DNA from: an uncultured Prochlorococcus sp.
GTDB taxonomy: Bacteria > Cyanobacteriota > Cyanobacteriia > PCC-6307 > Cyanobiaceae
Assembly (NCBI GenBank): GCA_902594875.1
Contig: CACJNU010000006.1
Location: forward strand, 1-64,000
Direction of reading: 5' to 3'
DNA length: 64,000 nucleotides
Below the pieces are notes generated by a model. The model made no database searches. It was not told where the DNA came from and saw nothing but the letters and a program-made list of their open reading frames with translations. A program made the position numbers and the translations under genes. This document shows positions 1-64,000 of this stretch, piece after piece (positions within the stretch are counted from its first letter, which is position 1; the number at the start of each line of letters is the position of its first letter).

Positions 1-316
1 CAGGTCTAAGAATGCCAAATAAGACAGAACTTATTGCATGCGTTCCACTTACAAATTGCATTCTCACAGCTGCCTTTTCAGCAAGAAACAATCTTGCAAA
101 AACCGCATCAATTTTTTCTCTAGATATATCATCATGACCACTACCAGAAGATTGATTGAAATGACTAGTAGAAACTTTTTCTTCCTTAAAAATTGTCAAA
201 ATATTTTCTAATTTCTGGAAAACCTGATTGGACCTTTCTTGGAAAACTTTACTTAAACTCTCTTCGACAGAAAGGACAGCATTTTCAGCCAGTTTATAGT
301 TATTGTTTAGTGTCAT
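1..316 (-). CDS. Methionine gamma-lyase family ('aluminium resistance') protein, N-terminal part, runs off left edge
   Basis: The minus strand encodes 105 residues from an ATG at 316-314 to the window edge with no stop. It reads MTLNNNYKLAENAVLSVEE at the start and contains the motif RLFLAEKAAVRMQFVSGTHA, typical of the N-terminus of the PLP-dependent Met_gamma_lyase family (about 410-430 residues, cystathionine beta-lyase-like fold, historically called aluminium resistance protein). It begins only 3 bp after the stop of the upstream minus-strand gene, so the two look co-transcribed. The C-terminal part of the same family lies on the opposite strand at about 906-1598, which a single intact gene cannot explain. 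The substrate in cyanobacteria is not known to me. Confidence 0.8.
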   Translation of the reverse strand, partial: MTLNNNYKLAENAVLSVEESLSKVFQERSNQVFQKLENILTIFKEEKVSTSHFNQSSGSGHDDISREKIDAVFARLFLAEKAAVRMQFVSGTHAISSVLFGILRP

Positions 317-319
317 TTA

Positions 320-904
320 CTATGAAAACTCATGTTGTTTTTCAGAAGCTAAATTTCTTAATTCTGCAAGGAAAGCGTTAGGCCCCCTACCCTGAAAATA
401 AGAAAGTTTTTTTGAAGTTTCATATAAGTCAAGAAGTTCTCCATCTAATTCTTCTGCCGTATAATCTCTAATTCCTGCTATTACCTCAGCAAAACGTTCT
501 CTACGGGCAGATTTATTCACAGCATATGCTTCCATTACCTGATTTTTACATGATCTCCAAGCCTTATTCTGACAAAAATGCACTGAAAGAGCATAACTTA
601 AAGCAGAAGCTTCTTCATCTTCTATGTACCAATCAAAAGATGAAGGTAGAGATTTTAATCCTGAAAATATTTCGAATAACTCGCCGGCCGACAATGGATT
701 ACCAGAATCATTTTTTAGGGGTAATGCAGACTCTTCCAAAGATTTCCATAACTCTGGGTAATCACTTTCAAAACGATCCCTGATTTTTTCTATACCTTGA
801 TCAAGAATCGTATTGACTTGAGCTAAAGCAAGAAAAACTTCGGGGCCTGGCGAAGATAACTTCCCATTCCTAAGATTAGAAATTTGTGAATTATGAACTT
901 TCCC
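320..904 (-). CDS. Conserved hypothetical protein with HTH-like segment, 5' end lost at a junction
   Basis: An open frame of about 194 codons ends with TAG at 322-320. A TTG at 739-737 could be read as a start, but the frame stays open upstream and encodes VHNSQISNLRNGKLSSPGPE and FLALAQVNTILDQG. This resembles a helix-turn-helix/XRE-type segment, so the real gene very probably starts beyond the break near 900-915. The remainder is acidic and helical (DWYIEDEEASALSYALSVHF), with no catalytic motif I recognise. It sits immediately before the methionine-gamma-lyase-family gene. Function unknown; a DNA-binding role is only suggested by the N-terminal pattern. Confidence 0.6.
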   Translation of the reverse strand, partial: GKVHNSQISNLRNGKLSSPGPEVFLALAQVNTILDQGIEKIRDRFESDYPELWKSLEESALPLKNDSGNPLSAGELFEIFSGLKSLPSSFDWYIEDEEASALSYALSVHFCQNKAWRSCKNQVMEAYAVNKSARRERFAEVIAGIRDYTAEELDGELLDLYETSKKLSYFQGRGPNAFLAELRNLASEKQHEFS

Positions 905-905
905 T

Positions 906-1598
906 AAATGTATATGTTTTGTCGATAACTGTTATGGGGAGCTTGTTGAAGATAGTGAACCTATTTCAAAAGGGGCAAATATAATTGCTGGATCATTGAT
1001 TAAAAATTTGGGAGGAACAATTGTTCCTACTGGGGGGTACGTTGCAGGAGATGCAGAGTTGGTTGAGATGGCATGTTCTAGATTAACCTCGCCAGGTATT
1101 GGTTCTTCTGCAGGAATAAATTTTGGATTAGGAAGATTAATTTTGCAGGGTTTGTTTTTAGCACCACAAATTGTTCACGAATCATTAAAAGGTGCTGATA
1201 TGGTTGCAGCAGTCTTTAAAAATTTGGGATTTAAGGTTTTACCAGAGCCAGCAACATATAGATCTGATCTTATTCAGTCAGTAAGATTGAATAATCCTGA
1301 TTTGGTACAAAAAGTTTGTCAATCTTTTCAAAATTCTTCACCAGTAGATTCTTTTCTTAATGTTGTTCCATCATCAATGGATGGATATGATTCAAAATTA
1401 TTAATGGCAGGAGGTACATTTATTGAAGGTAGTACAAGTGAATTTTCTGCTGATGCTCCTCTAAGAGATCCTTACAATATTTTTGTTCAAGGTGGTTCTC
1501 ACATAGCTCACATCAAAATTGCATTAATTCGATTATTATTTGATTTATTAGAGGAAAAATTAATTTCAAAGGATTCTCTACTTCCTTTATCTACTTAA
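906..1598 (+). CDS. Methionine gamma-lyase family ('aluminium resistance') protein, C-terminal part, 5' truncated
   Basis: The plus frame reads from about 906 (ICFVDNCYGELVEDSEP) through SLIKNLGGTIVPTGGYVAGD to a stop at 1598. VDNCYGE is the aspartate region of the PLP fold, and the segment around SLIKNLGG holds the likely PLP-binding lysine. About 230 residues are present, corresponding to roughly residue 200 to the end of the family. The ATG at 996 lies inside the conserved core and is not a credible native start. The gene ends 2 bp before gcvH, in the same direction, so in an intact genome it probably heads a unit with gcvH and gcvP. Residues about 106-200 are absent from the window. Confidence 0.8.
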   Translation, partial: KCICFVDNCYGELVEDSEPISKGANIIAGSLIKNLGGTIVPTGGYVAGDAELVEMACSRLTSPGIGSSAGINFGLGRLILQGLFLAPQIVHESLKGADMVAAVFKNLGFKVLPEPATYRSDLIQSVRLNNPDLVQKVCQSFQNSSPVDSFLNVVPSSMDGYDSKLLMAGGTFIEGSTSEFSADAPLRDPYNIFVQGGSHIAHIKIALIRLLFDLLEEKLISKDSLLPLST

Positions 1599-1600
1599 TC

Positions 1601-1990
1601 ATGTCTTACCAGTTTCCAGACAACCTCAACTATGCTGATACTCATGAATACGTCTTGGAAGAAAACGGATTATTAAAAATTGGAGTTAGTGAATTTGCTA
1701 TAGATCAATTAGGAGATATTGTTTTTGTTGAATTAGCTGATCAAGGGGCGACCTTAGAGAAAGGTGAAACTTTTGGAACAATTGAATCAGTTAAGGCCGT
1801 TGAGGAAGTCTATCTGCCTTTTTCAGGGGAAATAGTATCTGTAAATGAGAGCGTAATTGATAACCCTGAGCTTTTGCAGAACGATCCGATTGGAGACGGT
1901 TGGTTAGTCATTTTAAAACCAGAATCAAAAGCTTCAATTGCTGATTTGATGACTTCTGAGGAATATCAATCAAAGGTTGTACCAAAATAA
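1601..1990 (+). CDS. gcvH: Glycine cleavage system H protein
   Basis: This 129-residue lipoyl carrier shuttles the aminomethyl group between the P, T and L proteins of the glycine cleavage complex, important in photorespiratory glycine breakdown. The lipoylation motif IESVKAVEEVYLP is present with the lipoyl lysine at K65. The start YADTHEYV and the C-terminal NDPIGDGWLVILKP are classic for the family, and the length is typical. It starts 2 bp after the preceding gene and 45 bp before gcvP. gcvT and the L-protein gene are not in the window. Confidence 0.97.
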   Translation: MSYQFPDNLNYADTHEYVLEENGLLKIGVSEFAIDQLGDIVFVELADQGATLEKGETFGTIESVKAVEEVYLPFSGEIVSVNESVIDNPELLQNDPIGDGWLVILKPESKASIADLMTSEEYQSKVVPK

Positions 1991-2035
1991 GGCAAACTTT
2001 TTAAAAAGAGCTATTTTAAAGAAAAATATTTAAAT

Positions 2036-4945
2036 ATGATATCCAAATTTGGGTCCGATTTGTTTATAGACAGGCATCTTGGGTTAGGTGATAATGATGA
2101 AAGAATTATGCTGAACAGGCTTGGGTTTAATAATATTGATCAATTTATAAATCAAGTTATTCCTCAAGATATTCAGCTTAAAGATAAATCTTCAGAAATA
2201 TTGCCCCAAGGTTGTTCAGAAATTGAGGCATTAAATGAATTAGAAGAGATTGCGAAGAAAAATACTAAAATGAGATCACTAATAGGCCTTGGTTATTATG
2301 ACAATCATATGCCTAAAGTAATCCAAAGACATGTTCTTGAAAATCCAAGGTGGTATACGTCTTATACTCCATATCAAGCAGAAATTGCACAAGGAAGATT
2401 AGAAGCTTTATTTAATTTTCAAACTATTGTTTGTGAACTAACAGGATTCCCTGTCGCCAATGCATCTTTGTTAGATGAGGGTACTGCTGCTGCAGAAGCT
2501 ATGGCCATGAGTTTTTCTGCAAGGAAAAATAAATCTTCAAAAGTGTATTTAGTGGAATCAAATGTTTTTGATCATACTTTTAATGTTCTACAAACCAGAG
2601 CAAAACCTTTGGGAATATCTTTAAAACGCTTTACTCAAAGCAACCTTCCTGGTCATGATGATGTTTTTGGAATGTTGTTGCAATTACCTGGTAAAAATGG
2701 GCAATTGTATGATCCCACATTCTTAATATCGCAAGCTCATAGATTAGAAATTATTGTAACGGCATGTATTGATCCGCTGGCACAAGTTTTAATTAAACCA
2801 ATTTCTGAATTTGGTGTTGATGTTGCAGTTGGTAGTATGCAAAGATTTGGTGTTCCAATGGGTTTTGGTGGACCCCATGCAGCATATTTTGCCTGTAGCG
2901 AAAAATATAAAAGGCTGATACCTGGAAGAATTGTTGGGCAAACTCTCTCTAAAAATGGAGAAAAGTCTCTAAGATTAGCATTGCAAACAAGAGAGCAACA
3001 TATTAGAAGGGAAAAGGCCACTAGTAACATTTGTACTGCTCAATCTTTGTTAGCTATAATTTCGTCTTTTTATGCTATTTATCATGGACCTTCTGGATTA
3101 ACGCAAATTGCTAAGAGAATAGTAGAGTTGAGAATAAATTTAGAATCATGTTTAGCTGATTTAGGTTTTGATATTCCTAATGGGATTAGATTTGATAGTG
3201 TTGATGTTTATTCTAGGCATTCCCAGAGGATCCATAATGAAGCTTTAAAAAATGGGTATAACTTAAGAATTTTGCCGTTGGGATCAACTATTGAAAATTC
3301 AACTGGCTTTGGGATCTCTTTAGATGAGCTTAGTAATGAAAAAGAAATCAAAGATATTTTGACTTTCATAGCAAACGTTATAGAAAAAAAAGAAGATTTA
3401 GAGCTTATAAAATTTGATAAAAGATTTCATCTTGAAAGTTTAGCTTTGAGATCCAGTGAATGGATGCAGCAAGATATATTCACGAATTTCCAAAGTGAAA
3501 CGGAATTAATGAGATATATATTCCGACTTGCTGAAAAAGATTTTTCTCTGGTAGATGGAATGATGCCATTAGGAAGCTGTACCATGAAGTTAAATTCTGC
3601 AGCAGAGCTAAATCCAGTTTCTTGGACTAATTTATCTTCTATTCATCCTTTTTCTCCATTAGATCAAACTAAGGGCTACTCAAAAATAATATCTGACTTA
3701 GAAAAATGGATAAGTGATATTGTTGGTTTAAAATCAGTTTCTTTTCAACCAAATGCTGGCTCTCAAGGAGAGTTTGCAGGTTTATTGGCAATAAATTCTT
3801 ATTTCGAATCAAAATGTGAACTGTTAAGAAAAAAATGTTTAATTCCAAAAAGTGCTCATGGAACAAATCCTGCTAGTGCAGTTATGGCAGGTTTTGACGT
3901 GTTAACTGTTGAATGTGATGACGAAGGAAATATTGATTTTCAAGATTTGTCAATCAAGGTCAAGAAATTTGATAACCAAATAGGGGCTCTTATGTTGACT
4001 TATCCCTCTACTCATGGAGTTTTTGAATTACAAATCAGAAAGATATGTGATTTAATTCACTCTGTGGGAGGATTTGTTTATTTAGATGGAGCCAATTTGA
4101 ACGCTCAGGTTGGATTATGTAAACCGGGCAATTATGGTGTTGATGTTTGTCACTTGAATTTACATAAAACATTCTGCATTCCTCATGGAGGTGGTGGTCC
4201 AGGAGTAGGTCCAGTTGCTGTATCAGAAACTTTAAGCCCATTTCTTCCTACTCATTCTTTAATGGATAATAATTTATCTATTAGTTCCAATTATGTATCT
4301 TCTGCCAAGCATGGGAGTGCAAGTATTCTTCCAATAAGTTGGATGTATATTAAAATGGTTGGTCTTAGAGGTTTAAAGAAAGCAACTGCGCATGCAATTT
4401 TATCTGCAAATTATATTGCTCATTCTTTAAAGCATAAATTCAAAATTCTTTACAAAGGAAAAAATAATTTTGTCGCACATGAATGTATTTTAGATTTTAG
4501 GGATTTAAAATCTAAAACTGGTTTGAGTGTAAATGATTTAGCTAAACGATTAATAGATTATAGTTTTCATGCCCCAACTATAAGTTGGCCTGTTCCAGAG
4601 ACGATAATGATAGAGCCTACTGAAAGTGAAAGTTTGGTTGAATTGGATAGATTTTGCGAGGCTATGCTATTGATTGGAGAAGAAATCAGCGAAATAGAAA
4701 AAAATGTTGCACTAAAGAATAATAATGTAATAAGTAACGCTCCCCATACGCTGAAAGAGTTAATAGCTGATAATTGGCATTATCCTTATTCAAAAGAAAA
4801 AGCTTCTTTTCCTTATAAAACTCCAACGTCTATTAAGTTTTGGTCTTCAGTTTCTAGGATCAATAATGCATATGGCGATCGCAATTTAATTTGTTCTTGC
4901 AATGTAAATAAAGGCGAGACTTTCGAAGAAAAAAAATGTGCTTAA
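2036..4945 (+). CDS. gcvP: Glycine dehydrogenase (decarboxylating), P protein
   Basis: A 969-residue PLP enzyme that decarboxylates glycine and passes the aminomethyl group to lipoyl-GcvH. It is the fused single-chain form, as in most cyanobacteria: the N-terminal half includes TPYQAEIAQGRLEALFNFQT and the C-terminal half carries the PLP site HLNLHKTFCIPHGGGGPG with K711 as the Schiff-base lysine. FIDRHLG at the N-terminus and MKLNSAAELNPVSW are further family marks. Length is normal and no frameshift is visible. It follows gcvH and ends in a short hairpin overlapping its stop. Confidence 0.97.
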   Translation: MISKFGSDLFIDRHLGLGDNDERIMLNRLGFNNIDQFINQVIPQDIQLKDKSSEILPQGCSEIEALNELEEIAKKNTKMRSLIGLGYYDNHMPKVIQRHVLENPRWYTSYTPYQAEIAQGRLEALFNFQTIVCELTGFPVANASLLDEGTAAAEAMAMSFSARKNKSSKVYLVESNVFDHTFNVLQTRAKPLGISLKRFTQSNLPGHDDVFGMLLQLPGKNGQLYDPTFLISQAHRLEIIVTACIDPLAQVLIKPISEFGVDVAVGSMQRFGVPMGFGGPHAAYFACSEKYKRLIPGRIVGQTLSKNGEKSLRLALQTREQHIRREKATSNICTAQSLLAIISSFYAIYHGPSGLTQIAKRIVELRINLESCLADLGFDIPNGIRFDSVDVYSRHSQRIHNEALKNGYNLRILPLGSTIENSTGFGISLDELSNEKEIKDILTFIANVIEKKEDLELIKFDKRFHLESLALRSSEWMQQDIFTNFQSETELMRYIFRLAEKDFSLVDGMMPLGSCTMKLNSAAELNPVSWTNLSSIHPFSPLDQTKGYSKIISDLEKWISDIVGLKSVSFQPNAGSQGEFAGLLAINSYFESKCELLRKKCLIPKSAHGTNPASAVMAGFDVLTVECDDEGNIDFQDLSIKVKKFDNQIGALMLTYPSTHGVFELQIRKICDLIHSVGGFVYLDGANLNAQVGLCKPGNYGVDVCHLNLHKTFCIPHGGGGPGVGPVAVSETLSPFLPTHSLMDNNLSISSNYVSSAKHGSASILPISWMYIKMVGLRGLKKATAHAILSANYIAHSLKHKFKILYKGKNNFVAHECILDFRDLKSKTGLSVNDLAKRLIDYSFHAPTISWPVPETIMIEPTESESLVELDRFCEAMLLIGEEISEIEKNVALKNNNVISNAPHTLKELIADNWHYPYSKEKASFPYKTPTSIKFWSSVSRINNAYGDRNLICSCNVNKGETFEEKKCA

Positions 4946-4960
4946 AGGACTAGCGTCCTT
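4945..4960 (+). terminator. Hairpin at the end of gcvP, possible terminator
   Basis: AAGGAC (4945-4950), loop TAGC, GTCCTT (4955-4960) form a perfect 6 bp stem that begins at the last base of the gcvP stop codon. The following bases ATATTTACTT are T-rich but not an uninterrupted T run, so termination efficiency is uncertain. It could equally protect the 3' end of the mRNA. Confidence 0.45.
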
Positions 4961-5074
4961 ATATTTACTTAGTTATTATCAGTGAGAATAAAAATTTAAT
5001 ATTTTCTTATAGAATTTTTTTAAATTTTTTTATTAAAATATTCGAGCATCAAATTTTTTGGGGTATTTGAAGCT

Positions 5075-5323
5075 ATGACCAAAGATTTTAAATCTGGTAA
5101 TGTTAAGCACCTGCCAGTTAAAAACGTAGATTTACCAAATTTTGTCAATAATTTTCCAGGAAATAATTCAAACATTTGTTCCGTTGAGGGAACTAATGTT
5201 ATAAGAGTACCCTTTGGTAAAAAATTTTCAAAGAAAAAAAGGCCTGAAAAAAATCAAAATATCGCTACTTTAATACTTCCTTTAAGTTCGTATAATAATC
5301 CCACTCCTCCACACGTAGCATAA
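5075..5323 (+). CDS. Small hypothetical protein, 82 residues
   Basis: An ATG-started frame of 82 codons fills the space between gcvP and the convergent sqdX. The protein has no membrane segment or signal peptide. It has a basic middle (VPFGKKFSKKKRPEKNQ) and a hydrophobic then proline-rich end (IATLILPLSSYNNPTPPHVA). I recognise no domain and assign no function. Support for its being real is its size relative to the gap, codon use like its neighbours, and the lack of a competing frame. No clear Shine-Dalgarno sequence precedes it, as for most genes here. Confidence 0.55.
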   Translation: MTKDFKSGNVKHLPVKNVDLPNFVNNFPGNNSNICSVEGTNVIRVPFGKKFSKKKRPEKNQNIATLILPLSSYNNPTPPHVA

Positions 5324-5335
5324 TTAAGATAAATT

Positions 5336-6469
5336 TTAATCTATTTCTTTGAGAGTATCTATATAATATTTTTGCAGTTGTAATGTTGCTTGATTCCAAT
5401 CCCATTTTTCAGCTTCGTTTCGTGCCTCTTTTCTCATAACTTCTCTTTTACCTTCATTCTCTAGAATTTTTTTTGTCGCTTCAATCAAACTTTGTTCCCC
5501 ATTATCTTTCTCATCAGGATCATATAAACAACCATTAATCCCATCGCTAATAATATCTGGAATCCCCCCCTTGTTGGCTCCAATAACTGGACATCCTGCT
5601 GCCATTGCTTCTAGTAAAACTAAACCAAGTGTTTCTGTACTAGATGGAAATAAAAATATATCTCCAGAGGCATAGGCGCTAGCAAGTTCATCGCCAGATA
5701 AGTATCCTATGAAATTAGTCTTTGTATTTTCGAAGATTTTTTCAAGCTGGTTTCTATATGGTCCGTCACCTACAAGTGCTAGGCAAGCATTAGGAATACT
5801 TTCTAAGACTGGTTTAATTCTCTCAATTTGTTTTTCTGCCGATAATCTTCCTACATAAATTAATAAGTAATTAGCATCGTTGTATTCCCCAAATAATTTT
5901 TTTCTCATTTTCTCACTTCTCAAATCTGGTCTGAAACTTAAAGTATCTACTCCCCTTTGCCATAGAGCAGTCCTTTGAATACCTTTATCTTTTAACTCAT
6001 TGACCATAGCGGTGGAAGTACATAAATTTAACAAGGCTTGATTATGAGCTGCTTTAAGTAATTCCCACAAAAGTGGTTCTAACATACCCATACCGTAATG
6101 TTCCAGATATTTTGGAAGATGAGTATGGTAACTGGCAATTAAAGGAATATTATTAGTTTTCGCTAACCATATGCCACCTAAGCCAAGTACGGCTGGGTTA
6201 ACAACATGTATCAAATCTGGGTTAAATTTTTCTAACTGATCTGAGACTGCAGGACCCGGTAAACCAAGCTTCAACTCCGGGTATAAGGGTAATGGCATTG
6301 CAGCAACTCCAACTACAGTTGCACCCATATATGATTCTGGACATCCTTCTGGACAAAAAATTATAACTTCATTACCATTTTTTATTAAAAATTCAATCGT
6401 TTTAGTCAGTCTTGTGACTATGCCATCAACTTTAGGTAAAAAAGTTTCGGTAAACAATGCAATTTTCAC
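5336..6469 (-). CDS. sqdX: Sulfolipid synthase, sulfoquinovosyl diacylglycerol glycosyltransferase
   Basis: A 377-residue GT-B family 4 glycosyltransferase. It starts MKIALFTETFLPKVDGIVTR and has the C-terminal nucleotide-sugar motif ETLGLVLLEAMAAGCPVIG. Adjacent to sqdB and 27 bp downstream of it on the same strand, it is best read as SqdX, which transfers sulfoquinovose from UDP-sulfoquinovose to diacylglycerol to make SQDG at the membrane. Sulfolipid replaces phospholipid in open-ocean picocyanobacteria and so saves phosphorus (known biology). The specific function rests mainly on context; the fold assignment is secure. Confidence 0.92.
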   Translation of the reverse strand: MKIALFTETFLPKVDGIVTRLTKTIEFLIKNGNEVIIFCPEGCPESYMGATVVGVAAMPLPLYPELKLGLPGPAVSDQLEKFNPDLIHVVNPAVLGLGGIWLAKTNNIPLIASYHTHLPKYLEHYGMGMLEPLLWELLKAAHNQALLNLCTSTAMVNELKDKGIQRTALWQRGVDTLSFRPDLRSEKMRKKLFGEYNDANYLLIYVGRLSAEKQIERIKPVLESIPNACLALVGDGPYRNQLEKIFENTKTNFIGYLSGDELASAYASGDIFLFPSSTETLGLVLLEAMAAGCPVIGANKGGIPDIISDGINGCLYDPDEKDNGEQSLIEATKKILENEGKREVMRKEARNEAEKWDWNQATLQLQKYYIDTLKEID

Positions 6470-6496
6470 TTTCTTAAGGTAAGTATTTTATAAATT

Positions 6497-7690
6497 TTAA
6501 TTTGCCTTTATTGCCTCAGCTTGTTTTTTAGTCCAGGATGAAACACAAGGTATGCGCTTAAGATCACATCTATTGGAGTATTTTTTGGCAACTTCAACAA
6601 CTTCTTCTAATAATCCATTATCAAGAGTTGTTGGGCTTAAACCTAATTCTATAAAACATTTATTATCTACAATTAGATCATTTTCTACCGCTTCATTTCT
6701 TGGATTTGGTAAATAATTAATATCAGCTCCTGTTAGAGAAGCAACTTTTTTAGCTAGTTCTCCAACTTGATGACTCTCAGTCATTTGATTAAAGATTTTG
6801 ACTCTTTCTCCAGATTTTGGAGGATTTTCAAGAGCAAGTTGTACGCATTTTACAGAGTCTTTTATATGTATAAATGCTCTTGTTTGCCCGCCTGTCCCAT
6901 GTACACTTAATGGATATCCAATTGCAGCTTGCATTAGAAATCTGTTTAAAACAGTTCCATAATCTCCGTCATAGTCAAATCGGTTTGTCAATCTAGGATC
7001 TTTTAAAGTTGCTTCTGTATTTGTTCCCCAAACAATGCCTTGATGTAAATCAGTAATCCTTACAAGATCATTTTTGTTGTAGTAAAGAAATAATAATTGA
7101 TCTAAGGTTTTAGTCATATGGTAAACACTACCTGGACTTGCAGGGTGTAATATTTCTTCTTCAAATCGGCTTCCATCTGGTTGTGGAACTTCAACTTTTA
7201 GATAACCTTCTGGAATTGTTGCACCTCTATGTGATCCATATCCATAGACTCCCATTGTTCCTAAATGAACAACATGAATATCTAAATTACTCTCTACTAT
7301 TGCAGCAAGAAGGTTGTGGGTGCCATTAACATTATTATCCACTGTATATCTTTTGGTGAAACTAGATTTCATAGAGTAAGGTGCTGCTCTTTGTTCTGCA
7401 AAATGGATCACGGAATCTGGTTTTTCATCAATTAGCAAATTGAGCAATTTTTGATATTGTTTAGAGATATCCATATTAAGAAATCTCATAGGCTTACCTC
7501 CAATCTCTTCCCATGCAGAAAGTCGTTCTGTTATCGAAGCAATTGGAGTTAAAGATTCTACCTCTAAATCAATATCAATTTTTCTACGACTTAAATTGTC
7601 GACAATAATAACATCATGATTTTGCTCTGCTAAATTAACCGCACAAGGCCAACCGCAAAAACCATCTCCACCTAGAACAATAACTTTCAC
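6497..7690 (-). CDS. sqdB: UDP-sulfoquinovose synthase
   Basis: A 397-residue short-chain dehydrogenase/epimerase-type enzyme that converts UDP-glucose plus sulfite to UDP-sulfoquinovose. The N-terminal NAD motif GGDGFCGW (residues 7-14) is present, with catalytic T145 (HLGTMGVYG) and Y190/K194 (YHMTK), matching the Thr-Tyr-Lys set of plant SQD1. The length matches the family. It is first in the sqdB-sqdX pair. The 169 bp between it and thiG to the right should contain its promoter, though the pair could also receive read-through from the rpmI-thiG block. Confidence 0.96.
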   Translation of the reverse strand: MKVIVLGGDGFCGWPCAVNLAEQNHDVIIVDNLSRRKIDIDLEVESLTPIASITERLSAWEEIGGKPMRFLNMDISKQYQKLLNLLIDEKPDSVIHFAEQRAAPYSMKSSFTKRYTVDNNVNGTHNLLAAIVESNLDIHVVHLGTMGVYGYGSHRGATIPEGYLKVEVPQPDGSRFEEEILHPASPGSVYHMTKTLDQLLFLYYNKNDLVRITDLHQGIVWGTNTEATLKDPRLTNRFDYDGDYGTVLNRFLMQAAIGYPLSVHGTGGQTRAFIHIKDSVKCVQLALENPPKSGERVKIFNQMTESHQVGELAKKVASLTGADINYLPNPRNEAVENDLIVDNKCFIELGLSPTTLDNGLLEEVVEVAKKYSNRCDLKRIPCVSSWTKKQAEAIKAN

Positions 7691-7859
7691 TCAGAACTCC
7701 AGAATTAAAAGATTCATAATATATTTATTAAATTACTACAGTGTGCTTCCACTTTGCGAAAAACATTGTAAATAGTTTCAAATCTTCTTTCTTAATGAGA
7801 TAAATAAAAGCGAATAATAAATTTTTACTTTCTTTTTCAGCTTTGCTCAATTTTGCATA

Positions 7860-8654
7860 TTAAGTAGATATATTTTTTTCCGGCGAACTTGCGACTGCAA
7901 AGTCTTGTTTTTTAATTCTTCCAGCCAGAAAAGCTTGCCTGCCAGCTTTTACACTATAATTTATCGCTTGAGCCATTAGAGGAGGATTTGCGGCTTGTGC
8001 TATTGCACTATTGATTAAGACACCATCAGCTCCAATTTCCATAGCTTGAGAAGCTTCACTAGGCACTCCAATTCCTGCGTCAATTATTACTGGCACTTTT
8101 GCATTCTCAATAATTATCCTTATATTTGATAAATTTAATAAACCTTGCCCGGAGCCTATGGGCGAGCCCAATGGCATTACAGTTGCACAACCTATTTCTT
8201 CTAGTCTTTTTGCAAGAATAGGATCTGCATTGATATAAGGAAGTACAGCGAAACCCTTTTTTATTAAAATTTCGGCTGCTTTAAGAGTTTCTATTGGATC
8301 TGGTAGCAAATATTTTTTGTCAGGAATAACTTCTAACTTCACAAAATTATTTTCTTCTTGACCAGATAATTTTGCAAGTTCTCTACCTAAAATTGCTATT
8401 CTGACTGCCTCATCGGAATTAACACAACCAGCTGTATTAGGCAGCATCCAGTATTTTTCCCAGTTGATCTTTTCGAGTAAATTTTCTCCGGTCTGATCAT
8501 TTTTAATTCTTCTAACAGCGACGGTTATAATTTCCGTTTCAGAATTTGACAAACTTTCCACCATATCTTGAGTAGATTTGTATTTGCCAGTACCAACCAT
8601 TAATCTACTGGAAAATTGTTTTCCACCAATTAGTAAATAAGAAGAATTGTCCAT
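7860..8654 (-). CDS. thiG: Thiazole synthase
   Basis: A 264-residue TIM-barrel enzyme that builds the thiazole phosphate ring of thiamin from deoxyxylulose 5-phosphate, dehydroglycine and ThiS thiocarboxylate. Family marks are the start [12 protein letters not shown], the Schiff-base lysine in FVKLEVIPD (K106) and the phosphate-binding stretch [20 protein letters not shown]. It begins 2 bp after the TPR gene on the same strand. No thiS or thiO is next to it. It cooperates with thiC (60.7 kb), which makes the pyrimidine half. Confidence 0.96.
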
Positions 8655-8656
8655 AT

Positions 8657-9214
8657 TTAGAATCCCTTATCTTTAATACCTTTATAAGGTTTATAATTAT
8701 TTCTTTTTTCTAACTCCTTACTTTTTTTAATTGCTGTTTTGTTTTTTGGATCTATCACCAAAACCTTTTGATAAGTTTCATACGCTAAGTCGTACTCAAG
8801 TAAACGCTGTTGTGCTGATGCGAGGTTATTTAGGGCTATAGGATATTCTGGAAGTGATTTTATTGCAGAGTTATAGTGTTTAATTGCTTTCTTAAATTCA
8901 TTTTGAGCAGCATAAGAAAATCCTAAAGCATTATTTATTATCGCCTTGGCTTCATCAGGTTCATTTTCATAATTTTCAATTGCTTTTAAAAAAGTTTTTG
9001 TAGCTTCAGAATATAATCTTTTTTTTATCTGAATAGACCCAAATTCATATAATTCTGTAGCTTGAGTCAGAGATTCTAAACCTTGTTGCTCGAATTTTAC
9101 TAAATTTAATTCTTCACTTCTTGTTTTTAGAAATTGTCTGAATACAAAAATAGAAATTATTATTAATACAACAAAAAGAATTATTAAATAAGATTGGAAG
9201 GAAGATATTTCCAT
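8657..9214 (-). CDS. Membrane-anchored TPR-repeat protein
   Basis: 185 residues. A single hydrophobic N-terminal segment (about residues 8-27, [20 protein letters not shown]) is followed by tetratricopeptide repeats from about residue 60 to 165 (for example [20 protein letters not shown]). The topology suggests a thylakoid- or plasma-membrane-tethered scaffold with a cytoplasmic or lumenal TPR domain. The gene lies between rplT (37 bp upstream) and thiG (2 bp downstream). The binding partner cannot be inferred from the sequence. Confidence 0.8.
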
Positions 9215-9251
9215 TATTTATATTTATTTTTCTAGATTATATTCTTTTTTT

Positions 9252-9599
9252 CTACTTACTAACGGAAGAAACAATTTTTTCAAAACACTTAGGATTATTT
9301 AAGGCTAATAGAGCAAGCATTTTTCTATTTATGATAATTTCTGATTTTTTCATGCCATTTATCAACTTGCTATAGTTGGTTCCATTTATCCTGGCAGCTG
9401 CGTTAATTCTTGAAATCCAAAGTCTTCTAAAATCTCTTTTTCTTCTTCTTCTATCCCTATAAGCATTACAAAGAGCTTTCATCACTCTTTGATTTGCTGT
9501 CCTGAAAAGATTTTTGTTGCCGCCTCTAAAACCTTTTGCAAGATTTAAGATTTTGTTTCTTCTTTTTCTGGCTATGTTGCCTCTTTTTACGCGTGCCAT
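9252..9599 (-). CDS. rplT: 50S ribosomal protein L20
   Basis: A 115-residue basic protein starting [20 protein letters not shown], with the conserved [20 protein letters not shown], needed for early 50S assembly through 23S rRNA binding. Typical length. It follows rpmI by 28 bp. In many bacteria infC precedes these two genes; here infC is about 30 kb away, at 39.3 kb. Confidence 0.98.
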
Positions 9600-9627
9600 G
9601 AATATCTAATAAAAATTGGTTAAAGAT

Positions 9628-9825
9628 TTATGCGTATGGAATCATTAATCTTACATTATCAGCATCTCTTTCATCAACTACTGCTTTTGTTGATAGATGT
9701 CTTTTTAATTTTGAGCTTTTATGATCAAGTAAATGATTATGGAAAGCTCTTCTTCTCATGAATTTACCCGTCGCAGTAGCTTTAAATCTTTTGGCAGCTG
9801 ATTTACGAGTTTTTAGCTTAGACAT
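9628..9825 (-). CDS. rpmI: 50S ribosomal protein L35
   Basis: A 65-residue protein, [20 protein letters not shown], with the family's [14 protein letters not shown] motif. It is the first gene of the leftward unit rpmI-rplT-TPR-thiG and is divergent from the SpoIID-like gene 91 bp away, so that spacer should carry promoters for both directions. Confidence 0.98.
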
Positions 9826-9916
9826 TTAAGTCAAATGTGTTTAATTAGGATAATCTAAACCTTTATACGCATTGGTGCAAATTAAAGTTTTTAATTGATT
9901 AAGAAAGTTCTAACTT

Positions 9917-11455
9917 ATGAAACTTAAATCTGCCCTTTTATACTTACTTTTAGGATGTATTTCTCTCTTTTTAATAGAGATTAAATTTACTTCAAATGTC
10001 ACAGGAGAAGAATTTCAAAAGGTTGAACTCAATAATGAAATTAAAAAAGGACAATTTTTAATTGGTTTAAAGCAATATTTAGGCGGGGAGAATGACAGCT
10101 TTTCAAAAAAAAAGAATATCAATCTTATCACTGATAAAGGTTTTTTAAATCTGATATCTTCCAACGGTATTAAATACAAATCAAAAGAGATTAATATTAG
10201 TTGGATGGATATACCCATCAAAAATCCAAAAACAATCGAAAGAATTGTTTTTGGTCCTTTTGCTAGCTATGAATCAGCAAAGAAACAAGCAGAGAAGCTT
10301 AAAGATAAAGGATTTAAGACGACTGTTGCTTACCCTAAAAATTGGGAAGTATGGATTCCATTTGAAGATGATCTTCCAGAGTTTGAATTAAAAAATAAGA
10401 TTTCTAGAGAAATAAAAAATTTTCAAATTACTCCTTTTCTTAGAAGTGAATATAGTCTTATGAAACTCGAAGGACCTATATATATTTATGCTCGAGAGGA
10501 CGTTACAATAAATGGTGTCAATTTTGGCAAAAATTTTTATTTATTAAAAGATTTATATGGAACTTGGACATTAGTTCAAAAAATTGAATTTGATGATTAT
10601 TTGGCAGGTGTTTTGCCGTATGAAATTGGACCGAATTCTCCTTTAGAAGCACTCAAAGCTCAAGCAGTTATTGCAAGAACTTGGGGAATATTTAATTCTG
10701 ATAGATTTAATATGGACAAATATCATTTATGTATCACCACTCAATGTCAAGTTTATAAACCTCCTAAAATTACAAATAAAAACGTGAAAAAAGCTATAGA
10801 AGCAACTTCAAATTTAATTCTTACTTATAGAAATCAACCAATTAATGCTTTTTACCATGGTTCTAATGGTGGTGTATCTGCTACTGCAGGCGAGTCTTGG
10901 CAAATGCAAGATTATTCTTATTTCAATTCGATCATTGATGGTTCCAAATTATTAAATAAAATTTTTAAACTTCCAATTACAAATGAATCTGATTTAAATA
11001 ATTTTTTAGATTTTGATAAAGAACAGTTTTATGGGAGTAATCATTCTCTTTTTCGATGGAATAAGAAAATTTCTAGTCTTAAAATTAAAGAAAAGTTAAT
11101 TAAAAACAAACTTATAAATATTAATGACGATATTTTGGATATAAATTCTATTGAACGTGGGTCGAGTGGCAGAGTGACAAAATTGGAAATACGAACAGAC
11201 AAAGTTAATAAATCTATTGTTCTAGTTAAAGATGATATTCGACGGGTATTTAATTTTATACCTAGTAATTTGTTTACTATTAATAAATTAAGTGATGATT
11301 TATGGCTTTTGAGAGGAGGAGGCTTCGGTCATGGTGTAGGTTTATCTCAGTCAGGAGCGATTGAAATGGCTAAATTAGGATTTTCTTATGAACAAATATT
11401 GAATCATTACTATCGAAAAGCAAAACTGAAAAAATTTGAGATATTGTCTCAATGA
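9917..11455 (+). CDS. SpoIID/LytB-domain protein, secreted or membrane-anchored
   Basis: 512 residues. An N-terminal hydrophobic stretch (SALLYLLLGCISLFLIEI) acts as a signal or anchor, and a SPOR-like segment (FGPFASYESAKKQAEKLKDK) lies near residues 110-140. A SpoIID domain follows, with the marks DDYLAGVLPYEIG, ALKAQAVIARTW, FYHGSNGG and GFGHGVGLSQSGA. In Bacillus, SpoIID is a lytic transglycosylase that trims denuded peptidoglycan; in a non-sporulating cyanobacterium a role in wall remodelling at the periplasm is a reasonable inference. It is followed by a glycosyltransferase after 26 bp. Confidence 0.88.
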   Translation: MKLKSALLYLLLGCISLFLIEIKFTSNVTGEEFQKVELNNEIKKGQFLIGLKQYLGGENDSFSKKKNINLITDKGFLNLISSNGIKYKSKEINISWMDIPIKNPKTIERIVFGPFASYESAKKQAEKLKDKGFKTTVAYPKNWEVWIPFEDDLPEFELKNKISREIKNFQITPFLRSEYSLMKLEGPIYIYAREDVTINGVNFGKNFYLLKDLYGTWTLVQKIEFDDYLAGVLPYEIGPNSPLEALKAQAVIARTWGIFNSDRFNMDKYHLCITTQCQVYKPPKITNKNVKKAIEATSNLILTYRNQPINAFYHGSNGGVSATAGESWQMQDYSYFNSIIDGSKLLNKIFKLPITNESDLNNFLDFDKEQFYGSNHSLFRWNKKISSLKIKEKLIKNKLININDDILDINSIERGSSGRVTKLEIRTDKVNKSIVLVKDDIRRVFNFIPSNLFTINKLSDDLWLLRGGGFGHGVGLSQSGAIEMAKLGFSYEQILNHYYRKAKLKKFEILSQ

Positions 11456-11481
11456 AAGTTAAGTAATTAAAATTTACTTTT

Positions 11482-12783
11482 ATGAGTAAGGGTTTTTATA
11501 AAAATCGAAGATTGAAGTCGTTTATATTTCTTAGTGCTTGCTTTTTAATAGCTTTTATTCCTCATGCTTTAAATATCGAAAATTTCTTTTACATTATATT
11601 GACTCTTTCTTTTGTGATTGTTCTATACGGTTTAATAGTTATTTCTAGAAATGTCAAAAGGAACAACGTTATAAACACTGTAAGCAGAAAAATTAGTAAT
11701 AAAGAGTTGCCTGAGCTTGATATTTTAGTCGCTGCTAGAGATGAAGAGAATGTGATAGCAAGATTAGTTGAAAGATTATATAGTTTAGATTATCCAACAA
11801 ATAAATTAAATATTTACATAATCGATGATGGTAGCTCTGATAATACGCCTTTAATTTTAGATCGATTAGTTAGACAATATGACAAGCTAAAAGTCATAAG
11901 TCGTTCTCCAAATGCAGGAGGAGGAAAGTCAGGAGCTTTGAATTATGCCTTGAGGTTTACTCATGGTGAATGGTTATTAGTTTTGGATGCTGATGCTGAA
12001 TTAAAACAAGATTCTTTGAAAAGGTTATTTAGCTTTGTAGAAGAGGGTGATTGGTCTGCAGTTCAACTAAGAAAATCAGTAACAAATGTAAGTAAGAATT
12101 TTTTAACTTCTTGTCAGTCAATGGAAATGGCTATGGACGCAATCTTTCAATATGGAAGATTATCAGTTGCTGGAGTTTCTGAATTAAGGGGAAATGGCCA
12201 ATTAATTAAGAAAGAAACATTATTGGCATGTGGTTCTTTTAATGAAGATACAGTTACAGATGATCTTGATTTGAGTTTAAGATTATTATTATCAAAATCT
12301 AGAATTGGAATCTTGTGGGATCCTCCAGTTATGGAGGAAGCAGTTGAGAATTTAAATGCTTTATTAGCGCAAAGGCAAAGATGGGCAGAGGGGGGTTTGC
12401 AAAGATTCTTTGATTATGGAGATCAATTATTTACTAATAAAATTGATTATTTGCAAAAATTTGATTTAACTTACTTCTTCATCTTGCAATATGCACTTCC
12501 AATAATTTCTATTTTTGATTTATTTTTTAGTATTGTTTTGTTAGATTCACCAATTTACTGGCCTATTTCATTTACAGCTTTTATGTTATCTGGAATTGCG
12601 TTTTGGTACGGTTCTTCTTGTAAAAGCGAAGTACCAGTATTGCAAAAAAGCAATTTTTTGATGGTATTTGTCTCGGTTTTTTATTTATCACATTGGTTTT
12701 TAGTAATCCCTTGGGTAACAATAAAGATGTCTATTTTCCCAAAAAAGATACTTTGGCGAAAAACTATTCACACTGGAGTTTAA
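11482..12783 (+). CDS. Family 2 processive-type glycosyltransferase
   Basis: 433 residues. Two N-terminal membrane segments precede a cytoplasmic GT-A domain with IIDDGSSDNTP (nucleotide-sugar binding), VLDADAEL (the D-x-D metal site) and QRQRWAEGG (the QxxRW motif of cellulose-synthase and hyaluronan-synthase-like enzymes). Further C-terminal membrane segments complete the usual topology. It probably makes or extends a beta-linked glycan or glycolipid, but the donor and acceptor are unknown. Its stop lies 1 bp before the convergent dnaX stop. Confidence 0.88.
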   Translation: MSKGFYKNRRLKSFIFLSACFLIAFIPHALNIENFFYIILTLSFVIVLYGLIVISRNVKRNNVINTVSRKISNKELPELDILVAARDEENVIARLVERLYSLDYPTNKLNIYIIDDGSSDNTPLILDRLVRQYDKLKVISRSPNAGGGKSGALNYALRFTHGEWLLVLDADAELKQDSLKRLFSFVEEGDWSAVQLRKSVTNVSKNFLTSCQSMEMAMDAIFQYGRLSVAGVSELRGNGQLIKKETLLACGSFNEDTVTDDLDLSLRLLLSKSRIGILWDPPVMEEAVENLNALLAQRQRWAEGGLQRFFDYGDQLFTNKIDYLQKFDLTYFFILQYALPIISIFDLFFSIVLLDSPIYWPISFTAFMLSGIAFWYGSSCKSEVPVLQKSNFLMVFVSVFYLSHWFLVIPWVTIKMSIFPKKILWRKTIHTGV

Positions 12784-12784
12784 T

Positions 12785-14548
12785 TTATTCATCAAGGTCT
12801 ATAATTTCTCCATTGAAAAAATTTGCTAAGTTTTTTGAACTATCATTATAAGTCTCCTCATTAGATATTTTTGGTGATGAATTAGTTTTTGGTTCTATTT
12901 TTTTTAACGGTCGAAAATTATTTACTTCATTTTGGGTCATTTCTGGAGTATTTTTTGGGTTACTTTTATTTAAATTTTTGGTTGAGAAATTAAGTATTAT
13001 TTGATCTCCAAAAATCTTTTTTACAGTATTTTCAATTATAACTTTTCTGCTTTTAATCATATTTTCCCAATTTGGAGATAATGCAATTGTTATTTTCTCC
13101 GAATCAAAACTTTCAAGTTCGGCTTGTTGTGAAAGTAACATTCTTGTTGATGGTAACTCTAATTTAGAAAGAATTAATTCCCATTTATCTTTTAAATTAT
13201 TTGATCCAGGATTATTTTGGTTATTGTCAGAAATATTTTCAATACTTTCTTTTTCAAGAACTGCGAATTTTTCTAATTTTTTGTCTTTTTCTTCGATCAA
13301 TTCATCGCGAGCTATCTCATTTTTGATACTTGGTTTTTGACTTTCATTAGAAATATTTTCTTTATTAAAAATTGCAATGTTTTTTCTACTTTCATGATTC
13401 TCCTCAGTCGTATTATTTTTACTTTCTTGCTTATTTTTAAAACTATTTATCTCTTGATTACCGAGAAGCCCAGTTAAATGTATTTCAAACCAAAGCCTTG
13501 GATTGTCACTTGATTTGATTTGATATTCTATATTTCTCAGATTGTTATGCCAATTAATTATTGTTGATTTATTTATTGTTTTTGAGATTTTATCCAATTC
13601 ATCTTGAAATTCATCAGATGTATAATAAAGATCTGAATATTTATTATTTGTAGTGTGTAATAGTAGGTCTCTTGTCATATTCAATAATCCGATAATTATT
13701 TGAAGAGGTTCGTTTCCCGCATCATATAGTTTGTTGCAGGTAATAATTAATGACTCTGGATTATTCTCAACTAATGATTTAATCAAATTTGTTAATTCAC
13801 TTTCAGATACTTCTCCTAGGAGGTTTTGGATATTATTAATTGTTATTCCTTCTGGTAAAAGATTCAATTGTTCAAGGAGGCTTTGTGCATCTCTCATCCC
13901 ACCATTAGATCTTTTCGCAATCATTTTTAAGGCCTGCACTTCATACTCGATGGATTCTTTTTCGGCGATTTCTGATAAATGTTGAAAAATATCACCAGGG
14001 CTTATTCTTCTAAAATCAAACTTTTGGCATCTACTTTTTATTGTATTTAATACTCTCTCAGGATTTGTCGTCGCAAGGATAAATACAACTCTTGAGGGAG
14101 GTTCTTCAATAGTTTTTAGTAAAGCATTTGAAGCTGCCGTTGAAAGCATATGACATTCATCAATAACATATACTTTCCATCTCGCTTGAGTAGGTGCAAA
14201 TCTCGCTCTTTCTATAATTTCTCTTATATTTTCTACTCCTGTATTTGATGCTGCATCAATCTCGATAATATCTAGAGCGCTCCCATCTGCAATTTGTCTA
14301 CACAAGTCACATTTACAACAAGGAGTTATCGTAGGTTGGTCGAATGCCTGGCAATTTAGAGATTTTGCAAATATTCTTGCACTTGATGTTTTTCCAGTCC
14401 CTCTTGGACCATTAAAAAGATATGCAGGAGAAATTTTTTTTGTTAATAGTGCTTGTTTGAGTGTAATGGATATAAATTTTTGTCCAACCAGTTCGTCTAA
14501 GTTGTTTGGTCTATATTTTTGATGAAAAGGCTTATGTATATTTGGCAT
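12785..14548 (-). CDS. dnaX: DNA polymerase III subunit tau (gamma/tau clamp loader ATPase)
   Basis: 587 residues. The AAA+ core begins FHQKYRPNNLDELVGQ and has Walker A GPRGTGKT at residues 47-54, a zinc-binding cysteine cluster (CCKCDLC) and the Walker B/SRC region (CHMLSTAASN, NTIKSRCQKF). Residues about 375-460 form a low-complexity linker rich in Lys, Asn and Glu, followed by a short C-terminal domain. It loads the beta clamp together with delta (holA, 28 kb). It is last in the leftward cluster tig-clpP-clpX-dnaX, a grouping common in cyanobacteria. Confidence 0.96.
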   Translation of the reverse strand: MPNIHKPFHQKYRPNNLDELVGQKFISITLKQALLTKKISPAYLFNGPRGTGKTSSARIFAKSLNCQAFDQPTITPCCKCDLCRQIADGSALDIIEIDAASNTGVENIREIIERARFAPTQARWKVYVIDECHMLSTAASNALLKTIEEPPSRVVFILATTNPERVLNTIKSRCQKFDFRRISPGDIFQHLSEIAEKESIEYEVQALKMIAKRSNGGMRDAQSLLEQLNLLPEGITINNIQNLLGEVSESELTNLIKSLVENNPESLIITCNKLYDAGNEPLQIIIGLLNMTRDLLLHTTNNKYSDLYYTSDEFQDELDKISKTINKSTIINWHNNLRNIEYQIKSSDNPRLWFEIHLTGLLGNQEINSFKNKQESKNNTTEENHESRKNIAIFNKENISNESQKPSIKNEIARDELIEEKDKKLEKFAVLEKESIENISDNNQNNPGSNNLKDKWELILSKLELPSTRMLLSQQAELESFDSEKITIALSPNWENMIKSRKVIIENTVKKIFGDQIILNFSTKNLNKSNPKNTPEMTQNEVNNFRPLKKIEPKTNSSPKISNEETYNDSSKNLANFFNGEIIDLDE

Positions 14549-14603
14549 TTATTTTTCATTAATTAGAAAAATTCAGGATTCAATAAAAAATTAAAATCTA
14601 ATT

Positions 14604-15971
14604 TTATGCAGACTCTTTAATGATTCTTTTTGATCCTGAAGGTAGTTTAACAATTTTAGATGCGAACAAATTATCTACCATTTTTTTCGTAATTGTGAAT
14701 TCTTTTACATTTTCTTCAGAAGGCAAAGTGTACATTATGTCTAGCATTAGCTCTTCAATTATTGATCTTAATGCTCTTGCACCTGTTTTTCTTTTATATG
14801 CTTCATTTGCTATCGCTTCAACAGAATCAGGCTCAAATGATAATTCAACATTATCCATACTTAGCAAAGTTTTGAATTGCTTTACTAATGCATCTCTGGG
14901 TTGAGTCAAAATAGATTCTAAAGTTTCTTTAGTAAGACGATCTAATACAGCACAAACCGGAATTCTTCCAATAAATTCTGGAATTAGGCCATATTTCACT
15001 AAGTCATCTAATTCTAAATTTTTCAAAGAATCTCTTGGGTCTACCATTTTTTTTGTATTAACTTTGTTTTGATCTGAATTGGTGGTAAATCCTATAGAGT
15101 GTTTACCCATGCGCTTTTGAACGATATCCTCTAAACCTATAAAAGCTCCCCCGCAAATAAATAATATATGACTTGTATCAATTTGGATGCAGTCATGATA
15201 AGGATGTTTTCTTCCCCCTTGTGGTGGCACATTGGCAATTGTTCCTTCAAGCATTTTTAATAATGCTTGCTGTACTCCTTCACCAGAGACATCTCTAGTA
15301 ATTGAAGGATTCTCGCTTTTTCTTGCAATTTTATCTATTTCATCAATATAAATAATTCCTTTTTGAGCTAGTTCTACATTCATTTCTGATTTCTGTAGAA
15401 GTCTTAAAAGAATGTTTTCAACATCCTCTCCAACATATCCAGCTTCTGTCAAAGTCGTTGCATCAGCTACTGCAAAAGGAACATCCAGAAACTCTGCTAA
15501 AGTTTGAGCCAATAATGTTTTTCCACTTCCAGTAGGGCCAATGAGTAAAATGTTTGATTTTTGTAATTTAGTTGCTTTTGAATCTGTTGCAGTGTTATTT
15601 TTACTATCTTCTTTAACTTTCCAAGCTAATCGCTTGTAGTGATTATATACGGCTACTGATAATATTTTTTTTGCAGATTCTTGTCCAACAACTTGATTGT
15701 CTAGAAAACTTTTAATCTCTAATGGCTTAGGAATTGAGGTTAATTCTAAAGGAACAGATTTTTTTGGATTATCAGTTGGTAATTTCTTTTTTACTTGCGG
15801 AGAGTTGTTTGTGTTCGCTTGATTATCAAGTAGTTCTTCATCGAGAATTTCATTACAAAGATCTATGCACTCATCACAGATATAAACCCCAGGACCAGCT
15901 ATTAGCTTTCTTACTTGGTCTTGTGATTTACCGCAAAATGAACATTTAAGATGGGCGTCGAATTTAGCCAT
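14604..15971 (-). CDS. clpX: ATP-dependent Clp protease ATP-binding subunit ClpX
   Basis: 455 residues. The N-terminal zinc-binding domain has C10, C13, C32 and C35 ([17 protein letters not shown]). Walker A GPTGSGKT lies at residues 145-152 and the sensor region [10 protein letters not shown] follows. It unfolds substrates and feeds them to ClpP. A Lys/Asn/Thr-rich insert of about 20 residues (near 118-138) precedes the Walker A motif. It lies 106 bp downstream of clpP on the same strand, the usual clpP-clpX order. Confidence 0.97.
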
Positions 15972-16077
15972 CGATTATAAGTTTTTAAAAGTGAAAGGTG
16001 TTAAATATTCCCTATTCACTAGGATTGCTCATAAATATTGATTCGTCATCATATTCTTAAAAAATCAGTATTCCTTG

Positions 16078-16722
16078 TCACTTTTTGATAACTTTATCAA
16101 TTAATCCATATTCGACTGCTTCTGAGGGAGATAAAAAGTAATCTCTTTCTGTATCTTCATTGATTTTTTCTAAAGGTTGACCAGTATGTTCTGCTAAAAG
16201 CGAATTTAATGTTTTCTTGAGAAAAAGTATTTCTTTAGCTTGTATCTCAATCTCTACTGCTTGACCTTGTGCACCTCCCAGAGGTTGATGAATCATAATC
16301 CTAGAATTAGGTAAAGCCAATCTTTTACCCTTTGCTCCTCCAGAAAGTAGAAATGCCCCCATACTTGCGGCTACTCCAAAGCATATTGTCACTACATCAG
16401 GGGATATTTGTTGCATACTATCGTATATAGCCATTCCTGCAGTTACTGAGCCTCCAGGAGAATTAATATATATTTGTATGTCTTTTTCGGGATCTTCCGC
16501 TTCAAGAAATAATAATTGTGCAACAAGTGAATCAGACACTTGATCATTAATTCCAGTACCTAAAAAAATTATTCTCTCTCTCAGTAGTCTTGAATAAATA
16601 TCAAAAGCTCTTTCTCCTCGACCTGATTGTTCTATAACAGTAGGAACAGCAGCAATAGTTTTATCAATACTTTCGTAAGAACTTATTGAGCTTTGGATTA
16701 AATGTTTTTTTTCTGAGTTCAC
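16078..16722 (-). CDS. clpP: ATP-dependent Clp protease proteolytic subunit ClpP
   Basis: A 214-residue serine protease with the full catalytic triad: S120 ([11 protein letters not shown]), H145 (MIHQPLGG) and D194 (TERDYF). It forms the tetradecameric chamber used with ClpX. Cyanobacteria carry several clpP paralogues; the partner clpX next door suggests this is the ClpX-linked form. It follows tig by 65 bp. Which numbered paralogue it is cannot be fixed without alignment. Confidence 0.96.
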
Positions 16723-16787
16723 AAATTAATTTTTATCTTATAAATAATTTAAGTGGTTTTTGTTTAATTAGTAGGAAATTTCATAAA

Positions 16788-18221
16788 TTATTTTTTTTCT
16801 TTTTTATTTTGAGTTTTTGAAGTTTTTGTAGTTTTTGAAGTTTTTGTAGCAGTTTTTGTGGCTTTTGTTGTTTTGGAGGTTTTAGTAGCTTTAGAAGATT
16901 TTGTAGTTTTTTCTTTTACTTCAGAATTTTCTTCAAGCCAAATTATTAATTTTTCTTTGAGTAAATCATTAGTTATTACTTCTGTTAATTTTTTAATATC
17001 TATTTGTTTTGAAGATTGAGAGATTGCATCTTCATAATCTTTCATTTTTAAATCAATTTCATCTTTCTCAACTTTTATGTTTTCTGTTTCAGCTAATGCT
17101 TTTAAAGCTAAATTTCTCTGAACATTTTTTTCAGCCTGAGGCCTTGTGGATTCTGCTAATGACTTAACTAATTCCGGAGTGAAAGTAGATTTAACATCAA
17201 GACCTTGTTGAGCAAATCTTTGAGCGGTTTGTTCAATATTATTCCTCACTTCTATATCAATCATAGATTTTGGAATTTCAGCAACCAATTCGTTTGTTAA
17301 GGCATCTAATAAAGCTTCAATTTTGATATCTTTTTGAGTTTTTTCAAAATTATCTTTAAGTTGCTTTTCAATATCTTTCTTTAACTCTTTTAGTGATTCT
17401 TTGTTGCCAGACTGTTTTGCAAAATCATCATTAAGTTCAGGCAATTCTTTTTCTTTAAGATCCTTAAGATTTACTTCAAAGATTGCCTCTTTGCCTCTTG
17501 AATCCTCATGAGAATAATCTTCAGGAAATTTAAGGTTAAGTGTTTTAGTATCACCAATGTTCATCTTTACGATTCCCTCAACGAAACCGGGAATCATTTT
17601 GTTCTTTTCTAACTCAAGATCCATTGATTCACTTGCTCCACCCTCAATCTCTTTACCAGAATCTTTATATTTTCCTTTGAAACTAACTACAGCAATATCT
17701 CCTAATTTTGCTGCTCTATTGGTAACTGGAATAATGTTTGCAAACTGATTTCTAGATTTTTCTAGCGCTTCATCTATTGACTTAGGATCAAACTTTGTTT
17801 TTGATATTTCAACATTTAGTCCTTTGGATTTTTTAAGTTTTAATTCTGGGGCAACATCAGTTTGAAGAGTAACCTTAAGTGATTTTTCAGGACTAAACTT
17901 TGCAAGTAAAGATTCAAATCCATCTACCAATTCTGGCTCACTTAGTGGCTCTATAGATTTTATTTTTAACGCTTCTTGCCATGATTTATCAATAATTTTT
18001 TCCAGAGCAGAAGCATGTAATTGTGTTATGCCAATCCTTTGGATTAAGACTTGTTTGGGAATTTTACCAAGTCTAAATCCCGGAATTTTAGCCGAACGAC
18101 TAATAGAACTGATTGTTTCATTCACACAAGTTTTGCAGGTCTCAGATGGTATTTCTAATTCAAATGAGATTCTACTTTGAGGCAGAGGAGTTGTTTTGAC
18201 TATTAATGCTTCTTTAGCCAT
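16788..18221 (-). CDS. tig: Trigger factor, ribosome-associated chaperone and prolyl isomerase
   Basis: 477 residues. The N-terminal ribosome-binding domain has the signature segment GFRLGKIPK near residue 52. The FKBP-type PPIase domain lies around residues 165-250 (LGDIAVVSFKGKY, FPEDYSHED) and the helical C-terminal domain follows to about 435. The last ~39 residues are an unusual Lys/Thr/Ser repeat tail encoded by a degenerate DNA repeat. It is first in the tig-clpP-clpX-dnaX unit. It is divergent from asd, 123 bp away. Confidence 0.97.
   Translation of the reverse strand: MAKEALIVKTTPLPQSRISFELEIPSETCKTCVNETISSISRSAKIPGFRLGKIPKQVLIQRIGITQLHASALEKIIDKSWQEALKIKSIEPLSEPELVDGFESLLAKFSPEKSLKVTLQTDVAPELKLKKSKGLNVEISKTKFDPKSIDEALEKSRNQFANIIPVTNRAAKLGDIAVVSFKGKYKDSGKEIEGGASESMDLELEKNKMIPGFVEGIVKMNIGDTKTLNLKFPEDYSHEDSRGKEAIFEVNLKDLKEKELPELNDDFAKQSGNKESLKELKKDIEKQLKDNFEKTQKDIKIEALLDALTNELVAEIPKSMIDIEVRNNIEQTAQRFAQQGLDVKSTFTPELVKSLAESTRPQAEKNVQRNLALKALAETENIKVEKDEIDLKMKDYEDAISQSSKQIDIKKLTEVITNDLLKEKLIIWLEENSEVKEKTTKSSKATKTSKTTKATKTATKTSKTTKTSKTQNKKEKK
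16794..16905 (-). repeat. Degenerate tandem repeat encoding the Lys/Thr/Ser tail of trigger factor
   Basis: On the plus strand the unit GTTTTTGAAGTTTTTGTA and close variants recur (16808-16850 onward), and on the coding strand this yields repeated KTSKTTKATKT-type peptides. The repeat is in frame, so copy-number changes in 9 or 18 bp steps would lengthen or shorten the tail without a frameshift. It lies entirely inside the 3' end of tig. Confidence 0.7.
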
Positions 18222-18344
18222 TTTTTTTATTTATTACTAAAAGCCGAAACTTAATTATTTCACATTATGTGATTTCCTTGAAAGTTATTTTTTTGATAAA
18301 GTAAAAAAAATAGTCTATCTATACTATAAAAATCATTTGAAAGT

Positions 18345-19376
18345 GTGAGACAATCTCCGTTTTTGCCTAATAGGCCATTAAAAGTTGCTGTTTTAGGATC
18401 TTCAGGTGCTGTGGGATCTGAATTACTCAAAATTCTTGAACAACGTGATTTCCCAATATCAGAATTGGTCTTGCTTTCATCAGAGCGTTCAGAAGGAAAA
18501 AAAATTATTTGGAAAGGTGAAGAATTAGTTACAAAAAAAACGACTAAGGAAGAATTTCTGAATGTTGATTTAGTTTTAGCTTCAGCCGGTGGAAGTATTT
18601 CAAAAAAATGGTTATCTACCATTATGGAACAAAATGCTTTATTGATAGATAATTCAAGTGCTTTCAGATTAGATAATAATGTACCTCTTATAGTTCCTGA
18701 AGTTAATGCTAGTGACGTATTTAATCATGATGGGGTAATAGCGAATCCAAACTGTACTACCATTTTGCTGACATTAGTTTTAGCTCCTTTAAATAAACTT
18801 TCGACTATTCAAAGAGTTGTTGTCTCAACATATCAATCCGTAAGTGGTGCAGGCCAATTGGCGATGGAGGAACTAAAACTTTTAACTGAAAAATATCTTC
18901 GGGGTAATCCTCAAAAAAGTGAAGTTTTGCCATACTCACTGGCATTTAATTTGTTTTTGCATAATTCACCTATGCTTGCAAATAATTATTGCGAAGAAGA
19001 GATGAAAATGGTTAATGAGACTAGGAAAATATTAAATATTGCTGATTTAAAGCTCTCTGCTACATGTGTTCGAGTCCCAGTGCTGAGAGCACATTCTGAA
19101 TCAATTAATATTGAATTTGCTGGTGTAGTTGAGCCTAAAGATGCTCTTGAAGAATTAAAAAAATCTCCTGGAATTGAAATTATTGAGGATTACAAAAATA
19201 ATAGATTTCCTATGCCAAATGACGTTATGGGAAAGGATAATGTTGCTGTTGGCAGGCTAAGAGCTGATATAAGTCAGCCTAATGGATTAGAATTATGGTT
19301 ATGTGGAGATCAAATAAGAAAAGGAGCAGCTCTTAATGCTGTTCAAATAGCTGAGTTATTAATTCCAAAAAAATGA
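18345..19376 (+). CDS. asd: Aspartate-semialdehyde dehydrogenase
   Basis: A 343-residue enzyme that reduces aspartyl phosphate to aspartate semialdehyde for the lysine, threonine and methionine branches. The NADP motif [16 protein letters not shown] and the catalytic C137 (NPNCTTI) are both present, and the length is typical. The start is GTG at 18345; the conserved start of the fold ([13 protein letters not shown]) comes about 12 codons later, so GTG or the TTG soon after are the only reasonable choices. It overlaps dapA by 4 bp (ATGA), which indicates translational coupling. Confidence 0.96.
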
Positions 19377-20278
19377 TTACAGACAAAACTGAGTGTAATA
19401 GGCCACTATTTGGAAGAATATTGACTGCAATGGTTACTCCATTTACTGAAAATGGAGATGTAGATTATGAACTAGCTATAAAACTCTCAAATCATCTTTT
19501 TGAGAACGGTTCCGATGGAATTGTGTTATGTGGTACTACTGGAGAATCTCCCACTCTTTCATGGGCGGAACAGCATGATTTATTTATTGCGGTAAAAGGA
19601 TCTTTGGATGCAAGCTGTAAAGTAATAGTTGGCACTGGTAGTAACTGTACAAGTGAGGCTGTGGAAGCTACAAAAAAAGCCTATGACTCTGGTGCAGACG
19701 GTGCTTTGGTCGTTGTTCCATATTATAATAAGCCACCTCAAGATGGTCTTTATAAACATTTCAGTACTATTGCTAATTCTGCAAAGGATTTGCCTCTTAT
19801 GCTTTACAACATTCCTGGAAGGACAGGATGCAATTTATTACCTGATACTATGAAGAAACTTATGGATTTCTCAAATATTCTCAGTATTAAAGCTGCAAGC
19901 GGTAGAATAGAGGAAGTAACAGAACTAAGAGCTATTTGTGGCTCTGAACTATCTGTATATAGTGGCGATGATTCATTATTGCTTCCAATGTTATCTGTTG
20001 GTGCTGTAGGAGTAGTAAGTGTTGCAAGTCATTTAGTTGGATCACAATTGAAAGAAATGATTCATTCCTTTCAAAGTGGAGATGTCTCCCATGCACTTGC
20101 TATCCATGAAAAACTTCAGCCTCTTTTCAAAGCACTGTTTATGACTACTAATCCAATCCCAATTAAGGCTGCTTTGGAGCTATCGGGATGGAATGTAGGT
20201 AATCCTAGAAGTCCTTTGTCGCCACTAACAAATGACATGAAAAAGCAACTATCTTTTATCCTGAAATCCCTACAATAG
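19373..20278 (+). CDS. dapA: 4-hydroxy-tetrahydrodipicolinate synthase
   Basis: A 301-residue TIM-barrel aldolase that condenses aspartate semialdehyde with pyruvate, the first committed step to lysine and diaminopimelate. The Schiff-base lysine K173 (ILSIKAAS) and catalytic Y145 ([10 protein letters not shown]) are present, along with GTTGESPTL. It is coupled to asd by a 4 bp overlap. A perfect hairpin overlaps its stop codon. Confidence 0.97.
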
Positions 20279-20283
20279 GGATT
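20265..20283 (+). terminator. Perfect hairpin spanning the dapA stop, possible terminator or processing stem
   Basis: AATCCCTA (20265-20272), loop CAA, TAGGGATT (20276-20283) give a perfect 8 bp stem. The dapA stop codon TAG lies within it. It is followed by ATATTTAACTTG rather than a clean T run, so it may be a weak terminator or a stabilising 3' stem ahead of rnj. Confidence 0.5.
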
Positions 20284-20355
20284 ATATTTAACTTGATAAT
20301 TAAATTAAAATAAACCTTATTTGATTACAAGCAGGCCTTCATAAATTTCAAAATT

Positions 20356-22341
20356 ATGCAATCAAGTACAAATTCAACTGTTAATAGATCTACTCATGAT
20401 TCATCTGGATCTAAAAGTAATATGCCAGCTCTACGAGTAATACCTCTTGGAGGACTGCATGAAATAGGAAAAAACACTTGTGTTTTTGAATATGGTGATG
20501 AATTGATGCTTGTTGATGCTGGGCTAGCTTTCCCATCTGATGGTATGCATGGTGTAAACGTTGTTATGCCAGATACAACTTTCTTAAAAGAAAATCAAAG
20601 AAGAATAAAAGGAATGATTGTCACTCACGGTCATGAAGATCATATTGGAGGTATTTCTCATCATCTAAAGCATTTTAATATTCCGATTATTTACGGCCCA
20701 AGACTGGCAATGTCAATGCTTAGAGGAAAAATGGAGGAAGCAGGTGTATCTGATAGAACAACTATACAGACAGTAAATCCAAGAGATGTTGTAAAAGTTG
20801 GACAACATTTTTCTGTTGAATTTATTCGAAATACTCATTCTATTTGCGATAGTTTTTCTTTAGCAGTTACGACACCCGTTGGCACAATTATTTTTACGGG
20901 AGATTTTAAGTTTGATCATATGCCAGTAGATGGAGAGCAATTTGATATTGAAAGAATGGTGCATTACGGAGAGAAGGGTGTTTTATGCATGTTCAGTGAT
21001 TCGACTAATGCCGAAGTTCCAGGTTTTTGTCCCTCTGAGAAGACTATCTTTCCCTCTTTAGAAAAACACATTGCGGAGGCAAAAGAACGAGTTATCCTCA
21101 CAACTTTTGCTAGTTCTGTTCATAGAGTGACAATGATCTTAGAGTTGGCAATGAAACATGGAAGAAAAGTTGGTTTGTTAGGTAGATCGATGATAAATGT
21201 TATTGCTAAGGCGAGAGATATTGGTTATATGAAATGCCCAGATGATTTGTTTGTACCTATTAAGCAAATTAGAGATTTGCCAGATAGAGAGACCTTATTA
21301 TTAATGACTGGAAGTCAAGGTGAACCCCTAGCAGCGTTGAGCAGAATATCTCGTGGTGAACATCAGCATGTTCGTCTTAAGACTACTGATACTGTAATAT
21401 TTTCAGCTAGTCCAATTCCTGGTAATACTATATCCGTCGTTAATACAATAGATAGATTAATGAAACTCGGAGCAAAGGTTGTTTATGGAAAGGGTGAGAA
21501 TATTCATGTTTCTGGTCATGGTTTTCAAGAAGATCAAAAGTTAATGTTGGCACTCGCAAAACCTAAGTTTTTTGTTCCTGTTCATGGAGAACATAGAATG
21601 CTTGTTTGTCATGGTAAGAGTGCACAAACTATGGGGGTTCCAAAGGACAATATTTTAATTATTGAAAATGGAGATGTAGTTGAGTTAACACCAAATTCTA
21701 TTCAAAAAGGTGATCCTGTAAAAGCTGGTGTTGAACTGCTTGATAACTCACGAAATGGGATAGTAGATGCTCGAGTATTAAAGGAAAGGCAGCAATTAGC
21801 TGGGGATGGAGTAGTAACTGTTTTAGCTCCTATTAGTACAGATGGGAAGATGGTTGCGCCTCCCAGAGTTAATTTAAGAGGAGTTGTTACTACTGCGGAG
21901 CCAAGAAAAATGTCTATGTGGACAGAACGAGAAATAAGCTGGGTCTTAGAAAATAGATGGAAACAATTATCCAGGCAAACTGGGCCGAATAATTTTGAAG
22001 TAGATTGGATTGGTGTACAAAGAGAAATTGAAAATGGTTTATCGAGAAGAATGAGAAGAGAATTACAAGTTGAACCACTTATTTTGTGTTTAGTTCAACC
22101 TGCTCCAAGTGGAACTCGTGCTTATATTCCAAAGATTACCGAGGATCAAAATTTTTCCAATAGAAATAGAAATAATAATAATTTCCATAAGAAATCAAAC
22201 AATAACCATCCTAATAATTTAAATAACCCGCAAAATCCCCAAAAAAGTCCAAAAGTTTCACAGAATCCATCAGCTGAGACTGCTACTGAAGACTCATTTG
22301 AAGGTAGAACAAGAAGAAGAAGATCTGCTGTAACATCTTAA
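20356..22341 (+). CDS. rnj: Ribonuclease J
   Basis: 661 residues. A metallo-beta-lactamase/beta-CASP nuclease with the zinc motif HGHEDH at residues 91-96 (preceded by IKGMIVT), FTGDFKFD and PVHGEHRML. RNase J has 5'-3' exonuclease and endonuclease activity and matures and degrades RNA. Cyanobacteria depend on it together with RNase E. An Asn-rich, basic low-complexity tail occupies about residues 598-661. Its last 4 bases overlap the convergent tilS stop. Confidence 0.95.
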   Translation: MQSSTNSTVNRSTHDSSGSKSNMPALRVIPLGGLHEIGKNTCVFEYGDELMLVDAGLAFPSDGMHGVNVVMPDTTFLKENQRRIKGMIVTHGHEDHIGGISHHLKHFNIPIIYGPRLAMSMLRGKMEEAGVSDRTTIQTVNPRDVVKVGQHFSVEFIRNTHSICDSFSLAVTTPVGTIIFTGDFKFDHMPVDGEQFDIERMVHYGEKGVLCMFSDSTNAEVPGFCPSEKTIFPSLEKHIAEAKERVILTTFASSVHRVTMILELAMKHGRKVGLLGRSMINVIAKARDIGYMKCPDDLFVPIKQIRDLPDRETLLLMTGSQGEPLAALSRISRGEHQHVRLKTTDTVIFSASPIPGNTISVVNTIDRLMKLGAKVVYGKGENIHVSGHGFQEDQKLMLALAKPKFFVPVHGEHRMLVCHGKSAQTMGVPKDNILIIENGDVVELTPNSIQKGDPVKAGVELLDNSRNGIVDARVLKERQQLAGDGVVTVLAPISTDGKMVAPPRVNLRGVVTTAEPRKMSMWTEREISWVLENRWKQLSRQTGPNNFEVDWIGVQREIENGLSRRMRRELQVEPLILCLVQPAPSGTRAYIPKITEDQNFSNRNRNNNNFHKKSNNNHPNNLNNPQNPQKSPKVSQNPSAETATEDSFEGRTRRRRSAVTS

Positions 22342-23348
22342 CTTTTTTCAAAATTTATATAGTTTTTATCCCAAACAATTTTTAAAAACTCTTTCAGATT
22401 AATTTGACCTTTATTTTTTTCATAAATTGAAGTTGCTAATTTTGTTAGATTTTTAGAACTACATTGCTTAGCAGATATTTCTTTTAAAAATCTATTTAAG
22501 ATTGTGCACCTCGCTTCAATACACATACCATTTAGGAGATTCCTATCAATACCTTTTACATCTTTACAATATAAATATGCTAGTTCACTCAGATCATTAC
22601 GTTCATTATTGTATTTGCTCATTTTTTGGGAAAAATTATTTATCCTTTTAGAACAACCAGGATAGATGACTTCTAAGGTAGGAATAATTTTTTTTCTTAC
22701 TAAATTTCTTTTTAATTTAAGATCTGAATTTGTAGGATCTTCCCAGACTGGGATCTTCATATCATTGCAAAATTGTTTTGTATCTTCCCTACTGAAAATT
22801 AATATTGGTCTTATTAAAAAAATTTGATTTTCTATTAATCTTTTACTCTCAATATTACTCAGACCTGCAAAATTGCTTCCTCTAGATAAATTGAGGATAA
22901 ATGTTTCTGCATTATCACTACTCGTGTGACCAGTTAACAAATAAACATTATGTTTTTGCTGGTGTGTATTTAATAAAGTTTTGCCTCTTTCACATAATTT
23001 TTTATATCTCCATTCTCGTGCTTTTTCTTCTGAAGAAATACTCTCTTTATTTGCTTGATCAAAAGAGAATGAAATATTTTTTTCTTCGCAATAATCTTTT
23101 AATTCAAGAGCATATAGTGATGATTTTTCGTGCCACTGATGATCACCATGCCAAACACTAATAGACCAATTATGTAGTTTTTTTAGGTCATTAATTAGGG
23201 TTAATAAGGTCATTGAGTCTTGACCTCCGGAAACACTTATTAAAATATTGGATCCTTTGGGAATTAATATTTTTTTGGTAAGAATCTCCTTATGAAGCTG
23301 ATGATGCCATGATGACCAATTGTTCTGACTTAATTTTTTATCAGTCAT
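22338..23348 (-). CDS. tilS: tRNA(Ile)-lysidine synthetase
   Basis: A 336-residue N-type PP-loop ATPase that modifies the wobble C of tRNA-Ile(CAU) to lysidine so it reads AUA. The PP-loop motif SGGQDS lies at residues 40-45, and LLTGHTSSDNAETFILNLSR is a family mark. Length is normal for cyanobacteria. It overlaps the end of rnj by 4 bp tail to tail and is divergent from the next gene, 85 bp away. Confidence 0.93.
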   Translation of the reverse strand: MTDKKLSQNNWSSWHHQLHKEILTKKILIPKGSNILISVSGGQDSMTLLTLINDLKKLHNWSISVWHGDHQWHEKSSLYALELKDYCEEKNISFSFDQANKESISSEEKAREWRYKKLCERGKTLLNTHQQKHNVYLLTGHTSSDNAETFILNLSRGSNFAGLSNIESKRLIENQIFLIRPILIFSREDTKQFCNDMKIPVWEDPTNSDLKLKRNLVRKKIIPTLEVIYPGCSKRINNFSQKMSKYNNERNDLSELAYLYCKDVKGIDRNLLNGMCIEARCTILNRFLKEISAKQCSSKNLTKLATSIYEKNKGQINLKEFLKIVWDKNYINFEKS

Positions 23349-23433
23349 TTTGTGTTGCTCAGATAATATTTTTTAAAAAATGCACTGTTTTACTAAAACA
23401 ATGTCACAATCGGGTAATAAATTCATTAAGTAA

Positions 23434-24210
23434 ATGAGTCTGATTAATCTTTTGCCACAAAAAATCAAAGAAGAGTTAAGAAGCAAATCCTTACTCAAAG
23501 TTATTTCAGGATTGAATAATTTCGATGTTCAATCTGTGAAAATAATTGTTGAGGCTGCTTCATTAGGAGGTGCAGATCTTGTCGATATTGCTTGTAAACC
23601 TGAACTAGTTGATTTAGCACTTCAGAATTCAACACTACCCGTTTGTGTTAGTTCAGTAGTTCCTCAATCTTTTCAAGATTCCGTAAAAGCAGGAGCATCA
23701 TTAATTGAAATAGGAAATTACGATACTTTTTATGAAAAAGGCATTAATTTTTCAGATAAAAAAGTTTTAAACATTACAAAAGAGACGAGGGATTTATTGC
23801 CGAATGTTCCTTTATCAGTAACTGTTCCTCATACTATGCCTATTGATAAACAAGTTGATCTTGCTATAAAGCTTGTAGAAGAAGGTGTTGATATTATTCA
23901 AACAGAAGGTGGTACCAGTTCTACTCCTTACTCTTCAGGAATTCAAGGCTTTTTTGAAAAATCAGTACCAACTCTTGCAGCTACCTATGCAATTCATCAA
24001 GAATTTAATAAACAATCTCTCAATATACCAATCATGAGTGCCTCTGGATTAAGCCAAGTAACTTGTCCACTAGCAATATCCTCTGGAGCCTCAGCAGTTG
24101 GCGTTGGATCTGTAGTTAATAAATTAGATGATTTAATATCGATGGTTGCGGTTGTTAGGGGCTTAAAAGAATCTTTGAAAAATTCAATAATTGGAGAAAA
24201 AATTTCTTAA
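23434..24210 (+). CDS. ycf23: Ycf23 / DUF561 family protein
   Basis: A 258-residue TIM-barrel-like protein of the Ycf23 family, found in cyanobacteria and red-algal plastids and of unknown function. Typical stretches are EAASLGGADLVDIACKPELV, LSVTVPHTMP and PIMSASGLSQVTCPLAISSG. The glycine-rich C-terminal phosphate-binding-like loop (ASAVGVGSVVNKL) suggests a phosphorylated ligand, but no reaction is established. It sits 26-29 bp upstream of uvrB on the same strand. Confidence 0.9.
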   Translation: MSLINLLPQKIKEELRSKSLLKVISGLNNFDVQSVKIIVEAASLGGADLVDIACKPELVDLALQNSTLPVCVSSVVPQSFQDSVKAGASLIEIGNYDTFYEKGINFSDKKVLNITKETRDLLPNVPLSVTVPHTMPIDKQVDLAIKLVEEGVDIIQTEGGTSSTPYSSGIQGFFEKSVPTLAATYAIHQEFNKQSLNIPIMSASGLSQVTCPLAISSGASAVGVGSVVNKLDDLISMVAVVRGLKESLKNSIIGEKIS

Positions 24211-24239
24211 CATAGCAATACCCTTTTGCTACTAGGTTG

Positions 24240-26279
24240 ATGAACAACTATAAGCTTCAAGCTCCTTACGAACCGAATGGAGATCAACCAGAAGCTATTA
24301 AAAATTTAGTTAAAGGTATAAATAATGGTAAAGAGTTTCAGACTCTTTTAGGAGCTACTGGAACTGGTAAAACATTTACTATTGCGAATGTAATTCAACA
24401 AACAGGAAGACCAGCACTTGTATTAGCACATAACAAAACGTTAGCTGCACAACTATGTAATGAATTAAGGGAATTTTTTCCAAAAAATGCTGTTGAGTAC
24501 TTTATTTCTTACTACGATTATTATCAACCTGAGGCTTATGTACCTGTAAGTGATACTTACATAGCCAAAACGGCTTCAATTAATGAAGAAATAGATATGC
24601 TTAGGCATTCTGCAACACGCTCATTATTCGAAAGAAAAGATGTAATTGTAGTAGCCTCAATAAGTTGTATTTATGGTCTTGGTATACCGAGTGAGTATTT
24701 AAAAGCTGCAGTTAAATTTGAAGTGGGAAAATCAATAAATCTACGTTCTTCTTTGAGGTCTCTCGTTGAAAATCAATATACTAGAAATGATATTGAAATT
24801 ACTAGAGGTAGATTCAGAATTAAAGGTGATGTTTTAGAAATCGGTCCAGCTTATGAGGATAGATTAATTAGAATTGAATTATTTGGTGATGAAGTCGAAG
24901 CTATTAGATATGTTGACCCTACTACAGGAGAAATCCTTGAAAGTTTGGAACAAGTTAGCGTTTACCCAGCGAAGCATTTTGTAACCCCAAAAGAAAGACT
25001 TGAGAGTGCAATAAGTGCAATTAGAAGTGAATTAAAAACTCAACTAGATAAATTTACATACGAAGGAAAATTATTAGAGGCTCAACGTCTAGAACAACGC
25101 ACAAAATATGATTTAGAAATGCTCAGAGAGGTTGGTTATTGTAATGGAGTTGAGAATTATGCTCGTCATTTATCTGGCAGGGAGGAAGGTTCACCGCCAG
25201 AATGCTTAATAGATTACTTTCCCAAAGATTGGTTGTTGGTAGTTGATGAGAGTCATGTAACATGTCCGCAACTTCATGCGATGTACAACGGTGATCAATC
25301 TAGAAAAAAAGTTTTAATAGATCATGGTTTTAGATTGCCAAGTGCCGCAGATAATAGACCTTTAAAATGCGAAGAGTTTTGGGAAAAATCAAAACAGACA
25401 TTATTTATAAGCGCAACTCCAGGTCAATGGGAATTAGATCAATGTGATGGTGAATTTATTGAGCAAGTTATAAGACCAACTGGGGTATTAGATCCTGTCA
25501 TTGATGTAAGACCTAGTGAGGGCCAAATAGAAGATCTGTTATCTGAAATAAGAATTAGAGCTGAAAAGAATCAACGAGTGCTAGTGACAACACTTACTAA
25601 GAGAATGGCTGAAGATCTGACTGATTTTTTATCTGAAAATAAAGTAAGAGTTAGATATTTGCATTCAGAAATCCATTCAATTGAAAGAATTGAAATTATT
25701 CAAGACCTCAGAATGGGCGAATATGATGTTTTGGTTGGAGTTAATTTATTAAGAGAGGGACTAGATCTTCCTGAAGTATCCTTAGTTGCCATTTTAGATG
25801 CTGATAAAGAAGGTTTTCTCAGAGCTGAAAGGTCATTGATTCAAACAATAGGAAGAGCTGCAAGACATGTTGAAGGTGTTGCCTTGCTTTATGCAGATAA
25901 CTTCACAGATTCAATGAAAAGAGCAATATCTGAAACTGAAAGAAGAAGAACTATTCAAAAAAAATATAACCAAGTCAATGGTATTACTCCAAAACCTGCA
26001 GGCAAAAAAATAGAAAATTCAATATTATCTTTTCTAGAACTTTCCAGAAAACTAGATGCTGGTGGTTTATCTAAAGATTTAATAAATATAGTTAATAACA
26101 AAACTGACGCAATTCTCGGTTCCAGTGATAATCAATGTTTGCTAGAAGAATTGCCTGAGTTAATAGAAAAGTTAGAAATTAAAATGAAAGATGCTGCAAA
26201 AGAGTTAAATTTTGAAGAAGCGGCAAATTTGAGAGATAGAATCAAAAAATTAAGACAAAAATTGAAAAGAAATAATTAA
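24240..26279 (+). CDS. uvrB: Excinuclease ABC subunit B
   Basis: A 679-residue DNA helicase-like subunit of nucleotide excision repair. Walker A GATGTGKT lies at residues 38-45, the beta-hairpin [12 protein letters not shown] follows near 92-103, and a C-terminal UVR domain (about 635-670) binds UvrC. I take the ATG at 24240; a TTG immediately before it (24237) is an alternative and adds one residue. It is relevant to a surface-water phototroph under UV. It ends 7 bp from the convergent lysC stop. Confidence 0.97.
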
Positions 26280-26286
26280 AAAGAAC

Positions 26287-28047
26287 TTATTTTTCTAATT
26301 CGAAATGATTATGAATTGCATTAACTGCTTTGTCACAATCTTTTTCTAAGACAATACATGATGTCCTGATTTCACTAGTGGCAATCATTTCAATATTGAT
26401 ATTTTGGTCAGCCAATGCTCTAAATATTTTTCCAGCCGTTCCAACCTTAAATGCCATTCCAGCTCCTACAGTACTTACTTTGGCTATAGCAGGGCCATCT
26501 TCAACGTAAGATCCGGGTAATTTTTTTGTTAAGGCCTCAAAAACTAAGTTAGCTTTCTCTCTATCTTGTTTATTCATTGTAAGACTAATATCCTTAGTTT
26601 TTAAAGAGGAAATTCTTTCAGACTGAACGATAGTATCGATAAGTAAATTATTTTCAGCTAATGCTAAACATATTGATGCTGCTACACCTGGACGATCAGG
26701 CAGTTTCCGAAAACTTACTTGAACTTGGTTTTTATCTAATGCAATTCCTCTTACTTCAGGTTGATCTTGTTTTTTATTGATTGGATTAACAAATATTTGT
26801 GTATCGGATAACTTAAATTTCTCAGCAACAAATCTTATAGCTTTTGGTATATTATTGATTTCAATTACACAGCTGACTTTAATTTCACTAGTAGCTATTA
26901 ACCTGACATTTATATTCGCTTGAGATAAAGTATCAAATAAATCAGCTGAAACACTAGGTCTGCCCATAATGCCTGCACCTTGAATACTTAATTTAGTCAT
27001 GTTTGTTTTTAAGTTATATTCTCCTCCTAATTGACTAGTTATAAGTTCACATTGTTCTGCAGTCTTTTTAACTTCTAATTCACTAACAGTAAATGTAATA
27101 TCGTTTTTATTTCCGTCATTTGTCGCTTGTATTATTAAATCTACACTTATACCTGCTTCTGAAAGTTTTTCAAATATTTGTGCAGCAATCCCAGGCCTAT
27201 CAGGAATATTTGAGAGACTGAATACTGCTTGGTTTTCTAATACCTCAAGACTATTGACTGTTTTTGTTAATTCTAAGCTTCCTCTTTTTAGTGGGAGAGG
27301 TTGGATTTGACTTTCAAGGAGAGTCCCACTTGAGTCACTTTGGCTTGATTTGACACACAATTTAATTCCATAATTTCGAGCAATTTCTACTGCTCTTGGA
27401 TGCAGAACTGAAGCACCGACACTTGCAAGTTCAAGCATTTCCTCGCAGCTAATTTCATTTAAGAGTTTTGCATTAGGAACAATTCTTGGATCAGTAGTAA
27501 GAACCCCTGGAACGTCTGTATAAATTTCGCACGTCTCAGCTCCTAAAGCTGTTGATAAAGCTACTGCGGAAGTATCTGAACCACCTCTACCCAAAGTTGT
27601 AATTTCCATTGAACCCGTATGGCTTAATGTTGTTCCTTGAAATCCAGCCACTACAACTACAAAACCCTGATTTATATAATTTTGGATCCTTTCTGTTTTA
27701 ATATCTAGAATTCTCGCTTTACCATGAATTGATTCAGTAATAATTCCAACCTGGCTACCGGTCATTGAAATTGCAGGTATTCCGTATTCGTTTAATGCCA
27801 TTGAGAGAAGAGCTATGGTTACTTGCTCTCCAGTTGAGAGAAGCATATCCAATTCTCTTCGATTAGGATTTTTACTAATTAATTCCGCTAGACAATTTAA
27901 ATCATCTGTAGTTTGCCCCATTGCAGAGACAACCACGACAATTTCATTTCCTGCTTCTTTACTTTGACAGATGCTAGTAGCAATATTTTTAATTTTTTTA
28001 ATATCACCTACAGAAGTACCGCCAAATTTTTTTACTAGTAATGCCAT
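26287..28047 (-). CDS. lysC: Aspartate kinase with four ACT domains
   Basis: 586 residues. The kinase domain starts LLVKKFGGTSVGD (K7), includes TLGRGGSDTSAVAL, and spans about residues 1-245. It is followed by two ACT pairs (roughly 270-420 and 440-585), the extended architecture typical of cyanobacteria. It phosphorylates aspartate and feeds asd and dapA, 8 kb to the left. The ACT domains imply feedback inhibition by lysine and/or threonine (family knowledge). holA precedes it by 39 bp on the same strand. Confidence 0.96.
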   Translation of the reverse strand: MALLVKKFGGTSVGDIKKIKNIATSICQSKEAGNEIVVVVSAMGQTTDDLNCLAELISKNPNRRELDMLLSTGEQVTIALLSMALNEYGIPAISMTGSQVGIITESIHGKARILDIKTERIQNYINQGFVVVVAGFQGTTLSHTGSMEITTLGRGGSDTSAVALSTALGAETCEIYTDVPGVLTTDPRIVPNAKLLNEISCEEMLELASVGASVLHPRAVEIARNYGIKLCVKSSQSDSSGTLLESQIQPLPLKRGSLELTKTVNSLEVLENQAVFSLSNIPDRPGIAAQIFEKLSEAGISVDLIIQATNDGNKNDITFTVSELEVKKTAEQCELITSQLGGEYNLKTNMTKLSIQGAGIMGRPSVSADLFDTLSQANINVRLIATSEIKVSCVIEINNIPKAIRFVAEKFKLSDTQIFVNPINKKQDQPEVRGIALDKNQVQVSFRKLPDRPGVAASICLALAENNLLIDTIVQSERISSLKTKDISLTMNKQDREKANLVFEALTKKLPGSYVEDGPAIAKVSTVGAGMAFKVGTAGKIFRALADQNINIEMIATSEIRTSCIVLEKDCDKAVNAIHNHFELEK

Positions 28048-28086
28048 ATTTAAATCATAATGTAAATTCTTAAACTTATAATTTGG

Positions 28087-29088
28087 TTAACTTAAATTAA
28101 TTAATTTCTCTGTAAAAACATTTATAGGATTATTACCTTGTTTTAGTAATGATTCAATATCTAGTAAGTTACTCATTAAATTAATTAAATATTCTTGAGA
28201 TAGATTTTTAACTTTTCTTCGAATAAAAAAAATTCGTTTTGGATTAGAAATGCCTGCAAGATTACAAATCTTTTCTGCATTATCGTTACCCGAATTAACT
28301 GCTAATTTTATAATGGTATGAATCCTTATTTGACTAATTAAACCTGCATTTAGTCTTAAAGCAGGTTCTCCTTTCTGTAAGGAATAATTTATTTCTATGA
28401 GGCTTTCATTAATATTTTTTTGTAAGAGAAGATCAATGATTTTGAAAATATTGGATTGATGATCACTAAATATTTTTTTTACATCAATACTTTTAAGAAA
28501 AAGTTGTGAATTCGAATCACTTGATACCGCAGAAAGGTATGTTTTTGCTTTGGCTAATTCATTTATTAGTTTAAAGCTATCATTACCAACTGAATCAATT
28601 ATCAATTCAACTGCATGTTTATCAATTTTGATATTCATTTCATTTGCTGCATCTTCTAAAAATTTTTTTTGTCCTTCATAGTCCCAGATTTCTGGTAAAG
28701 AAAATGACTTTTCTTTAGCTAAATTATTTTTAATAAGTTTTTGTAAAAATTTAGTACTCTTTAGTCTTGAGTCTGGTTTTTTTGTATTTTGTAAAATGAA
28801 ATAAGTATTTGGAGGTATATTGTCATGAATTTTTTCAAATTTAGTTCTTAGATCCTCATTTTTGGAAGTAAAAATTGGATTATTTTTCAATGTAACTATT
28901 CTGTATCCCTCTCCAAAAGGAGGTGTAAGAACTTCATCAAAAGCTTTATAGACTTGCTCATCATCATCTCCATTTAAATTTGTTACGTTTATTTCTTTCC
29001 ATTCTTTGGATACTTCCTTATCAATTAATTTTTGAATAAATGTATTTTGAGCATTTAAATCATTACCCCATAAAATTTGTATTGGCAT
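28087..29088 (-). CDS. holA: DNA polymerase III subunit delta
   Basis: 333 residues with the clamp-loader delta pattern: an N-terminal AAA-like fold (MPIQILWGNDLNAQ), degenerate nucleotide site, and helical collar domain at the C-terminus (KGEPALRLNAGLISQIRIH). It opens the beta clamp together with the tau/gamma subunits encoded by dnaX. The sequence is divergent, as is usual for HolA, so the assignment rests on size and overall pattern rather than a catalytic motif. It is upstream of lysC. Confidence 0.85.
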   Translation of the reverse strand: MPIQILWGNDLNAQNTFIQKLIDKEVSKEWKEINVTNLNGDDDEQVYKAFDEVLTPPFGEGYRIVTLKNNPIFTSKNEDLRTKFEKIHDNIPPNTYFILQNTKKPDSRLKSTKFLQKLIKNNLAKEKSFSLPEIWDYEGQKKFLEDAANEMNIKIDKHAVELIIDSVGNDSFKLINELAKAKTYLSAVSSDSNSQLFLKSIDVKKIFSDHQSNIFKIIDLLLQKNINESLIEINYSLQKGEPALRLNAGLISQIRIHTIIKLAVNSGNDNAEKICNLAGISNPKRIFFIRRKVKNLSQEYLINLMSNLLDIESLLKQGNNPINVFTEKLINLS

Positions 29089-29146
29089 AATAGCTCAATA
29101 AAAACCATATATTAACTATGATTACTTCTAACACAAATTAAATTTT

Positions 29147-29770
29147 ATGGTAATAGATCATCCAATTTTTTTGGAAAGCATCAGATTCATAAGATCTCAT
29201 TTATTAGCCAATGATCTTAATTATTTAGAAAAAAAAGTGTTAGAGAGATTAGTCCATACTTCAGGAGATTTTTCAGTTCAAAATCTTTTAAATTTCAGTG
29301 AAGGTGCTTGCGAAAAAGGGCTTCAGGCACTTAAAAATGGTGCTCCGATTTTAACTGATACTGATATGGCTGCAGCAGCAATAAAAACCATGGCAGAAAA
29401 TACCACTAGGAATAAAGTATTCACCGCTAGAATGTGGTTTGGAAAAAATAATCATACAAACTTAACTAAAACTGCATATGGCTTAACTGAAGGTTGGAAG
29501 GAGTTATCCGATATGAATTCTGGAAGTAAATCACCTATTGTAGTTATTGGCAGTTCGCCTACAGCGTTAACTTATTTAATTGATATTTTAAAAAATGCAA
29601 AAGATTTACCTAGTTTAATTATCGGAATGCCTGTTGGATTTATTGGAGTAGAAAAAAGCAAAAATAAACTAATTTCTACTGATCTTCCTAGAATTGTTCT
29701 GAATTCAACTAGAGGAGGTGCTGCCATGGCAGCTGCTGCGGTTAACGCCTTATTGAGGGAAACAATTTAA
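29147..29770 (+). CDS. cobH: Precorrin-8X methylmutase
   Basis: A 207-residue enzyme of corrin-ring synthesis that moves the methyl group from C-11 to C-12 of precorrin-8X to give hydrogenobyrinate (CobH) or the cobalt form (CbiC). The signature RLVHTSGDF with H37 as the catalytic histidine and GSSPTALTYLI are visible. Prochlorococcus makes pseudocobalamin, so the gene fits. It is divergent from holA by 58 bp and convergent with mutS. Confidence 0.95.
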   Translation: MVIDHPIFLESIRFIRSHLLANDLNYLEKKVLERLVHTSGDFSVQNLLNFSEGACEKGLQALKNGAPILTDTDMAAAAIKTMAENTTRNKVFTARMWFGKNNHTNLTKTAYGLTEGWKELSDMNSGSKSPIVVIGSSPTALTYLIDILKNAKDLPSLIIGMPVGFIGVEKSKNKLISTDLPRIVLNSTRGGAAMAAAAVNALLRETI

Positions 29771-29800
29771 AAGTATTTATTTTATAAAAATGTCAAAAAT

Positions 29801-32542
29801 TTACTTAATATCATAATTTAATTTGTTATTTTCTTCTAAAGAATTTAAAACTGATTTTGCTTTTTCTATAACTTCTTTTGGAACTCCTGCTAATTTAGCT
29901 GCTTCTATGCCATAGCTTTTGTTTGAGCCTCCTTTAACAATCCTATGGCTAAAAATTAGCTGATCTTTATTTTGCTCTACTAAAACTTGAAAATTTTGTA
30001 TATTCTTATTTGAATTTTTTAAATAATTAAGCTCATGATAGTGAGTAGCAAAAATGGTATTACATTGAATTTTTTTTGCAAGATATTCACTCACTGACCA
30101 AGCTATTGAAAGTCCATCAAAAGTAGATGTCCCTCTGCCTATCTCATCAAGTAAAACTAGTGACCTAGAAGTTGCCTGATTTAGAATTGATGCAGTTTCA
30201 GACATTTCTACCATAAATGTTGATTGTCCAGATGATTGATCATCAACTGCCCCAATTCTTGTGAAAATCCTATCTACAATCTTGATTTCAGCATTATTAG
30301 CAGGAACAAAGCTACCAATTTGTGTGAGAATTTGTATTAAACCAAGTTGTCTGATAAAGCAACTTTTTCCGCTTGCATTGGGACCGGTTAATATAATTAA
30401 TTTTTGATTATCCTCAAAAGAGATATCGTTTGCTACAAACTTTTTATCACTTAACAATTGCTCTACAATTGGATTTCTTCCTGCGTTAATTTTTGTACTA
30501 TTTTTTGTCGTTGAATCATTTATTGCTATTAATGAAGGTTTTATAAAATTGTTTTCTACTGCAGTAATTGATAAACCAAGTAGTGCATCAAGAGATGCTA
30601 TGGATTTTGCGATTGATCTTATTTGTTTTGTTTTTTCAGCAACTATAATTCTTAATTCGCAGAAAATTTCATATTCTTTTGATGAAGCTCTACTTTTTAT
30701 TTGGAAAATCTTATTTTCTTTATTTTTAATTTCTGAAGTGATATACCTTTCTTCATTGGTAAGTGTTTGCCTTTTGATCCAATGTTGTGGAGCTAAATTA
30801 ACTTTTGACTTATTTATAGAAATGTAATAACCAAAATTTTTATGAAATTGAATTTTTAGGTTTGAAATTTTGCTAATTTTCCTTTCCTTTAATTCCTCTC
30901 TGTTTAGCCACTCAGAGTAATCATCCATTAAATTTCGTAAACCATCTAATATATTGTCAACACCATCGTGGATCATGCCCCCTTCACTAATATTTAAAGG
31001 AGGATTTTCTACTAGTTTAAAACTTATAGTATCAGCTAATTCTAAGAGCCCTTCATCAATATTTTTTAATTGACCAGTCCAATCTGGGAGATCATATTTA
31101 AATAATTCAATTATCGATTTTAGTCTAGGCAATTTTTTTAAACCTTCAGCTATTGCAATTAAGTCTCTAGGACTTGCATGACCTGCACAAGCTCTACCTG
31201 CAAGTCTCTCCAAATCCCCCATTGCTCTTAGCAAATTTTGGGTATCTGTACGTAATTTTTTAGATTCAAGAAAGTTTGTAATTATATTTTGTCTTTTATA
31301 AATTTCATTAACGTTTAATAGTGGTGAATCTATCCACCTTCTTAAACACCTTGCACCCATGCAAGTATAAGTTCTATCAATACTCCATAATAGCGAACCT
31401 ACATAATTGTTTTCTCGTTGTGTATTTTTGATTTCTAAGTTTTTTTGAGTTTGATAATCAATAATTAATTTGTTGTGACCATATTGGATTTGTGGAAAGT
31501 CTAATGAGATTTTTAAAGAAGAATCTTTATCTAAATTTGAAGGATTAATTTTTTCTAAATAATTTAATAAACCTCCAAGTGATCTAGTTGCATTGTTTAA
31601 ATTTTTAAGTCCTATTCCCTCTAGGTTCGCAATTTGGAAATAATTTTTTATTAGATAATTTGCTTCATTAATTCCAAAATTAGTCTCTTGAGAAACAGTA
31701 TATGTAATTTGACTATTTCCTTTAATTAATAAATTTCTTACTGCATTGCTTCCTACAATGATTTCTGAAGAATCTAATTTAATAATTTCATCAAATAGTT
31801 TTGACAGAGATTGGCCTTCTAAAGTTATTAATTCTCCTGTACTTACATCAGCTTTTGATATACCCCATTCATAAGATTCATCTGAGTTTTCTTCTGATAA
31901 GTAAATAGCAGTAATCCAATTATTTTTCTTTGCTATTAACATCCCCTCTTCAATTACAGTTCCAGGAGTAATTATTCTTGTTATTCCTCTTTTAATTGGA
32001 GTCCCATAATTCCCAGAACTTTTTTCTAATTGATCGCATATAACCACAGAATAATTTTTTTTAATTAAATCAGCACAATATCTCTCCATTGCATGATGAG
32101 GAACCCCTGCCATAGGGATCTTACCAATCTCTTTGCCAGCATCTTTACTGGTAAGCGTTATTTCTAAAAGGTTAGATATTAATACAGCGTCCTCAAAAAA
32201 ACATTCAAAAAAATCTCCTAATCTATAAAGTAATAACCTATCCTTATTTTCTTCTTTCAGAGTTACATAATGCTTCATTACAGGAGTTAATTTCAGTTTT
32301 GAAACTGTTTTATAGCTATAAGATTCTTCATTGATGCAAACATTTTTATTATTTGAAATTAAATCAGTCTTGAATTTATTTATTAAATTAGTTGAATTTT
32401 TTCTTTGTCTGGGTCTTTTTTGCGATTCTTTTTTTAAATCTTCCAAAGATAAATCTTCTGGAATTTTTGTTATTTCTTTTTGTTCATTATTATCATTACC
32501 AATCGTAAATAAATTCTTTTGAATTATCGTATCTTCTTGCAT
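29801..32542 (-). CDS. mutS: DNA mismatch repair protein MutS
   Basis: 913 residues. A basic, low-complexity N-terminal extension of about 80 residues precedes the mismatch-recognition domain, where [13 protein letters not shown] keeps the intercalating Phe (F111) and Glu (E113). Walker A GPNASGKS is near residue 720 and is followed by [10 protein letters not shown] and [16 protein letters not shown], so the ATPase is intact. Length is slightly above the ~850-870 of most MutS1 because of the extension. It is divergent from psbZ, with a 141 bp spacer. Confidence 0.96.
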
Positions 32543-32683
32543 ACTTTTTTAATTCCTAAATAGATATTAGGTAGAAATTTTTTTTTTGCATTTAAAGTGG
32601 CTAAAGTATGTAAATTTTCTCTAAAAATTCTCATTTCCATGAGATTATAGTATTTATAATATTTCAAAACCTAAGACTGAATT

Positions 32684-32881
32684 ATGCAGGCTGTTAACTT
32701 TTTCTTCGTAAATGCTCTATTATTTGCTTCTTTAATTGCAGTAGTTGGAGTACCTGTTTTATATGTGACTCAACCTTCTACTGAGGAAGGACAGCGAGAA
32801 AGTAGGAGAAAAATTTATTCTATTGCTGCTGTTTGGGTTGTTTTGGTTTTTGTTACAGGGATAGTTTCTTCATTAGTTTGA
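32684..32881 (+). CDS. psbZ: Photosystem II reaction centre protein Z
   Basis: A 65-residue, two-membrane-span thylakoid protein (Ycf9). Helix 1 is about residues 5-27 (FFFVNALLFASLIAVVGVPV) and helix 2 about 44-64. A charged connector (EEGQRESRRK) lies between them, and LIAVVGVPVLYVTQPS is the family mark. It sits at the PSII core/CP43 edge. A TATAAT box at 32655-32660 could serve as its -10, but such boxes are frequent in this AT-rich DNA. It is followed by ribH after 49 bp. Confidence 0.93.
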   Translation: MQAVNFFFVNALLFASLIAVVGVPVLYVTQPSTEEGQRESRRKIYSIAAVWVVLVFVTGIVSSLV

Positions 32882-32930
32882 ACTTAATACCTTTTCGTGA
32901 GAGTCTATTAATATATCTAACTAAAACTTA

Positions 32931-33407
32931 ATGGCTATTTTTGAGGGTTCTTTTACTAATGCCTCTACTTTAAAAGTTGGGATTGTAATAGCAAGATTTA
33001 ATGATTTAATTACAAATAAAATTCTATCTGGTTGTCTTGATTGTTTAAAAAGACATGGTTTAGATACTTCAGAATTAAGCGATCAAGTAGATATAGTTTG
33101 GGTTCCTGGTTCATTCGAATTGCCAATCGCAGCTAAAACCCTCATGAAAAAAAAGAGTTATGACGTTGTAATTGCTCTTGGGGCTGTGATCCGTGGTGAA
33201 ACTTCCCACTATGATGTAGTTATATCTGAGGCGAGCAAAGGTATTTCGCAAGTTTCAAATGAAAATAATGTTCCAATTATTTTTGGAGTTTTAACTACTG
33301 ATACTATGCAGCAGGCTTTAGAAAGAGCAGGGATTAAAAATAATCTTGGTTGGAATTATGCTTTACAAGCAATTGAGATGGGATCCTTAATTAAAAATTT
33401 ACATTAA
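32931..33407 (+). CDS. ribH: 6,7-dimethyl-8-ribityllumazine synthase
   Basis: A 158-residue enzyme for the penultimate riboflavin step, condensing a ribityl-aminouracil with dihydroxybutanone phosphate. Motifs [37 protein letters not shown] (catalytic H93) and GVLTTDT are all present. Normal length and start. It lies between psbZ and tRNA-Gly. Confidence 0.97.
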
Positions 33408-33469
33408 TTGAAAAAAATTTAATTATTTTTATCATTGATCCCTTCTTTGAGATAAAATAAAAAAGTTAT

Positions 33470-33540
33470 GCGGATGTAGCTCAGTGGTAGAGCATCTCCT
33501 TGCCAAGGAGAATGTCGAGAGTTCGAATCTCTTCATCCGC
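33470..33540 (+). tRNA. tRNA-Gly(GCC)
   Basis: A 71-nt cloverleaf. The acceptor GCGGATG pairs with CATCCGC and the D-arm is GCTC-AGTGGTA-GAGC. The anticodon stem TCTCC/GGAGA closes the loop TTGCCAA, giving anticodon GCC, and the T-arm carries the TTCGAAT loop. The terminal CCA is not encoded. It lies in the plus orientation between ribH and the NTF2-like gene. Confidence 0.98.
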
Positions 33541-33586
33541 TTTTAATGTTTGTATCTTTTAGAATATTTCTAACAATAATTTCGTA

Positions 33587-34018
33587 ATGACAAGAGTAAT
33601 TTCTATTGAGGATTTAAAGGGATTATTTACTAAACCTTATGGTACAGATGCACCAACAAAACAAAAATGGGCTGAATTTTATAATGAAAATGTTATTTTT
33701 ACAGATCCAACTCAAGAAACAGAGGGCTTAGATTCTTATGTTAAAGCTCAAGATAAGCTAGTTAAAAGATGTGATGATGTTTTTTTAGAAACTCATGCAA
33801 TTTCCATAACTGGGGATTGTGGATTTGTTGAATGGACAATGGGTTTAAAAATTATGGGTAAAGAATTTATTTATCCTGGAACTACTCGTTTATTATTTGG
33901 TGAAAATGGATTAATTAAAGAGCATAGAGATTACTTTGATTTTTGTGGTCCAACTTTTGGACCAGTGCCTATTTTAGGACCTTTTATAAGATGGCTTTAC
34001 AGTAAATTTGTATCTTGA
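33587..34018 (+). CDS. NTF2-like (SnoaL/ketosteroid-isomerase fold) protein
   Basis: 143 residues. The pattern of an N-terminal helix, WAEFYNENVIFTDPTQETEG and a mixed beta-sheet ending in IKEHRDYFDF is characteristic of the NTF2-like cone fold. FTDPTQ and EHRDYFD line the pocket in polyketide-cyclase-like members. No catalytic pair can be assigned, so it may be a small-molecule binder or isomerase of unknown substrate. It follows the tRNA by 46 bp and has the same AT-rich character as its neighbours. It is convergent with the GNAT gene. Confidence 0.75.
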   Translation: MTRVISIEDLKGLFTKPYGTDAPTKQKWAEFYNENVIFTDPTQETEGLDSYVKAQDKLVKRCDDVFLETHAISITGDCGFVEWTMGLKIMGKEFIYPGTTRLLFGENGLIKEHRDYFDFCGPTFGPVPILGPFIRWLYSKFVS

Positions 34019-34045
34019 TTTTGTTTTTATTACAAACAAAGTGCT

Positions 34046-34501
34046 TTATATTTCAAGAATTAATAAATTTTGAGAGGTAACTTCTTTAAAATCAAATTGA
34101 GAATAAAACAATTTTTTATTTGTTGTCATTAAATATATTTTTTTTGTATTTTTAATTTTTTTAGAAGATAAAATATTTTTTACAATTAATGTTCCAAAAC
34201 CTTTGCCTTGGTGATTTTGATCAATAACAATATCCCAAAGCACTCCGCGGTAAATCCCATCGGTTAAAGCTCTACCAAAACCAACAATTTCCCTGTCAAC
34301 CCAAAGACTTATTACGACATCACTGTTAGCAAGACATTTTTTTAGATCATTAATTGTTCTATTTTTTGCCCAGAAAGCATTGTTATCTAGTAATTTTTGT
34401 AGCTTAATTAATCCTTTTGTTGGTTTAAGATTAGGACCTAATCCAAAAACCCTTAATCCTAAGGCTCCTTTACCATGTTTGATTAGAGATATTTCTTTCA
34501 T
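34046..34501 (-). CDS. GNAT family N-acetyltransferase
   Basis: 151 residues. The acetyl-CoA binding motif A is seen as LWDIVIDQNHQGKGFGTLIV (V-x-x-x-x-QGKG-x-G), with a motif-B-like C-terminus (NTKKIYLMTTNKKLFYSQFD). The substrate is not deducible. It stands alone, divergent from secA by 174 bp; that spacer contains no RNA structure I can identify. Confidence 0.85.
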   Translation of the reverse strand: MKEISLIKHGKGALGLRVFGLGPNLKPTKGLIKLQKLLDNNAFWAKNRTINDLKKCLANSDVVISLWVDREIVGFGRALTDGIYRGVLWDIVIDQNHQGKGFGTLIVKNILSSKKIKNTKKIYLMTTNKKLFYSQFDFKEVTSQNLLILEI

Positions 34502-34675
34502 TTATTAAAAAGATTTTTGAAAATGACGTCAGTTAGGTTATTTTTGTGACTTTAATCTAAATACCTTAATCGATCTTTTCTATATAAATAAAGAGATAAT
34601 AGCTTTCTTCATTCTGTTGTAACGCACTAATTTATAATGTTTGTAATAAGATGAATTTTTTAAGGACTTTGACTT

Positions 34676-37507
34676 ATGCTAAAACTTTTGTTGGGAGATC
34701 CGAATACACGAAAGTTAAAGCGCTATCAACCAATAGTGGAAGAGATAAATTTTTTAGAAGAAGAAATTTCTCAATTGACTGATGAAGAGCTTAGAAAAGA
34801 AACTCAAAATCTTAAATCAGATATTTCAGCAGAATTAGATTTTAATAAACAAAAAGAACTCCTAGAAGAATTTCTTCCTAAAGCTTTTGCAATTGTAAGA
34901 GAAGCAAGTAAACGTGTTCTTGATATGAGACACTTTGATGTTCAGTTAATAGGCGGGATGGTTTTAAATGAGTGTCAAATTGCTGAGATGAAGACTGGAG
35001 AGGGAAAAACTCTTGTCGCAACTTTACCTTGTTATTTGAATGCTCTTACGGGGAAAGGAGTTCATGTTGTTACTGTAAATGATTATCTTGCTAGAAGGGA
35101 TGCAGAGTGGATGGGACAAGTTCATCGTTTTTTAGGTTTATCCGTAGGGTTGATTCAGCAAGACATGAATCCAGTTGAGAGAAAGAAAAATTATGATTGT
35201 GATATAACTTATGCCACAAATTCAGAATTAGGATTTGATTATTTAAGAGATAATATGGCTACCGATATTAGTGAAGTAGTTCAAAGAAAATTTAATTACT
35301 GCGTCATTGATGAGGTTGATTCAATATTAATTGATGAAGCAAGAACGCCTCTAATCATTTCTGGCCAAGTTGAAAGACCTCAAGAAAAATATCAAAAAGC
35401 TGCAGAATTATCTTTGGCATTAGTCAAAGCAAAAGAATTAAGTAAAGATGGTATTGATCCAGAAGGCGATTATGAAGTTGATGAAAAACAAAGAAGTTGT
35501 ATCTTAACTGATCAGGGTTTTGCAAAATGTGAAGAGTATTTGGGAGTTAATGATTTATATAATCCTCAAGATCCTTGGGCGCATTACATAACTAATGCTT
35601 TAAAAGCTAAAGAATTATTTATTAAAGATGTGAATTATATTATTAAGAACGATGAGGCTGTAATAGTTGATGAATTTACTGGTAGGGTAATGCCAGGAAG
35701 ACGTTGGAGTGATGGACAACATCAGGCAATAGAAGCAAAAGAGAGTCTTAAAATTCAGCCGGAGACTCAAACATTAGCATCCATAACTTATCAGAATTTT
35801 TTCCTGTTATATCCTGGTTTAGCAGGAATGACGGGAACTGCAAAGACTGAGGAAGTTGAATTTGAAAAAACTTATAAATTAGAATCAACAGTTATACCGA
35901 CAAATCAGATAAGAAAGAGACAAGATTGGTCTGATCAAGTATTTAAGACAGAGATTGGTAAATGGAAAGCCGTTGCTAAAGAAACTGCACAAATTCATAG
36001 AGATGGTAGACCTGTTTTAGTTGGTACAACAAGTGTTGAAAAAAGTGAATTATTAAGTTCACTTTTATCTGAAGAAAAAATCCCACATAATTTGTTAAAT
36101 GCTAAGCCAGAGAATGTTGAACGTGAGGCAGAAATTATTGCTCAGGCAGGAAGAGCAGGGGCTGTTACTATTGCGACTAATATGGCTGGAAGAGGAACAG
36201 ATATAATTCTTGGCGGTAATAGTGACTATATGGCAAGGCTTAAATTAAAAGAAATTTTAATTCCTTTGTTAGTCAAGCCTGATAATGAGCATAAGCCACC
36301 AATACCGAAACAAAGAAATTCAAAATCTAAGGGTGGTTTTTCTACAAAATCTGGTTCAAATTTGAAAAAGAACATTTCAAATTCTTCAACAAGTCTTTTC
36401 CCTTGCAAACTAGATGAAGGAATTGAAAAGAAACTCTCACTTTTATCTGTTGAACTTGTTAAAAACTGGGGAGATAGACAACTTTCTGTCTTGGAGCTTG
36501 ATGACAGGATAGCTACAGCTGCAGAAAAAGCACCAACTGATGATAATTTGATAAAGCTTTTAAGAGAATCTTTGTCGGATGTAAAAAAAGAATATGAAAA
36601 AGTTTTGATACATGAAGAAAAAAAAGTAAGAGAAGCTGGCGGTTTACATGTCATTGGCACTGAGAGACATGAATCGAGAAGAGTGGATAATCAACTTAGA
36701 GGAAGAGCAGGAAGACAAGGTGATCTTGGAAGTACAAGATTCTTTTTATCGTTAGATGATAATTTATTAAGGATTTTTGGAGGTGATAGGGTAGCAAATC
36801 TAATGAATGCTTTTAGGGTTGATGAAGATATGCCTATTGAATCAGGAATGCTTACTAGGTCTCTAGAAAGTGCTCAAAAGAAAGTTGAAACATACTATTA
36901 CGATATTAGAAAACAAGTTTTTGAATACGATGAGGTAATGAACAATCAAAGAAAAGCAGTTTATGGCGAAAGACTAAGAGTATTGAAAGGAAGTGATTTA
37001 AAGAGACAAGTAATAGGATATGGAGAAAGGACTATGATTGAAATTGTAGATGCTTATATTAATCCTGATCTTCCTCCTGAAGAATGGAATTTTGATCAAT
37101 TAATTTCAAAAGTCAAAGAATTTATATATTTATTAGATGATCTTAAATCTGATGATATTAACTTACTGTCAATAGAAGAATTAAAAAACTATCTTCAAGA
37201 GCAGTTACGAATAGCTTATGATTTAAAAGAATCACAAATAGAAAAGATTCGTCCAGGATTAATGAGAGAAGCAGAAAGATTTTTCATTTTGCAGCAAATC
37301 GATAATTTATGGCGAGAACATCTTCAATCCATGGATTCCTTGAGGGAATCAGTCGGATTGAGAGGTTATGGTCAAAAAGATCCATTAATCGAATATAAAA
37401 ACGAAGGATATGACATGTTTCTCGAAATGATGACTAATATGAGACGAAATGTTATTTATTCAATGTTTATGTTTCAACCTAAAACTGATGTTAATGAAAA
37501 AAATTAG
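34676..37507 (+). CDS. secA: Preprotein translocase ATPase SecA
   Basis: 943 residues. Walker [15 protein letters not shown] lies near residue 105, the DEAD-box helicase II region [15 protein letters not shown] follows, and [14 protein letters not shown] is in NBD2. A basic, Ser-rich low-complexity insert (about residues 540-580) interrupts NBD2, as in other cyanobacteria. The protein ends after the C-terminal helical wing with no CxCxSG...CH zinc motif, consistent with lack of SecB. It drives export across plasma and thylakoid membranes. It is convergent with cysE, 8 bp apart. Confidence 0.97.
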
Positions 37508-37515
37508 ATAAACAT

Positions 37516-38250
37516 TTAATCATCTCCAAGAAATTCTATTATTTCCTTGTCTTTAAGATTTTGAGCGTCACCCAATTTAGAAATATCAATTGATTCTGAA
37601 TTAACTAAACATTGAAGAGTTTTTTGTAATTTTAGAATCTCATTTTCGAGAAAGTCTATTCTGTCCATTAAGTTTTTTATCACATTAGCTTCTGCATCTG
37701 GCAAAGCAGAGTGAGCTAATGGGTTTACCTTAACACCACTTTGATGAACGACTCTGCCAGGAACTCCAACCACTGTACTGTTTCCTTCAACATTGCGAAC
37801 AACAACTGAACCTGCACCAATACGAGTATTAGATCCTACTGTGATGGATCCAAGAACTTTTGCACCTGCTCCAACTACAACATTTTCCATCAAGGTGGGA
37901 TGTCTTTTCCCATGACTTTTACCAGTTCCTCCTAATGTAACTCCCTGATATAGAAGGCAGTTATTTCCTATTTCAGCTGTTTCTCCAATTACAACTCCCA
38001 TTCCATGATCTATGAAAACACGTTTACCAATTTTAGCTCCAGGATGTATTTCAATTCCTGTTAATAATCTATTTGTATGACTTAATAAGCGGGGAATTAA
38101 AGGAATTTTTAATTGCCATAATTTATGCGTAAACCTATGTATAACTATTGATTGAAAGCCCGGGTAGCAAAGAAATATCTCTACTATTCCTCTTGCGGCG
38201 GGATCTCTCTCTCTGATAATTTCAATGTCTGATTTTAAAGTTCTTAGCAT
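37516..38250 (-). CDS. cysE: Serine O-acetyltransferase
   Basis: 244 residues. A left-handed beta-helix acetyltransferase that makes O-acetylserine for cysteine synthesis. Hexapeptide repeats cover about residues 66-170 (IEIHPGAKIGKRVFIDHGMG, IGETAEIGNN, LGGTGKSHGKRHP), with catalytic His in IDHGMG. The N-terminal RERDPAARG is the usual cyanobacterial/plant-type start. A C-terminal extension of about 60 residues is helical. It is 6 bp downstream of a GntR-family gene, so the two are very likely co-transcribed. Confidence 0.95.
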   Translation of the reverse strand: MLRTLKSDIEIIRERDPAARGIVEIFLCYPGFQSIVIHRFTHKLWQLKIPLIPRLLSHTNRLLTGIEIHPGAKIGKRVFIDHGMGVVIGETAEIGNNCLLYQGVTLGGTGKSHGKRHPTLMENVVVGAGAKVLGSITVGSNTRIGAGSVVVRNVEGNSTVVGVPGRVVHQSGVKVNPLAHSALPDAEANVIKNLMDRIDFLENEILKLQKTLQCLVNSESIDISKLGDAQNLKDKEIIEFLGDD

Positions 38251-38256
38251 CTTGGT

Positions 38257-39243
38257 TTAATTAATGACACCTATTTCTTTTTTTAATTGATTTATTGTTT
38301 CGATACTTAAGTAATTTTTAGCACAAATTATTTGAGGTAATCTCATCAATTGAGAACGATTGTTTAATAATGTTTTTTCTACAACTGATAGACTAGGTCC
38401 ATCACACACTATATGGTTCGAAGCCTTTAAAAGTGATAGTAATCTACTGTTGTTGTCTGAGACTGCCGTCATAAGCATTAATTCACCACCTCGCATGCTG
38501 TGTATAATAACCTCAGCAGCTCTCAACAAACCAGGACTTATGCTTACAATCCCTACACAACTTCCAGTATTTAATTCTTTGATGATTTTCAATTCTTTTT
38601 GAAAGTCGCTTAAGTCAACTGCAATAGCGCGCACACCATGTTGCTTAGCAACTTTTTCTAAAGGCTGTATAAAGTATCTGCTTGTGACAATCGTACCATT
38701 ATTTGAATTACTCAAAACTTTTTCTAATTCTTCCATAGGGACAACTTCTACAGGGACATTTACAGTTGGAGAAAGGTCTTCTGCTATTAACATAGAAGCA
38801 CCAATATCCTCTCTAGGAGTACTGACTATTATTCTTGATCCACATTTAATACGCCAATCAATTTCATTAGTCAATATATCTCTCGTTTCTTGTAAAGTGC
38901 ATCCAAGATTTATTAAGTTGTCAATAACCTTCTTTGCTTCTTGATCTGGTAGTTTTCTGATTTTTTCTTTTGAGTAAATCGATTTTTTAAATTCTCTTTT
39001 AGTAAGATTATCTCTTACGTAGATACCTGATCCAGCTATTGCCTCAACAACTCCATCTATTTCTAGTTGTCTGTATACTTTGCTTATAGTATTTCGATGC
39101 AGTCCAGTCTGCATTGCAAGTTGCCTTGTACTGGGAAGTCTGTGACCAGGAGGATAATGCCTTGCTGCAATAGCAAAACAAATTTGATTATATAGTTGAG
39201 TAGATGCTGGGATATCACTTTCTTGTTGAATATGGAATCTCAC
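38257..39243 (-). CDS. GntR-family transcriptional regulator
   Basis: 328 residues. The N-terminal winged helix (residues about 5-75) has the GntR signature ASTQLYNQICFAIAARHYPP and STRQLAMQTGLHRNTISKVY. The C-terminal part of about 220 residues looks like a ligand-binding domain with periplasmic-binding-protein-like segments. It lacks the aminotransferase domain of MocR regulators. It is 6 bp upstream of cysE, so regulation of sulfur/serine metabolism is a plausible inference, but the effector is unknown. Confidence 0.88.
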   Translation of the reverse strand: MRFHIQQESDIPASTQLYNQICFAIAARHYPPGHRLPSTRQLAMQTGLHRNTISKVYRQLEIDGVVEAIAGSGIYVRDNLTKREFKKSIYSKEKIRKLPDQEAKKVIDNLINLGCTLQETRDILTNEIDWRIKCGSRIIVSTPREDIGASMLIAEDLSPTVNVPVEVVPMEELEKVLSNSNNGTIVTSRYFIQPLEKVAKQHGVRAIAVDLSDFQKELKIIKELNTGSCVGIVSISPGLLRAAEVIIHSMRGGELMLMTAVSDNNSRLLSLLKASNHIVCDGPSLSVVEKTLLNNRSQLMRLPQIICAKNYLSIETINQLKKEIGVIN

Positions 39244-39321
39244 TTTCTAAAAACCTTGACTAATTTATTTTTGACAATAGTGACACTTTAACATTTGTCA
39301 TATTTTTTTGATAACAATTTT

Positions 39322-39894
39322 TCACCCATCATCTTTTTTAATAAGAGGAGTTTTTCTAGGGCTTAAAAACATAATCATGTTTCTCCCTTCTCTTTTTGGT
39401 TTTTGTTGAACTTCTGATTGCTCTTCTAAATCATTAGCCATTTTCAAAAGAAGTGTTTCAGCCAAATTTGAGTGTTGAATTTCTCTACCTCTAAAAATTA
39501 CAGTACATTTTACTTTGTCTCCCGATTTTAAAAATTTAGTAGCTTGACCTATTCGCACATCATAATCATGTTTATCAATTTTATACCTCATTTTTACTTC
39601 TTTAACTTCTGTTTGATGCGATTTTTTCTTTGCTTCTTTAGCTTTCTTCTCTTGTTCAAATTTGTATTTTCCGTAGTTCATAATTCTACAAACAGGAGGA
39701 TTTGCTTTTTCGCTTACCAAAACTAAATCAAGTTCTCTTTGAGATGCTATTTCTAATGCTTTTAATCTGTCTATGACACCTAGTTGTTTTCCATCTGAAT
39801 CAACAACTCTCAATTGAGGGTATTTTATTCTTTCATTTATATTTGGTAGCTCTCTAACTGGAGCTCGGCGGTCAAAGCGTGGGCGTGGGGGCAT
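39322..39894 (-). CDS. infC: Translation initiation factor IF-3
   Basis: 190 residues. The N-terminal domain ([20 protein letters not shown]) is joined by a Lys-rich helix ([18 protein letters not shown]) to the C-terminal domain ([28 protein letters not shown]). It is an ordinary ATG start, not the AUU used for autoregulation in E. coli. It is separated from rpmI-rplT by 30 kb and lies 52 bp downstream of miaA. Confidence 0.97.
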
Positions 39895-39946
39895 TCAGTT
39901 AATTTAACAATTTGGTTGGATGATGAAAAAATCTATCTTTATAAAG

Positions 39947-40846
39947 TTAGCTTAAAAAAGACTCTATTTTAATTATTGCATCTTTTAGAAGGTTTTTGTT
40001 ATTAAGCCAGAGAGGATTATTTTTATTACGAAACCAAGTTTTTTGTCTTTTTGCAAATTGGATCGTTTTTGTTGTAGTTAACTCAATCGCCTTGTCAATT
40101 GTTGTATGGTTTTTTAAAACATCTTTCGCTTCTCGGTAACCAATGGTTTCTAGTATTGGCAAATCAAATCCGTATTCTGAAATAAGATTGTTAGTCTCCT
40201 CAATAATTCCAGATAAAAACATATGTTTAGTTCTTTTTAAAATTCTTTCTTTTAAATTATCTCTATCTAATCCAAGTTCTAGTATTTTCCATTCAGGAGG
40301 TTTTTGAACTTTCAGAGTTGATAAAGGTTTACCTGTTACGTAGAAGACTTCTAAAGCCCTTATTGTTCTAATGTGATCAGCAAAATTAATTTTTTTTGTT
40401 GATAATGGATCACAATTTTTTAACAAGTCCCAACATTTTTTCTGACCAAGTTCTTCTAATTGTTTTCTAAGATCTTTTTGAGGAGGCACATCTGGTACAA
40501 AAAAACCCTTGGTTATTGAGTTCATATACAATCCACTCCCTCCAACAAGAAAAGGTAAATTATCTTGTTTAATTTCTCTAATTATTGATTTTTGAGCAAT
40601 TTCTTGAAATTGTTTTACATTAATTGGATGGTTTGGCTCCTCAATATCTATTAAAAAATGCTTTATTTTTTGTTGTTGTTTTTTAGATGGTTTGGCTGTT
40701 CCAATATCCATAAACTTATAAATTTGTCTTGAATCGATATTGTGTATACGAGTTTTAAAATATTCTGCAATTTCAATAGCTAATTCTGTTTTGCCACTTG
40801 CGGTGGGCCCAATTAAAATTATTACATGAGGTGGATATGATGACAT
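39947..40846 (-). CDS. miaA: tRNA dimethylallyltransferase
   Basis: A 299-residue enzyme that adds a dimethylallyl group to N6 of A37 in tRNAs reading U-initial codons. The P-loop [17 protein letters not shown] and [20 protein letters not shown] are present, along with the C-terminal [12 protein letters not shown] motif. Typical size. It is upstream of infC on the same strand and divergent from gyrB, with a 150 bp spacer. Confidence 0.96.
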
Positions 40847-40996
40847 ATGAATTTCTGAAGAATAAAATATTAGCTATATAATTAAAGTGGTTAAATTTTT
40901 CATTGACTCCGAGCCTTTATCTTATTGCAGTGGTAAGTTTAATGAAATACCTTTTAAAAATAACATTTTAAAAGTTTAATATTTTTTTTATATTAA

Positions 40997-43290
<2,294 letters not shown>

Positions 43291-43293
43291 ATT

Positions 43294-43674
43294 TTGGATT
43301 TTAGTTCAATAGTCATACTTTTACTTGGCAGTACTTTTGGATTAATACTGAGAATATCTATACAAAATAATTTTAAAAAAAGTATAGGCATTGATATTCA
43401 AAATACATCAATAGTAAATTTTTTATCGTCTTTTTTTTTAGGTATTTTAGTCGCAATAAATTTTATAAATAATGAAATATTAGTGCTATTTTATAGCGGT
43501 TTTTTAGGATGTTTTAGTACATTTTCTTCCTTTATAAATCAACTATTTAATCTTTTTAAAAAGAGAAAATTCCTAAGATTATTTTTCCACTATATCGAAG
43601 TGATAATTCTTTCTTTTCTATTTTTTTATTTAGGTTATTTTGTAATTCAGTTTTTAAAAAGTGAAATTAAATAA
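43294..43674 (+). CDS. crcB: CrcB/Fluc fluoride channel subunit 1
   Basis: A 126-residue, four-helix membrane protein of the Fluc family, which exports fluoride. Conserved marks are R20 in TM1, pore N42 in TM2 (VNFLSSFFLG) and the TM3 phenylalanine box STFSSF (F77, F80). The start is TTG at 43294, only 3 bp after the previous stop; no ATG is available upstream. It overlaps the second subunit by 14 bp, and Fluc channels work as antiparallel dimers, so the pair likely makes a heterodimer. Confidence 0.88.
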   Translation: MDFSSIVILLLGSTFGLILRISIQNNFKKSIGIDIQNTSIVNFLSSFFLGILVAINFINNEILVLFYSGFLGCFSTFSSFINQLFNLFKKRKFLRLFFHYIEVIILSFLFFYLGYFVIQFLKSEIK

Positions 43675-43990
43675 CTTTATTTATATTCTTTTAGCTGCTT
43701 ACCTAGCTACATTTTTAAGATTAATAATTAATAACAATTTTTTTATTTCAATAATTGGATCATTTTTTGTTGGTTTTTTTATCAACAAAAGATTAAGTTG
43801 CTCTATTAAAAAAATTTTATTGAGCGGGTTTTTTTCGTGCTTTACATCCTTTAGCGGATTTATATATTTTTTGTACAAAATTTTAGATCAAGGGGATTGG
43901 ATAAAATTTATAATTTTTTTTAATTTAATCATCATCGTAAATTTATTTACTATGATTATCGGGTTTTGGATAAGTAGAAAAGTTACTTAG
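43661..43990 (+). CDS. crcB: CrcB/Fluc fluoride channel subunit 2
   Basis: 109 residues, four predicted membrane helices, start GTG at 43661. R20 and the TM3 box TSFSGF (F64, F67) are kept, but the position aligned with the pore asparagine is serine (S30 in ISIIGSFFVG). This subunit is very hydrophobic and shorter than subunit 1. The overlap with subunit 1 implies coupled translation. mgtE follows after 43 bp. Confidence 0.87.
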   Translation: MKLNNFIYILLAAYLATFLRLIINNNFFISIIGSFFVGFFINKRLSCSIKKILLSGFFSCFTSFSGFIYFLYKILDQGDWIKFIIFFNLIIIVNLFTMIIGFWISRKVT

Positions 43991-44033
43991 ATTTCTTATA
44001 ATGATTTTGTTACTTTGACAAGAGATAATATTT

Positions 44034-45440
44034 ATGAAAGAAAATAATCTTGAAACAGTTAAATCTTTATCTTCAGATTTAAGTACACGAGAAAATATTA
44101 CTGTTCAACTTGAGGAATTGCTCATTGCAGGAAATTATGATGAAGCCAAGTTACTTTTAGAGCCTTCCCAACCTGTTGATATTGCAGATGCTATTGGAAG
44201 CCTTCCACTAATATTGCAGGCATTAGCTTTTAGATTATTAAAGAAAAATGAAGCAATTGAGGTTTATGAATATTTAGATCCAGTAGTTCAGCAAACTTTA
44301 TTAGAAAGACTTCGTTCAGGAGAAGTATTAGAAATCGTTGAAAAAATGTCTCCTGATGATAGGGTTCAACTTTTTGATGAATTACCTGCAAAAGTTGTTC
44401 GAAAATTTTTGTCTGCTCTTAGCCCTGGGGAAAGGAAAGTAACAGCTGAATTACTTGGATATGAGCCTGAAACTGCTGGAAGATTGATGACAACAGAATT
44501 TATAGACCTTAAAGAAATGCAGACAGCAGCTGAGGCTCTTTCATTAGTTAGAAAAAGAGCGCCATTTACTGAAACTATCTATAGCTTATATGTCACAGAT
44601 AAAGAAAGACATTTAACTGGTATTCTTTCTTTAAGAGATCTTGTAACTGCTGATCCTTCTAAGCCAATTGGTGATGTTATGACAAGAGATGTTGTTAATA
44701 TCTCTACTAATACAAATCAAGAAGAGGTTGCTAGAGCAATACAAAGATATGATTTCTTAGCCCTCCCAGTAGTTGATAAAGAAAAACGACTGGTTGGGAT
44801 AGTAACTGTCGATGATTTGATTGATGTTATAGAACAAGAGGCAACAAGAGACATTTATGCAGCGGGAGCAGTACAACCTGGAGATGAAGATGATTACTTC
44901 CAAAGTGGTTTGTTTACGATTGCTCGAAGAAGAATTTTATGGTTATTAATTTTGGTCTTGGCAAATGGTTTAACAACCAAAGTGATAGCTATGAATGATC
45001 AAATATTAAAAGAAATAGTTTTATTAGCTGCATTTATTCCACTTCTTATAGGTACTGGGGGAAATGTTGGCGCTCAAAGTTCAACTGTTGTTATTAGAGG
45101 GTTAAGTACTCAGAAATTGAAGTCTCTTGGTGCAATTAAGGCGGTAGTTAAGGAGGCAATAACAGGCGCTCTTTTAGGAGTTTTAATGATGATCGTAGTA
45201 TTTCCCTTTGCTTGGTGGCAAGGAGAAGGGCCTTTACTTGCCTCTGCGGTTGGAATAAGTTTAATATCTATAACAACTTTGGCTGCAACAACAGGAGCAA
45301 TACTCCCTTTGTTGTTTGACAGAATGAAATTAGATCCAGCTTTAATGTCCTCTCCTTTTATTACAACTGTTACTGATATTGCTGGTGTATTTATTTATCT
45401 AAGTACAGCGAAATGGCTTTTAAGCTCTTCATTAGCTTAA
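44034..45440 (+). CDS. mgtE: Magnesium transporter MgtE
   Basis: 468 residues. The N-terminal MgtE superhelix (about 20-150, with DPVVQQTLLERL) is followed by two CBS domains (about 150-275, DVMTRDVVNIST and LPVVDKEKRLVGIVTVDDLI) that sense cytosolic Mg, and by five C-terminal membrane helices (about 300-465) with GTGGNVGAQSST. It is a selective Mg channel; chlorophyll synthesis makes Mg supply central here. A strong hairpin lies just after the stop. Confidence 0.96.
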   Translation: MKENNLETVKSLSSDLSTRENITVQLEELLIAGNYDEAKLLLEPSQPVDIADAIGSLPLILQALAFRLLKKNEAIEVYEYLDPVVQQTLLERLRSGEVLEIVEKMSPDDRVQLFDELPAKVVRKFLSALSPGERKVTAELLGYEPETAGRLMTTEFIDLKEMQTAAEALSLVRKRAPFTETIYSLYVTDKERHLTGILSLRDLVTADPSKPIGDVMTRDVVNISTNTNQEEVARAIQRYDFLALPVVDKEKRLVGIVTVDDLIDVIEQEATRDIYAAGAVQPGDEDDYFQSGLFTIARRRILWLLILVLANGLTTKVIAMNDQILKEIVLLAAFIPLLIGTGGNVGAQSSTVVIRGLSTQKLKSLGAIKAVVKEAITGALLGVLMMIVVFPFAWWQGEGPLLASAVGISLISITTLAATTGAILPLLFDRMKLDPALMSSPFITTVTDIAGVFIYLSTAKWLLSSSLA

Positions 45441-45487
45441 ATCCACTAGGTATTTATTCTCATTTTTGTAAAAATGTGGATTTTTTT
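45439..45487 (+). terminator. Rho-independent terminator after mgtE
   Basis: AAATCCAC (45439-45446) pairs with GTGGATTT (45476-45483) and the stem runs into a T tract (45481-45487). The loop contains a second, smaller palindrome, CATTTTT-GT-AAAAATG (45461-45476). This is the clearest intrinsic terminator in the window and separates mgtE from the sigma-factor gene. Confidence 0.75.
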
Positions 45488-45507
45488 GTTTAACTTTACA
45501 TTTCTTA

Positions 45508-46542
45508 ATGGTATTGTTTACAAAACATCATTCAACTTTCATGTCTTCTGAAACAATAAGTGAAAATAAACTCTCATCAATCACAAGTATAAAAGCTAGT
45601 AATGACGTTGATCTTGTACGGTCATATTTAAGGGATATAGGAAGAGTTCCATTACTATCGCACGAGCAAGAAATTACTTTAGGTCGACAAGTTCAAGAGT
45701 ACATGGAAGTTGAAAGATCAGAATTAGAAATTATTGAATTAACAGGCGATAAGCCTAGTATTGATGAATTATCCACTAAATTAAATCTATCTACCTCTAC
45801 AATCAAAAAAAGATTGAGAGCTGGACAGAGAGCTAAAGAAAGAATGGTCGCAGCTAATTTAAGATTGGTAGTAAGTGTCGCAAAAAAATATACTAAAAGA
45901 AATATGGAACTTTTAGATTTAATTCAAGAGGGAACTATAGGTTTGGTAAGAGGAGTTGAAAAATTTGATCCCGCCAGAGGTTACAAGTTTTCAACATATG
46001 CATACTGGTGGATTAGGCAAGGTATCACAAGAGCAATAGCTGAAAAAAGTCGGGCGATAAGGTTACCAATTCATATAACTGAAATGTTGAATAAGTTAAA
46101 AAAAGGTCAAAGAGAGCTCAGCCAAGAAATGTCTAGAACTCCAACTGTCAGTGAACTAGCAAAATACGTCGAGCTACCGGAAGATGACGTTAAAGATTTA
46201 ATGTGCAAGGCAGGGCAGCCAGTTAGTCTTGAAACTAAAGTTGGTGATGGTGAAGATACTGTTTTATTAGATTTACTAGCAGGGGGCGAGGATTTGCCAG
46301 ACGAACAAATAGAGATGGATTGTATGAGAGGAGATCTGCATTCTCTCTTACATCAATTGCCTGATCTTCAATGTAGAGTTTTAAGAATGAGATACGGAAT
46401 GGATGGAGATGAGCCAATGTCTCTTACAGGGATAGGAAGAGTGCTAGGAATAAGTAGGGATCGAGTAAGAAACCTAGAAAGAGATGGATTAAGAGGTTTG
46501 AGAAGACTTAGTGATAATGTAGAAGCTTATTTTGTTTCTTGA
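45508..46542 (+). CDS. RNA polymerase sigma factor, sigma-70 family (group 2 type)
   Basis: Up to 344 residues. Region 1.2 is VRSYLRDIGRVPLLSHEQE, region 2 is LRLVVSVAKKYTKRNMELLD and STYAYWWIRQGITRAI, and region 4.2 is LGISRDRVRNLERDGLRGLR. It lacks the long acidic N-terminus of the primary sigma factor RpoD, so it is best read as a group 2 alternative factor. The ATG at 45541 is an alternative start and gives a better distance from the mgtE terminator. Its 3' end overlaps the next gene by 16 bp. Confidence 0.92.
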   Translation: MVLFTKHHSTFMSSETISENKLSSITSIKASNDVDLVRSYLRDIGRVPLLSHEQEITLGRQVQEYMEVERSELEIIELTGDKPSIDELSTKLNLSTSTIKKRLRAGQRAKERMVAANLRLVVSVAKKYTKRNMELLDLIQEGTIGLVRGVEKFDPARGYKFSTYAYWWIRQGITRAIAEKSRAIRLPIHITEMLNKLKKGQRELSQEMSRTPTVSELAKYVELPEDDVKDLMCKAGQPVSLETKVGDGEDTVLLDLLAGGEDLPDEQIEMDCMRGDLHSLLHQLPDLQCRVLRMRYGMDGDEPMSLTGIGRVLGISRDRVRNLERDGLRGLRRLSDNVEAYFVS

Positions 46543-47441
46543 ATAAATTCATTTATTAACCTATTTGTTTTTTCAGGTTCTTCATCATGAGGACAATGTC
46601 CAGCTCCATTAATAATATCTAATCGTTTAATATTACTGAATTGTTTCTTCCACTCTCTTGCTTCATTTAAAGATTCCCAAGGATCTTTCTCACCCCAAAT
46701 CAATTGTATTGGAGCATCAACATTATCGAAAAGATCAGTAGCAAGATAGTCATCAAATAAGTTAATAAAACCACGAAATGCTTCTTTAGAATTTTTCCTT
46801 TGAGAGGGTTGATAAAGTATTTCAATCAATTCATTATCGATATTTTTTCCTGAAGGGTAAGCTTGCTCAAGTATTTTCTTTATTACTTGTGGATTAGCAG
46901 CTCTTGTAAAAAGCGTATTACTAATTACTCTTTGTCTGACTATCGTCTTAAGGATGGGTCTTAATAGATTCATTAAGATATCACTTTTTTTTAAACGTTT
47001 ATCATCCATAGTTCTTTGTGCACAATCAATCAAAATTACACCTTTGCAATTATCTTTGAGGATCTCAGCAGCTTTCAAAGCAATAACTCCACCAATTGAA
47101 TTTCCTATCAAGTAAACAGGAGATTTTATTAACTCTGCACAAAATGTTGATATTTGATTACCCCATAAGTCAAATGAATATTTAATTGAGTTTTCTTTTT
47201 CAGGTTCATAATTTAATAAAGCACTAGGCTGACTGCTTTTTCCAAATCCTAATAAGTCAATTGCGTAACAGTTAGAGAATTTACCAAGAAAATCCTGATT
47301 ATGTCTCCAGTGGTTTTTTGATGCCCCAAATCCATGAACAAGTAAAATATTAATATTTTTTTCAGAAGTAGATTCTTTTGATAAAGACCAAGAAATTTCC
47401 CAATTTTTCCATTTCCAATTTTCCGATTTATTTAAAGACAT
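46527..47441 (-). CDS. Alpha/beta-fold hydrolase
   Basis: 304 residues. The oxyanion region LLVHGFGASKNHWRHN, nucleophile elbow GNSIGG (S115), and terminal GAGHCPHDEEPEKTN with the catalytic His define an intact alpha/beta hydrolase; the acid is probably the Asp in WGEKDPW. The substrate is unknown; related cyanobacterial proteins are annotated loosely as lipase- or epoxide-hydrolase-like. It overlaps the sigma factor by 16 bp tail to tail and is divergent from the PfkB kinase. Confidence 0.9.
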   Translation of the reverse strand: MSLNKSENWKWKNWEISWSLSKESTSEKNINILLVHGFGASKNHWRHNQDFLGKFSNCYAIDLLGFGKSSQPSALLNYEPEKENSIKYSFDLWGNQISTFCAELIKSPVYLIGNSIGGVIALKAAEILKDNCKGVILIDCAQRTMDDKRLKKSDILMNLLRPILKTIVRQRVISNTLFTRAANPQVIKKILEQAYPSGKNIDNELIEILYQPSQRKNSKEAFRGFINLFDDYLATDLFDNVDAPIQLIWGEKDPWESLNEAREWKKQFSNIKRLDIINGAGHCPHDEEPEKTNRLINEFIQETK

Positions 47442-47531
47442 TATAAATATGCTTTTAATTAAACTTTAATTCAAAAAAAAATTTTTCGTTTTTAATAAAT
47501 TATTCTTTAATTAAGAAAAAGTGTTCATTTT

Positions 47532-48530
47532 ATGAAAAAGAAAAAGGTCATATGTATTGGAGAGGCTTTAATAGACAGAATCAGAAATAAGTCAAATCTG
47601 GGATTTACAGATTTTTTGGGTGGTGCGCCGGCTAATGTTGCTTGTGCATTAAGAAAATTAAAAATAGATTCAATATTTATAGGTAGTTTGGGTAATGATG
47701 ATTATGGAAAAAAATTTATTACGCAATTTAATAAATTGGACGTTAATTTAAGTTTCTTGCAATTAGATAATGATTCATCTACTCGCGTGGTTAATGTAGA
47801 TAGAGATCAATTTGGTGATCGTTTTTTTTCAGGATTTGAGGAAAGTTCCCATTCATGCTTTGCAGACGAAGTTATTTGTAAGAAATTAATCGAAAAAGAA
47901 ATTTTAAATTTGGAGAAATCTTTTCTAGAAACAAAATATATGGTTACAGGAACGATCTTATTATCATCTCCAAGATCATCAGAGACTATTTTTTTTCTTC
48001 TTGAACAGGCTAAAAAATTTGAAGTAAAAATAGTTATTGATTTGAATTGGAGAGAGGTCTTCTGGGATCATTCAAGTTTTTCATCAGAAATAAGTAAAGA
48101 CGCAAGAGTTAATTTAATCAAGAAATTTTTAAATCATGCAAATGTTTTAAAACTTGCCAAGGAAGAAGCAATTTTGTTTTTTGAGGATGAGAATCCCTTG
48201 TCAATATCTCAAGAATTGTCTAATAAACCAGATGTAATAATAACCGATGGAAAAAATCCTGTTTCATGGTTTATCAATGGATTGCAGGGAATTACCGAAA
48301 CTCCTACTTCACAAAAAATTGTTGATACAACTGGCGCAGGCGATGCTTTTCTAGCTGGCTTAATCTCACAATTAATTTCTTCTGGCTATCCATCAAATGA
48401 ACTTGAGATAGAAGATTGCATAAAGTTCGCATGTGTTTGTGGATTATTAACTTGTCTTGGTGAAGGCGCTATCGAGAAACAGCCACATTATGAGAAGGTT
48501 AATAAATTTTTGGGATCTCTTATTTCATAG
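47532..48530 (+). CDS. PfkB-family sugar kinase, probable fructokinase
   Basis: 332 residues. N-terminal PfkB motif LGGAPANVACALRKLKIDSI and C-terminal ATP/anion-hole motif DTTGAGDAFLAGL (about residues 262-275, Asp of GAGD as catalytic base). The GGAPAN form and the length favour fructokinase, but adenosine or ribose kinase cannot be excluded from sequence alone. Its last 43 bases overlap tsaE on the other strand. Confidence 0.85.
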   Translation: MKKKKVICIGEALIDRIRNKSNLGFTDFLGGAPANVACALRKLKIDSIFIGSLGNDDYGKKFITQFNKLDVNLSFLQLDNDSSTRVVNVDRDQFGDRFFSGFEESSHSCFADEVICKKLIEKEILNLEKSFLETKYMVTGTILLSSPRSSETIFFLLEQAKKFEVKIVIDLNWREVFWDHSSFSSEISKDARVNLIKKFLNHANVLKLAKEEAILFFEDENPLSISQELSNKPDVIITDGKNPVSWFINGLQGITETPTSQKIVDTTGAGDAFLAGLISQLISSGYPSNELEIEDCIKFACVCGLLTCLGEGAIEKQPHYEKVNKFLGSLIS

Positions 48531-48934
48531 TGTCTCCCATAATTTTTTGCGTAACTAATTTCAATTTTCCAGAAATTATCAATGACTGGTTCTATTAATT
48601 CTGGCCATTCAATAACTAAAATAGCTTGTCTTTGTATTGCCTCTTCTTCTTCTGAAAAAAAAACTTCTTTTGCTGAAGAAGCATTTTCTAACCTGTATAA
48701 ATCAAGGTGAATTAGTGGAATTTTTCCTGAGTTATAGTGATGCGACAAAGCAAATGTAGGGCTTGTAATGTCCTCAGAGATTGATAAGCCTTTAGCAATA
48801 CCTTGAACAAATGAAGTTTTCCCAGCCCCAATTGGACCCTGTAATAAAACAATTGATTGGGGATTTAATTTGTATGAGAGGTTTTTTCCTAAATTTAAAG
48901 TCTCTTTTAAATTCTCAACAAACACAAAAATCAT
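48488..48934 (-). CDS. tsaE: tRNA threonylcarbamoyladenosine biosynthesis ATPase TsaE
   Basis: A 148-residue ATPase that works with TsaB and TsaD to make t6A37 in ANN-decoding tRNAs. Walker A GPIGAGKT lies at residues 33-40; LDLYRLENASSA and VIEWPELI are family marks. Its 3' end is nested 43 bp inside the end of the PfkB kinase gene. It is divergent from ahcY, 43 bp away. Confidence 0.94.
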   Translation of the reverse strand: MIFVFVENLKETLNLGKNLSYKLNPQSIVLLQGPIGAGKTSFVQGIAKGLSISEDITSPTFALSHHYNSGKIPLIHLDLYRLENASSAKEVFFSEEEEAIQRQAILVIEWPELIEPVIDNFWKIEISYAKNYGRHYEIRDPKNLLTFS

Positions 48935-48977
48935 ACAAAAATCATTTATAGTTTAATAGAAAAAGCATTCACTAGAT

Positions 48978-50396
48978 ATGGTTATAGTAAATTCAGTTAA
49001 GACCTCTACACCAAAATACGTAATAGCTGATATCTCTTTATCAGGTTTTGGTCGTAAAGAAATTAAAATTGCCGAAACAGAAATGCCTGGATTAATGGCA
49101 CTTAGGGATAAATATCAATCTGAAAAGCCACTAAAAGGTTCAAAAATAGCTGGAAGTCTTCATATGACTATTCAGACAGCAGTCTTAATAGAAACTCTTG
49201 TTGATCTAGGCGCGGAAGTGAAATGGGCTTCATGCAATATTTTTTCAACTCAAGATCATGCAGCTGCAGCTATTGCAGAACAAGGAATTTCTGTATATGC
49301 AAAAAAAGGGGAGACTCTTGATGAATATTGGCAATATACCCACTATATTCTTGACTGGGGTTCAGACTCTCCAAATATGATTCTTGATGATGGGGGAGAT
49401 GCAACTGGCTTATTGATACTCGGTAGTAAAGCAGAAAAAGATTTATCTGTTTTGGATAATCCTTGTAATGAAGAAGAAATTGCTTTATTCAATTCTATTA
49501 AGTCTAAGTTGAAAAATGATAGTGAATTCTATTCTAGAATTAAAAGTAATATCATAGGCGTCACTGAAGAAACTACCACGGGAGTTGCAAGACTTTATCA
49601 ACTACAAAAGCAAAATGCTTTACCATTTCCTGCTATCAACGTTAATGATTCAGTAACTAAAAGCAAATTTGATAATTTATATGGCTGCCGAGAATCTCTA
49701 GTTGACAGCATAAAGCGTGCCACTGATGTTATGATTGCTGGGAAAGTAGCTTTAGTGATAGGTTTTGGAGATGTAGGTAAAGGTTCAGCTCAGTCACTAA
49801 GAGGACTTGGTGCAATTGTAAAAGTTGCTGAAGTTGATCCAATTTGTGCTCTTCAAGCGGCAATGGAAGGTTTTAGCGTTGTTACATTAGATGATGTAGT
49901 GGAAGATATAGATATATTTGTTACAGCAACTGGTAATTATAAGGTAATAACAAACGAAAATCTTGTCAAGATGAAAGATGAGGCCATAGTTTGTAATATC
50001 GGCCATTTCGATAATGAAATTGATGTGGCTTCATTAAAAGATTATCCTTGGGAAAATATTAAGCCGCAGGTTGATCATATAACTTTACCTAGTGGCAATA
50101 AAATAATCCTTTTAGCTGAAGGGAGATTAGTTAATTTAGGTTGTGCTACTGGACATCCAAGTTTTGTTATGAGTAATTCTTTTACTAATCAAGTGTTAGC
50201 TCAAATTGAACTTTTCAATAAGTCAGAAAAATATGCTCGGAAGGTTTATGTTTTACCAAAACATTTAGATGAAATGGTAGCCAGATTACATCTTGATAAA
50301 ATTGGTGCAAAATTAACAAAATTAACTAAGGAACAAGCTGATTATATTAATGTCTCTGTTGAAGGACCTTATAAACCAGAGCTCTATAGATACTAG
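48978..50396 (+). CDS. ahcY: S-adenosylhomocysteine hydrolase
   Basis: A 472-residue, NAD-dependent enzyme that splits S-adenosylhomocysteine to adenosine and homocysteine. The NAD motif [17 protein letters not shown], substrate segment [17 protein letters not shown] and C-terminal tail [11 protein letters not shown] are classic. It includes the ~40-residue insert found in the longer bacterial/plant class. It is followed after 1 bp by the DedA gene. Confidence 0.97.
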
Positions 50397-50397
50397 T

Positions 50398-51057
50398 ATG
50401 AGTTTAATTTTTGTGAATTTTCTTACTTCAATCCCCGACTATATTAGTTTGGCTGTTGAAAAGAACTCAACAATTGCATATCTCACTATTTTTTTGGCTA
50501 TGTTTTTAGAAAATATAATACCTCCAATTCCTTCGGAAATAATAATGCCGTTGGGAGGGTTTTTCGTTTATCAACAAAAATTAAATTTCTATATTTTAGT
50601 TTTTTGGGGATTACTTGGTACTATTTTAGGATCATTACCTTGGTATTATTTAGGTAGATTAGTAAATGAAAAAAGACTCTCAAATTTTCTGGATAGAAAA
50701 GGAAAATATTTGGGTATTTCCTCTAATGATTTAAGTAAAAGTAAAAGGTGGTTTGATAAATATGGGGTTCCCTTAGTTTTTTGGGGCAGATTAGTACCAG
50801 GTATAAGAACTTTAATTTCAGTTCCTGCTGGCATAGAACTTATGCCATTAAGAAAATTTTTGATTTGGACTACACTTGGGAGCTTGATATGGGTAGCACT
50901 TCTCACTTATGCAGGTTACTTATTTGGCGAAAATTATCCAATCATTGAAACTTTCATAGATCAAATCAAATATTTTGTAAAACCAATTTTAATTTTAATT
51001 TTCTTATATTTTTTTATAAGAATACTTTTTAGATTTTTAAAAAAAAATAGAGCTTAA
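50398..51057 (+). CDS. DedA-family membrane protein
   Basis: 219 residues from the ATG at 50398, 1 bp after the ahcY stop; longer frames into ahcY (to 50350) are unlikely. It has several membrane helices and the family motifs ENIIPPIPSEIIMPLGGF, FWGRLVPGIRTLISVPAG (the G-R-x-x-P-x-x-R signature) and a C-terminal re-entrant region. DedA proteins include phospholipid (undecaprenyl-phosphate or PE) flippases; the exact substrate is open. The last 4 bases overlap ssb. Confidence 0.9.
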   Translation: MSLIFVNFLTSIPDYISLAVEKNSTIAYLTIFLAMFLENIIPPIPSEIIMPLGGFFVYQQKLNFYILVFWGLLGTILGSLPWYYLGRLVNEKRLSNFLDRKGKYLGISSNDLSKSKRWFDKYGVPLVFWGRLVPGIRTLISVPAGIELMPLRKFLIWTTLGSLIWVALLTYAGYLFGENYPIIETFIDQIKYFVKPILILIFLYFFIRILFRFLKKNRA

Positions 51058-51425
51058 AAAGGGATTTCACTAGAGTTACTACTATTAGAAAATTGGTTAT
51101 TATCGGAATCTTTTCGGGAGCCAAGTAAGTTTAATCTATCTACCCTAACAACTGGTTTATATCTATCTTCCCCAGTATTTTTATCTTTCCAGCTATCAAT
51201 TTTAAAGCTTCCTGTAATTCCAATTAAAGAGCCTTTTTTAACGTAATCTGCGGCTATTTGTGCTTGTTTGCCCCATATTTCTAAATTAAACCAGTCCGGC
51301 TCTTCGTCTCGGCTTCTTCTATTAACTGCAATTGTGAAATTTGCTACGATGCTTCCAGATTCAAAATATCTTACATCTGGTTCTCTTCCTGCTCTGCCAA
51401 CCAGGTTAATAGTGTTAATTTCCAT
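51054..51425 (-). CDS. ssb: Single-stranded DNA-binding protein
   Basis: 123 residues. An OB-fold (MEINTINLVGRAGREPDVRY, FTIAVNRRSRDEEPDWFNLE, KGSLIGITGSFKIDSW) and a short tail ending in ...SSEIPF, the ending that recruits partner proteins. The linker is much shorter than in E. coli SSB. It is divergent from mreB by 134 bp. Confidence 0.95.
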   Translation of the reverse strand: MEINTINLVGRAGREPDVRYFESGSIVANFTIAVNRRSRDEEPDWFNLEIWGKQAQIAADYVKKGSLIGITGSFKIDSWKDKNTGEDRYKPVVRVDRLNLLGSRKDSDNNQFSNSSNSSEIPF

Positions 51426-51559
51426 AATTTTTTTTTTTTTTAATACTACTCAAATTTCCAGGTTCTGCTCAAAGTTTTGCGTGCTATTCATAACTAAACT
51501 ACAGAATTCTGAGAGCTTACTAAAAAATAGATATATTATGCATAAAAAGAATTCTTATT

Positions 51560-52612
51560 GTGATTTTTAACAGATTTAAATTTTCTAGAGATATTGGTAT
51601 AGATTTGGGAACTGCCAATACTCTTATACACGTATCAGGAAAGGGCGTTGTTTTACAAGAGCCTTCTGTAGTAGCTATGGATTTAGAAGAAGGTATTCCA
51701 CTAGCAGTTGGTAAAGAAGCAAAGTTAATGCTTGGAAGGACCCCTGGCAATATAAGAGCCGTAAGACCATTACGGGATGGGGTTATCGCAGATTTTGATG
51801 CAGCAGAACAAATGTTAAAAACATTTATTCAAAAATGTAACGAAGGCAAAGGGATAGTAGCCCCAAGAATAGTAATTGGTATCCCTAGTGGGGTTACTAG
51901 TGTTGAGCGAAGAGCAGTAAGGGAAGCTGGATTAGCCGGAGCTAGAGAAGTTCACTTAATTGATGAACCCGTTGCAGCAGCAATAGGAGCATCATTACCA
52001 GTAACTGAGCCAATTGGAACTATGATTGTCGATATTGGTGGAGGTACTACTGAAGTTGCAGTATTGAGTTTAGGCGGAACTGTATTAAGTGAATCTGTTC
52101 GAATAGCTGGCGATGAAATAAATGAGTCAATTGCGTTATATCTTAAAAAAGTTCACAACTTAGTTGTTGGAGAGAGAACTGCAGAAGATATCAAAATTAA
52201 AATTGGATCTGCATTTCCAGATGATGATTTTGATAAAACGACTTTAGAGGTTAGAGGTCTACATCTTTTATCTGGTCTACCTAGGTCAGTCACTTTGACA
52301 TCAGGAGAAATCAGAGAAGCGATGGCTGAAACACTTAGCAAAATAGTAGAAGCTGTAAAAAGAACTTTAGAGCGAACCCCCCCGGAACTTGCTGCAGACA
52401 TTGTTGATAGGGGGATTATGCTTGCAGGAGGTGGAGCTTTAGTGAGAGGCATTAATGATTTATTAAGCGATGAAACAGGAATTTTTACTCACATAGCAGA
52501 AAATCCGCTGCTTTGCGTAGTAAATGGTTGTGGAGAGGTTTTGGATGATTTCAAGAAACTAAAAAGAGTTGTTGACACTCCAGAATTTATAAGAAATGCC
52601 ATAAGAGATTAA
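51560..52612 (+). CDS. mreB: Rod shape-determining protein MreB
   Basis: A 350-residue actin homologue. ATP-binding loops are [32 protein letters not shown] and [16 protein letters not shown] at 51560 is the chosen start, directly ahead of the conserved [13 protein letters not shown]. It organises elongation of the cell wall. It heads the compact mreB-mreC-mreD cluster, 4 bp before mreC. Confidence 0.96.
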
Positions 52613-52616
52613 TATT

Positions 52617-53366
52617 ATGTTAGGTATCCGACGAATATCTACTAATCGTTGGTGGCATAAAAAGAAAAATTGGATATTGTTTACGATTTTTTTATTTTTA
52701 GCTTTTGTAAGGATATCAAAAGGATCTTTTTATAAGGATTTTTACTATTTTATTTCAAAGCCTTTTTGGCCTGGAAAATTTCAAAAAGAAATTATTCTTG
52801 AGAGTATAGATCAAGAATATTTAATAAAGTTAAATCTTCTAAAAAAAGATAATCTAAGATTGCGGCGAAACTTATCTCTTCAAGAATCATCTAATAAAGA
52901 AAATATTTCAGCTGCAGTTATTTCGAGAAAATCAGGTAGTTGGTGGAGACAAATAATTTTAAATAAAGGTTCAAAGGATGGAGTAAAAATTGGTGATATT
53001 GTGATTGGTCCAGGAGGATTATTAGGAAGAGTAAAGCATACTTCTTTATTCACTTCTTCGGTAATTTTAATAACTTCTCCGGAAAGTAAGTTAGGCGTTT
53101 GGGTGGACAGAATTCAAATTAATGGTTTACTGGTTGGTTTAGGAGATGATTATCCTAGCTTAATACTTTATTCAAATGATGCTGATATTAAAGTCGGAGA
53201 TTTTGTATCATCATCTCCTGCTAGTACTTTATTACCTCCAAATATCCCTATTGGGATTGTCCAATCTATAGATGAGACATTGAAATCAAAAAAAACTGCA
53301 AAAATTTCACTTTTAGCAAAACCTCATGTAATTGATTGGGTGCAAATTGTGAATGTAAATATTTAA
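52617..53366 (+). CDS. mreC: Rod shape-determining protein MreC
   Basis: 249 residues. One N-terminal membrane helix (about 20-33), a short coiled coil (LNLLKKDNLRLRRNLSLQES), then the periplasmic beta-domain (VISRKSGSWWRQIILNKGSK, DIVIGPGGLLGRV). It links MreB filaments to the wall synthesis machinery. It overlaps mreD by 1 bp (TAATG). Confidence 0.94.
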   Translation: MLGIRRISTNRWWHKKKNWILFTIFLFLAFVRISKGSFYKDFYYFISKPFWPGKFQKEIILESIDQEYLIKLNLLKKDNLRLRRNLSLQESSNKENISAAVISRKSGSWWRQIILNKGSKDGVKIGDIVIGPGGLLGRVKHTSLFTSSVILITSPESKLGVWVDRIQINGLLVGLGDDYPSLILYSNDADIKVGDFVSSSPASTLLPPNIPIGIVQSIDETLKSKKTAKISLLAKPHVIDWVQIVNVNI

Positions 53367-53881
53367 TGAATAAATTTTTTTCAAAAAAAATATCCATAAT
53401 AAGCTTTATTCTCATCCCAATTATTTTTTTGTGGCACCCTAGTTGGCTTGGATTTTTAGGTGTTCAGCCATATTGGCCGTTATTTTGGTTATTGCCTTGG
53501 TCAATGATGAATGGATCAGTCAATGGATTAATATATGGTTTGTTTTTAGGTCTAATTTTAGATTCTCTTACTTTAGATAATAGTTTTACTCAAATACCAG
53601 GCTTAATTTTTTGTGGTTTTTTGTTTGGGAGAATTAAATTAAATAGTGATATTTTGGTGGGACATTTTAGGTATGGTTTAATTTGTTCTTTTGGAAGTTT
53701 TTTATGTGGGACTCTTTATTTTTTGCAAATTTTGTTTAAAAATTTTTCAGATAGTAATTCTTTAATGTTGATTCCCAGTGTTAAAAATATCTTGGCCGAA
53801 GTTTTTTTGACAGGTTTTTTTGCTCCCTTTATTTGCTCCCAACTTTTAAGAATGTTTAAATTTTCGAGAAGAAAATTGTAG
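53366..53881 (+). CDS. mreD: Rod shape-determining protein MreD
   Basis: 171 residues from the ATG at 53366, which overlaps the mreC stop; a longer reading from 53336 would extend into mreC and is unlikely. It has five or so membrane helices (for example IISFILIPIIFLW, GLIYGLFLGLILDSL). The sequence is poorly conserved, as in all MreD, and the call rests on the mreBC context, size and topology. Confidence 0.85.
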   Translation: MNKFFSKKISIISFILIPIIFLWHPSWLGFLGVQPYWPLFWLLPWSMMNGSVNGLIYGLFLGLILDSLTLDNSFTQIPGLIFCGFLFGRIKLNSDILVGHFRYGLICSFGSFLCGTLYFLQILFKNFSDSNSLMLIPSVKNILAEVFLTGFFAPFICSQLLRMFKFSRRKL

Positions 53882-54061
53882 TAAAAAACTTTGCCGAGAA
53901 GTAAAAGTGTATGAAAAAATTGTTACCTTCAAATTATTTAAGATATTTTAAAACTCAGGAATATCTCTTTGAGGGTTCGTAATGTTATATTTTAAATTGT
54001 TAGAATGAATATTCAATGCAATAGTTCTTTGCTTTGAAATATCGAAAAATCTTTTTTAACT

Positions 54062-54808
54062 ATGTCAAAAGCAAGAATTTTAGTTGTTGATGATGAACCA
54101 GCAGTTTTGAAGGTATTAGTTACTAGGCTTCAACTAGCAGGCTATCAAGTTTTTTCAGCTACTAACGGTGAAGAAGCACTTGAGTCTTTTCACAGAGATT
54201 CCCCAGATTTGATAGTTCTTGATGTTATGCTTCCAAAAATGGATGGATTTGCTGTTTGTAGAAGAATTAGAGCTGAATCAGTAGTACCAATAATATTTTT
54301 AACAGCTTTAGAAGCTATTTCAGAGAGAGTTGCAGGTTTGGATTTAGGGGCTGATGATTACTTATCTAAACCATTTAGTCCCAAAGAGTTAGAGGCTAGA
54401 ATAGCCACTATTTTGAGAAGAATGGGTCCAACTGTTTCGGTTACTGAAACTAAAGAAGTTCCTTCAGGAAAAGGGGTAATGAAATTTGGAAGTTTAGTTG
54501 TTGATACTAATCGAAGACAAGTTTCTAGAGCAGGAGATAGAATTAGTTTGACCTATACTGAATTTAGCCTATTAGAACTATTGTTCGACGAGCCTGGTAA
54601 GGTTGTTCCGAGGGCAGAAATTCTAGAACAACTATGGGGTTATCCTCCTCGTAGAGCTGCAGATTTAAGAGTTGTAGATGTCTATGTAGCTAGATTAAGA
54701 GGCAAATTAGAACCAGATCCAAGAAATCCTGAATTAATATTAACTGTTAGAGGAATTGGTTACGCATCTCAGAGAGTTGGCGAAACAGCAACATCTTTGG
54801 CAAGTTGA
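54062..54808 (+). CDS. rpaB: OmpR-family response regulator RpaB
   Basis: 248 residues. The receiver domain has acidic D10/D11, phosphoacceptor D54 (IVLDVMLPKMDG), T81 and K103. A winged-helix DNA-binding domain follows (TYTEFSLLELLFDEPGK, VDVYVARLRGKLEPDP). High conservation across cyanobacteria and the linker GKGVMKFGSLVVDTNRR support RpaB, which binds HLR1 sites and controls photosynthesis genes in high light. The kinase gene is not nearby. The 180 bp upstream spacer holds no other gene I can see. Confidence 0.93.
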   Translation: MSKARILVVDDEPAVLKVLVTRLQLAGYQVFSATNGEEALESFHRDSPDLIVLDVMLPKMDGFAVCRRIRAESVVPIIFLTALEAISERVAGLDLGADDYLSKPFSPKELEARIATILRRMGPTVSVTETKEVPSGKGVMKFGSLVVDTNRRQVSRAGDRISLTYTEFSLLELLFDEPGKVVPRAEILEQLWGYPPRRAADLRVVDVYVARLRGKLEPDPRNPELILTVRGIGYASQRVGETATSLAS

Positions 54809-54858
54809 GCAATAGTCTGATAATTTTATTAAATAAAACAAATATATTAAAATAAATT

Positions 54859-56370
54859 TTGTCTGAAATAAAAGAAACGCGCTTACAAAAAGCTAGTTCA
54901 CTCGTTAATAAAGGATTTGCTTCTTACGCACAGAACTTTAAGGTATCACATACTACTAGTTTTCTTATTCAAAAATTTGATTTTCTGGAAAATGGTCAAG
55001 AGGAAGACTTCAGTGTTTCTATTGCTGGCAGAGTTCTGGCAAAAAGGATAATGGGCAAAATTGCCTTTTTCACAATAAGCGATCAAGAAGGCCAGATTCA
55101 GCTTTATCTAGATAAAAGGATTATTAATTTCAATTTAGAAAAACAAAAATTACTTTCTTTTGAAGATCTCAAGGAAATAGTAGATATTGGTGATTGGATA
55201 GGCGTCTATGGAACTATTAAGAAAACTAATAAAGGTGAGCTTTCAATTAAAGTAGAAAAATGGGAAATGTTATCCAAATCATTACAACCTCTACCAGATA
55301 AATGGCATGGATTGACTGATATTGAAAAAAGATATAGACAACGTTATTTAGATTTAATAGTAAATCCTCACTCCAAAAATGTATTTAAAACCAGAGCGAA
55401 ATGTATAAGTTTTATAAGAAAATGGCTAGATAATAGAAATTTTTTAGAGATTGAGACTCCAATTCTGCAATCTGAAGCTGGTGGTGCTGAAGCAAGACCA
55501 TTTATAACTCATCACAATACATTAGATATTCCGTTGTATTTAAGAATAGCTACAGAATTACATTTAAAGAGAATGGTTGTTGGAGGTTTTGAGAAAGTAT
55601 ATGAATTGGGAAGAATCTTCCGTAATGAGGGGATAAGTACAAGGCATAATCCAGAATTCACCTCAGTTGAAATTTATGAAGCTTATTCTGATTATGTAGA
55701 TATGATGAATTTAACTGAAGAATTGATTAAAGATATCGTAGCTGATGCATGTGGGTCTTTAATTATAAATTATCAAAATAAAGAAATTGATTTTTCTAAG
55801 CCTTGGTCAAGAATATCCATGAAAGCTATTGTAAAAAAATATACAGGGATTGATTTTGATTCTTTCAGTGGAGACTTTCTAGCTGCAAAACAAGCTGTTA
55901 AAAATATCAATGTTGATTGTTCTAATAAAGTAAATACTATGGGAAGACTTTTAAATGAAGTCTTCGAGCAAAAAGTAGAATCAAAACTTATAGAACCCAC
56001 TTTTGTTATTGATTATCCTGTTGAAATTTCTCCTTTAGCTAGGCCTCATCATGATAATAAAGAAATAGTTCAGAGATTTGAATTATTCATTGTTGGTCGT
56101 GAACTGGCAAATGCATTTAGTGAGTTGATAGATCCAGTAGATCAAAGAGAAAGAATGCAATTACAGCAATCTCTTAGAGATGAAGGAGATCTTGAGGCTC
56201 ACTGTATAGATGAAGATTTTTTAAATGCTTTAGAGATTGGCATGCCGCCTACGGGAGGATTAGGTATAGGCATTGATAGGCTAATTATGTTAATTACTAA
56301 TAGCGCATCTATTAGAGATGTAATCCCTTTCCCATTGTTAAAACCAGAAATAACTTCCAAAAAAAGTTAA
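54859..56370 (+). CDS. lysS: Lysyl-tRNA synthetase, class II
   Basis: 503 residues. OB-fold anticodon-binding domain (about 60-165), then class II motif 1 ([20 protein letters not shown]), motif 2 ([20 protein letters not shown]) and motif 3 ([12 protein letters not shown]). The start is TTG at 54859; no ATG precedes the OB-fold at a suitable distance. Normal length. It is followed by an 81-residue unknown gene after 56 bp. Confidence 0.97.
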
Positions 56371-56426
56371 AAATTACCCTCGAATGAAGTAAAATAATTA
56401 AATTAATCCAATACGAAATTTTTTAA

Positions 56427-56672
56427 ATGAGTGGTGAACGTGTTGGTTTCCGTTTCAAACACGCGGATGCAGTTGTAAAAAGAAATCCTCAAGGCCGATC
56501 AAGAAGAGGATGGGTTATTGAACCAGTAGAGCAAACTACAAGTAGGGGTACAAAAATGCCTGCATACAAAATTCGCTGGAGAGATAGTGAGAGGCCAGAA
56601 ACTGTATTGCAGCATATGTTAATTGCAGATCCAGATCCTTCCCCACCTCCAAATTCAGTAAGTTTGGACTGA
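56427..56672 (+). CDS. Small conserved-type protein of unknown function, 81 residues
   Basis: ATG start. A basic N-terminal half (GFRFKHADAVVKRNPQGRSR, RGWVIEPVEQTTSRGTKMPA) is followed by YKIRWRDSERPETVLQHML and an acidic, proline-rich tail (ADPDPSPPPNS). The pattern of short beta-strands with W, Y and alternating charge resembles a small SH3-like barrel that could bind nucleic acid or ribosome, but no named domain can be assigned. It lies between lysS and the convergent smpB. Confidence 0.75.
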   Translation: MSGERVGFRFKHADAVVKRNPQGRSRRGWVIEPVEQTTSRGTKMPAYKIRWRDSERPETVLQHMLIADPDPSPPPNSVSLD

Positions 56673-56698
56673 TATTTTCAATAATTCTGCCTAATCTT

Positions 56699-57193
56699 TT
56701 ATCTTTTTAGTGCAGAGTTGATTTCTTTTTTTATGCTTTTTTGTTTTTCATCTTGTCGTTTGTCATGTAATTTTTTTCCTTTACCAACTCCAATAGTTAG
56801 TTTTATCCATGAGCCTTTTAAATAAAGAGATAATGGAACAATAGTCATCCCTTTTTTTTCAGTATTAGATTTCATTTTTATTATTTCTTTTTTATGTAGT
56901 AGTAACTTCCTATTTCTTAGTGGATCATGATTAAAAAAAGATCCCACATTTTTATGTGGTGAAATGTGAACATTTAATAATAAGATCTCACCATCTCTGA
57001 ATGAACAGTATCCGTCTCTTAAATTTGCTTTTCCATTTCTAATGGACTTTACTTCAGTACCTAAAAGCTCAATTCCAGCTTCGATTGTTTCAGATATTGC
57101 ATATTGAAATTTTGCATATCTATTATCAGCTAGAAGTTTAAAATTATTTCCTTTATTAGTATTTTTTTTAACTTTGTTTGAATTTTTTGCCAT
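56699..57193 (-). CDS. smpB: SsrA-binding protein SmpB
   Basis: A 164-residue partner of tmRNA in trans-translation. Marks are [40 protein letters not shown], and the basic C-terminal tail ([17 protein letters not shown]) that enters the mRNA channel. No tmRNA gene is recognisable in this window. It is divergent from ruvB by 52 bp. Confidence 0.96.
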
Positions 57194-57245
57194 TTTAGTT
57201 GTAAAAAATCTTTCTACTCAGAACAATTGCAATTAACCTTTCATT

Positions 57246-58304
57246 ATGGCAATAATTTCTTCCAATATAGGCGATAATGACTTTTCTTTTCGTAAAAAAG
57301 AACTTAGGTTAGTTGATTCAAAAAACATTCCAGAAGAAAAGAGAAATAATAATTTGAACTTAGCCCGGCCTCTTAATTTAAAAGAATTTATTGGCCAAGA
57401 ACAAATTAAATCTTCTTTAAGAATAGCTATAGATGCTTCAATTATTAGAAAAGAACCTTTGGAGCATACTCTATTTTATGGACAGCCTGGTCTAGGTAAG
57501 ACTACTCTTGCTTTTTTGATAGCCCATGAATTGAATACAAAATGTAGGATTGCGACTGCACCAGCAATTGAAAGACCAAGAGATATTGTAGGTTTACTTC
57601 TTGGATTAAAAGAAGGTGAAGTTTTATTTATCGATGAGATACATCGCTTAAATAGGTTAACTGAAGAGTTGTTATATTCTGCAATGGAGGATTTTAGACT
57701 TGACTTAACTATGGGAGCTAATAGAGGAGCCCGTTGCAGAACAATTAATCTTCCTAGGTTTACTCTGATTGGCGCTACAACTAAATTAGCCTCAATAAGT
57801 GCACCTCTAAGAGACAGATTTGGGATATCTCACAAAATTGAATTCTATACATGTGATGAATTAAAACAAATTATTGTTAATTTCTCCCGATTAATAAACC
57901 TCAATTTAGAAGATGAAGCATCTTATAATTTGGCAAAGATATCTCGAGGGACTCCAAGAATTGCTTTAAGATTATTAAGACGAGTTAGAGATTATGCTCA
58001 AGTTGTTATGAAAACTAATACTATCTCAGTGAATTTAATAAAAAAAGCTTTAAATTCTTACCAAATAGACGAAATAGGATTGGATACTTTAGATAGACAC
58101 TATTTATCTTTTCTTAACCAAAACAATAATATTCCAACTGGCCTTGATTCAATTGCATCTGGGTTGGGCGATGATTCTTCAATGTTAGAATTTGTAGTTG
58201 AGCCATATCTCATTAAGATTGGTTTTCTCACGAGAACTCCTCGAGGAAGATTACTTACTGCTTTAGGAAAAAAGTACATTGATTCAAAAGATGAAAACTT
58301 TTAA
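57246..58304 (+). CDS. ruvB: Holliday junction branch-migration helicase RuvB
   Basis: 352 residues. AAA+ core with Walker [13 protein letters not shown] near residue 80, Walker [11 protein letters not shown] and arginine-finger region APLRDRFGI, followed by a C-terminal winged helix ([16 protein letters not shown]). It drives branch migration with RuvA. The next gene overlaps it by 14 bp if the ATG at 58291 is used. Confidence 0.97.
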
Positions 58305-59079
58305 AAAAGTTAAGGTTTGTTTTTTATTAATTTTTATTTTTTTCAATATTTTTTATATTGCACCAAGCTTTTCATTATCTTTGAGAGAGGATTTGTTTAA
58401 AAATGCGTTAGATCTTAGTTCAGGCGGAAAATTTAATCTAGCTTTACAGCAATGGAATCAATATCTCGATTCTTATCCTGATGATGCTGCAGGTCTTAGC
58501 AACAGAGGAAATGTAAGACTTGTTTTAGGAGATATTAAGGGATCAATAGATGACCAAAATAAGGCAATAAATTTGAATCCTAATGAAATAGATCCTTACA
58601 TTAACAGGGGTATAGCTGAGGAAGCATTGGGTTTATGGTCGCAAGCGAAAAGGGATTATATGCTCGTTATTTCCCTAGATAGTAAAAATTTCTCTGCATT
58701 ATATAATTTAGCTAACGTGGAAGGATCTACTTCCCATTGGGATAAAGCAAGAGATTTATTCTCAAAAGCTGCTTTATATAATCCAGGATTTGCCATGGCT
58801 AGGTCAAGTTTGGCGTTAGCAGATTTCCAGTTGGGAAATATTGATGAAGCTGAAAAAGAATTAATAAAGTTAATTAGACGTTATCCAACTTTTGCAGATG
58901 CTAGGGCAGCTTTAACAGCTTTGAATTGGTCTAATGGTGAAGCTGGTAAAGCAGAGAGTAATTGGATAGCGGTAACTGAATTAGATCCTAGATATAGTGA
59001 TGAAGAATGGTTAAAAAAAACAAGAAGATGGCCTCCTCAACCAATTAAAGATTTAATGAATTTTATCGATTTAAAATAA
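58291..59079 (+). CDS. Secreted TPR-repeat protein
   Basis: 262 residues from the ATG at 58291; a TTG at 58279 would add four residues. The N-terminus is a hydrophobic signal sequence ([20 protein letters not shown]). At least four tetratricopeptide repeats follow from about residue 40 ([58 protein letters not shown]). It is likely a periplasmic or lumenal scaffold; the partner is unknown. It overlaps ruvB and is 3 bp upstream of the M20 hydrolase. Confidence 0.82.
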
Positions 59080-59082
59080 GTA

Positions 59083-60267
59083 ATGAATAGAGATCAGTTA
59101 CATAAAACAATTGATTCGTTTAATGATGAACTAATTAACTTAAGAAGACATATCCATGAACATCCGGAATTAAGTGGCCTTGAAAATCAAACAGCGATCT
59201 TGATCAGTGGTTTTTTAAAAGATATTGGTTGGAATGTTAGAGAATCTATAGGTAGGACTGGAGTTATAGCTGATTTTGGCCCCCTAGATAAAGGTATTAT
59301 AGGTTTAAGAGTGGATATGGATGCTTTGCCTATATTTGAGGAAACTAAATTAAGTTTTTCTTCAAAAGTAGATGGAGTTATGCATGCCTGTGGTCACGAT
59401 TTGCATATCTCGATTGGATTGGGTGTCGCAAAAATTATTAAGGATTTAAAACTAAATTTTGGGACTCGGATAATTTTTCAGCCTGCTGAAGAGATTGCTA
59501 GTGGAGCTAGATGGATGATTAATGATGGTGCAACTAATGGTTTAACCCATATTTTGGGAGTTCATGTCTACCCTGATTTATCCGTAGGGACTATTGGCAT
59601 TAAAGAGGGAAGTTTAACTGCAGCTGCTGGAGAACTGAATGTTGAGATTAAAGGAAAATCAGGCCATGGTGCTCGACCACATGAAGGAGTTGATGCTATT
59701 TGGGCGGCTTCAAAAGTTATCTCGGGAATTCAAGAATCAATAACACGGAAGTTAGACCCTCTAGATCCAGTAGTAATAACTTTTGGGAAAATAAATGGTG
59801 GTAATGCATTCAATATTCTCGCAGAAAAGGTTAATTTAATTGGTACTGTTAGATGCACTAATCGTAAAGTATTTACGAATATTGGTAATTGGCTCTATGA
59901 AAATATCACTTCTTTAGCTAATAGTTGCGGAGCTGAAGCAAAAGTAATATTTAGAGAAATCACTCCTGCAGTTAATAATAATCCTGAAATTAATAGAGTC
60001 CTCAGAGATTCGGGAATTAAGGTTTTGGGTCAAGAAAATGTTATCGAATTACAAAAACCATCATTAGGAGCTGAGGATTTTGCTGAATTTTTAAATGAGA
60101 TTCCAGGAGCTATGTTTAGGCTTGGCGTTTCTAGCTCAAATGGATGTGCCCCTCTTCATAGTTCTAAATTTGATCCTGATGAAAGAGCTATTGCTGTTGG
60201 AATAAAAGTAATAACAGAATCCATAGTAAAATTAAATAATGAAAAAATTAATGCACTTGGTAAATGA
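59083..60267 (+). CDS. M20-family amidohydrolase (hippurate/IAA-amino-acid hydrolase type)
   Basis: 394 residues. The metal-binding set of the M20D group is visible: C103 and H105 in HACGHD, E136/E137 in FQPAEE, and the His in GVHVYPDL, with the dimerisation domain around 185-300 (EIKGKSGHGARPHEG). It hydrolyses an N-acyl amino acid or related amide; the natural substrate in picocyanobacteria is unknown. It overlaps the next small gene by 4 bp. Confidence 0.9.
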   Translation: MNRDQLHKTIDSFNDELINLRRHIHEHPELSGLENQTAILISGFLKDIGWNVRESIGRTGVIADFGPLDKGIIGLRVDMDALPIFEETKLSFSSKVDGVMHACGHDLHISIGLGVAKIIKDLKLNFGTRIIFQPAEEIASGARWMINDGATNGLTHILGVHVYPDLSVGTIGIKEGSLTAAAGELNVEIKGKSGHGARPHEGVDAIWAASKVISGIQESITRKLDPLDPVVITFGKINGGNAFNILAEKVNLIGTVRCTNRKVFTNIGNWLYENITSLANSCGAEAKVIFREITPAVNNNPEINRVLRDSGIKVLGQENVIELQKPSLGAEDFAEFLNEIPGAMFRLGVSSSNGCAPLHSSKFDPDERAIAVGIKVITESIVKLNNEKINALGK

Positions 60268-60479
60268 ATATTAATAAAAGATTCATTTTATCTTTTGTGG
60301 CTCCTTTCATGATCCTCATATCTGCTTTGGGATTGATCTTTAGGGACAATTCCAGAAAGATTTTTTATTTACCTATTGGCTTAATGGGGATTGCAATTAT
60401 TTTGGAGAAAGGTATAAGCAGACAATTAGAAAGGAAAAATATTTTAAAAAAGATAAAGTCTTATCAAAAATCTAAATAA
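60264..60479 (+). CDS. Small membrane protein of unknown function, 71 residues
   Basis: ATG start overlapping the M20 gene by 4 bp (ATGA). Two short membrane helices (FILSFVAPFMILISALGLIF and FYLPIGLMGIAIIL) are separated by a basic turn (RDNSRK), and the C-terminal tail is strongly basic (RQLERKNILKKIKSYQKSK). The topology is probably a hairpin with both ends cytoplasmic. No function can be assigned; coupling to the hydrolase is the only clue. Confidence 0.7.
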   Translation: MNINKRFILSFVAPFMILISALGLIFRDNSRKIFYLPIGLMGIAIILEKGISRQLERKNILKKIKSYQKSK

Positions 60480-60546
60480 AATCATTTTATTTATTTTTAC
60501 GTAACATGAGATGACTATTTTTTAGAAAAGAGCTATTAATAAGATT

Positions 60547-60635
60547 AAAACTAGGGGTGCTAGGAAATTTAACTTAGCTGAGATCATACCCTTTGAACCT
60601 GAATCAATAATCTTGATGCAGGGAAGTGGAGTTTT
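60547..60635 (+). promoter_or_regulatory. TPP riboswitch (THI element) upstream of thiC
   Basis: The conserved blocks GGGGTGC (60554-60560), CTGAGATCATACCC (60578-60591), TTTGAACCTGA (60593-60603) and TGATGCAGGGA (60614-60624) are in order. P1 can form between AAAACT (60547-60552) and AGTTTT (60630-60635). Binding of thiamin diphosphate normally lowers expression of the downstream gene. The thiC ATG is 43 bases after P1. A competing hairpin, AGTTT-TGATC-AAACT (60630-60644), shares the 3' strand of P1 and could be the expression switch. Confidence 0.92.
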
Positions 60636-60674
60636 GATCAAACTTTAGTAATAACACTTTTTAAAAACTTGTAA

Positions 60675-62048
<1,374 letters not shown>

Positions 62049-62062
62049 TTATCAATTAGTAG

Positions 62063-64000
62063 TTATAAAATTTCCTTCGTCTTATTAACTACGTTTTCGA
62101 CAGTAAATCCAAAATTTTTCATACATTCTCCACCAGGTGCTGATGCACCAAACCTGTCCATAGTAATACAAATTCCCTCAAAACCTGTATATTTATGCCA
62201 TCCAAATGAATGGGCAGCTTCTACTACAACTCTCTTTTTCACACTAATAGGTAAAATACTTTCTTTGTAAGATTCTTCTTGCTCTTCAAAAAGTTCTACA
62301 CAAGGCATAGAAACAACCCTAATTTTTTTACCTAAGCTTGAAATTTCCTTACTTGCTTCAATGCAAAGATTCAGTTCGCTTCCAGTACCAATAAAAATTA
62401 GATCTGGTTCTCCTTCACAATCTGAAACTACGTATCCTCCTAGAGCAACTTTGTCGATCGAAGTATTTTCTTGATTTGGCATACCTTGTCTACTTAAACA
62501 AAGTGCAGAAGGTCTTTTTCGATTTTGAATAGCAAGCTTATAAGCTCCACTCGTCTCATTGCCATCTCCAGGTCTAAAAACTAGCATATTAGGCATTGCA
62601 CGAAGAGAAGGGATAGTTTCAATAGGTTGATGTGTTGGACCATCTTCTCCTACACCAATTGAATCGTGAGTTAAGACATAAATTACTCCTAATTCGCTAA
62701 GCGCTGAAAGTCTCATTGAGCCCCTCATGTAATCGGCAAAAACAAGGAAGGTTCCACCATAAGGTATGAGACCACTATTGTGATAAGCAATACCATTAAG
62801 TACAGCTGCCATTGCATGTTCTCGTACACCAAAATGTAAATATCTTTTTTCAGGGCTATGTGGCTGGAATGATCCAGTTTCTCCTTTTATATCTGTGTAA
62901 TTAGAGTGAGTTAAATCAGCAGATCCGCCAATTAATTCAGGTAGGTTAGGACCTAGAGCACCCAAACATATTTGTGAATGCTTTCTGGTGGCTAACCCTT
63001 TATCATCAGGCGAATAGGAGGGGAGATCTGAGTCCCAATTCTCAGGTAATTGACCCTCCAACATTCTTTTTAACTCGGCTCCTTCAGAGGGATATTTTTT
63101 TTGATATTCTTCAAATTTAGAATCCCATTCTTTCTCTAAATTTTCACCTTTGTTTTTTGATTTTCTAAAATGCGCATACACTTCATCGGGTATTTCAAAT
63201 GGAGGATATTCCCAATTTAGAAACTCTCTAATTAATGCAGCTTCTTCTTCTCCAACAGCTGCTCCATGAATTCCAGCAGTATCTGATTTATTGGGAGAAC
63301 CATAACCTATAGTTGTAGAAATTTTTATAATTGAAGGTTTATCAGTAATTAATTTTGCTTTTTCGATAGCTTCAGTGATTCCTTTAACATCATGATTCCC
63401 ATCTTCAACATGTTGTACATGCCATCCATAAGCTTCGTATCTTTTTAAGACATCTTCGGTAAAAGAAACGTCGGTTCGCCCATCTATAGTAATTTGATTA
63501 TCGTCATAGAGTGCAATTAATTTTCCAAGCTTAAGATGACCAGCTAATGAGCAGGCCTCTGATGCAATACCTTCTTGATTACAGCCATCACCCATTATTA
63601 CGTAAGTATAGTGATCAACAATATTGCAATCAGGCTTATTAAATTTAGCTCCTAAGTGTTTTTCAGCGATTGCCAAACCAACTGCATTTGAAATTCCGGC
63701 TCCAAGAGGTCCAGCTGTAACTTCAACACCTTCAGTTTCGAAAGTTTCTGGATGTCCAGGAGTTTTTGATCCCCATTGTCTAAATTCTTTAATATCTTCT
63801 ATTGAAACTGATTTATATCCTGTCAAATGAAGCAAGGAATATAACAGCATACAGCCATGACCAGCTGATAATACAAAACGGTCTCTATTGAACCATTTTG
63901 GGTTATTGGGGTTGTGATTAAGTATGTTTTGCCATAATGCATAACCCATAGGGGCACATCCCATTGGCAATCCAGGATGTCCACTATTGGATTTATTTAC
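62063..64000 (-). CDS. tktA: Transketolase, N-terminus beyond the right edge
   Basis: About 645 residues are present on the minus strand and the frame stays open to the window end, reading [20 protein letters not shown], so only the first ~25 residues are missing; internal ATGs near 63970 are not the start. Thiamin diphosphate motif [12 protein letters not shown] and the catalytic region [18 protein letters not shown] are intact. It is a Calvin-cycle and pentose-phosphate enzyme. It depends on thiamin diphosphate, whose synthesis gene thiC is the neighbour. Confidence 0.96.

Follow-up and report, generated by a model that had tools for sequence, protein, structure and literature searches.

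The first 909 bp of the window (the whole 64,000-bp stretch of DNA analyzed here) are inverted relative to the usual genome order, and the joint at positions 903 to 909 is in all likelihood a fold-back chimera that was formed by phi29 multiple displacement amplification (MDA) of single-cell DNA and carried to the contig end by the assembler. The inverted arrangement is real sequence and most likely no feature of the genome; MDA fold-back is a known, ordinary phenomenon. The window comprises bases 1 to 64000 of a 68,378-bp contig (C6) from a Prochlorococcus assembly (G000; 41 contigs, 1.43 Mb, completeness of 89.5%) and, since it starts at base 1 of that contig, its first base is a contig end. 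From the contig number, the completeness and the relatives of this assembly, we infer that it originates from a single cell amplified by MDA: the titles of 69 of the 80 related records carry AG- names, which we take to denote single-cell genomes, and some titles say MAG. Against the closed genome of a relative (G012), C6 falls into two pieces, with bases 1 to 909 mapping to the plus strand at 1587605 to 1588513 and bases 903 to 68378 mapping, unbroken, to the minus strand at 1587323 to 1519834. The left end of the contig is the inverted block, and the sequence from 903 onward has the ordinary arrangement.

Table 1. Genes and landmarks at the left end of the window
Feature	Position in window	Strand	Details
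Inverted block	1..909	-	In relatives, ~282-1190 bp upstream of window position 903 (blastn to 80 loci)
Met_gamma_lyase-family (PF06838) gene, first 105 codons, cut by contig end	1..316	-	
Upstream neighbor gene, 5' end absent	320..909	-	232 aa in MIT 9314
Joint, in all likelihood chimeric	903..909		Window reads CCTAAAT
Met_gamma_lyase-family gene, last 230 codons, usual place before gcvH	906..1598	+	
gcvH, full length, ordinary	1601..1990	+	TIGR00527, 132.1 bits (cut-off, 115.85)
gcvP, full length, ordinary	2036..4945	+	TIGR00461, 1230.9 bits (cut-off, 859.2)

A reading of this DNA made from the sequence alone had proposed that one lyase-family gene was split and partly inverted here, and the Pfam matches bear this out. 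The minus-strand open reading frame at 316-2 (105 amino acids [aa], leaving the contig) matched positions 4 to 96 of the Met_gamma_lyase profile (E value of 1.7e-27), and plus-strand positions 906 to 1595 matched profile positions 192 to 401 (3.2e-88); in isolate MIT 9314, the gene is intact (positions 4311 to 5603 of locus L066) and encodes 430 aa. None of the three window fragments was matched by an NCBIfam model, whereas Pfam did match both lyase pieces. The upstream neighbor, located at L066 3594 to 4292 in MIT 9314, is inverted in the window and has lost approximately its first 41 codons there, in line with the earlier description of an inverted neighbor with a cut 5' end. Neither Pfam nor NCBIfam gave a match for this gene (window 320-907, minus strand; L066 3594-4292). 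Its position beside the lyase gene is kept in relatives.

Loci of relatives were collected by a protein scan of genome contigs, with the best 80 of 190 retained; one of these (L062) starts within the right arm, leaving 79 loci that cover both arms, and in another (L023) the left arm is present only up to window position 769. By blastn, the left arm lay on the strand opposite to the right arm in 79/79 loci, all of which showed the order neighbor, lyase, gcvH. In locus L049, for example, window positions 1 to 909 align inverted to 4626-3718, and positions 903 to 2100 align forward from 4908. The points joined in the window are thus ~1190 bp apart in relatives, close to the 1.2 kb upstream proposed from the sequence alone, and a stretch of ~281 bp (L049 4627-4907; a few bases more or fewer in some loci), corresponding to about residues 106 to 199 of the lyase, separates the block from the right arm. 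Among 32 relatives picked for few contigs and a completeness of at least 90%, the whole 10.6-kb region was present in one piece and collinear in every case, with the two genes kept in order. The proposed synteny of neighbor, lyase and gcvH therefore held in all 79 loci as well as in these 32 genomes, and the inverted order was seen in none of them. When a 161-bp query spanning the joint was searched against 266 genomes of the genus, 216 matched, including the genome under study. Among the matches listed, only that genome matched from end to end (E value of 5.8e-80). Of the 265 other genomes, 215 matched, at best with 1.6e-35 over one arm only, and all matches listed from them were likewise confined to one arm. 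One genome (G230) does carry both arms on the same strand, as the result of a different fold-back that is discussed below.

The two arms overlap at 903 to 909, within the interval (900 to 915) in which the junction had been placed beforehand. All seven positions of the window sequence, CCTAAAT, agree with the left-arm reference. The right-arm reference reads CCTAACT in G012, L049, L066, L003 and L006 and CCCAACT in L041; the former agrees with the window at 6/7 positions, five of them contiguous (CCTAA), followed by a mismatch and one further match. If only bases uninterrupted from the 3' end are counted, the match is a single nucleotide, a count made against the commonest sequence among relatives, from which the cell's own unrearranged bases may differ. 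A loose, unanchored motif located the right-arm site in 72/80 relatives, with CCTAACT in 47, CCTAAAT in 2 and further variants in the others. When 200,000 inverted joints were drawn at random from G012, 0.34% (a fraction of 0.0034) reached at least 6/7 agreement in such a 7-base block, a block that had been picked after the joint was seen, and 0.96% had an exact overlap of at least 5. A repeat search of window positions 1 to 3000 listed no repeat at the joint, and a repeat-mediated inversion was set aside because the arms overlap by just 5 to 7 nucleotides.

Published MDA chimeras follow the same pattern. In the study of Lasken and Stockwell (2007; PMC1855051), 406 of 475 chimeras were inverted, and they mostly joined segments less than 10 kb apart at complementarities of 2 to 21 nucleotides; the window, too, joins opposite strands less than 10 kb (~1190 bp) apart at a short match. 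Those chimeras, however, carried an intervening deletion and were observed in reads, whereas the joint described here lies in an assembled contig that ends before the 281 bp is reached. In human MDA data (PMC5372508), chimeric overlaps peak at 7 nucleotides, with >95% within 3 to 13 nucleotides, and the preferred distance is 80 to 280 nucleotides within a 5-kb range; the 1190 bp of the window exceeds this preferred distance yet lies inside the 5-kb range. A further comparison comes from single cells of Prochlorococcus MED4 (PMC2731171), which yielded approximately one chimera in every 10 kb of reads, 80% of the chimeras joining regions less than 10 kb apart and 80% being inversions, while seven chimeric contigs were found in each of two libraries. 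The window comes from the same genus, and a few of the MED4 chimeras survived into contigs. A difference is that the MED4 errors were proven with the strain's own reference genome, whereas the window is judged against relatives only.

Such a joint could have arisen as follows. A displaced 3' end, most likely that of the left-arm strand ending in ...CCTAAAT-3' within the neighbor gene, would have paired with a similar sequence that lies ~1190 bp away in the lyase gene, carried by a displaced strand close by, and its extension would have joined opposite strands of one neighborhood. As base 908 follows the left arm, it was probably the left-arm strand that supplied the priming 3' end and thus acted as the primer. 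As the assembly lacks the DNA farther to the left, there was probably nothing but chimeric molecules with which to extend the contig, which would then stop 909 bp into them. The cell itself very probably has the order neighbor, lyase, gcvH, gcvP, with a lyase gene that is presumably intact. A chimera is supported by the fact that the arrangement is seen in this assembly alone, where the contig ends and unassembled DNA begins, and by distance and inverted orientation, which fit published MDA chimeras. Speaking against it are the single-nucleotide match at the strict 3' end, the distance of 1190 bp, outside the 80 to 280 nucleotides preferred in the human data (PMC5372508), the presence in G230, too, of both arms on one strand with a break 11 bp away and the fact that the window would read identically after a simple inversion of 1190 bp.

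Indeed, flipping positions 3718 to 4907 of the relatives in place yields the order of the window, with the 281 bp falling past the contig end. We nevertheless consider it highly unlikely that this cell or strain carries a real chromosomal inversion of ~1190 bp that breaks the neighbor and lyase genes. Such an inversion would be private (0/79 loci, and no spanning match among those listed for 215 other genomes), would disrupt two genes that 32/32 of the picked few-contig relatives keep in order, and would have only 5 to 7 nucleotides of inverted match at its ends. Its breakpoint would also happen to lie 909 bp from where the contig stops, and the same assembly has a second private fold-back at the end of another contig. 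That a genuine, cell-private inversion of 1.2 kb inactivated a methionine-gamma-lyase-like enzyme together with its neighbor in the wild cell, at an inverted match of 5 to 7 nucleotides, is improbable to the same degree. The preference for an MDA chimera over a real inversion, already voiced in the sequence-only reading, is thus upheld by the private joint, the contig end, the short match and the further fold-backs described below.

The position of the joint at a contig end would also suit a pure assembler misjoin, with no physical molecule containing the joint, as contig ends are the least reliable parts of assemblies. Yet the arms share at most 7 nucleotides and the k-mers or overlaps used by assemblers are far longer; it is therefore very probable that there were reads across the joint, and we regard a pure misjoin as extremely unlikely. 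The inverted order itself, together with the fold-back end in G230 only 11 bp away, might bring to mind a programmed or phase-variable segment whose inversion switches the lyase or its neighbor. However, the breakpoints contain no inverted repeat longer than 5 to 7 nucleotides and the other state was found in 0/79 relatives; moreover, the partner site in G230 (4187 in L066 coordinates) differs from that in the window (4908), and the two are therefore not the same switch. The likelihood of such a segment is close to negligible.

When L049 positions 1 to 4907, comprising 3.7 kb of upstream sequence, the block and the 281 bp, were searched against the genome under study (40 of 91 first-look candidates scored), the sole match was window 1-909. 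Among the candidates scored, neither the 281 bp between the arms nor the 3.7 kb upstream had a match elsewhere in the assembly, and the far breakpoint of an inversion, at which the far end of the block would be joined to the flank, was not found in this assembly, in which the region is unassembled. Among the contig ends and small contigs placed on G012, the next end to the left belongs to C34 and lies at position 1598201, ~9.7 kb away. These results qualify two parts of the sequence-only reading. Its "inverted copy" is inverted, as the alignment to relatives confirms, but that it is a copy is not borne out, the DNA of the block having been found only once in the assembly. Likewise, the residues that it gave as missing from the window (106 to 200) do correspond to sequence not found in the assembly (281 bp, residues 106 to 199); however, because the contig ends there, this absence proves no deletion, and these residues may simply lie beyond the contig end.

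Further fold-backs were found in the same assembly and in those of relatives. The assembly's 82 contig ends were all mapped to G012, as 3-kb terminal pieces or, for small contigs, as whole contigs, and at 58 of them the match reached to within 100 bp of the end. Two of these 58 showed an abutting inverted joint: the start of C6 and the end of C14, where the last 164 bp (L123 2837-3000) are inverted. The alignments at the C14 joint overlap by 12 positions, with 6 contiguous bases common to both arms. A 401-bp query across this joint matched 105 of 121 genomes, including the one under study; among the matches listed, the best of the 104 other genomes (9.5e-109) was restricted to one half, and other genomes for which the two halves were listed on one contig had them on opposite strands. 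The inverted end of C14 is probably another amplification chimera. Comparison of the 79 loci with L066 revealed inverted pieces in two: L058 (AG-418-G23), with positions 1 to 463 inverted at a contig end and 4 shared bases at the joint, and L003 (AG-402-N17), with an inverted piece at ~8697-8912, the joint lying near 8.7 kb of the locus and ~2.6 kb from the contig end. In G230, contig C59 (L130 1-259) starts with a fold-back whose joint, at 251 to 259, has 9 shared bases; in L066 coordinates, it runs inverted from 3965 to 3707 and then continues from 4187 onward. C14, L058, L003 and the G230 contig thus resemble the window in that the inverted block lies at or close to the end of a contig, and the fold-back sites of all five are different.

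The break in G230 lies within the neighbor gene, 11 bp from that in the window (3707 versus 3718 in L066 coordinates). A recurrent breakpoint was considered and rejected, G230 being a different fold-back with another partner site, and the closeness of the two breaks is most simply read as coincidence or a mild local priming preference. A 201-bp query around the break region shared by the two matched 214 of 266 genomes. Among the matches listed, the genome under study had the weakest best E value (8e-37), and G230 (1.3e-46) was among the weak ones, as were, among others, G024, G026, G034, G143, G263 and G264; G024 and G026 are divergent in this region (74 to 75%).

The block being most likely a flipped amplification product, the apparently broken gene is in all likelihood a laboratory artifact rather than biology, and the finding matters solely as quality control. 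The lyase is to be recorded as unassembled and not as a pseudogene, and genes cut at the ends of amplified single-cell contigs should not be called lost or rearranged. By the same token, the ends of AG-418-G23 (L058), AG-402-N17 (L003) and G230 (L130) are unfit for claims about gene order or pseudogenes.

No inverted self-match of at least 50 bp was found in the 3-kb ends of the larger contigs or in C19 to C41 and C6, all of which were searched whole. Three further contigs of the assembly (C19, C20 and C26) have pieces on both strands of G012. C20 (L129) contains interleaved pieces of two G012 loci; its positions 1 to 3327 are, however, unbroken in G155 and G152 and therefore look like real genomic-island variation. 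C19 (L128) and C26 (L136) match the two strands of G012 in short, scattered stretches; the DNA of these contigs is largely absent from G012 and is probably island DNA.
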